Shown in pieces: positions 1 through 31,127 of a stretch of 31,127 nucleotides of DNA (its first letter is position 1; each line of letters opens with the position of its first letter). A program made the position numbers and the translations under genes. The notes beneath the pieces were generated by a model that was given only the letters and a program-made list of their open reading frames with translations, was not told the DNA's origin and did not search any database. Origin of the DNA: a virus; IMG/VR virus record IMGVR_UViG_3300015198_000006, positions 1 to 31,127 of that record, one strand, 5' to 3'.

Positions 1-807
1 ATCTAGCAGTTGAGCCTTGGCTGCGTCAGTGTCATATGTGGCAGTGATTCCGGCGTTTGCTACATGCATCGCTTCGCCACCAGCGACCCCCATTCCCGCA
101 GTACGAAGGCCTGCACCGGCTTTTGCCAAACGCCCCAAACCTGCTGGGATGAGGGTATTTAACGCGGCATCCGCCACACCAGCACCAGCGGCACCAAAGT
201 CGGAAGCGCCATGCTCCTTTGCCTCCTGAAAGCGATTGCCTGCACTGCCTGCGATGACAACAGGTGCCAACGGGGTCATGTATGGTACGATACTTCCAAC
301 CCCCCGAGCGACTGCCGAGTTAATGGGAAGTTGGGTATCCGCCACAGCATCCGCGATGTCGCGATGTGTCTCGCGATTTGCCGCGTTGCTATTTACATCG
401 CCCGCATAGATGTCATTCAGTAGAGGGTCGGTTTCACCTGACGGATTGTGAAGTGAGTCCTGTGCTTCCAGTTGACGCCCGCGATATCGATTAACAGGAG
501 TTGACAAACCCTTCACGGTCTGCCCTCCCGTATTAACGATCGCACTGCCGAGTTCTTTAGGTACACTAACAATAGCTCTGCCGACCTGCTTAGCCGTACC
601 CAATACAGTCGAGCTATCACTGTCTGGCGTATCAAACATCGGCTTACCATCTGCGGTTGCCGCTGCGATACGCTGGCGTGTTTGCGCGCCTTTCAGTTTA
701 CGAACGATCTGCTGCGCCATCGGTTGATCCGACATGCCGTTTTCTGCAAACAGCGAAGCGGCGTCATCCGGGCTCATTTCATTTACGATTTTATCGTAAT
801 CAGGCAT
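1..807 (-). CDS. Large internal virion protein, N-terminal part (runs off window)
   Basis: The frame starts at ATG 807 and stays open to the left edge, giving 269 codons with the C-terminus outside the window. The start overlaps the stop of the upstream gene by one base (TAATG), so translation is probably coupled. The protein starts MPDYDKIVNEMSPDDAASLF, then has a charged segment, a Gly/Val-rich part and a hydrophobic stretch near residues 178-200 (VGSIVPYMTPLAPVVIAGSA). The visible end is Ala/Gly-rich. No enzymatic motif is visible. Its position at the end of a run of Ala/Gly/Gln-rich structural genes, after the tail genes, suggests a large internal or DNA-ejection protein, but that is inference. 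A transglycosylase or other domain could lie in the unseen part. Confidence 0.75.
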   Translation of the reverse strand, partial: MPDYDKIVNEMSPDDAASLFAENGMSDQPMAQQIVRKLKGAQTRQRIAAATADGKPMFDTPDSDSSTVLGTAKQVGRAIVSVPKELGSAIVNTGGQTVKGLSTPVNRYRGRQLEAQDSLHNPSGETDPLLNDIYAGDVNSNAANRETHRDIADAVADTQLPINSAVARGVGSIVPYMTPLAPVVIAGSAGNRFQEAKEHGASDFGAAGAGVADAALNTLIPAGLGRLAKAGAGLRTAGMGVAGGEAMHVANAGITATYDTDAAKAQLLD

Positions 808-1781
808 TACGGCGTGCCCTTACGTGCAGCATTCAGTTTAAGCAACTTATCCATAACCGCATTCTCGTCATCGACAGGTGGTGCGGCTGTGGTTTCTTCA
901 CGGTCTTCGCGAATGGCGGACCACTTGTTAGCCACACGTTGACGTTCCGCAGCTACCTGCTTACCGTAAGCGGCTTTGACTTCCGGTGTTTCGTAACTAG
1001 GGGGCTTTGGAATAGCGTTAGTTGCTCCATCTGATTCGCGAATTTCAGCATTCCGCATCGTCTGTATAAGTTTTTGGTGTGCCAAACCATCTACTTGATC
1101 GGTACGATCCGCAGCCGCATCGGCGCGTTCAGTAGCCGCATCGGCCATTTGCTGATGAACACCTAGATTTTGGTTATGGTAGTCAATGTTCGCATTTAGT
1201 TTATCCCGATTGAGGTACATCGGAGCTTGCTTAATACGCATCGTATCTTCGTACGTAGTACCTGCACGCGATTGAACCGGCTGATGCGACTGGTCGTTCT
1301 GTGTGTTCTCTGACTGTAGATTATTGTTAAAATCTTGCGCAGTGAAAGGGTTATTGGGGTGATTGACGTCCAACGCAGATGCGAAACCACTGAGTGGAAC
1401 AGCATTGACTTTGGCATGTGGCAGACCCGGCGTGTAGCCCGTGGGTGCAATGCCTTTCGAAGCGTTCGCCGTTTCGGTTTGATCCGCTAATGCGTTGTCG
1501 TACAGGCTTGGCGTATTATGATATGCGCCAGGAGCCGCTTCGATTTGCGTACGCTGATCGGCAACAGTTTGCCGACCTTGCTCAAAGCCCTGCTGATTCT
1601 GCGCACGATTCTCGCGCTGTTGATCAAGCGCAAGCCGATCTTTTTCCAGCTTGATCTGACCGAGCTTCGGACCCAATTCCAATAGCGTCTGTGCTGCATG
1701 GCCTAAGCCATCCAGCACAGGTGAACTTTGATCTTCGTAACGTGTGGTCGGCAGTCCCGCCGACATGACGCGGACGGTCAT
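807..1781 (-). CDS. Gln/Asn-rich virion-associated protein, unknown function (324 aa)
   Basis: The protein starts MTVRVMSAGLPTTRYEDQSS. A Gln/Arg-rich, probably coiled-coil segment lies at about residues 35-80 (LEKDRLALDQQRENRAQNQQ), and a second Ala/Asp/Gln-rich helical segment at about 205-240. The rest is low-complexity and polar, with no enzyme motif. Its stop overlaps the start of the next gene by one base, and its start lies 3 nt after the preceding stop. It is therefore a member of a co-translated set with the flanking Ala/Gly/Gln-rich proteins. Composition and position fit an internal head or ejection protein like those of short-tailed phages. I do not recognise a specific family. Confidence 0.72.
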   Translation of the reverse strand: MTVRVMSAGLPTTRYEDQSSPVLDGLGHAAQTLLELGPKLGQIKLEKDRLALDQQRENRAQNQQGFEQGRQTVADQRTQIEAAPGAYHNTPSLYDNALADQTETANASKGIAPTGYTPGLPHAKVNAVPLSGFASALDVNHPNNPFTAQDFNNNLQSENTQNDQSHQPVQSRAGTTYEDTMRIKQAPMYLNRDKLNANIDYHNQNLGVHQQMADAATERADAAADRTDQVDGLAHQKLIQTMRNAEIRESDGATNAIPKPPSYETPEVKAAYGKQVAAERQRVANKWSAIREDREETTAAPPVDDENAVMDKLLKLNAARKGTP

Positions 1782-1784
1782 GGG

Positions 1785-2177
1785 TTACCCCTGCATCGGA
1801 TTAGCGGCGCCAGTGTTAGAATCGTCGTCAGTCTCAGTGCCGTTTTGCTCTTCCTGTACGCACTGGTCGACTTGATCCTGTACGGCTTGAGCACCGTACT
1901 GATCGATCAACGAGTCGACCTGTTGCTTCAGATCGCCATCGTCTGAGCCGTCATCCGAGCTACCACCAGGATTATCGTTAGTCGACCCTGGCACAGGTGC
2001 TCCTGGGCGTGCATTACGTGCCGGAGCCTTGGAAGAAGAAACCCCCTGGCTTGGAAACCCTTCATCGGAAGTGTCACCGTCATCAACCATGACTTTGTCA
2101 GTGGGCTTGTATTTCTTCCCAGACAGGAAGGAAATAGCAGCACCGGGGGTTTTGGCAGGTCTGGCGTTACCGAACAT
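1785..2177 (-). CDS. Small acidic protein sharing a scaffold-tail motif (130 aa)
   Basis: The N-terminus is basic (MFGNARPAKTPGAA), the middle is a disordered Ser/Gly/Pro region, and the C-terminal half is very acidic with DDGSDDGD-type runs and a predicted helix around LKQQVDSLIDQYGAQAVQDQ. Residues 13-20 read AAISFLSG, the same octapeptide that ends the scaffold-like protein at 14129-15331, encoded with different codons. A TAGGA site sits about 8 nt before the ATG. It may be a minor virion or assembly protein that docks on the same partner as the scaffold; this is inference from the shared motif only. Confidence 0.68.
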   Translation of the reverse strand: MFGNARPAKTPGAAISFLSGKKYKPTDKVMVDDGDTSDEGFPSQGVSSSKAPARNARPGAPVPGSTNDNPGGSSDDGSDDGDLKQQVDSLIDQYGAQAVQDQVDQCVQEEQNGTETDDDSNTGAANPMQG

Positions 2178-2228
2178 GATAGATTCCTAGCAGGAGAATA
2201 GAAAAACGTGAATGAAAAACAAGAGCGT

Positions 2229-2807
2229 TTATCCGCCCATCATACCACTAGCGCCCATGCCCATACTACCTGCACTCGACAGCATCTTTCCAGCGGCGCG
2301 ATACTCGCCCCCCGCATTGGCTGAGGTATTAACCCTCATGTCATAGAGTTTAGCCAGTCGACCGGCTTTATTCTCAAGTGTACTGTTGGTATCACTGAAG
2401 CGCGAAAGCCTGTTGTTTATTCCCTGCTCCGCTTCCTGTGGCGCTGTTGCTTGCGCAACCAACGCAGCACGTTGAGACGCACCTGCTGACACGTCAGCAC
2501 CCGCCATCTGTGCAGCACCAGCATTTCCAATGTCGCCGCCTTTGGGTTGCGCTGCGGCAGTTTGCGCAATGGCCGCTTGACCCGGAGCGTTTAACGCATC
2601 TTGAGCAGCACGCTGCTGCAACACGGGATTGTACGTAGCGAGTTCGTTTTGTGCATTACGGTTGGCTTCTTCCTGTATCGCGTCTTGTTCCATGAGCTGA
2701 CGACGGCGTTCACCACTGGCAGCAGCGCCACCCTGTGTTTGCCCATATGCGTTGAGTAGGTTACCACCAACGTTTGCCGCTGCGCCAGCCGGGAAGAGGG
2801 AACTCAT
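2229..2807 (-). CDS. Ala/Gly/Gln-rich virion protein (192 aa), ejection-protein candidate
   Basis: The protein begins MSSLFPAGAAANVGGNLLNA. A long Ala/Gln/Asn-rich helical region with many charged residues runs from about residue 30 to 150 (EERRRQLMEQDAIQEE-like charge pattern). The C-terminus is Gly/Met-rich, ending in repeated SMGMGASGMMGG-type residues. No catalytic motif is seen. A 51-nt gap containing no gene separates it from the next gene, and 8 nt separate it from the 60-aa gene upstream. Composition resembles the small ejection proteins that cluster in short-tailed phages. The role is inferred from composition and context. Confidence 0.68.
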   Translation of the reverse strand: MSSLFPAGAAANVGGNLLNAYGQTQGGAAASGERRRQLMEQDAIQEEANRNAQNELATYNPVLQQRAAQDALNAPGQAAIAQTAAAQPKGGDIGNAGAAQMAGADVSAGASQRAALVAQATAPQEAEQGINNRLSRFSDTNSTLENKAGRLAKLYDMRVNTSANAGGEYRAAGKMLSSAGSMGMGASGMMGG

Positions 2808-2815
2808 GGTGCGCC

Positions 2816-2998
2816 TTACTTAAACATCGCGCCGAATACGGGCGCTTTGGTTTGACTGGTGAGATTGGTTAAGCCACCACGGACAGCAGGATTGACCTGT
2901 GTTTGGTTAGGATCAGTGGACCCATCATCTTGAGGTGCACCGGGTTGCTGGACCTGTGTTAGCGGAGCTGCCGTGTTCATGTTTAGTAAATTTTTCAT
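2816..2998 (-). CDS. Small Pro/Gln/Thr-rich protein (60 aa)
   Basis: A 60-aa protein starting MKNLLNMNTAAPLTQVQQPG, polar and probably disordered, ending in KAPVFGAMFK. Its ATG overlaps the stop of the 319-aa gene by one base (TAATG), which supports real, coupled expression. No family is recognised. It lies between two Gly/Ala-rich virion proteins and is probably a minor structural component. Confidence 0.6.
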   Translation of the reverse strand: MKNLLNMNTAAPLTQVQQPGAPQDDGSTDPNQTQVNPAVRGGLTNLTSQTKAPVFGAMFK

Positions 2999-3957
2999 TA
3001 GTTACGATACGCGCCATTTAACAAGTTTGCACTATAGCCGCTAGCAAGACCCCCCGCCGATGCGCCCACTGCTGTGCCGTACGCGTTCGTGTTCCCAAGC
3101 GTTGCGGCGTCATAAGACATTCCTGTAGCGTCGGTTACCTGACCGTTCTTGATGGCCCCTGCGATACGGGATTTTTGACCTTGCAGGTTCGTGTCGAAAC
3201 CGCGACCGGCATTGGTGCCCGCGTTACTTGCGCCAGCGACACGGTTGTAGTAGTCACCCAATAGATCGTTGCGTGCCTGCGCATCTACGCCACTGCCGAA
3301 CGTTCCGCTGTTAGCTTGCCTGATACGGTTGCCCGTGGTACCTGCTTGATATGCGTTATCGGCTTCGTTCAAACCTTGCTGCTGTGCGTTTTGGGACAGC
3401 GCAGTGCGTTGGGAATTAATACGCGCTGCATTCTGTGTAGCGTTGCCACTAAAGCCTTCACCAAAGTTGGCTGCGTTTTGACTGAGAAGGTTGTCTTCTT
3501 TGTCTTGTGCAGCTTTTTGACGTGCTGCTTCATTTTGCAGTGCTTCCTGTGCACCGAAAGCGTTTGCGCCGCCTGCTACTTCATCGTAGCGTTCGCCAGG
3601 GGCCATCTGTCCTTGATGTGCCCCTTGGTATCCTGCGCCGATGTTTGCCGCAGCAAAGGTGCCTTCCGCAGGCGCACCGCCCACGGATCCTGAACCACCG
3701 CTTCCTGGTCCGGCACTTGCGCCGTTCATGCTGCCAACAGCGCCACCGTAAACCGAGCCGCCCACATTGGCCAAGCCGCCATAGTAAAGGGAACCGGCTG
3801 TTTGCTCTTCATCGCGATGATCGAGCGCGTATTGGTGCGGATTCTGAAGAAGCTGCTGTCCGCCGTTTCCGGCTTTATGGTATGTCTGTGTGGCTCCGCT
3901 GCCGATCGCACCGGGAATATTATGTACAAAACCCGACGCACTATCAAGCAGGCCCAT
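2998..3957 (-). CDS. Gly/Ala/Asn-rich virion protein (319 aa), internal-protein candidate
   Basis: The protein starts MGLLDSASGFVHNIPGAIGS. Residues about 55-105 form a Gly-rich stretch (GGLANVGGSVYGGAVGS), followed by an Ala/Gln/Asn-rich helical segment at about 125-215 and a Gly/Asn/Ala-rich C-terminus. There is no signal peptide and no enzyme motif. The ATG lies 2 nt after the stop of the coiled-coil gene (TAATCATG) and the stop overlaps the next start by one base. Composition and place in the gene order suggest an internal virion or ejection protein of a podovirus-like particle. Confidence 0.7.
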   Translation of the reverse strand: MGLLDSASGFVHNIPGAIGSGATQTYHKAGNGGQQLLQNPHQYALDHRDEEQTAGSLYYGGLANVGGSVYGGAVGSMNGASAGPGSGGSGSVGGAPAEGTFAAANIGAGYQGAHQGQMAPGERYDEVAGGANAFGAQEALQNEAARQKAAQDKEDNLLSQNAANFGEGFSGNATQNAARINSQRTALSQNAQQQGLNEADNAYQAGTTGNRIRQANSGTFGSGVDAQARNDLLGDYYNRVAGASNAGTNAGRGFDTNLQGQKSRIAGAIKNGQVTDATGMSYDAATLGNTNAYGTAVGASAGGLASGYSANLLNGAYRN

Positions 3958-3959
3958 GA

Positions 3960-4322
3960 TTAAATCTTTCGCTTAATGATTACAGTAGTGCCATCTTCTC
4001 TGCGCTCAAGAGGGGTATACTCAAATCCATCGCGAATACTTGTTAATAGGCTGCTGTCAGTATCTACGTCGTTTCCGTTATTTACAGCGTTACGGAGCTT
4101 ACGCAAATACTCAACAACAGCTTGATTGCTCTCACTGTTTTCACGAATGACGCCAACGAGCAAGTCGTTGGTGTGATCACTTAATGCGGTGACACGGTCA
4201 TCGAGCTTACGATTGTGCTCTTCACACGCTTTATGGTTTGCCGTGGCTTGACGGGCTTGCCATGCAACAGCCGCAGCGAGTCCCGCTACAGCGGCGTAAA
4301 TGAGTTCGGGTGAGATGTCCAT
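3960..4322 (-). CDS. One-helix membrane protein with coiled coil (holin- or spanin-like, unproven)
   Basis: I chose ATG 4322 (120 aa, MDISPELIYAAVAGLAAAVA), which follows the tailspike stop by 2 nt; a longer in-frame start at 4370 would overlap the tailspike gene. Residues 6-24 form one hydrophobic helix, followed by a Gln/His/Glu-rich region with heptad character (DDRVTALSDHTNDLLVGVIR) and a basic tail ending IIKRKI. N-terminal helix plus coiled coil is the arrangement of some holins and inner-membrane spanins, and position between tailspike and internal proteins is compatible with lysis. No sequence signature confirms it. Confidence 0.65.
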   Translation of the reverse strand: MDISPELIYAAVAGLAAAVAWQARQATANHKACEEHNRKLDDRVTALSDHTNDLLVGVIRENSESNQAVVEYLRKLRNAVNNGNDVDTDSSLLTSIRDGFEYTPLERREDGTTVIIKRKI

Positions 4323-4324
4323 GA

Positions 4325-6640
4325 TTATGCCACTTCCAATCCGGCTATACGCGCTGATGATGTAGCCCAAGTGATGCCTAGATAATCGCCTTCGAGGGGG
4401 TCCAAAGTGAGGGTTACGGCCTGCGTCACCGTTGCGTAGGTCACCGTGTTGAACCCGCCTATCGCCGCTGATACGGGAGTTGACCGTATCGTACCGTCTG
4501 CGGCGTTGTGTGTGATCGTGAAGAAAATCGTTACTCCAGCCGTTGCTTTAGCGTTAATCAACAGTGATAGCACCCTCTTAGCCATAGAGCGAAGGCGAGG
4601 ACTCCATGACAACACGCCGCCACCGGCGTCATAAAATACGTACAGCGCACCGTCAGCCACTACGGGAGTTGCGATGTTTCCCCCGAGCGTATCGGGGCCT
4701 AAGATGTTGCACGGGCTAAGGCTGTACTGCGCAACAGCTCCCAAAGCGTAGCCCGGAAGGAAATTCTGCCACTTGGGAAAATAGATGCCGTTGTCTTCGA
4801 TGGCCGCGAGCTGCGTGTGATTAGAATCTAGGTTTGTAAACCCGAGGTTACGAATAATTGGCGAGGTCGTTGCGTACCGCTGATACCTGTTCTGGCTCAG
4901 TTTATTATTCCACTTCGGTGCATTCACAATGGCAAACGGCATCGTGGTAAAATAGAAAAAACAGTCGTCGAAACGATTTCCACGCGCCTGAAAACCTTCC
5001 GTGTCGTCGATCCACAAATAGCAACCACTCGCCTTCGATGTTTCAACGTAGTTGTTTTGCAGAGTGGTGAACTTTGTGCCGTGGCAGAGAATGCACGGAA
5101 CCCGTTTGTTTTGCAGTATGTCGCAGTGGTTAAGAAGGTTCTGCGACCCGTACGTGCCTACACGCCTATCGTACACACTAATGCCGTTAATATCAAAACG
5201 GACGGTGTCAACCGTGTTTATGTCCGAGCCAATAAACGCGACCCCGACACCAAAGGAGCGAATTGAACAGTTTTCAATCTTTGAATCAAATACCTTAGTC
5301 AGAGATAGCCCGATCCCGTATGCGGACACATCCGTGTAGGTATTAGCTGCGCTCGGTGTCGTTGATGTTAGCGATGAGTCAAGTGCGTTAGCGTTATTGC
5401 GTAGATTGCTCGTCTCAAACGCCGCGTCGCCGTTAGCGGCGGAATAGGTGCCTAACAAGTACAGGTCAGTGAACACCGCTTTGATGATCGGCGCGTTCGA
5501 CGCAAAGTTCACTTCGTTTTGATTTAAGATGATCCCGTTTTTGCCGTTGATAGCAAACCGGGAAAATGCCAATGATGAATAAACTTCAACGACAGCCGAA
5601 CCGTTGATAGCGGTAAAACAGAATCCAGCGTGACTTGGCGCGAATACCGTCTTTAAGGACCCATTACCGTTTACGCGAAGGTTGAGCGGAACGACAAGCG
5701 TGGCGCTCAAGTTATATGTCCCGTCAGGGAAGTACACGACGCCTACCGCCGCATTGATAGCGGCTTGTGCAGCAGTAAAATCGTCCGTCGCATTGTCGGC
5801 CTTGCACCCGAACCATCGCGCATTCATTTCACCGTTAAACAGTCGGTTCCACCGCCCCGTTACCACGCCAGTCGCCTGTATGACGGTACCGCCGTTGTCA
5901 GCCGTCACATCCGCGCTATTCCAGCGGAACGTACCACCACCGCCGTCGCCAGCTAGGTAGTAGCCGCGAACGAGATACGTCGCGGCAAAAGGGGGCGCCG
6001 CTACACCTTTAAGCTGCGCAATTGTATCAAGGGTGTAAATCGTTATTGGCGCTGCGAAGTTTTGTGCCAACGCTAAGAACAACATCGGATCCGTATCGAC
6101 GATATTGGTGCCGGGACTGTACACGGCCCATGCCAAGCCGGTCTGCGTCAATCCACTGTACGCGAGGACATACCAGCCACTGCCTTGTACTGCACCTGTA
6201 GGAAGGTCGCTACGGCGCGTCCACGCACCAGCGGTATTGACAACCCACAGGCCATTTTGACTGGTCGTGGTTTGCGCTGTGAGCAAGACGTAATCACCAT
6301 TGGCAACCGCCGTGCCGTCTAAGGTGGCAGCGCCGCTGAGTGCTGCAACATTAGCCAGACCAACAAGCCTTACCGCAGTCTTTGCCGCAGTGCCGAGGGT
6401 TGCGCCGAACTTGCCAAGAAGTGCGTTGCGCACTTCAGCTTTGAGCTGCGTAAAACCGACCGCTTGTGAGGTAAGTTGATTCGTCGGGTCAGTGATGACA
6501 TCCAACGCTGCTTTGGTTTGATTCTGCGCTGTAGCGAGATTACCGTACTGCGTGTCGAGCTGTGAAGCATTAACTAGATTTTGCGAGGTAGTATCACCGT
6601 TGAAGGTGTACGTGATAGCAACGTTAGGCACATTCGACAT
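4325..6640 (-). CDS. Tailspike / receptor-binding protein with beta-helix domain (771 aa)
   Basis: Residues 1-75 are a virion-anchor domain almost shared with the neighbouring 176-aa protein (both contain QFGNLATAQNQTKA-like and GLTQLKAEV-like segments). Residues about 95-200 resemble a phage tail-fibre module (SGAATLDGTAVANGDYVLLT ... NGLWVVNTAGAWTRRSDLPT). From about 260 the motif WFGCKADNATDDFTAAQAAI followed by VYFPDGTYNLSATL is typical of pectate-lyase-like beta-helix tailspikes. Further rungs continue to about 640 and the last 120 residues look like a beta-rich trimer tip. It probably binds, and may cleave or deacetylate, a host surface polysaccharide. The active site cannot be assigned. 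The start overlaps the upstream stop by one base. Confidence 0.9.
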   Translation of the reverse strand: MSNVPNVAITYTFNGDTTSQNLVNASQLDTQYGNLATAQNQTKAALDVITDPTNQLTSQAVGFTQLKAEVRNALLGKFGATLGTAAKTAVRLVGLANVAALSGAATLDGTAVANGDYVLLTAQTTTSQNGLWVVNTAGAWTRRSDLPTGAVQGSGWYVLAYSGLTQTGLAWAVYSPGTNIVDTDPMLFLALAQNFAAPITIYTLDTIAQLKGVAAPPFAATYLVRGYYLAGDGGGGTFRWNSADVTADNGGTVIQATGVVTGRWNRLFNGEMNARWFGCKADNATDDFTAAQAAINAAVGVVYFPDGTYNLSATLVVPLNLRVNGNGSLKTVFAPSHAGFCFTAINGSAVVEVYSSLAFSRFAINGKNGIILNQNEVNFASNAPIIKAVFTDLYLLGTYSAANGDAAFETSNLRNNANALDSSLTSTTPSAANTYTDVSAYGIGLSLTKVFDSKIENCSIRSFGVGVAFIGSDINTVDTVRFDINGISVYDRRVGTYGSQNLLNHCDILQNKRVPCILCHGTKFTTLQNNYVETSKASGCYLWIDDTEGFQARGNRFDDCFFYFTTMPFAIVNAPKWNNKLSQNRYQRYATTSPIIRNLGFTNLDSNHTQLAAIEDNGIYFPKWQNFLPGYALGAVAQYSLSPCNILGPDTLGGNIATPVVADGALYVFYDAGGGVLSWSPRLRSMAKRVLSLLINAKATAGVTIFFTITHNAADGTIRSTPVSAAIGGFNTVTYATVTQAVTLTLDPLEGDYLGITWATSSARIAGLEVA

Positions 6641-7170
6641 TAGAATACCCGTCCTGCAAAGTCGGTCGCGTTACCGTAAAAGAATGCCATCTGACCCGTT
6701 GTCAGTGTCACCGTTACGCTACTATTCATAGTGTCGCTTCCGATGCTGTTCAATGTGACAGTGGCACTACTGCGATTCACAAAGATCAATTCCCGTCCCG
6801 TTACGCAAGCGGGCATGTTGTATGTCTGCGTCGTAGTTCCTGTAAAGATAACTACATCATCGGTAACAAGTCCGGTCGTGGTCAATGCCGCAGTGACAAT
6901 CGCCGTAATCTTTTTAAAAATCGCACCAGGGGTTGTGCCCGCGAGTTTAAGCGCAGAAGTGACTTCAGCTTTGAGCTGAGTTAATCCAACTGTTTGAGCT
7001 GCAAGGTTATTAGACGAATCAGTAATCGTATCGAGCACTGCTTTTGTTTGATTCTGCGCAGTAGCGAGGTTACCAAATTGCACATCCAAGGCCGAAGCAT
7101 TCACTTTGGCCGATGCCGAGACATCGCCATTGAACACATAGGTAATTGAAAAGGCAGGCAACGTGCTCAT
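6640..7170 (-). CDS. Short tail protein sharing the tailspike anchor domain (176 aa)
   Basis: The first 75 residues (MSTLPAFSITYVFNGDVSAS...) match the N-terminus of the adjacent tailspike closely: same order of FNGD, VNAS, GNLATAQNQTKA and LTQLKAEV. The remaining 100 residues are a small Thr/Val-rich beta domain (TGTTTQTYNMPACVTGRELI ... SVTVTLTTGQMAFFYGN). It carries no beta-helix. It is probably a second protein using the same attachment site, a short fibre, cap or adaptor. Its ATG overlaps the preceding stop (ATGA) and its stop overlaps the tailspike start. Function is inferred from the shared anchor. Confidence 0.8.
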   Translation of the reverse strand: MSTLPAFSITYVFNGDVSASAKVNASALDVQFGNLATAQNQTKAVLDTITDSSNNLAAQTVGLTQLKAEVTSALKLAGTTPGAIFKKITAIVTAALTTTGLVTDDVVIFTGTTTQTYNMPACVTGRELIFVNRSSATVTLNSIGSDTMNSSVTVTLTTGQMAFFYGNATDFAGRVF

Positions 7171-7451
7171 TGAAATACCATGTACGAAACTTTACAACCT
7201 GCTGTAGGTGCCACCGCAGTAGAAGTAAACTGCCCCACAGCCGGTACGGCAGTAGCCATCAGCATCGTAACGTCTACCTGATTAATAGTTAGAAACACGT
7301 TGGCCGTGGAAAGCATGCCCGGAACGGACACAACCAGCGAAGCTACGCCAAGGGTTTGTGTGTACGATCCCACAGCGAATAGGCGCTGTAAAAAATTACC
7401 GCTTGCGAGCGAGGCGGGTGCAGTGAGCCCAAGCGGAAGGTAATCTGGCAT
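7167..7451 (-). CDS. Small hydrophobic beta-rich virion protein (94 aa)
   Basis: ATG 7451 (MPDYLPLGLTAPASLASGNF) is preferred because it lies 1 nt after the previous stop; a TTG four codons upstream is the alternative. The protein is rich in Val, Ala, Thr and Leu, ends CKVSYMVFQ, and has no signal peptide or motif. It sits between tail tube B and the anchor-domain proteins, so a minor tail component is likely. Its stop overlaps the next ATG as ATGA. Confidence 0.65.
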   Translation of the reverse strand: MPDYLPLGLTAPASLASGNFLQRLFAVGSYTQTLGVASLVVSVPGMLSTANVFLTINQVDVTMLMATAVPAVGQFTSTAVAPTAGCKVSYMVFQ

Positions 7452-7452
7452 C

Positions 7453-7803
7453 TTAATTGCCAACCACTAAGGCGTGCAATACGACGGCAGTACCTAGCAC
7501 GTAGAAGATATCGCCGTCTTGAAACGTGAGGGTAAGGGCCTGATTGGCAGCAACCGGATAGCCATCAGTCGCAACCTGTCCGGCAACACTATGGTAAGAC
7601 CATGCGGCAGTGCTGACAAACTGTACCGCTGCACGATTCGTCGCCATGTTGGCATTGAACCGCGTCTGCATCGGGGTGCCGGGAGTTCCGTTAGCGGGAG
7701 CATTAACCTGAACGGTTACCGTATCCTCAGTGGCGGACATCGTCATCAACGAGCCCGCAACCTTTTTGTTGCGATAATTTGCGAATAAAGTGAGAGCGGC
7801 CAT
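7453..7803 (-). CDS. Small Ala/Thr/Val-rich virion protein (116 aa)
   Basis: The protein MAALTLFANYRNKKVAGSLM... has a beta-rich pattern (TVTVQVNAPANGTPG, ALTLTFQDGDIFYVLGTAVV) without catalytic or membrane signatures. It lies immediately downstream of tail tube B and is co-transcribed with the tail genes. It may be a tail fibre accessory or decoration protein. Family not recognised. Confidence 0.65.
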   Translation of the reverse strand: MAALTLFANYRNKKVAGSLMTMSATEDTVTVQVNAPANGTPGTPMQTRFNANMATNRAAVQFVSTAAWSYHSVAGQVATDGYPVAANQALTLTFQDGDIFYVLGTAVVLHALVVGN

Positions 7804-7838
7804 GTGTGTATCCGTTGATGGGTTAGCGAGCGTTCACT

Positions 7839-7961
7839 TTAAGATCGACCAGCTTGAACGTACTCGACTTGAAGGTTTTGCAATTCAAATCCGGCAGCGG
7901 TATTGGCTGTCAATAATATGGATACTGCCGATGCCGTGCCCGTGAAAGGAACACGTCGTAT
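7839..7961 (-). other. Open +1 frame that looks like the lost C-terminus of tail tube protein B
   Basis: In the +1 frame, after the tga at 7964-7962, 40 codons are open up to TAA at 7841-7839. They encode RVPFTGTASAVSILLTANTA followed by AGFELQNLQVEYVQAGRS, which looks like a genuine beta-rich tail-protein end. The annotated zero frame stops earlier with a less protein-like, His/Cys/Arg-containing end (HGHGIGSIHIIDSQYRCRI). The shift would have to occur at about 7962-7952. This fills an otherwise unexplained 81-nt gap before the next gene. Confidence 0.65.
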
Positions 7962-10569
7962 TCAAAAGCGTCGGACCCCATTCAACTTGTGTTCCAGCTA
8001 AGGTCGGATTCAAAGCCGACTGAAACGACAATTTTCCTAAGGCTACGGCAGATAGACTAATGAGGCGTTTTAGTTTATTCGGTGCACTGAGATGGTTGTA
8101 TTGCGTCACTGCACGAGATGCGATAACCGTGTTCTGCGGAGCATCCGTATAGACGGTCGCCTCAGCGTCTAAGTAGTACATCTTTGTACTACTGCGGGTA
8201 TACAACTTGTTATTTACGGGAATAAGGTTCTTAATATCGCTAGATGTTAGGCCTGGAACGATGTTGAACGACCATGCGAGTGTACCGGATTCTTTCGACA
8301 TCGACAGGATGAAAATACCAAATATTGCACCGCTGTTATTTAATGGACTATCAGCATCGAGCTTGGCCTTTGTGGCGTATAGCTGCGGGTTATTCAGCGT
8401 GCCGAATGCAACGTATTGCCCGGTCCACGGCCAGAATGCCACCGAAGAAAACGACAGGATACCAAGAAACTGGATAGCCTCTCCGATGTTGGTGTCTTCC
8501 AATGACTGGAAGTTTAAGCCCGTCAAATCAAAGCCGCGTACGCCGCGTTGGGTGTTGATCACCGGACGGTTGTACAACAGGCTTGTCGGATCGTTCGTAC
8601 CAAATGCATATAAGTCAATGAACGCCAAGCCGGTAAGATCCGCTGACGTTTGATATAGCAGCGTGCGTCGTGGGTAGCAAATCACCATACGGTTCTTGAC
8701 AGCAACCATCGTGGTTACTGGCAGTCCGCTATCATCATGGGTACTTGAGTTAATGAACGCAGCTTCATTTTCACCTGAGAAGTACGTTAGGTTCAACTGA
8801 TGCCGCGCTACGTACCACGGCGTCTGCGCAAGATCGGGTGACACAAATGCTGCATAACTCAATACGTTACCTGCTGCGTCCGATGTGAGCGTGGCGACAA
8901 TACGCGTGTTAGCGCGTAACGAAGGGAGCATAGTCGCTACGTTTTGGAGATTCGCAATATTTCCGCCAACTGTTAAGTAGTATGTAGTGCTGGCGGTAAG
9001 TCCCGTAAGGTCTGTTTTAAACAGCGCAGACGTATTACTTTGCGTACCACCTTGCGATATTTTACCAGATGAGATGATTATATTAGTACCATCTAAATTT
9101 ATAACAGATGCAGCGATAGGTGTGAGTGCAAGGACCAAAGTTTGGCCATTGATATTTTGTGTAGGAGATAGATCTACACGCACCAAGTTTCCGATGTTTG
9201 TATATACGAATCCAGTAGTTTGCTTTACTCCGTTGATATAGAGGATAGCTGGGACATCCGTATTGGTGGCATCGGCATAGTTCATTGTCGTTTGAACTTG
9301 CGATACTGGATTAGCCGCAGTTACCGTCTGCGTGGTTACGTTAAAATTTATCTGTGCGAGTCCGCCACTGTCGATTAAATCAAATTGACCCGTAACAGTG
9401 GACGTAGTTCTCCGCATAATCGAGCTGTTAACGCGAAGTACAAATCCTGACGGTCTGAATGCTAGCGGAAAATCTAAAGTCGCTGAAGTCGGAAACGACG
9501 TTTTAAATTGATATCTAACCGCGTCTCCCGTGAACGTCACTCCACCTGGATCGAGAAGCACTCCTGACACGATTGTCACGGCAGGTTTTGCCAGAAAGCG
9601 AACACGAACGAGCCCACCATCAGGAATAGAAACGTTAGCCCCTCCTGTTATGCGAGTGTAGCCTACGGTGCTCCACACCGGGGTAATAGACGCGTACACC
9701 GCAGCAGGAATCGACGGTTCTATCCAACCTCCACCGGGAGTAAGGTACTCAGTGATATAGCCTGAGTAGTTGCCGTTTAAATCAGAGAGATCGGTAAACA
9801 ACTCAGGAACCGTTATTGCGTACACTCCGCCAGTTGTAGCACGTGTGTAGTACATCGTACCGTTTTGTTCGATGTCCGCTACTGAACGGCTATTCCAAAT
9901 ACGTGCGCGTCCGATACCTGAGAATGCAACGTTGCCATCTGCACGGCTAATCCATAGCTTCTCAGCAGCATACTCGGATGCCGGAGTGTAGCTTTTTTGA
10001 ACGCCGATAATACCTGTGCCCTGGCCGTATGCCCATTGCGGGTAATTGCCAAGCGACCAATCGGTAGGTGTCGCTGGATCACATACGTACGTCGGTTCAT
10101 TGGGACGGTTGTCCCAAATATGCAAGCGGTTGATGAATGGGCTAGCGACCGAATTGCGTCCGTGTTGGATAATCGCGTATTGATATCCTTGGTACACGCC
10201 GTAGTTCAGCAGCGTCCATTGGCCAAAGGTTCCCGCATATCCGAGTGTGTCATCGGGCGTGTCGAAGAGTAATGTGGTAACAGTCGACGCAACGTTGCCG
10301 ATATGCGTAACCACCGTACCGCGTTCACCGAACGTAAAGAATTTTCCTTTGCTGTAAAGAAGTCCCTGTGAATTGGTGGCCAGAGTCCCGCCAACATCCA
10401 ACAGCGGTGGCCGTGTCTTTAGGTTTCCATTGACTGTTACGATGCAGTTTGTGAGTTCCCGAAATGCGGAGAATTTATCCTCTCCGATATTTTGAAAAAC
10501 CCCTTGACGTGTATCGAGACCGGATTTCCATTGCTCAGTATACGCTGTTTGGAGTTCAGGAGGTTTCAT
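7885..10569 (-). CDS. Tail tubular protein B-like (T7 gp12-type), 894 aa as read
   Basis: The N-terminus MKPPELQTAYTEQWKSGLDT followed by DKFSAFRELTNCIVTVNGNL and KTRPPLLDVGG is the typical opening of T7 gp12-like tail nozzle proteins. The middle is a long beta-propeller/beta-sandwich type region; SVAFWPWTGQYVAFGTLNN and MVAVKNRMVICYPRRTLLYQ are characteristic of this family. It follows the tail-tube-A gene with a 4-nt ATGA overlap, the same order as gp11-gp12. It should form the nozzle below the gp11-like ring. The last about 22 residues look out of frame; a +1 shift near 7957 would replace them with a better end terminating at 7839 (about 908 aa). Confidence 0.88.
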   Translation of the reverse strand: MKPPELQTAYTEQWKSGLDTRQGVFQNIGEDKFSAFRELTNCIVTVNGNLKTRPPLLDVGGTLATNSQGLLYSKGKFFTFGERGTVVTHIGNVASTVTTLLFDTPDDTLGYAGTFGQWTLLNYGVYQGYQYAIIQHGRNSVASPFINRLHIWDNRPNEPTYVCDPATPTDWSLGNYPQWAYGQGTGIIGVQKSYTPASEYAAEKLWISRADGNVAFSGIGRARIWNSRSVADIEQNGTMYYTRATTGGVYAITVPELFTDLSDLNGNYSGYITEYLTPGGGWIEPSIPAAVYASITPVWSTVGYTRITGGANVSIPDGGLVRVRFLAKPAVTIVSGVLLDPGGVTFTGDAVRYQFKTSFPTSATLDFPLAFRPSGFVLRVNSSIMRRTTSTVTGQFDLIDSGGLAQINFNVTTQTVTAANPVSQVQTTMNYADATNTDVPAILYINGVKQTTGFVYTNIGNLVRVDLSPTQNINGQTLVLALTPIAASVINLDGTNIIISSGKISQGGTQSNTSALFKTDLTGLTASTTYYLTVGGNIANLQNVATMLPSLRANTRIVATLTSDAAGNVLSYAAFVSPDLAQTPWYVARHQLNLTYFSGENEAAFINSSTHDDSGLPVTTMVAVKNRMVICYPRRTLLYQTSADLTGLAFIDLYAFGTNDPTSLLYNRPVINTQRGVRGFDLTGLNFQSLEDTNIGEAIQFLGILSFSSVAFWPWTGQYVAFGTLNNPQLYATKAKLDADSPLNNSGAIFGIFILSMSKESGTLAWSFNIVPGLTSSDIKNLIPVNNKLYTRSSTKMYYLDAEATVYTDAPQNTVIASRAVTQYNHLSAPNKLKRLISLSAVALGKLSFQSALNPTLAGTQVEWGPTLLNTTCSFHGHGIGSIHIIDSQYRCRI

Positions 10570-11507
10570 CGAATCACCGGGGCGGTATTCCAGTTAGGAA
10601 CACGGCGATCGCTCGTATCATAATTATCATCGAAAGCTGCTTCTGTATCCGCGATAATGGCTTCCCCTGTATTCTGCCAACCTTTGAGATCACTGATACG
10701 CTGATTGCCCTTTTTCTCCCAGCGACTAGCTTGATAGTCGTCTGATTGCTGCGCGTACATCTCCGCTACGGCGTAGTACACAATTGCTTTAGCATCAACG
10801 ACAGACGTCAATTGATCGATTAACGTGGTATTGCTTTGCTGGTTATACATCCACGTAGGTGTAACATTATACGTTACACGAACGACATATCGCTTATCCG
10901 CGATAGGCCAAATGCTACATGCATCTTGTGCAGGTTCGTAGGTGTACGGGCGTCCGCGATTATTTTGACGAAGACCATCTGCGCTATTTAGGTCCGATGC
11001 CAACCTGACGGCAGACACGCCATTGAATACGTCGTTCAATTGTGTTTCAGCAGTTAAGTCTGACCAGCGATCTAGATCAAAGCGCGTTGGCAGTATTGCT
11101 TTAACAAGCGGCATGTACGCGTATTTTTGATCATCCCAATACGCCGTTTCAATAATCCCGCCCGGCCCGACATTACTGATCGGAAACGTAGCGAGATCCG
11201 GCGCAACCCATGTATCGGCTGGCGAAAGGTACGTGCCTGGATGAAACTGATTCGGGTATTTTTTCTTGGACCAATAACATTCTTCGAGCAGACGGTACGA
11301 AATCGTTTGCTGATCCATATCAAGCGGCACAGATGCACGGCGCTGTAAACTAATCCAACGCGACATGCCTGCAACTTTTAAACTAGCGTCATCGATCAAC
11401 AGATTTACGCGGTTGTACTCTTGCGAACCGAGTAAGGCGTCCGTCGTGTATCCTGCCGATTGGAATATCTCACGACGAATTTCCTGCCGGGATAGAAACA
11501 AGTCCAT
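10566..11507 (-). CDS. Tail tubular protein A-like (T7 gp11-type), 313 aa
   Basis: The protein starts MDLFLSRQEIRREIFQSAGY. It has a helical N-terminal part, a central region (VTYNVTPTWMYNQQSNTTLI) and a C-terminal helical segment (VYYAVAEMYAQQSDDYQASR WEKKGN) typical of head-tail adaptor/tail-tube-A proteins. Length is longer than T7 gp11 (about 200 aa), which is common in relatives. The stop/start overlap with the gp12-like gene and the order capsid, A, B support the assignment. It would ring the portal and hold the nozzle. Confidence 0.82.
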   Translation of the reverse strand: MDLFLSRQEIRREIFQSAGYTTDALLGSQEYNRVNLLIDDASLKVAGMSRWISLQRRASVPLDMDQQTISYRLLEECYWSKKKYPNQFHPGTYLSPADTWVAPDLATFPISNVGPGGIIETAYWDDQKYAYMPLVKAILPTRFDLDRWSDLTAETQLNDVFNGVSAVRLASDLNSADGLRQNNRGRPYTYEPAQDACSIWPIADKRYVVRVTYNVTPTWMYNQQSNTTLIDQLTSVVDAKAIVYYAVAEMYAQQSDDYQASRWEKKGNQRISDLKGWQNTGEAIIADTEAAFDDNYDTSDRRVPNWNTAPVIR

Positions 11508-11548
11508 CCCGGCATGGTAACCAATCGCCCACTTACGTCAAGCCGATG

Positions 11549-12370
11549 TTATTTCTTAACCGCCTTAGATTTCTCCCAGGCATTGAAGTCATTCGTGATC
11601 TGCCGCAACTCGGATACCTTTTGGTGCAGTGCTGGGATCTGACCCAGCGAAGCCGCATTGAGGTTCTTGTTCCCGTATAACTGTGCCACGGATGCCGCAA
11701 CCAAAGGATCGTGGCCTTTTTCAACCAAGAAACCCTGTAGTTCGCCAACCAGATCATCACCGAGATCAACGAGTCCAAGATTCTGATCTTCGTGCGAACC
11801 AAAGATTGGAATCTCTTCAATGTCAATTTCGCCAGGGGTCATCGGGTCAGCGATGGCAGCAAGGCGTTCGAGTTCGACCAGCGTTGGTTTGTGTCGTTTT
11901 TCAGACAACATCTGCGCCTTGAGGCTGTTCCAAGCGCGTGCTTGGTCGTTGACGACTTTGACAAAGCGATTGGTCACGCCGACACCGTAGATCTTTTCAA
12001 AGATCGACTGCTTACCAGAGGCCAGCATGTACACATAGTTCTTCTCGCATCGAGCCTGCTCGGCCATCAGCACATAACGGGATAGGGGAACTTCGCGTGG
12101 CTGCTGAGGGGCGCCAGTCAAAGGGTGGTAAAGCCAAGTGTCTTTGATTTCGCCAGAGCCACCGCGACGCTGGTAGACTGCTTTCAGCAAGGGCCACTCA
12201 TACAAGGGGCGCGTGGCGCTGATGCTACCGCGATCGTCCGTGGTGAAGACCATTTCGCACATGACGCCGAACGTCACTTGCTTCATATCGTGGAGATGAA
12301 CCTGTTCATCACCGCCGAACACGACCATCGGTTCGGACTTTTTAACGGGGGCTACGGGAGCAGTTGACAT
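11549..12370 (-). CDS. Hypothetical protein between capsid and tail genes (273 aa)
   Basis: A well-formed soluble protein, MSTAPVAPVKKSEPMVVFGG..., with a beta-rich first third (FGVMCEMVFTTDDRGSISAT), a helical middle (SRYVLMAEQARCEKNYVYML) and a C-terminal coiled-coil-like part ending NDFNAWEKSKAVKK. I do not recognise the family. Gene order between the capsid and tail-tube A suggests a head-completion or virion assembly role. Its start overlaps the end of the 56-aa gene by 29 nt, and 41 nt separate its stop from the tail-tube-A start. Confidence 0.72.
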   Translation of the reverse strand: MSTAPVAPVKKSEPMVVFGGDEQVHLHDMKQVTFGVMCEMVFTTDDRGSISATRPLYEWPLLKAVYQRRGGSGEIKDTWLYHPLTGAPQQPREVPLSRYVLMAEQARCEKNYVYMLASGKQSIFEKIYGVGVTNRFVKVVNDQARAWNSLKAQMLSEKRHKPTLVELERLAAIADPMTPGEIDIEEIPIFGSHEDQNLGLVDLGDDLVGELQGFLVEKGHDPLVAASVAQLYGNKNLNAASLGQIPALHQKVSELRQITNDFNAWEKSKAVKK

Positions 12371-12512
12371 GCTTGTCTTGTTTCTTCTTGAGGTTGTTCA
12401 AGTATCTTTCGGGATGAAGGATACGCATGAGGCGATAACGATAGGCGCTGTACTCGGAAGTCCGCGATGGCGGGGGTGGACCGAGTAAGAGATGGGCTTG
12501 CTCGGGGGTCAT
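12342..12512 (-). CDS. Small basic protein (56 aa)
   Basis: This short frame reads MTPEQAHLLLGPPPPSRTSE and continues through a Tyr/Arg-rich helix (YSAYRYRLMRILHPERYLNN) to a Lys-rich tail. Its ATG overlaps the stop of the 63-aa gene as ATGA, and its end overlaps the 273-aa gene start by 29 nt. The regular composition and the coupled start argue that it is real. Function unknown. Confidence 0.6.
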   Translation of the reverse strand: MTPEQAHLLLGPPPPSRTSEYSAYRYRLMRILHPERYLNNLKKKQDKHVNCSRSPR

Positions 12513-12700
12513 GGAGTTTGGTATTTAAGAACATCTGCTAGTTGATCGATGTCCCGCTTCATGTTTCTTGGTCGGGCTTTGTATATGTACGGCACCATAT
12601 TACTTTCAATGACAACCGCGTCTTCCGCTATGCGCTTCGATAGTGCGCGAAAAACGTCAAGATCGGCTTCGACATCGTAAGGGTTTTCGTCAGGCGTCAT
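12509..12700 (-). CDS. Small helical protein (63 aa)
   Basis: Start chosen at ATG 12700 (MTPDENPYDVEADLDVFRAL); a longer in-frame start at 12796 would run through the 55-aa gene in another frame. The product is acidic at the N-terminus and basic after residue 45, ending DVLKYQTP. It overlaps the 55-aa gene by 11 nt and the 56-aa gene by 4 nt. It belongs to a run of three micro-genes between capsid terminator and the 273-aa gene. Function unknown. Confidence 0.6.
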   Translation of the reverse strand: MTPDENPYDVEADLDVFRALSKRIAEDAVVIESNMVPYIYKARPRNMKRDIDQLADVLKYQTP

Positions 12701-12857
12701 CGTCTTCTTCCTCAAACTCAGTAACAAGGATAACGGATTCGTGGTCTTCGCGTACGCACACGGTTTCCAGTTCCAACACCGCGTCTCCGACGCCAAGTAG
12801 CAGCCGCGAAAAAGGAGAGCACTTGTCTAGGATTTTTTGTAGGTCTTGAACAGTCAT
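12690..12857 (-). CDS. Small acidic protein (55 aa)
   Basis: The frame from ATG 12857 encodes MTVQDLQKILDKCSPFSRLL and ends with a run of Glu/Asp (EFEEEDDDA). It follows the capsid terminator at 12897-12931 and overlaps the next start by 11 nt. No SD-like purine run is obvious before the ATG. Function unknown; small acidic proteins here could be assembly chaperones, but nothing proves it. Confidence 0.58.
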   Translation of the reverse strand: MTVQDLQKILDKCSPFSRLLLGVGDAVLELETVCVREDHESVILVTEFEEEDDDA

Positions 12858-12896
12858 AGTCAGATACTAACTAGGTTATCAACTTTTGTCAAGGGA

Positions 12897-12931
12897 CAAA
12901 AAGAAACCCACCCGGATGGCCGGATGGGTTT
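12897..12931 (-). terminator. Rho-independent terminator after the capsid gene
   Basis: In the leftward transcript the arms AAACCCATCCGG and CCGGGTGGGTTT pair over 12 bp (one G-U) around a CCAT loop, followed by CTTTTTG. It lies 34 nt past the capsid stop. It should end much of the head-gene transcript and give a step down in expression for the small genes and tail genes beyond. Confidence 0.85.
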
Positions 12932-12964
12932 TGATATTGGCATAACACCAATAACAGCAAACAC

Positions 12965-14110
12965 TTATCCGGGAAACATTCCAAGTCCACCGAAGGAAGT
13001 CGTGAAGACCCCGGCGCTATTTGGAACAGTCAAGGCTAGCGTAAGCTCGCCATGGTACGACGTAAACTGCGTACGCTGATTGTACGGCATTGGATGCGGA
13101 ACAACGACGTCACTCAGCACAGGAACCATGAACAGGTAGTCCGAGCAGAACGCATAGCCGCGGGTCAACCAACCAGCGGTTGGATCTTCACGATGCAGTT
13201 CTTCGAAAATTGGTTCGCGTACGATGAGGATATCCTCGTACATGAAGCAATCCTGAGGAAGACCGATCTTGTACTTCTCACCCGCAGCAGCGGCGTGATC
13301 GCGCATAGAACGGTAGTCCCACTTACCTGCAACTGTATTACCCGCTACGCCACCAGCACTGGCACCAGTGAACACGTTCATCAATAGTTCGTACATGTAG
13401 TCGCCTACACAAACGAAGTCGACCTTCTTGCCGTTGGCGCGACGATTCAACAGGGTGATGAAGTTACTGATGTTCGACAGGATATTATCACCCGTCCAAC
13501 CAGTTGACACACGATGCTGGAAGATCACGTTACTGCGGCTCAAACCACCGATGGTACCACCAGTTGGATTGGTCAAAGGAAGCAGACCATCAAAGCCGAT
13601 GAAAGCCTTGGGCTGATCCACATTCGACTTCATTAAAGCCTTAGCGGTTTCGATGCGCATGTTGTACTTGATGTCTTCAGCGTTCTCTTTGATCACGTTG
13701 ACAACGCGCTCAAGGGCTTCGGACGAACGACCACCTGGACGGATACCCCGGTTGTAGTCGACACGAATACCCGTGCGTTCGATGAAGTCGAACGGCATGG
13801 TGTCGCCGAAATGCAGCTTGCCGACATAGAAGCGCATAGCGTCGCCGGTGTAGCGTTCTTCGAACGGCAGAATGTCCAAGCCATCCCACCAAGTCAGGCG
13901 CTGATTACGCAGCCCCTTAACATTGAAACGGTAGCCGCCACGAACGGGGTCGCCGTTCTTCTTGGCTTTGCGCATCATGAAGTTGTAGGTCGGAGTATCG
14001 ATGCGATCCAATGGGATCACTTCATCGCGATTAGCGACTTTTTCCGAGAGGGTGGCATAGACAAGATAATCGAGTTCATCTTGCGTGAGGGAGTCATTAG
14101 TAATGGGCAT
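12965..14110 (-). CDS. Major capsid protein, N4 gp56-like family (381 aa)
   Basis: The protein starts MPITNDSLTQDELDYLVYAT and has the features of N4 gp56-type HK97-fold capsids: an N-terminal segment (IDTPTYNFMMRKAKKNGDPV), FNVKGLRNQRLTWWDGLDIL, a long helix (EALERVVNVIKENAEDIKYN), and a C-terminal domain with FVCVGDYMYELLMNVF and DVVVPHPMPYNQRTQFTSYH. The gene lies just after the scaffold-like gene and before the tail genes, the expected position. The SD is GCAGGAC, 6 nt from the ATG, inside a box almost identical to that of the 353-aa gene. A terminator follows. Confidence 0.88.
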   Translation of the reverse strand: MPITNDSLTQDELDYLVYATLSEKVANRDEVIPLDRIDTPTYNFMMRKAKKNGDPVRGGYRFNVKGLRNQRLTWWDGLDILPFEERYTGDAMRFYVGKLHFGDTMPFDFIERTGIRVDYNRGIRPGGRSSEALERVVNVIKENAEDIKYNMRIETAKALMKSNVDQPKAFIGFDGLLPLTNPTGGTIGGLSRSNVIFQHRVSTGWTGDNILSNISNFITLLNRRANGKKVDFVCVGDYMYELLMNVFTGASAGGVAGNTVAGKWDYRSMRDHAAAAGEKYKIGLPQDCFMYEDILIVREPIFEELHREDPTAGWLTRGYAFCSDYLFMVPVLSDVVVPHPMPYNQRTQFTSYHGELTLALTVPNSAGVFTTSFGGLGMFPG

Positions 14111-14136
14111 GGGAGAGTCCTGCGGATTTTATCCGC
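14111..14136 (-). promoter_or_regulatory. Capsid translation-start region with hairpin
   Basis: In the leftward mRNA, GCGGAT and ATCCGC pair around AAA (14122-14136) just before AGGACTCTCCCATG. The hairpin covers the scaffold stop codon and sits directly upstream of the capsid SD. It may shield or present the SD or mark an RNA processing site. The following box matches the start region of the 353-aa virion gene in 15 of 16 bases. Confidence 0.55.
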
Positions 14137-15331
14137 CAGATAGAAACGAGATGGCAGCTTTGGCACCCGTCTCAGGCCCCTTGCTTGAAGCAGCGCGTGT
14201 ACCCGTTCCCGACACAGGGCGTGTCGTGTTTGCGGGACTAGCTGCGACAGGCTTGGTTGCCTGAAGCGATTTCTGAACTTCTTTGTGTGCGCGTACGTGC
14301 AGATCGCGTTGTATCGAAGGAGAAAGGGTCTTGTAGAGCGCGACTGGATTGTGCTGTGGGTACTTGTCACGAAGGCTGTTGACTAGGCGCGGCCATAGTT
14401 TGTCAGCGACATACTTGGCGTGATCCTTGACACCGTCCTTCGTAAGTTCCTCACCAAGTCGATCGGCTTCATAGCTCTGTTCGACTGCGTGGCGAGGATC
14501 CTCTTGTTCCGGCCGCTGAGTTACCTGCTGCTCTTGGCGAGGTTGAATCGCCATAGGAGCAGGCTTCTTCTCTTTAAGCTTGCTGACAAGCTTCTCCAAA
14601 CGTGTGAGGTCATAATCCTCTTTCGTTTGTGTAAGCGCGTCTTCAAGTTCTTTGAGTACCGACTCTGATGTACCACTAGCTTCCAGACCCAATGACTTCC
14701 TTACCGTATCCATGGCAGTCAGCACGCTTGATACCGCTTGCTGATCGCCCGCTTTCGGTTTGCCCGTGAAGATGCGATTGAGCGCAGCGTTGAATCGAAT
14801 CGATCCTGCTACGGCTTTATCGCCATCTTGGCCGAGGTCAGCGAGATCAGCGCGAACGCCGTGCTCATCAACCACAGCCGCAAACTCGCGGCCCTGCTGT
14901 ACGATTGGATCGTTCTCAAAGCGGGTTTCCGATTCCTTCCACTTACCGTGGAGTTCACGAATACGCTTCTCGGCCTTACGGCCAGTGAGTTTACGATCTC
15001 GTTCAGAATAGTCTTCACCGAAAGCTTCGTCATCTTTGACCTCAGATTTCGATTCCTCTTTAGGAGGTACCGCTGGATCAGTGACTTTCTTAGCTTCAGG
15101 CTTGGTTGCTTTTTCAGACTTCTTTCCCGTTAGATAATCAACTGCGTTTTGCGCCGTTGCATCATCAGGAGGTCCAACGCCGCTTGATTCCGCGCCGTCC
15201 GTAACTGCCGTTTCGGTGGTTTGGTTACCTAGTTGCGTGTCGTTAGCTGCCGAGCTAACACCTGAATCCGTAGTGGAGTCAAGCGATTCACTGGTGGACG
15301 AGCCCAGTGTTACGTCCGTTTCGTCTGGCAT
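14129..15331 (-). CDS. Scaffold-like head assembly protein (400 aa)
   Basis: A very polar, charged protein (MPDETDVTLGSSTSESLDST...) with a Ser/Thr/Asp-rich N-terminus, helical Lys/Glu/Gln-rich middle (EDYSERDRKLTGRKAEKRIR, LEDALTQTKEDYDLTRLEKL), and a Pro/Thr/Ser linker before a short conserved-looking end AKAAISFLSGG. Position between portal and capsid, charge and predicted helicity are those of phage scaffold proteins; the C-terminal tail could be the capsid- or portal-binding segment. No SD is seen before ATG 15331; the upstream TATACGTATCTTAT region could instead give a transcript start near the ATG. No protease motif is visible. Confidence 0.75.
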   Translation of the reverse strand: MPDETDVTLGSSTSESLDSTTDSGVSSAANDTQLGNQTTETAVTDGAESSGVGPPDDATAQNAVDYLTGKKSEKATKPEAKKVTDPAVPPKEESKSEVKDDEAFGEDYSERDRKLTGRKAEKRIRELHGKWKESETRFENDPIVQQGREFAAVVDEHGVRADLADLGQDGDKAVAGSIRFNAALNRIFTGKPKAGDQQAVSSVLTAMDTVRKSLGLEASGTSESVLKELEDALTQTKEDYDLTRLEKLVSKLKEKKPAPMAIQPRQEQQVTQRPEQEDPRHAVEQSYEADRLGEELTKDGVKDHAKYVADKLWPRLVNSLRDKYPQHNPVALYKTLSPSIQRDLHVRAHKEVQKSLQATKPVAASPANTTRPVSGTGTRAASSKGPETGAKAAISFLSGG

Positions 15332-15361
15332 ATAAGATACGTATACAAACGCTCACTTACA

Positions 15362-15380
15362 AATCAACACCCAGTTGATT
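15362..15380 (-). other. Hairpin at the portal stop codon
   Basis: A perfect 7-bp inverted repeat, AATCAAC and GTTGATT, separated by 5 nt, starts within the portal TAA. In the leftward RNA it is followed by TTGT. This could be a weak terminator, a 3'-end stabiliser or a processing site between portal and scaffold genes. Confidence 0.5.
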
Positions 15381-17736
15381 AGACCGGGTTCACTGCCGAG
15401 TTTGGAGAGTTGATAGGCGCGTCCAACGGTCCTGCTTTTGTTTTGTCAGACTTGCTGTCTTGCGGGGCACTCGCACCAGCGACAGGCGGCGGAAGTCCTG
15501 GCTGACCGCCTGCTTGTGGTCCGCCCGGCATAGGCGCCATTGGAGGGGGTGCCAAGGGGATAAGTTGAAACATCTCTTCGACTTCTTCGTCCGCATTGAA
15601 CAAGTTCTTTGCAGCACGGATAAGTGGCTTTGGATTAAACACCACAGCCTGTCCCGTTGCAGCAAGCGACTGTGACATAGTTCCCGCTGCTTGGGCCATC
15701 ATTTGCAACGTCGCACCAAGCGTCTGCATGGATTGAATACGCTGTGCGCGATCGGCCTGCGTATTGAGCGCGACGGTCACCTTGCAATGCATGCGACGGA
15801 ACAGCGTTTCACGGCTGACGGGTTCGGGGAAGCCGAATTGCTCCATGCTCTTTTGAGCAATAGCCGTCGCACGTGCCGTGTCTTTCGTCATGTCATCCAT
15901 TGGCATGAACGGTGGCGGTGGCGGCATGCCCATCTGCATTGCTTCAGTAGACATTGCTTGCGCTTGGAGCTGAGCGGCCTGCTGCTGTTGGGCCATTTCC
16001 ATGTCGACATCTTGATCCATCTGTTGCGTGGCTTTGTCAACATCGGCTTGCGAATAGATGTGTGGCCAGAACGCACCTGGACCAGCTACTTCAGCCGCGT
16101 CTTCAGGTTCAAGTTCTTGTAGCAGGATCTCCGCGAACAATTCATATGTACCTTCTAGCCACTTGCGGATTGTGGTTCCGCGTGCGTTGCTGGAGATCGC
16201 GGCTCCCTGCATGGCTGCGGAAACTTCCGACGAGAAACGTGCGTCACCAGAGCCGGTCGACCCACTCATCTGTGACGGTTGAGCCGCCATCATATTCAAT
16301 TCGACCTTGTCATTGGTCGTGTCGAACGATGCCGGATCGAACTGGAATTGCTGGAACTCCATGACTTCTTTAATGGACTTGGCTGCGCCGAGGTTCAAGC
16401 CCTTCCATTCGCCGGGATTGTGATCCCGCATCTTATTCATTTCGTGCTGGTCGATACCCTGTGTGTTGTAGACGCCGCGTGGCAATGACAGCCAGCGGGC
16501 TTTCTCTTCATCGGAATGCTTACGGTTGATACGATGCTGGATGTCCATTTGCAACTCAACGTCGCTGTGGCCATACACTTGTCCGGTGACGCGGTTCATG
16601 CGCAACACGCGGAATGGGTACCATTGCTTCGGGGTCTTCGTAGGAACCCACGATGCAACTGGATACGGGATGCCATCGATCATCGTGAACACACGACCGA
16701 GCTTCTTGGTCCACACTTCGCGAACCATCAGCCGCGCAATCTCCGCTGGCGAGTCGGGCCGAGCCGAAGGGCCCTTTCCTTTTTCGAGTGTGTTCCCGTA
16801 ATAGGTAGGGGCAGACGACATGCCTCCCCTTTGGTTCTGCTGAGCGGTACCCAAGTCATCGGGATGTACGCCGGTCCAGTCCGTTGTATCCGCACCATTT
16901 TCATCCTTAATTAGTTTAAAGGGAAACTTAGCACGAATGTCTTCAGGCGACATCATCACGTCATGTGCCATCCACGACGAATCATAAATTTGTTCGTAGC
17001 CACGAATACAGGGATCAAATCGGAAGCAATCGATTGCGACGAGTTCAGTACGCAAACCTTTCCACAATTCGAGTTCGTCACCGATGCCAATCGACTCCAT
17101 CAGGTCCGTCATCTCAAGGTACTTGGAATCATCCTTAGTGAAACGGTTACGGCGGTAGTCCTCAACGAGGACACGAAGGTCTTCGATGTTTTCTTGTTTA
17201 TCATTGCCCTCTGAGTGCGTACGGATTGAGTCTTCAACGAAGTCGCGATCGAACGTACACTTGATAATGGCGAGACGGTACTGACAGGCGTCTTGGACTG
17301 CACCTTCAGCTACTTCTTGAAAATTCGTTTCGTCGGCATACTGCTCAACAACTGCCTTCATCGTTTTCGATAGGCGGTTTATTGCCATGTCAATGGGCGA
17401 TTCTTCCGTTTGATTTACTTGGTCAGTTGGCACCCACTTGACTTCATGATCATCGGGAACAGTCATCGCAACGGTCTGCAAGACGTTCCGATAAATCAGA
17501 TTCGTGCGCACACGACGATCATCTTTACGTGAACGTAGTTCAGTGGGAACGCTACCGCGATACCGATCGGTGCGATCGAACTCGGCAGGAAATAAAGTCT
17601 TTAAGCATTCCCGAGAAGCGCGTACTGCTGCATCTTGATCGGGACAGTTGGCCGTAGTTTCCCACCACTTATCGACAAACGCCCGCACCTTGGAAGGGAC
17701 CGTAGGGCGCGGTGGCAATTCTTGCTTGTCGTCCAT
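15379..17736 (-). CDS. Portal protein (785 aa)
   Basis: A large soluble protein whose middle has the hallmarks of phage portals: a wing-like region with LVAIDCFRFDPCIRGYEQIY, then DSSWMAHDVMMSPEDIRAKF, and VWTKKLGRVFTMIDGIPYPV, YPFRVLRMNRVTGQVYGHSD, MDIQHRINRKHSDEEKARWL. A long Gln/Met/Ala-rich helical stretch (about 570-600) and a Pro/Gly-rich C-terminal tail follow, as in P22-type portals with a long barrel. It is longer than T7-type portals (about 535 aa) and close to P22/N4-type size. Gene order terminase, portal, scaffold, capsid fits. It would form the dodecameric DNA entry channel. Confidence 0.88.
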   Translation of the reverse strand: MDDKQELPPRPTVPSKVRAFVDKWWETTANCPDQDAAVRASRECLKTLFPAEFDRTDRYRGSVPTELRSRKDDRRVRTNLIYRNVLQTVAMTVPDDHEVKWVPTDQVNQTEESPIDMAINRLSKTMKAVVEQYADETNFQEVAEGAVQDACQYRLAIIKCTFDRDFVEDSIRTHSEGNDKQENIEDLRVLVEDYRRNRFTKDDSKYLEMTDLMESIGIGDELELWKGLRTELVAIDCFRFDPCIRGYEQIYDSSWMAHDVMMSPEDIRAKFPFKLIKDENGADTTDWTGVHPDDLGTAQQNQRGGMSSAPTYYGNTLEKGKGPSARPDSPAEIARLMVREVWTKKLGRVFTMIDGIPYPVASWVPTKTPKQWYPFRVLRMNRVTGQVYGHSDVELQMDIQHRINRKHSDEEKARWLSLPRGVYNTQGIDQHEMNKMRDHNPGEWKGLNLGAAKSIKEVMEFQQFQFDPASFDTTNDKVELNMMAAQPSQMSGSTGSGDARFSSEVSAAMQGAAISSNARGTTIRKWLEGTYELFAEILLQELEPEDAAEVAGPGAFWPHIYSQADVDKATQQMDQDVDMEMAQQQQAAQLQAQAMSTEAMQMGMPPPPPFMPMDDMTKDTARATAIAQKSMEQFGFPEPVSRETLFRRMHCKVTVALNTQADRAQRIQSMQTLGATLQMMAQAAGTMSQSLAATGQAVVFNPKPLIRAAKNLFNADEEVEEMFQLIPLAPPPMAPMPGGPQAGGQPGLPPPVAGASAPQDSKSDKTKAGPLDAPINSPNSAVNPV

Positions 17737-17741
17737 GACGC

Positions 17742-17775
17742 CAAAACCCCGCCACCCAATGAAGGATGACGGGGT
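17742..17775 (-). promoter_or_regulatory. Hairpin in the portal leader / weak terminator of the 353-aa gene
   Basis: In the leftward RNA, ACCCCGTCATCC pairs with GGGTGGCGGGGT (12 bp, two G-U) around TTCATT, followed by TTTGG and then the portal ATG. The stem contains the only G-rich sequence near that start. It may act as a partial terminator after the abundant 353-aa protein, as control of portal translation, or both. The G-U pairs only form in the leftward transcript. Confidence 0.6.
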
Positions 17776-17792
17776 CTTGACGCTACTTTAGA

Positions 17793-18854
17793 TCAACCAG
17801 AGGTGGCTTCCAAAGAACAGGTGATGACCGACGTTTCGCCGACACCAGCGGTGGCATTACCGCCCATCCACATCAGATCCAATGTGCGGATCGGCATACG
17901 GATAAGACCATTAGATGCCTGTGGTGAGATGACCTGACGAATCAGACCACGGTACACAATGATGAACGCACCATTCGGAACGCCAAGACCCAAGGTCAAC
18001 TGACCGATGGCAGGCGTACCGTCAGGATGCGTGGCGGAAGCCACGGTAAACCCGGCGTTGATGTACGAGCCAGCGGAGCTAATACCAAGCAGATGCTGGT
18101 CGGGATCGATACCCATGTTCGCAGTAACCGTGGCCAAGTAGCCAGTGCTGCAAGCAATGATGCGATCCTTCCACGTAGCAAACCAGTACGCAGCACCGGG
18201 GGTCGTTGGCGCGTGTGCTGAGAAAGGAATGCGCGTGTTGACCGTGGTGACCTGACCAGCGGAGAACGCAGCGATTGCTGTGGTGCCGTTGACAGGGGCT
18301 GCGATCGAGATCACGCCGGTAGGCGCGAACGTACCGATGTTGGTCATGGTGATGCCGACCACACGACCATCGATCGACACCACTGCGGTACCCGCAGCAG
18401 CGCCAAGGCCGGTGAACGTAACAGCCGGAGGAGCTGAAGCCAAATAACCGAAACCGGGATTCAGGATCGCGATGAACCCGACGCCGGTACCAGCGCCACC
18501 ACTGACACGGACGGTGTCAACGTAGCAACCTGCAACGGCAGAGGCGGACAGATTGAGTGACGAACCCAATGGATCGGTGCCAGCCAATGCCTGACCAGAA
18601 GTGTTGGTGCCGAACGAAGCACTGTCGTAGGCAACGTCGCAACCGAAAATGCCAAATGGTGCAGACGTAGTGGGAGCTACGACACCAGAAAGACCGCGAT
18701 TGAAGACGAGAGTCGACGGGCGTTTGCCGCGAGTCTTTTCGGTGTAAGGGCGCCAACCGGGACGAATCGGTGCGGATACCGAAGCGGCGGGAGTGGCGGC
18801 TGGCAACGCGAGAAGCGTTGCAAACAATGGATTTTGAATGGCTGGCTGAGGCAT
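17793..18854 (-). CDS. Putative capsid decoration/head protein (353 aa)
   Basis: A beta-rich, Gly/Ala/Thr-rich protein starting MPQPAIQNPLFATLLALPAA. Residues about 115-170 contain NPGFGYLASAPPAVTFTGLG followed by VVGITMTNIGTF, resembling the GxGY...P.VTFTG repeats of phage and bacterial surface proteins. The C-terminal part (FATWKDRIIACSTGYLATVT ... FIIVYRGLIRQVIS) is compact and globular. It is the gene before portal, and its start region copies that of the capsid gene, so high expression is expected. A head decoration or head-fibre role is inferred; it could also be another structural protein. Confidence 0.68.
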   Translation of the reverse strand: MPQPAIQNPLFATLLALPAATPAASVSAPIRPGWRPYTEKTRGKRPSTLVFNRGLSGVVAPTTSAPFGIFGCDVAYDSASFGTNTSGQALAGTDPLGSSLNLSASAVAGCYVDTVRVSGGAGTGVGFIAILNPGFGYLASAPPAVTFTGLGAAAGTAVVSIDGRVVGITMTNIGTFAPTGVISIAAPVNGTTAIAAFSAGQVTTVNTRIPFSAHAPTTPGAAYWFATWKDRIIACSTGYLATVTANMGIDPDQHLLGISSAGSYINAGFTVASATHPDGTPAIGQLTLGLGVPNGAFIIVYRGLIRQVISPQASNGLIRMPIRTLDLMWMGGNATAGVGETSVITCSLEATSG

Positions 18855-18860
18855 GGGATA

Positions 18861-18946
18861 GTCCTTGGGTTCTCCCGCATGTTCGCGGGATGCTTTGGTG
18901 TGGGTTGCCGAGGGATAGAACCCCGGACAACGCCCACACTAAGGAC
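18861..18946 (-). promoter_or_regulatory. Structured three-way-junction leader of the 353-aa gene
   Basis: In the leftward RNA an outer stem GTCCTT/AAGGAC (18946-18941 with 18866-18861) encloses two hairpins: GTGTGGG/CCCACAC (18939-18898) with an inner helix, and TCCCGC/GCGGGA (18890-18873). The 3' strand of the outer stem, AAGGAC, is also the SD of the gene, 6 nt before ATG 18854. The fold would therefore mask the ribosome site when closed. It resembles a translational switch; no known riboswitch class is recognised. Confidence 0.6.
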
Positions 18947-18977
18947 GTTGCAATGAATGCAAGCGTTCGCTTACCTG

Positions 18978-19229
18978 TTATACAACAGGTACGTCGACAG
19001 CAGGCACAGCTTCTACAGGTACTACTTCCACGGGAACATCAACAACCGTTTCAGGTACGGACTCGATTACCGGATCGGAAACAACGGATTCGAAAATGGC
19101 GTTGATAACTGTCGGATTGAAATACTCACCTATGATGGCTTCGGTTTGCTCAGCCTTTTCGCGCTGGTTGCTGTCGCGAAGGAGCTGAATGTACTTAGTA
19201 AGAAGAGGTTTAAGCGCATCGTTAGTCAT
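18978..19229 (-). CDS. Small protein with Val/Pro/Glu-rich tail (83 aa)
   Basis: ATG 19229 gives MTNDALKPLLTKYIQLLRDS, a helical Gln/Glu/Lys segment, then a Val-Pro-Glu repeat-like tail (VVDVPVEVVPVEAVPAVDVP). The same frame stays open far upstream, but that part is antisense-free overlap with the lipoprotein gene in another frame and lacks a start signal. The C-terminal repeats are imperfect V(D/E)VP units. It lies between the putative holin and the decoration gene. Function unknown. Confidence 0.62.
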   Translation of the reverse strand: MTNDALKPLLTKYIQLLRDSNQREKAEQTEAIIGEYFNPTVINAIFESVVSDPVIESVPETVVDVPVEVVPVEAVPAVDVPVV

Positions 19230-19263
19230 GGTGGGTTTCTGTAACGAAAGAGTGGGAAAGAGT

Positions 19264-19809
19264 TTAGTCGCGTAAGCCGCGTATTTTTTCGATGAGTCCT
19301 GCGACACCGGACTGTACTTGCTCGGCATGGGAGATCGTTTTAGCAACAGCCACATCGCCAGCAGTCTCCGCTGCTTCCATGCGGTCGCCATGCAATGCCG
19401 TAAGCCGCAAAGCAACGGTAGTTTTCCAACGTGAGTACGCCAGCCACGCAACACCGCCGACAGCCGTGACCACTGCCGCGATAATAATCCACTTGACAAC
19501 AGCCGCAATAGCAGGGAGGAGCAAGAAAACCAAAGCAAGGCCAGCAAGAGCGGCCCCTCCAATGACTGCGGTGCTGTATTCTTTGACGAAGATACCAACG
19601 GCAACGATGGCAATTGCTGCAAGTCCAGCGAGGAATGCGAGTCGGTCGACGGTAACGGTGAGGTGGTCAACGTTATCCCCTCCGACTGGTGGACCGAGAA
19701 TCGGTCCGGCATTGGGGACGATGGCGCATGACGTGAGTTGAAGCACGAGCACAACGAGCAGACAAGCAAGCAAGGAATAATTAAGCGCATTACCATTCAT
19801 CCTGATCAT
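19264..19809 (-). CDS. Lipoprotein-like multi-helix membrane protein (181 aa), holin/lysis candidate
   Basis: I chose ATG 19809 (MIRMNGNALNYSLLACLLVV) because AAGGA sits 7 nt upstream; a GTG at 19824 is the alternative. Residues 9-27 form a signal-like helix ending in LTSC, a possible lipobox with Cys near residue 28. Further hydrophobic segments occur at about 56-75 and 80-125, followed by a soluble helical tail. Multiple helices fit a holin or membrane-fusion lysis protein; the lipobox is unusual for a holin. It follows the terminase with a 20-nt overlap. The role is inferred. Confidence 0.66.
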   Translation of the reverse strand: MIRMNGNALNYSLLACLLVVLVLQLTSCAIVPNAGPILGPPVGGDNVDHLTVTVDRLAFLAGLAAIAIVAVGIFVKEYSTAVIGGAALAGLALVFLLLPAIAAVVKWIIIAAVVTAVGGVAWLAYSRWKTTVALRLTALHGDRMEAAETAGDVAVAKTISHAEQVQSGVAGLIEKIRGLRD

Positions 19810-21325
19810 CGGTTGTTCCTTCACGTTCGCGTTTCTGCTCTTCGAGCTTTTCGCGGAACATCCGCGAATTGAACTGTAGCATGTTCTCTGTTCCTGACAA
19901 GGTGGGAAGTTCGGGAGGCGGTGGCCGTACCAACTTGTTCATCGTGATACCGACACCCGCCAAGGCATCGATGAGATCATCTTCGCCATCGGAGTCCGGC
20001 ATAAACCGTAGAAGCAGTGGTTCAATGAGCGCCCGCTTCGACTTGGGAAGGTACACCTTACCTGCTTGCATCAAGCCCTTAATGGCGTTGGCAACCTCGT
20101 GCTTACCATTGGTACGAGCATAACGTTCGGTTGCGAAGTAGTGGTTCTGTGCGGCGCTTTCGATTTGAAACAGTGGTTCAAGCGTGTTCGCGATAACCCC
20201 TTTCTCATGGGCAAGCACGTACGTCTTCATTGACTTGCCATAGGCTACCGTGCGCTTTACCGCAGTGTGCGGATCAAGCTGCCCATAGATCATGCCAGGG
20301 TGAATGTAGATGTCGCGATCGTGCGAGATGCCCGCCGCTAAGACGCATGTGCGGTCAGCCGAGGTCTTCGTGGAAGTGGCATAGTCAGCCGACAGCATCC
20401 AGTTCAGCTTCTTGAACAGCGCCGGAGCGGTGGGGGCTTGGTCGTCGTAGTATTTTAGTATGTCCTGCGTGAAGAATGCGCCCGTTTCAATGTACGGTTT
20501 GCATAGGTACAACGCGGCCCAATGCCGTGGCGAGGCGTTGGCCTTGCGCTGCATGAGCGTATCCCACGGCACCAGGATCGGATGCAGTGCGATCTTTTTC
20601 TCTTCGTCAACCACAGCGGGAAACTCGTGCACCGTCCAGTTGTGCGATTGCTCGCCGTCAAGCAGCGTACCGATAAGATCATCAACGTGCCAGCGGGTAC
20701 AGGTGATAAGCACGCCACCACCGGCCATGATACGATTGCTCGCTGTGCCGGACCACCAGCCGCGTATCTTATCGCGTATCGTTTTAGAATCCGCGTCTTC
20801 GGTTCCTTTGTGGACGTCATCAATGACAAACGCATCCGCTCCCCTACCGGGAAGCCCTGCTTCGACGGATGTACTGGTAAACGAATTCTTGCCGCCTACC
20901 AACTTGACAAAATCCTTTGAGTTAAATGAACGATCCACTTCGACTTTGAATAAGTCCTTGTATGAAGATGAGTTCAATACCTCACGCACGTCACCGCCGT
21001 TTAAGTCAGCGAGTGTCTGCGAGTGCGTGACAGAGATAAACTCTTTGGTTGGGTTTCTTCCAAGAAACCACGCTGGCAGCATGCGCGTGACGTGCTGAGT
21101 TTTACCATGTCTTGGGGCCGTAGTAAGAATTAACTGTGGTCCAAGTCCAGCTTCGATGTCTTCAACGAACTGCTGTACGATAGCGCATAGCTTGATGGTG
21201 AAAGCACATTCTTTATACGTCGGCCCCATGACGAACTGCACGAACGTGCGGAAATCACGCCGTGCTAATTCACGTCTCGCTAATTCACGACGTACTGGAT
21301 CAACTATCACTGAAGTTAAATCCAT
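19790..21325 (-). CDS. terL: Terminase large subunit (511 aa)
   Basis: This is the DNA-packaging ATPase/nuclease. Walker A-like TAPRHGKT is at about residues 69-76, Walker B AFVIDD at 165-170 with the catalytic acid next to it, and the coupling motif TCTRWH at 208-213. The C-terminal RNase H-like nuclease has LSADYATS (Asp about 314), TCVLAAGI strand and the late acidic DGEDDLIDALAG motif. Length is normal for the family. The N-terminus carries a small tandem repeat RRELARRELARRD. The start overlaps the upstream 91-aa gene by 26 nt. It works with the portal to fill the head. Confidence 0.95.
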   Translation of the reverse strand: MDLTSVIVDPVRRELARRELARRDFRTFVQFVMGPTYKECAFTIKLCAIVQQFVEDIEAGLGPQLILTTAPRHGKTQHVTRMLPAWFLGRNPTKEFISVTHSQTLADLNGGDVREVLNSSSYKDLFKVEVDRSFNSKDFVKLVGGKNSFTSTSVEAGLPGRGADAFVIDDVHKGTEDADSKTIRDKIRGWWSGTASNRIMAGGGVLITCTRWHVDDLIGTLLDGEQSHNWTVHEFPAVVDEEKKIALHPILVPWDTLMQRKANASPRHWAALYLCKPYIETGAFFTQDILKYYDDQAPTAPALFKKLNWMLSADYATSTKTSADRTCVLAAGISHDRDIYIHPGMIYGQLDPHTAVKRTVAYGKSMKTYVLAHEKGVIANTLEPLFQIESAAQNHYFATERYARTNGKHEVANAIKGLMQAGKVYLPKSKRALIEPLLLRFMPDSDGEDDLIDALAGVGITMNKLVRPPPPELPTLSGTENMLQFNSRMFREKLEEQKREREGTTDDQDEW

Positions 21326-21575
21326 TATACGTGTTCGGAGAATGATTGAATGGAGTGATCACCTCGTCTTCACGCGATTCTGTTTCTTGCTGAACTGCTT
21401 CTGCTGGAAGATCGCCAACCATCTTTGCGATGCGTTGAGCTAGGGTGTATGGCTGTCGTTGAGAGTCCGTACGTACTACGTGCTTGGAGTCCAAGAACGC
21501 ATGTGCGGTTTGTGTTTGAATATCGAACAGTTGGTACTGCGCGAGAAACATTTGATGGATTGGGTCACTCTTCAT
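21300..21575 (-). CDS. Hypothetical protein upstream of terminase (91 aa)
   Basis: ATG 21575 gives MKSDPIHQMFLAQYQLFDIQ, a helical polar protein with TLAQRIAKMVGDLPAEAVQQ and an acidic end. A longer start at 21641 would read into the neighbouring gene. It overlaps the 68-aa gene upstream by 11 nt and the terminase by 26 nt. Function unknown; an accessory role in packaging is only suggested by position. Confidence 0.62.
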   Translation of the reverse strand: MKSDPIHQMFLAQYQLFDIQTQTAHAFLDSKHVVRTDSQRQPYTLAQRIAKMVGDLPAEAVQQETESREDEVITPFNHSPNTYNGFNFSDS

Positions 21576-21771
21576 GATTGTAGTTAAACCAAGGTTGGTG
21601 GGTGGCGATGAATGCACACTGTCGAATGATGACTGGATCACTGGTCATTGTTGCAATGTCAATGACTGGACGGTTCTTGCATTCGACAGCATTACGATGG
21701 CGGAATGTTCCAACTCCGTGGATAAAGTCTATTTGGTCTCGGCGTTTCCACTCGGCAAGTAGGTTGTTCAT
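21565..21771 (-). CDS. Small protein overlapping the DUF3310 gene (68 aa)
   Basis: Start chosen at ATG 21771 (MNNLLAEWKRRDQIDFIHGV), with DIATMTSDPVIIRQCAFIAT following. Its first 80 nt overlap the 3' end of the DUF3310 gene in another frame. A longer start at 21852 in the same frame would overlap further. The composition is protein-like through the non-overlapping part. Function unknown. Confidence 0.5.
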   Translation of the reverse strand: MNNLLAEWKRRDQIDFIHGVGTFRHRNAVECKNRPVIDIATMTSDPVIIRQCAFIATHQPWFNYNHEE

Positions 21772-21997
21772 TTTGACGCTTTGCCAATTCACGGTCGATG
21801 TACCATTGGGCTTTACGTAGATCTTCAATGGTATTACCTTTAAGATCAGCACGCCAAATGTATTTGACCGCGTTACCGAGATTGAAACTCATGTGTTCAG
21901 TGATTTGAATGCATTCAATTCCGCTTGGATGCTTTGTGTAATGGGAGGGGTGATTCACCGCATCATTAGCGGCAGCATCAATACTTGGATTGGTCAT
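21692..21997 (-). CDS. DUF3310 family protein (101 aa)
   Basis: The core VNHPSHYTKHPSGIECIQIT (residues 14-33), then GNAVKYIWRADLKGNTIEDL and RKAQWYIDREL, is the signature of the DUF3310 (SaV-like) family, common in phages and sometimes annotated as a nucleotide kinase. Those relatives are similar in size. The last about 27 residues (after ELAKR) lie in the overlap with the 68-aa gene and are less typical. Its ATG overlaps the TerS-candidate stop (ATGA). The biochemical role is not established. Confidence 0.87.
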   Translation of the reverse strand: MTNPSIDAAANDAVNHPSHYTKHPSGIECIQITEHMSFNLGNAVKYIWRADLKGNTIEDLRKAQWYIDRELAKRQNEQPTCRVETPRPNRLYPRSWNIPPS

Positions 21998-22572
21998 GTT
22001 GGCTCGTCATCTTCTATGAGGGCAAGGAGTTCTTGTTGGGAAAGTTTGGACAGTTCGCCTTTGGTCATCTCTTTAGCTGAACGTCTGACTCGGTCGAGGT
22101 TGACGCCACGCTCGATCGTATCAATGCTCTTCGCCTCGGGAATGACGCGGTTCACGAGGTACTTGAGAATGTCGATACGCTCCTTTGCTTGCAGGATGCA
22201 TCCATCCATTTCGCCAGTGGAGGCTCCGGCTAGAAGCATGGCGAGGCAAGCCTCTACCGGGATCTTGGCACGGATGTCTTCGATCTCTTCCATCCGCTTG
22301 CTAATGGACGTGAACCGTACCGGCGTCAGCACGGTAGTCGACGTAGACCGCCCTTCCTTACGCGCACGGATGATGGCCTGCACTTCTTCAGGGAACTGTT
22401 TGAGCAGATGCTGATGCCGATTGCAGAGCGCCTCAATGGCGAGCGGCGGCAGCATGTTAGCTATGCCGGGGGTGATGGTCTTAACGCAGTCGGGATGGGC
22501 TCTCACCCAATCGACGAAGGCGGGTAACTGCCGTGAGTTGGGCGCCTCTGGCCAAGTGGGGATAGAACTCAT
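21994..22572 (-). CDS. Terminase small subunit candidate (192 aa)
   Basis: A helical protein, MSSIPTWPEAPNSRQLPAFV..., with an N-terminal part that may be a DNA-binding helical domain (AFVDWVRAHPDCVKTITPGI), a central helix (FTSISKRMEEIEDIRAKIPV) and a C-terminal helix bundle (AKERIDILKYLVNRVIPEAK). It ends with an acidic tail EDDEPT. Size and placement a few genes upstream of terL, in the same transcript, suit a small terminase. I cannot confirm a helix-turn-helix, so this is a candidate. It overlaps both neighbours as ATGA. Confidence 0.62.
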   Translation of the reverse strand: MSSIPTWPEAPNSRQLPAFVDWVRAHPDCVKTITPGIANMLPPLAIEALCNRHQHLLKQFPEEVQAIIRARKEGRSTSTTVLTPVRFTSISKRMEEIEDIRAKIPVEACLAMLLAGASTGEMDGCILQAKERIDILKYLVNRVIPEAKSIDTIERGVNLDRVRRSAKEMTKGELSKLSQQELLALIEDDEPT

Positions 22573-22757
22573 GACGCACCTTCGTCCTTAGGTCGATATG
22601 CATTGGCCACAATCTCCCTGAGGAAGGGAACGAGGAACACACCTACGGAAACGCGCTGTGCATTAGCTAAGGTTTGTATGTCGTCCTTCAGATCAGAGGG
22701 GCATGACACCTGAAGGTTAAGGCATACGCCGTCAGGATAGAGTCGAGGTTGTGGCAT
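22569..22757 (-). CDS. Ribbon-helix-helix-like small DNA-binding protein (62 aa)
   Basis: ATG 22757 gives MPQPRLYPDGVCLNLQVSCP, a predicted beta-strand (VCLNLQVSC) followed by two helices (DLKDDIQTLANAQRVSVGVF, LVPFLREIVANAY), the pattern of Arc/MetJ-type ribbon-helix-helix proteins. The start lies 2 nt after the upstream stop (TAATCATG). It may repress phage promoters or assist packaging. The fold assignment is by pattern, not by a database match. Confidence 0.62.
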   Translation of the reverse strand: MPQPRLYPDGVCLNLQVSCPSDLKDDIQTLANAQRVSVGVFLVPFLREIVANAYRPKDEGAS

Positions 22758-22759
22758 GA

Positions 22760-22930
22760 TTAGACCGTCATAAGTAAGGAACGTAACTGTAAAGGCGGAG
22801 GAATTAAATGACGAATATGCTCGAGTCGTACATGAGCGATTGTAGACGCATTGAAAGAGATATTGGGTAGACCTTCCCAAGAAAGTGCAACTGGCTTCAG
22901 GGCAGGCTTTATGCATTTACCGCGTGGCAT
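22760..22930 (-). CDS. Small basic protein (56 aa)
   Basis: ATG 22930 encodes MPRGKCIKPALKPVALSWEG and ends LRSLLMTV. It overlaps the end of the lysin candidate by 14 nt and precedes the ribbon-helix-helix gene by 2 nt. The basic N-terminus and hydrophobic C-terminal helix are visible; nothing identifies its role. Confidence 0.52.
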   Translation of the reverse strand: MPRGKCIKPALKPVALSWEGLPNISFNASTIAHVRLEHIRHLIPPPLQLRSLLMTV

Positions 22931-23291
22931 GGTGTGCATCCTTAGCGTCAATGTAAACGGTGATGATCCTACGGCCGAAGGCTTTGGCGTACTCTACGTC
23001 CTTCACTCTGAGATCGAGGTGGATGCGATCAGGATGGAGCTTGGCTTTGGTATCCAACGCACCTCCCCGATCGTCAACAATGAACGCCCGGTCAAATGCC
23101 CTGGCTCTGTCTAGTACGTCAATCCCTGCCGGGATATAGATGATCGTTCCAATAGAAATCTTACGATCGCATGCCAATCCATATGGCCGCTCATCCGTGC
23201 TAGTTCCATTGAACGTTATGTTGGTCGTCTGGCATACAGCACTGTTAGGTGCATAAGCGGTTACCTCAGCTTGGATAGGTATCAAGTCCAT
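22917..23291 (-). CDS. 3D (MltA/RlpA-type double-psi barrel) domain protein, endolysin candidate
   Basis: ATG 23291 (124 aa, MDLIPIQAEVTAYAPN) is used; GTG 23300 is an in-frame alternative and neither has a good SD. The pattern TAYAP ... GLACDRKISIGTIIYIPAG ... AFIVDDRGGALDTK ... DRIHLDLRV is that of the 3D domain, with the name-giving aspartates near residues 73-74, 80 and 93. This domain acts as a lytic transglycosylase-like peptidoglycan-cutting module. The whole protein is little more than the domain and has no signal peptide, so as a lysin it would need a holin. The placement away from the tail genes, next to packaging genes, is unusual. Confidence 0.8.
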   Translation of the reverse strand: MDLIPIQAEVTAYAPNSAVCQTTNITFNGTSTDERPYGLACDRKISIGTIIYIPAGIDVLDRARAFDRAFIVDDRGGALDTKAKLHPDRIHLDLRVKDVEYAKAFGRRIITVYIDAKDAHHATR

Positions 23292-23333
23292 TAATCGCAC
23301 ATGGTAAGGGGTGTTGGTGATAGGGCCATGGCA

Positions 23334-23624
23334 TTATGGTATCGGACTTGGGTGGGTGTCAATAGATGTTTGGTGACCAACGTTATAGGGGAAAGTCAAC
23401 TCATCGCTCCCTGAGAACTCCTTACCTAGAACTATGGAGCCATCGTCAAGAGCCTCACGCAACTCCTCTACGAGCACACACAGCTTCTCAGTGGGCACAT
23501 CTAATGGGAAGATCACCCCGATGTGAAAATCTTTTCCGTCTGTTCGTTTAATAAAGCTTACGGGCTGTCCCTTATGTGCATTTGGCACTGGGTGTATAGA
23601 TGCGATCCATGGTGTGGTTTTCAT
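23334..23624 (-). CDS. Hypothetical protein, first gene of the leftward block (96 aa)
   Basis: The protein MKTTPWIASIHPVPNAHKGQ contains FIKRTDGKDFHIGVIFPLDV and a helix (TEKLCVLVEELREALDDGSI). It is soluble with no known family. A sigma70-like promoter directly upstream puts the transcript start almost at the ATG, while AGGA lies only 2 nt before it, so translation may be leaderless or start from a longer transcript. Confidence 0.65.
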   Translation of the reverse strand: MKTTPWIASIHPVPNAHKGQPVSFIKRTDGKDFHIGVIFPLDVPTEKLCVLVEELREALDDGSIVLGKEFSGSDELTFPYNVGHQTSIDTHPSPIP

Positions 23625-23630
23625 TCCTGT

Positions 23631-23658
23631 ATCGTATAGGGCATGTTTGAGTTGTCAA
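23631..23658 (-). promoter_or_regulatory. Sigma70-like promoter for the leftward operon
   Basis: A consensus TTGACA (23658-23653) is followed, after 16 nt, by TACGAT (23636-23631) in the leftward direction. The predicted start falls near 23624, at the first ATG of the leftward block. It is the best promoter seen for that block. Confidence 0.6.
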
Positions 23659-23765
23659 CCTTATAAGATATGATTTGGATTTTTGGTCGCGCTGGTGGAG
23701 GGACCTTAATTTATTTTATACGCGCTCGGATGATCCAACCCTCCGGGGTGCTCCTGCCATGAACT

Positions 23766-23840
23766 AACATACTAATAGCTCAACATACCTTAATACTTAT
23801 AGCATAACATAAACACCTTATAGTATGCAGCACTTAACAT
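23766..23840. repeat. AACATA repeat block
   Basis: AACATA occurs four times (starting about 23766, 23782, 23806, 23836) in an AT-rich stretch with several TATA-like sequences such as CTTATAG. Spacing is irregular (about 16, 24 and 30 nt). It may be a protein-binding array or just AT-rich promoter DNA. Confidence 0.4.
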
Positions 23841-23949
23841 ATACTATATACCACATAGGATTATGCTATCGCTATTGATTGTCACTAACGACAAGGGCCG
23901 CCACTATATACCTCTCGGGAATTACTTCGACCCACTGACTGCTATATAG

Positions 23950-23996
23950 GTTAGTAGTTGATGGGTTCGTTCGATAACGTTAGTAGAGTATGGGTT
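23950..23996 (+). repeat. Direct repeat pair GTTAGTAG-N4-TGGGTT
   Basis: Two 18-nt copies, at 23950-23967 and 23979-23996, share GTTAGTAG at one end and ATGGGTT at the other and differ at three positions between. Their starts are 29 nt apart, nearly three helical turns, as expected for cooperative protein binding. Confidence 0.5.
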
Positions 23997-24006
23997 GTCT
24001 TCTTTT

Positions 24007-24234
24007 CTCTAATTATCATTTACATTCCCTGTATTCTCTATTTCAGATATTTTTTTTAAAACTATCCCTCTCATATTATTTCTACTTTATTGTCTCTCTT
24101 TCTCTTTCTATTTATCTACCCCGTGTAAATGATAAGAATAGAGCCTTTTTTCAACATAAGTGCTTATACACTAACGACTTCTATTCTTTACACCCCTGTA
24201 AATAATAGTAAACGATTGTAAAGAGTAAGAATTG
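24007..24234. repeat. Iteron-like repeats around a TTTACA-CCCC-TGTAAA dyad
   Basis: Five copies of a TGTAAA-NATAAGAAT-like element occur in both orientations: 24007-24024 (-), 24124-24143 (+), 24178-24192 (-), 24197-24213 (+) and 24217-24234 (+). The third and fourth face each other across CCCC, forming a dyad TATTCTTTACA/TGTAAATAATA with one mismatch. The first two share the 12-mer TGTAAATGATAA exactly. The array sits in the longest gene-free AT-rich region and may bind a replication initiator or repressor. Confidence 0.6.
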
Positions 24235-24565
24235 ACCCTATTTTATAGGTCTGTGCCACCCTTTGTCACCGACTGACAATATTTGCGCCATATTCTGTCA
24301 CCTCTCTCATCATTACATCTCATAACGCATGAAACTCTTCAATATGCCATTGGCACACTTCTAGCATATAGTCTATCCACCATGACACTACACATCTTCA
24401 AGTCATCCACTCACCTGCTCGCCAAATCCTCACGTAAAAATTCCCTATTGACTCTTCAACAATCCTAGCTTATAACGCCATCTCAGATCACATCGCTTGT
24501 CTGTCATGTTGGCATGCGAGCAAACAAAGCACCGCGCGAAAAGCGCCCATAGAAAGAAAAGCACC

Positions 24566-24898
24566 ATGACCATCAACGCACGCACAAGCCCACTCTCACT
24601 CGCAAAGGGGATTGTTTCCGCTCACAACCGTTGGCAGAAACTTCCAACTGGCGAAGCTTTCACTGGCACGCTTCTTCGTGCCGTCAGTCGCGAGGGCCGT
24701 CGGAATCGTGCGGAAGCCTTGCAACACCTGCAAAGTGCTGCCGGACGCTTGGCTACCGTTGCGCCACTCAAGTCTGCCGACTTCGCCACTGACTGCGCCG
24801 CCGCCCATGCCTGGGAAGAGGCTATTATCATTCGTGCCGCGATTGCCCTACTGTCGGCTATGCCTGCATCGTTGACCGTAGCAACTGCTGCCGCTTGA
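24566..24898 (+). CDS. Small Ala-rich helical protein (110 aa), first rightward gene
   Basis: ATG 24566 gives MTINARTSPLSLAKGIVSAH, followed by WQKLPTGEAFTGTLLRAVSR and an Ala/Leu-rich helical remainder ending VATAAA. The start is preceded by AGAAAGAAAAGCACC, a fair SD-like purine run. A longer in-frame start at 24497 is possible. Two frames on the opposite strand and one on the same strand are also open here, so assignment rests on start signal and composition. Function unknown. Confidence 0.55.
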   Translation: MTINARTSPLSLAKGIVSAHNRWQKLPTGEAFTGTLLRAVSREGRRNRAEALQHLQSAAGRLATVAPLKSADFATDCAAAHAWEEAIIIRAAIALLSAMPASLTVATAAA

Positions 24899-25281
24899 TT
24901 CGACCATCTTAGGCTTGCCAATAACATGGCGAGCCAATTGATTGCCGTATCGTTTAATTGAAAATTCTATAGCCTGAGACAACTTACGGACCGTGTCGGA
25001 TGTAGTCTCGCCATCATACCTCGCGTTGATGCCGATAGACTCTTAACTTCCCCTGAAAAAGCGGAAAGCCATACACGGAGCCAAGCATGCATTGATTTGC
25101 ATGTGGTTGTCGCAATTTACCTAGCTCATCCTAATGAGCCGTGCGTTGTAGAACGCATGCCGAATAGGTACCCCATTCCAATACACGAATATGCATCTGA
25201 CAAATGCTGACGTCGACAGGGAATGAATCCAGGGGACTTAATTTATTGATACGTAATAAATGCATAGCAAGTGTGCGATAC
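24899..25281 (+). other. Gene-free stretch with a hairpin cluster
   Basis: No frame longer than about 28 codons with a plausible start is visible. It contains perfect inverted repeats CATGCA/TGCATG (25086-25103), GCTCAT/ATGAGC (25124-25139) and GCGTT/AACGC (25143-25156), and a copy of an AT-rich element at 25231-25253 that also occurs at 23699-23722. It may be a long leader or encode a structured RNA. Confidence 0.45.
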
Positions 25282-25310
25282 TTGCGCTAGATCAGTGCTA
25301 GCGATATAAA
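25282..25310 (+). promoter_or_regulatory. Sigma70-like promoter of the rightward microgene operon
   Basis: TTGCGC (25282-25287) and TATAAA (25305-25310) are separated by exactly 17 nt. An inverted repeat CGCTAG/CTAGCG lies within the spacer and overlaps the -35 edge, a possible operator. Transcription would start near 25317. Confidence 0.6.
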
Positions 25311-25316
25311 TAACCA

Positions 25317-25428
25317 TGCGATTGGATACGCTCCAATGAAATGCAACGCGCAAACGCTAACGCATGGACAACTAACGAAAGCGTTAATTGACAACCCAGG
25401 ATCTAATAAATCCTGGGTTGAATTGTTT
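25317..25428 (+). ncRNA. Candidate small RNA or attenuated leader
   Basis: From the predicted start, the transcript would form ATTGGA/TCCAAT (25321-25337), TAACGC/GCGTTA (25358-25386) and a perfect 11-bp terminal hairpin ending near a T-rich stretch, with no gene inside. This is the layout of a roughly 110-nt small RNA; the alternative is a leader in which the hairpin attenuates the downstream operon. Confidence 0.5.
25392..25428 (+). terminator. Terminator-like hairpin before the microgene operon
   Basis: CAACCCAGGAT (25392-25402) and ATCCTGGGTTG (25410-25420) pair perfectly over 11 bp with a 7-nt loop, followed by AATTGTTT. The T-tract is modest, so termination may be partial; the first microgene starts 28 nt later. 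Confidence 0.65.
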
Positions 25429-25455
25429 ACGCTTTAAATCTAGAACGGAAGAACC

Positions 25456-25644
25456 ATGGAATACATTAAACTAATCATCATGATTGCGATCATCCGTGGG
25501 CGGAAGGTCGTACGCAGACTCATCCGGCATGAGTCACCTATTGACGTGTCATCACTTGATGAAGACGTCATCGGGTGGATCAATCTCATGGCAACTTGTG
25601 ATGATCATGCCATCATCACGCACTACGCTAAGGTTACATTCTAA
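25456..25644 (+). CDS. Small protein with hydrophobic N-terminus (62 aa)
   Basis: ATG 25456 follows CGGAAGAACC, a good SD. The protein starts MEYIKLIIMIAIIRGRKVVR with a short hydrophobic segment followed by a basic and then acidic region (DVSSLDEDVIGWINLMATCD). It may associate with the membrane. Its stop overlaps the next ATG by one base. Function unknown. Confidence 0.68.
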   Translation: MEYIKLIIMIAIIRGRKVVRRLIRHESPIDVSSLDEDVIGWINLMATCDDHAIITHYAKVTF

Positions 25645-25724
25645 TGTCTGATATATGCTGTGCCATCATGATTGCACTGTCTATAGGTGTAATCGTGTTC
25701 ATTTACTTTGAATATAGAAAGTGA
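25644..25724 (+). CDS. Membrane microprotein (26 aa)
   Basis: The frame ATG 25644 encodes MSDICCAIMIALSIGVIVFI then YFEYRK, a single hydrophobic helix with a charged tail. It begins inside the previous stop codon (TAATG) and is followed 4 nt later by the next ATG. Hydrophobic single-helix microproteins in phage early operons often act on the host membrane, but that is only a comparison. Confidence 0.6.
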   Translation: MSDICCAIMIALSIGVIVFIYFEYRK

Positions 25725-25728
25725 TAAG

Positions 25729-25968
25729 ATGAACATACAATCAAGGAAACTCCATGCGTCCTCAGAGTTGGTGTGGACGGAGTGGGAAGATATCGACTAC
25801 ACCACGCAAGAAAAGTCCGAACGTCGTCTTGAGTTCTTGCGTGAATTGAACGAGTACGCTGTGAAAGAAAGAGGCCAAGGCGCAAAGAGAGAGTTTAGGG
25901 CTTGTGTAGATGTATGCGATCAATGCGGCATGGAATACTGCGAATGTGGGGAATTAAATGAATTATGA
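25729..25968 (+). CDS. Small protein with C-terminal Cys cluster (79 aa)
   Basis: ATG 25729 (MNIQSRKLHASSELVWTEWE) follows AGAAAGTGATAAG. The body is charged and helical (KSERRLEFLRELNEYAVKER). The C-terminus has CDQCGMEYCECGE, a CxxC-x4-CxC cluster that could bind zinc. It overlaps the next start by 11 nt. Function unknown. Confidence 0.66.
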   Translation: MNIQSRKLHASSELVWTEWEDIDYTTQEKSERRLEFLRELNEYAVKERGQGAKREFRACVDVCDQCGMEYCECGELNEL

Positions 25969-26041
25969 TGAAAAAACACTAGACGGGCTCATGCAAGTAA
26001 TCGTGAACGCAGATTACATTGCATATGGAATAAAAAAATGA
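25958..26041 (+). CDS. Microprotein (27 aa)
   Basis: MNYDEKTLDGLMQVIVNADY continues to IAYGIKK. It starts within the end of the Cys-cluster gene and its TGA overlaps the next ATG (ATGA). Weak evidence by itself; the continuous chain of overlaps supports it. Confidence 0.48.
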   Translation: MNYDEKTLDGLMQVIVNADYIAYGIKK

Positions 26042-26262
26042 CACCAATCCGCACATCCCTACACAACGCAGCATACCACTTCGCCAAGCAAGCGCAACTT
26101 GCGTGGATTGAAGCTGACACGGCGAGCTTACGTATGTTCACATATGCCGTAACCGGCAAGCAAATTGAGCTACGACTTGAGACGGTAAAATATCTCAATT
26201 CATATGGCCAGTATCGCTCACACTTACTAAAAGCGCAACGCGCAAGGCAGATGATGAAATGA
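26038..26262 (+). CDS. Small helical protein (74 aa)
   Basis: MTPIRTSLHNAAYHFAKQAQ is followed by a mostly helical, basic sequence ending AQRARQMMK. It has ATGA overlaps with both neighbours. No SD stands out, so translation is probably coupled. Function unknown. Confidence 0.6.
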   Translation: MTPIRTSLHNAAYHFAKQAQLAWIEADTASLRMFTYAVTGKQIELRLETVKYLNSYGQYRSHLLKAQRARQMMK

Positions 26263-26426
26263 TTACCATCCAAAAAACAGCCATTAAATGGTGTATTGCT
26301 AAAGAGGCAGAAGTACGTGCCGGATGTAATGATTTAAGTGAGAAAGAGTGTAAACTATTCAATCTCAACTACAATAAGCACGGAACAAATGCAATCATCA
26401 AGATTGCCAAGGAGGTAATGAAATGA
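26259..26426 (+). CDS. Small protein (55 aa)
   Basis: MITIQKTAIKWCIAKEAEVR with three Cys residues and a Lys/Asn-rich remainder ending IIKIAKEVMK. Its ATG overlaps the preceding stop and its TGA overlaps the next start. Near its 3' end it contains AAGGAGGT, the SD of the next gene. Function unknown. Confidence 0.58.
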   Translation: MITIQKTAIKWCIAKEAEVRAGCNDLSEKECKLFNLNYNKHGTNAIIKIAKEVMK

Positions 26427-26704
26427 AACAGAAATTTAAAAAGCTATCGTTTGTTCATATCGTAGTTGACAAAAAGAAGACCCCCGAGATGAGTCATTTT
26501 AATTCTGACTTTGACGCGATTGTAAATGGAACGTATTCGCAACTCCACGGAGGATACAACATTGACAGTTACGACATTTATATGTTAAAAAACGGTAAAA
26601 TTGTTAATGAGCTTGCGTGGTATAGCGAAAGCCAGTTAACCCTTCTTCCCAACCAAGACAGAGACTTGGCCGAAGAAATGATTGAGGAATATCACCTACA
26701 ATGA
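26423..26704 (+). CDS. Hypothetical protein (93 aa)
   Basis: MKQKFKKLSFVHIVVDKKKT followed by a mixed alpha/beta sequence with several Tyr residues (YNIDSYDIYMLKNGKIVNEL) and an acidic C-terminus. A perfect AAGGAGGT SD lies 6-7 nt upstream, making it one of the best expressed genes of this operon. Function unknown. Confidence 0.7.
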   Translation: MKQKFKKLSFVHIVVDKKKTPEMSHFNSDFDAIVNGTYSQLHGGYNIDSYDIYMLKNGKIVNELAWYSESQLTLLPNQDRDLAEEMIEEYHLQ

Positions 26705-26751
26705 CACTCTTCAACCTCCTCATGTTGCTGATTGAAAGAATGATCAAATGA
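26701..26751 (+). CDS. Possible hydrophobic microprotein or coupling peptide (16 aa)
   Basis: MTLFNLLMLLIERMIK starts inside the previous stop (ATGA) and ends inside the next start (ATGA). It may be a membrane microprotein or only a device that carries ribosomes to the next gene. Evidence is positional. Confidence 0.35.
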   Translation: MTLFNLLMLLIERMIK

Positions 26752-27035
26752 GTATGACCAACCCACCCCTTCCAGGAGACGAGAAAGAAGCTATCGAAGC
26801 CGAACACATGCTGGCTGCTGAACGTGATGCACTGGCACACATGGACAGTTACAGTATTTCAATTTCAACCGCACATGGAAGCAAGTGGGAGGGCAGTGTC
26901 TCCAACATCGAAACTGGAGGCTTCCTTGGATTCTGTAGAGGAACCAGGGAAGAAGTAGTTGCAGATCTTCTAGCCAAGTGGGATGCAGAACACGAACGCA
27001 TCGCTAAAGAGATCTACGAGAAACATTATAAGTAA
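26748..27035 (+). CDS. Hypothetical protein (95 aa)
   Basis: MSMTNPPLPGDEKEAIEAEH leads into a helix, then a beta-like part (DSYSISISTAHGSKWEGSVS) and a charged C-terminal helix (DLLAKWDAEHERIAKEIYEK). No family recognised. It is the last clearly supported gene in the ATGA chain. Confidence 0.66.
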   Translation: MSMTNPPLPGDEKEAIEAEHMLAAERDALAHMDSYSISISTAHGSKWEGSVSNIETGGFLGFCRGTREEVVADLLAKWDAEHERIAKEIYEKHYK

Positions 27036-27039
27036 ACAG

Positions 27040-27210
27040 TTGCCAACATTAGAAGAGTCCATACGCTTTGACTACCACCAGACTGCGTCTAACCACATGG
27101 GATGTGAATTAGACGCAGTCTACTGGTTGCCAATCGCATTCAGCGATTCAACTAGCCCAATAACGGACACGGAGCTATCATGCGCGTCAATCTCAATCTC
27201 GTCGACTTAA
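27040..27210 (+). CDS. Possible TTG-started small protein (56 aa)
   Basis: From TTG 27040 the frame encodes (L/M)PTLEESIRFDYHQTASNH then MGCELDAVYWLPIAFSDSTS and overlaps the 111-aa gene by 31 nt. The start codon is weak and the region also forms a long hairpin, so this may not be a gene; the sequence is protein-like enough to list. Confidence 0.35.
   Translation: MPTLEESIRFDYHQTASNHMGCELDAVYWLPIAFSDSTSPITDTELSCASISISST
27080..27121 (+). other. Long perfect hairpin upstream of the 111-aa gene
   Basis: AGACTGCGTCTAA (27080-27092) pairs perfectly over 13 bp with TTAGACGCAGTCT (27109-27121), and within the loop CACAT/ATGTG forms five more pairs around GGG. No T-tract follows. It could be an RNase III site, an mRNA stabiliser or an operator. 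Confidence 0.65.
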
Positions 27211-27515
27211 ACGGCGACGCTTTTCCAACCGTTGGCTTTGTCAACGCATGGACCAATAACGAAACCGGGCGCATTCAAACCGGCAAGAAGGTCTATGCGA
27301 GCATTGAAGAGGCTCACCGCCGCAGCAAGACCCCAGATGGTTGCACCCACGAGGGTGTCATCAACTTGAGCCAGTACATGAATGACGAGACAGTCTCAAA
27401 TGCGATTCGTGCTGCCAAGGAAGCGGCCATCGAAGCCTTGGACACTCGTCTGTTCAACTTGCTGATGATTTCATTCGGCGTTGTTGCACGTCCAGCGCCA
27501 ATCACGCGCCGTTAA
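27180..27515 (+). CDS. Hypothetical protein (111 aa)
   Basis: MRVNLNLVDLNGDAFPTVGF with a beta-rich first half (VYASIEEAHRRSKTPDGCTH) and a helical second half (VSNAIRAAKEAAIEALDTRL). The ATG is preceded by CACGGAGCTATC, an SD-like GGAG at 6-7 nt. A strong terminator follows. It is the last gene of this transcript. Family not recognised. Confidence 0.7.
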   Translation: MRVNLNLVDLNGDAFPTVGFVNAWTNNETGRIQTGKKVYASIEEAHRRSKTPDGCTHEGVINLSQYMNDETVSNAIRAAKEAAIEALDTRLFNLLMISFGVVARPAPITRR

Positions 27516-27522
27516 GCCAAAC

Positions 27523-27556
27523 ACCCGGTCATTACCAACAGTGACCGGGTTTCTTT
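27523..27556 (+). terminator. Rho-independent terminator
   Basis: ACCCGGTCA (27523-27531) and TGACCGGGT (27542-27550) pair perfectly over 9 bp with a 10-nt loop, followed by TTCTTTA. It lies 8 nt past the 111-aa stop and separates the microgene operon from the amidoligase cassette. Confidence 0.85.
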
Positions 27557-27586
27557 AATGTAGAACCAACAAGAAACGAGAACCAA

Positions 27587-28549
27587 ATGTTCATCGACTC
27601 ATCTCTTTTAATAAATGCACAGATCGTAAAAGCGGGCGCCGTCCGGCTCAATGGAGGAATTCAAACTGAAGCTGGATACGAATCGAATGCATTGTCCAAG
27701 ATGCCGACACCCGAGTTGCGGGAAGCACTCACCCACCAAATCCGTCCCAGCGACAGCACAATAGCTGCCATGGGCCGAGCAAAGAAGTTTATTCCATTTC
27801 GTGAACGGGAAATTGCACTGGAAGAAATAAATGGCTTTTGGTTCGGTGTCACTCGTGGGAAAAACAACAAAAACTCACGCTGGCTTACGAACATCATCTC
27901 AATCACGGACACGAACATTAATGTAATCACGGACCGAGATAATTGGTTAACTACTGGGATATTGAATCCGCGTAGTAAGCGTAATGCATTGCTTCTAACA
28001 ATGATTAACGTGAGTGAAAATCAAGTGAGTTGTCTTTGTAAAAATTGGAAGAAAGAATACATCGACTTTCCCACTGATTGGGATTGGATCTGTGGGCCAG
28101 ATGATGTGTTGCCTTTGACCGATGAATCGTCTCGGGTTGATTCACCTCAGGTTGAATCACCTCAGGTTGAATCAGTTGACCAAACATTGATTACACCTAC
28201 TGTTGTAGATGGTGTATGGCTAGGACAACCACTTGAATGTCGATTACAGACTGGCAGCTATGCAAATTTAATTAACCAAGATAATGTATTGCGTCAAATT
28301 CATGCACTGCGAAACAGTCCAGCTCGCGAATCAATCTTGGTTCCCGTGTATTCAAATGGGTTCTCAGTTGATTCAGGTTGTTATGGTGAACTAAGTGGAC
28401 ATCAAGTCTTGTCTAGACTACGTCCGAAATTACAGCACATCATTAGGCAGGTGTGCGTCACCTCAGGCAATCGAGAGGCCATCTTAGATTTAGTGATCCC
28501 ATACTTGCGCATGACTAGCGAAATCACCACAATTCCAATTCCATCTTAA
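27587..28549 (+). CDS. Two-domain protein of unknown function with 5-residue repeat linker (320 aa)
   Basis: MFIDSSLLINAQIVKAGAVR begins a domain to about residue 175 with a probable beta core (EINGFWFGVTRGKNNKNSRW, NALLLTMINVSENQVSCLCK). A linker at about 180-198 repeats the unit (D/E)S(P/S)(Q/R)V, and a second helical domain runs from about 205 to the end. Start is preceded by AAACGAGAACC. It heads the cassette that contains the amidoligase and amidotransferase, so it may be part of that system or its substrate; nothing in its sequence proves this. Confidence 0.7.
   Translation: MFIDSSLLINAQIVKAGAVRLNGGIQTEAGYESNALSKMPTPELREALTHQIRPSDSTIAAMGRAKKFIPFREREIALEEINGFWFGVTRGKNNKNSRWLTNIISITDTNINVITDRDNWLTTGILNPRSKRNALLLTMINVSENQVSCLCKNWKKEYIDFPTDWDWICGPDDVLPLTDESSRVDSPQVESPQVESVDQTLITPTVVDGVWLGQPLECRLQTGSYANLINQDNVLRQIHALRNSPARESILVPVYSNGFSVDSGCYGELSGHQVLSRLRPKLQHIIRQVCVTSGNREAILDLVIPYLRMTSEITTIPIPS
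28124..28168 (+). repeat. 15-nt tandem repeats in the 320-aa gene
   Basis: Three 15-nt units (28124-28138, 28139-28153, 28154-28168), the last two nearly identical with core TCACCTCAGGTTGA, and a partial fourth follow in frame. They encode the repeated (D/E)S(P/S)(Q/R)V linker and may vary in number between relatives by slippage. Confidence 0.75.
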
Positions 28550-28570
28550 CACAGAATTGAGAACCACATC

Positions 28571-28900
28571 ATGCCTCTTACAGCAGATATAACCTCAGAC
28601 ATTCCAGTCCCCTCACGTACAGCAGCTTCAACGGTACATAGAACGATGCGTGAGTTTGTGGCATACGTTCAGCAATACCATACATTGCCCGATATTCCAG
28701 TTGCATCGATCAACATCCAAGACGACGATTATCCATCTGGCTTAGTAATCACCGAAGATATGCCACTTGGGCAGGAGTGTTTCGATGTGCGTACGATCAG
28801 AGCCCTCACATCTCTCGTCGAGTTACACTGGACGGCAAAGTATATTACAGGGGGAACATCAAGAAGGCAGGCCTTCACACGTGTGAATTGTGTGGGATAA
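28571..28900 (+). CDS. 109-aa frame, probable N-terminal part of the amidoligase by frameshift
   Basis: MPLTADITSDIPVPSRTAAS has a clear ATG and SD-like TTGAGAACC. It overlaps the amidoligase frame by 124 nt; in the overlap the other frame (RVTLDGKVYYRGNIKKAGLH) is the more protein-like, while this one ends YITGGTSRRQAFTRVNCVG. The lower frame lacks a good start of its own. A single -1 (or +2) shift near 28,780-28,830 would make one protein of about 499 aa. It may instead be a separate small gene with translational coupling. Confidence 0.55.
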   Translation: MPLTADITSDIPVPSRTAASTVHRTMREFVAYVQQYHTLPDIPVASINIQDDDYPSGLVITEDMPLGQECFDVRTIRALTSLVELHWTAKYITGGTSRRQAFTRVNCVG

Positions 28901-30069
28901 CCTCTAATAAGCCAATCAATGTCGATTCACGAGGATTCTGCGACCGGTGTCGCGTCTCTAAGGCCAGCCCTAAGCAAGCGCCTCACATGGGTTGGATCGT
29001 TAGCCGTGCCAATGCCACGGACGTAAGCCCGACATTCGGGTTTGAGTTAGAGTTGGAAGCAATTCGCAACAGCAAATCGTACGACTCTCCGCAAACATAT
29101 GCCGAGGACGTCATTCGTAAGGTCGAGGGACATCCACCTATCGTTTCCACAACCGATTCCTCGCTTACTAACGGATGTGAGATGGTGTCACATCCACTCT
29201 CATACGATTGGATCAATGAGAATAACCACACGCTCGCAACCATGTTCAAGGAGTTGCGGAAAGATTTCCGTGCTGAAGACTACGGTGGCGAACACAAGGC
29301 ATCGTTTCACGTTCATGTGTCAAAAGAAATTTTCAATGATGCTCCTGAAATCACTACCCTACTAAACGTAGATTGGGTAAACTATCACTTCGACTTCCTC
29401 GTCGCACTCTCAGGTCGTCCATCTAGCAGCTTCAAGAAGTGGTGTACTGGTGGGTACAAATACATTGCACCACGCAATCAACAAAACACATGGGAGTGTC
29501 GTGGCTTCAGTAACCATGCTATCTTTGACCACGGTAAAGATCCCGACTTTGACGCATGCGAGGACATGATTCACATCTGCAATTGGATTCGTGCCATCGC
29601 ATGGATGACACATGACGTAAAGAGATTCGGGCTAAGTCCTGCCGACCTCATTGTGCAAGCTGGCTTTCCTGAATCACTATTGTGGGTTCGTGACTTTGAC
29701 GGCGCGGACCGTGCAAGTACTGAACTTGCTACCACTATGGAGCGCAAAGCCTGGGAATTACAGTGTAAAGCATATGGTTCACACATCAGTCGCTGCATTG
29801 TTCGTCTTCGTCCTGGCGGATCACTCGGTGGACCTGGGCTTCGAACAACTCAAGGTGCCTTTAACGCCCAAGGTTTGGCAGTAGCTCTCGAAAATTCCTC
29901 ACTGACTAATGGAGTGGAATTGACGCAAACCTTCAATGGCACAAATTCTATTCGTGCATGGGTAATGCCGCAACATCTTGAGATTGTCGAAGGAGTCCCT
30001 TTTCCCGGCGAGATTCCATCCATCGCATTTGTACCCTCAATCCCATCCACTAATTCAGAGGCTAGTTAA
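28777..30069 (+). CDS. Zinc-ribbon amidoligase (glutamine-synthetase-fold COOH-NH2 ligase), 430 aa as read
   Basis: A CELC-x15-CDRC zinc ribbon at residues 36-58 precedes a catalytic domain that matches the amidoligase pattern: FGFELELEA (metal-binding Glu about 90-94), TDSSLTNGCEMVSHPL (about 126-141), HVHVS (about 178-182), ECRGFSNH (about 240-247) and a second NSSLTNGVEL motif near the C-terminus. Family members join a carboxylate to an amine using ATP. Start GTG 28777 has GGAG only 1 nt upstream, which is too close; the true N-terminus may come from the 109-aa frame. Two bases separate it from the amidotransferase. Substrate unknown. Confidence 0.82.
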   Translation: MFRCAYDQSPHISRRVTLDGKVYYRGNIKKAGLHTCELCGITSNKPINVDSRGFCDRCRVSKASPKQAPHMGWIVSRANATDVSPTFGFELELEAIRNSKSYDSPQTYAEDVIRKVEGHPPIVSTTDSSLTNGCEMVSHPLSYDWINENNHTLATMFKELRKDFRAEDYGGEHKASFHVHVSKEIFNDAPEITTLLNVDWVNYHFDFLVALSGRPSSSFKKWCTGGYKYIAPRNQQNTWECRGFSNHAIFDHGKDPDFDACEDMIHICNWIRAIAWMTHDVKRFGLSPADLIVQAGFPESLLWVRDFDGADRASTELATTMERKAWELQCKAYGSHISRCIVRLRPGGSLGGPGLRTTQGAFNAQGLAVALENSSLTNGVELTQTFNGTNSIRAWVMPQHLEIVEGVPFPGEIPSIAFVPSIPSTNSEAS

Positions 30070-30071
30070 TC

Positions 30072-30971
30072 ATGTGCATCATCGTTCATCGACCAAAAGA
30101 ATCTACATTTCCATCACTCGAAGTACTGCAACGGTGTTGGCAAACCAATGCAGATGGTGCAGGATTCATGTATGCCAAATCTGGCAAACTCGTAGTCGCA
30201 AAGGGATTCATGACGTTTGAAGCGTTTATGGATGCATGCAAGACTATTCCTGAGGGTGTTCCAGCAACGTTGCACTTCCGCATCGGTACCCACGGTGGAA
30301 AGACTGCCGAGAACACGCATCCATGGCCTGTTGTTGAGAAAGATGGGGTGCTCAAGGTCGCTATGGTTCACAACGGAATTATTCATGGCTACGGCGATCG
30401 TGAGTATTCAGACTCAAGGGAATTCGCCGAGAATCTGGCACCATTCGGCATCCACGGACCATTCAACGAATCACTCAAGCGTCTGATTAATGGTGTCATT
30501 GGCAGCAACAAACTCGTGTTCATGCGTTCAGACGGCGAGACGATCATCTACAACGAAGCCCTTGGCATCAGCGAAGGAGGTTGTTGGTACTCCAACTCGA
30601 ACTTTCAGGCTTACATTGCTCCGGTCCAGCAAACGTGGAATACCACGCCATGGTCGTGGCAAGATCGATACGAAACACAGCTTGGAACAGCGATCATTGA
30701 GGGCAGTAAAAAAACAAAGACGCCTGTCCCTGAACAGGTGATTACCCCCAGTGATCAAGTTATTGGACTCCATCGGCACGGTAATGTCGTAAAGTTATCG
30801 CACCACAATGGTGTTCGAGGCTCAATTCCAATTAAGATGTTCCTAGCTCAATACAATGACTACGCGTATTCATCACATCTGTGCAAGCACATCGACAACA
30901 TGGTCTCTCAATGGGAACTTGATGTTGAGTGCGAAGAAGCACTGACTGCTGCTGACGACCTTACCCGATAA
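30072..30971 (+). CDS. Class II glutamine amidotransferase (Ntn hydrolase), 299 aa
   Basis: The protein begins Met-Cys (MCIIVHRPKE); removal of Met would expose catalytic Cys1. Family motifs follow: NADGAGFMYA (about 26-35), ATLHFRIGTHGG (about 65-76, with the conserved Arg and His-Gly) and VHNGII (about 99-104), then SDSREFAE. It releases ammonia from glutamine for a partner enzyme. There is no attached synthetase domain, and the adjacent amidoligase is the obvious partner. The start lies 2 nt after its stop codon. After about residue 220 the sequence is less conserved and may carry a docking region. Confidence 0.88.
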   Translation: MCIIVHRPKESTFPSLEVLQRCWQTNADGAGFMYAKSGKLVVAKGFMTFEAFMDACKTIPEGVPATLHFRIGTHGGKTAENTHPWPVVEKDGVLKVAMVHNGIIHGYGDREYSDSREFAENLAPFGIHGPFNESLKRLINGVIGSNKLVFMRSDGETIIYNEALGISEGGCWYSNSNFQAYIAPVQQTWNTTPWSWQDRYETQLGTAIIEGSKKTKTPVPEQVITPSDQVIGLHRHGNVVKLSHHNGVRGSIPIKMFLAQYNDYAYSSHLCKHIDNMVSQWELDVECEEALTAADDLTR

Positions 30972-30975
30972 ACCA

Positions 30976-30993
30976 TTTGACAATCCTGTCAAA
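30976..30993 (+). other. Inverted repeat TTTGACA/TGTCAAA between amidotransferase and ATPase genes
   Basis: A perfect 7-bp inverted repeat with a 4-nt spacer (TTTGACA-4-TGTCAAA) sits in the short gap before the ATPase gene, 20 nt upstream of its ATG. It could be a hairpin or a regulator-binding site. A similar TTGTCA/TGACAA dyad occurs at 24263-24279. Confidence 0.5.
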
Positions 30994-31012
30994 CCTTCTA
31001 AGAAAGAGAATC

Positions 31013-31127
31013 ATGCCATTTGACCTAACCTCCATCACCTCAGGTAAGAAACCTAAGCCCCCGATGGGTATCATCTACGGGGCGGGGAAGATCGGAAAAA
31101 CCACATTTGCATCACAAGCACCAAATC
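31013..31127 (+). CDS. P-loop ATPase, Sak4/RecA-like (N-terminal part, runs off window)
   Basis: MPFDLTSITSGKKPKPPMGI is followed by IYGAGKIGKTTF, a Walker A motif (about residues 23-30). This opening is common to phage AAA_24/Sak4-type single-strand annealing or recombination ATPases. Only 38 residues are visible, so the exact family is uncertain. SD-like AGAAAGAGAATC precedes the ATG. It is in line with the amidoligase cassette and marks the start of replication or recombination genes. Confidence 0.75.
   Translation, partial: MPFDLTSITSGKKPKPPMGIIYGAGKIGKTTFASQAPN

Follow-up and report, generated by a model that had tools for sequence, protein, structure and literature searches.

A minimal, divergent amidoligase and class II glutamine amidotransferase pair in a virus record is a member of a known phage cassette

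Introduction

Phage gene sets that combine an amidoligase with a class II glutamine amidotransferase (GAT-II) are already on record, and a role has been predicted for them (PMC10580990, PMC5498523, PMC11945000, PMC3890496), namely peptidoglycan modification or superinfection exclusion, the former being proposed in PMC5498523, PMC11945000 and PMC10580990. The role usually quoted derives entirely from comparative genomics; no phage member was found for which biochemistry or genetics had put it to the test. In phiEco32 and LUZ24 the cassette consists of GGCT, ATP-grasp, GAT-II, amidoligase and COOH-NH2 ligase genes and is located in the early region, adjoining primase/helicase. A two-gene unit without ATP-grasp is present in Mycobacterium phage Marvin (gp105–gp106) and in the OM43 phages MEP401 and MEP402 (gp06–gp07 in the latter), where a Zn-binding amidoligase is directly followed by a GAT-II of ~290–300 aa; the OM43 amidoligases additionally carry a long extra N-terminal domain.

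Two further systems are comparable in design. In MurT–GatD, which amidates the peptidoglycan of S. aureus, a glutaminase feeds an ATP-dependent amide synthetase as two subunits (PMC3267633). In ergothioneine synthesis, EgtA and EgtC unite a GCS-fold ligase with a GAT-II-fold Ntn hydrolase, as does the pair reported here, but they are distant in sequence. MurT–GatD differs in fold on both sides, being built from a Mur ligase and a class I amidotransferase, and the present pair is not a member of it. To our knowledge, no partnership of a class II glutaminase with a GS-fold amidoligase has been characterized.

The window analysed here is the whole 31,127 b of an IMG/VR virus record, possibly a fragment. 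The initial annotation had treated its amidoligase and GAT-II as a candidate modification system whose status was still open; given the published descriptions above, the pair is instead a minimal, divergent member of the known phage amidoligase/GAT-II cassette.

Gene layout and comparison with described cassettes

All elements of the initial annotation were recovered in place in the window, and all features given below are on the plus strand (+). The amidoligase (28777–30069, GTG start) is PF12224-like by motifs and of the GS/GCS fold by its model, with an N-terminal Zn ribbon. It is followed after 2 nt by a stand-alone GAT-II (30072–30971), a predicted Ntn-type glutaminase on the basis of invariant residues, a glmS match and a fold model. 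Coordinates, motifs and folds thus agree with the arrangement that had been annotated.

Both proteins are homologous to their phiEco32/LUZ24 counterparts and occur in the same order, but they are the only two cassette genes present. The amidoligase profile finds phiEco32 gp84 (4e-8) and LUZ24 gp18 (1e-4), and the profile of the ATP-grasp that follows the pair in other loci finds LUZ24 gp21 (3e-46) and phiEco32 gp80 (3e-52). No ATP-grasp, GGCT or COOH-NH2 ligase gene was found in the window's record, which ends 156 bases past GAT-II and may be a fragment, so that genes missing from it prove nothing. The GAT-II is 299 aa long versus 510–676 aa in phiEco32/LUZ24, and the amidoligase bears an N-terminal Zn ribbon, unlike theirs. 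The two-gene unit is the same as that of Marvin, MEP401 and MEP402, yet the GAT is only 27–41 % identical to theirs and the amidoligase about 22–23 %.

Amidoligase

The amidoligase shares nearly all motifs and the fold of Amidoligase_2 (PF12224) within the GCS2/PafA/GS superfamily, but taken alone falls below the Pfam cut-off (16.2 bits versus 22 by single-sequence HMM) and has a stand-alone class II glutaminase as its partner. Single-protein scans with the amidoligase returned no matches because it diverges too fast; relatives were found by an alignment-based scan, and their PF12224 scores range from 19.5 to 33 bits. The GAT-II likewise scores 13.4 bits against GATase_6 (cut-off 27) by single-sequence HMM. 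Both family assignments are therefore weak by that measure and secure once relatives are used.

The motifs described for the GS-fold superfamily are GhExE, acids on strands 2 and 3, [HD]x[NH], Ex[RK] and an arginine (PMC2588565), and this set appears largely present. The GhExE of core strand 1 corresponds to GFELE at residues 88–92, on a predicted strand at 86–95, with the Gly and E92 kept in 43 of 43 relatives and E90 in 42. The acidic residues D127 and E135 are invariant among the 43 (predicted strands 122–126 and 133–138), as is H178-V-H180, the [HD]x[NH] of strand 4 (176–182). E240-x-R242 is also invariant, though the Asp of the strand 6 motif Ex[RK]x2D does not follow it in the window (ECRGFS) or in relatives. 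Further invariant residues are G133, P140, T238 and the loop arginine R214; the strand 5 position is K228 in the window, Arg in 36/43 relatives and Lys in 6/43. All invariants of the 43 relatives are present in the window, with no loss of catalytic residues; at position 233 the window has Arg, where 42/43 relatives have Asn. The single Zn ribbon (C36, C39, C55, C58) is kept in most relatives; in some it has grown into an array, with as many as 10 CxxC motifs.

The fold model is of moderate confidence (mean pLDDT 60). Its best Foldseek match, among PDB entries only, is YbdK/GCS2 (1r8g, E 1.6e-3, probability 1.00), followed by glutamine synthetases. With the same moderate-confidence model, the top rows of VIA-align all belong to the GS superfamily (best Z 9.4 over 183 residues, rmsd 4.1).

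The GTG at 28777 is a poor start, since the codon signal 5′ of it lies in another frame. A 109-aa ORF (28571–28900, ATG at 28571) overlaps the amidoligase ORF and has no family match of its own. In a codon-usage scan its frame is best up to ~28790, and the amidoligase frame is best after ~28830. A frameshift, either real or a sequencing error, is likely near 28790–28820, and the true N-terminus of the amidoligase is probably the first ~75 codons of the 109-aa ORF in the other frame.

Glutamine amidotransferase

The GAT-II has the hallmarks of its class: a Cys after the initiator Met, HxR, the HNG oxyanion motif and a conserved Asp. Residues C2, H68, R70, P84, H100-N101-G102, D114, S174 and N175 are invariant in 41 relatives and are all kept here, so that on this side, too, the catalytic residues are intact. 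Cys2 is the predicted nucleophile after Met removal, with predicted glutaminase activity. The glmS NCBIfam model matches at 9.1e-7, and the fold model, whose pLDDT exceeds 90 for the greater part of residues 1–180, finds GlmS glutaminase, PurF and EgtC as best folds. The first GAT alignment (A1) contained no pattern conserved enough for scanning, and a tree of the GAT domain gave no robust placement of the window's GAT-II, which is contained in no starred set.

Conservation of the pair among phages

Of 80 IMG/VR loci anchored on the GAT-II, 74 have the amidoligase gene directly 5′ of it; three of the six exceptions are cut at the 5′ end. Reciprocally, a GAT is directly 3′ of the amidoligase in 28/31 amidoligase-anchored loci, the other three being cut or ending there. 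Intergenic gaps are within ±20 nt in 105 of 110 cases (median −1 nt), and no single ORF was found that fuses the amidoligase to the GAT. Among representative loci, with GATs <60 % identical, 25/29 have the amidoligase, and the next commonest neighbour occurs in only 7. Apart from an ATP-grasp ligase, which is RimK-like and follows the pair in 54 loci, no other gene is common across lineages. The named relatives infect both Gram-negative and Gram-positive bacteria. The suggestion that the two enzymes function together is supported by this adjacency, which is kept in dozens of phages unrelated to one another. In Bifidobacterium phage BP677P8, by contrast with these loci, the amidoligase profile gave no match to the upstream protein.

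Members of the same GAT clade that have no amidoligase adjoin thymidylate synthase, DHFR or adenylosuccinate synthetase, a setting that hints at nucleotide chemistry.

Flanking features

The strong terminator annotated upstream is an intrinsic-terminator-like hairpin (27523–27550) with an 11-bp stem, located 5′ of a 320-aa ORF; the 51-nt stretch containing it folds at −19 kcal/mol (z −5.0), and none of 200 shuffles was equally good. The 320-aa ORF (27587–28549) is directly 5′ of the region of the pair. Searches with tblastn and blastp and a scan of IMG/VR gave no relative of it, and it has no homologue in any fetched neighbourhood of the pair. The last feature is the first 38 aa of an AAA_24 P-loop ATPase (31013–31127), cut by the record end and matching PF13479 at E=5e-4 over 23 residues. 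Both had been counted in the cassette, but neither recurs beside the pair in relatives, and both were rejected as members: the 320-aa ORF is an orphan in the phage collection, IMG/VR and the neighbourhoods, and no neighbour like the ATPase recurs. Of the three genes named in the initial annotation for a neighbourhood search, the amidoligase and GAT-II recur together in other phages and the 320-aa gene does not.

Discussion

The tentatively preferred reading, given slightly less than an even chance, is that the pair is a two-subunit, glutamine-dependent amide-forming enzyme acting on a wall precursor. The GAT-II would hydrolyse glutamine at its N-terminal cysteine to release ammonia. The amidoligase, with ATP and Mg, would convert a substrate carboxylate to an acyl phosphate, which the ammonia (or a small amine) would attack to give an amide. 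Fold, catalytic residues, conserved pairing and phiEco32/LUZ24 homology are computational observations; the transfer of ammonia from GAT-II to amidoligase is what we infer. The Zn ribbon probably aids binding of the substrate or the partner, the initial suggestion having been that it may bring the enzyme to a nucleic acid or protein, and the pair is probably made early in infection, given its location with replication-type genes. The most likely target would be a soluble peptidoglycan precursor peptide in the host cytoplasm, at the carboxylate of isoglutamate or diaminopimelate, and the effect would be an altered wall of the infected cell. Peptidoglycan as the target is a proposal, here as in the literature. 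The wall hypothesis was built on the full cassette, and the absence of COOH-NH2 ligase and GGCT from nearly all two-gene records counts against it. Also to be set against the preferred reading are the nucleotide-metabolism neighbours of GATs that lack an amidoligase, the Arg at the near-invariant Asn position 233 and the moderate confidence of the amidoligase model.

An unlikely alternative is gamma-glutamyl chemistry, in which the amidoligase would join an amine to the side-chain carboxylate of an amino acid, glutamate or some other. The Ntn ‘amidotransferase’ would then be no ammonia donor but a gamma-glutamyl hydrolase cutting or trimming the product, the two acting like EgtA and EgtC. In two loci (L009 and L011), both with an upstream amidoligase bearing the family motifs, the GAT is fused to a gamma-glutamyl cyclotransferase (PF06094, 7.5e-18 and 2.7e-21), and GGCT neighbours of the amidoligase family have been reported (PMC2588565); however, a search of 49 IMG/VR records found no GGCT in 48 of them, among these the window. 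The rank of YbdK/GCS2 as best Foldseek match of the amidoligase, the presence of EgtC among the GAT-II fold matches and GATase_4 matches in 31 of 41 GAT members are consistent with such chemistry, whereas the glmS glutaminase model is matched by 37 of the 41 and the EgtC model by only 4. Glutaminases and gamma-glutamyl hydrolases share this fold and cannot be told apart by sequence.

The Zn ribbons and the third gene raise a rather improbable alternative, protein tagging, in which the ribbons would bring in proteins of the host or the phage, and the ligase would amidate their side chains or add amino acids in the manner of a Pup ligase. LIM/RING-like arrays of CxxC motifs at some amidoligase N-termini, fold matches to Dop and PafA, and the RimK-like ATP-grasp as third gene point this way. 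However, all GS-fold enzymes match about equally, no Pup-like small partner is conserved beside the pair, and PMC2588565 argued that the amidoligase family has no such partner.

Modification of a nucleotide or DNA base, in which a base precursor would receive the ammonia, has a precedent in the GAT-QueC enzyme of the deoxyarchaeosine pathway of phage 9g (PMC5567051), but is quite improbable here. The pair adjoins replication genes in MEP401/402 and LUZ24, and GATs without an amidoligase adjoin thyA, DHFR and purA-like genes; yet thymidylate synthase occurs only in the two contigs that lack the amidoligase, and amidoligases act on carboxylates, which ordinary bases do not have. QueC-type DNA modification was rejected, QueC being present in 0 of 51 records. 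Auxiliary nitrogen metabolism, in which the pair would help the host assimilate ammonia into amino acids, was put forward for a Planctomycetes (strain ZRK32) phage whose addition raised growth on nitrate or ammonium (PMC10945688), but is most improbable: that effect was not tied to the amidoligase/GAT genes, a glutaminase spends glutamine with no gain of nitrogen, and the Zn ribbons and GGCT fusions are left unexplained.

To return to amide formation, the pair is common to dozens of otherwise unrelated phages and thus probably does one useful thing in many hosts. A wider form of this reading, more doubtful than the wall-precursor proposal, is that a class II glutaminase feeds a GS-fold amidoligase with which diverse phages amidate one shared host target, either wall or protein. 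Being the smallest version, and the one most readily expressed and assayed, the two-gene form makes the old wall proposal directly testable. If amidation of a shared target is true, two-gene wall (or protein) amidation would be among the commoner unexplained functions of phages.

Genetic context of the pair

The window spans an entire IMG/VR virus record (31,127 bases). Its structural genes (terminase, portal, major head, tail spike) form a leftward block, after which comes a rightward block made up of small genes. The rightward block ends, entirely on the + strand, with a terminator-like hairpin (27523–27550), a 320-aa ORF (27587–28549), an amidoligase ORF (28777–30069), a class II glutamine amidotransferase (GAT-II; 30072–30971) and an AAA_24 ATPase that the record end cuts off after its first 38 codons. 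Every coordinate of the initial annotation was correct; its gene calls near the amidoligase start passed over an overlapping 109-aa ORF in a different frame (28571–28900). No relatives of the 320-aa ORF were found in anything searched. An in-frame direct repeat at 28137–28180 (CAGGTTGAATCACCT-like) codes for a linker, DSPQVESPQVES, in this orphan protein. A possible cell-wall lytic protein is encoded at 22917–23300 (− strand), a stretch located between the terminase region and the right arm that has a weak PF06725 (3D domain) match (E=0.002).

With the window's own genes as the codon-usage reference, the best coding frame is that of the 109-aa ORF up to ~28790 and that of the amidoligase from ~28830. 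Amidoligase relatives carry a ‘DGxxY ... CxxC’ stretch directly ahead of the catalytic domain, and its equivalent in the window, LDGKVYYRGNIKKAGLHTCELC, lies in the amidoligase frame from ~28828. Because of this switch in codon usage and the position of LDGKVYYRGNIKKAGLHTCELC, the amidoligase protein probably begins at 28571, with a frame change near 28790–28820. The change may stem from a sequencing error, or it may be a true frameshift or a programmed one; the catalytic domain is unaffected by it.

Identity of the two enzymes

Searched alone, the amidoligase and the amidotransferase each score under Pfam cut-offs. When aligned with 42 IMG/VR amidoligases (43 sequences in total), the window amidoligase retains 12/12 invariant residues (G88, E92, D127, G133, E135, P140, H178, H180, R214, T238, E240, R242), which correspond to the motifs of the glutamine synthetase (GS)-type superfamily, namely GhExE, acids on strands 2 and 3, [HD]x[NH] and Ex[RK] (PMC2588565). 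A near-invariant Asn at position 233 is replaced by Arg in the window, and a strand-5 position, usually Arg, is Lys in six sequences including this one. Modelled with AlphaFold2 (mean pLDDT 60, core 70–87), the amidoligase has YbdK (GCS2) and glutamine synthetases as top structural matches, and all 50 of 50 VIA-align rows are GS-superfamily enzymes. A conserved Zn ribbon of four cysteines (C36, C39, C55, C58) lies N-terminal to the catalytic domain. In contrast to this single ribbon, the N-termini of five other amidoligases (L096, L097, L100, L105 and L111) bear LIM/treble-clef-like arrays with as many as 10 CxxC motifs.

Likewise, Cys2, Arg70, Asn101-Gly102 and Asp114 of the amidotransferase are present in the window and in 41/41 relatives. 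Its catalytic domain is modelled with pLDDT mostly >90, and fold matches are to GlmS, then PurF and EgtC. Thus, neither partner of the modification system proposed in the initial annotation has lost catalytic residues.

Conservation and relation to known cassettes

An amidotransferase-profile scan of IMG/VR gave 253 relatives, 80 of which were kept. The amidoligase is directly upstream in 74 of these; of the remainder, three are truncated 5′ (L054, L061, L075) and three lack it (L042, L044, L084). The reverse scan gave 31 amidoligase loci, 28 with the amidotransferase directly downstream and three that are fragments or run off the contig, so that the co-occurrence is borne out in both directions. 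The intergenic gap is within ±20 nt in 105 of 110 measured cases (median −1). In a set of 29 representative loci (amidotransferases <60 % identical), the amidoligase is present in 25, against only 7 for the next commonest neighbour family; therefore, the pair alone is the conserved unit. One scan of bacterial and archaeal genomes, for which the patterns differed slightly, yielded only four loci; the amidoligase is upstream in these as well, and the pair subtype thus looks mainly viral. Two tandem pairs occur at L092 (2163–6669), and one amidotransferase is flanked by two amidoligases at L098 (1173–6861).

An ATP-grasp protein is beside the pair in 54 loci, as a rule just 3′ of the amidotransferase. 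Its profile matches the ATP-grasp proteins of phiEco32 (3e-52) and LUZ24 (3e-46), and the amidoligase profile matches the amidoligases of these phages (4e-8 and 1e-4, respectively). Several papers, after Iyer and colleagues, term the five-gene set of these phages a peptidoglycan modification cassette (PMC5498523, PMC11945000, PMC3890496). Of its other members, COOH-NH2 ligase was found in 0/49 IMG/VR records searched and gamma-glutamyl cyclotransferase (GGCT) was absent from 48/49. A two-gene form without ATP-grasp is already known from Mycobacterium phage Marvin and OM43 phages MEP401 and MEP402 (PMC10580990); the window has the same form and is grouped with these. In Stenotrophomonas phage StenR_269, a single cluster comprises two GAT-II genes that differ from each other, a GGCT-like protein, a gene annotated ‘L-glutamine synthetase’, an ATP-grasp and an amidoligase, with tRNA genes interspersed.

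Predicted function

The glutaminase-like subunit would supply ammonia, which the ATP-dependent ligase would join to an activated carboxylate. This reading is suggested by how economical the unit is: its touching genes encode just an ATP-dependent ligase and a glutaminase-like protein. The strongest rival is an EgtA/EgtC-like pair of gamma-glutamyl ligase and hydrolase, since two amidotransferases carry a gamma-glutamyl cyclotransferase fused at the C-terminal end (PF06094; L009 6001–7218, L011 6001–6897) and a glutaminase and a gamma-glutamyl hydrolase are inseparable by sequence alone. Nucleotide chemistry, for which amidotransferases adjoining thyA, DHFR and purA and the GAT-QueC precedent (PMC5567051) speak, is less likely for the pair. 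Of the loci without amidoligase, L042 and L044 (both 6001–6864) adjoin thymidylate synthase and DHFR, and L084 (5310–8481) has four tandem amidotransferases between an adenylosuccinate-synthetase-like gene and DHFR, which suggests that the same glutaminase has a nucleotide-linked use. Protein tagging, to which the Zn arrays of relatives and PafA/Dop fold matches could point, is also less likely.

For ammonia transfer by the pair, wall precursors as the target would be in keeping with both the shared cassette and the breadth of hosts among relatives (Mycobacterium, Bifidobacterium, Methylophilales, Christensenellales, Stenotrophomonas, Rhizobium). The closest amidotransferase among the relatives found is ≤44 % identical to that of the window, and the amidoligase is ~23 % identical to its relatives. 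The window pair is real, strongly conserved and, at the sequence level, catalytically intact, and it is a distant, newly found example of an already described phage gene pair.
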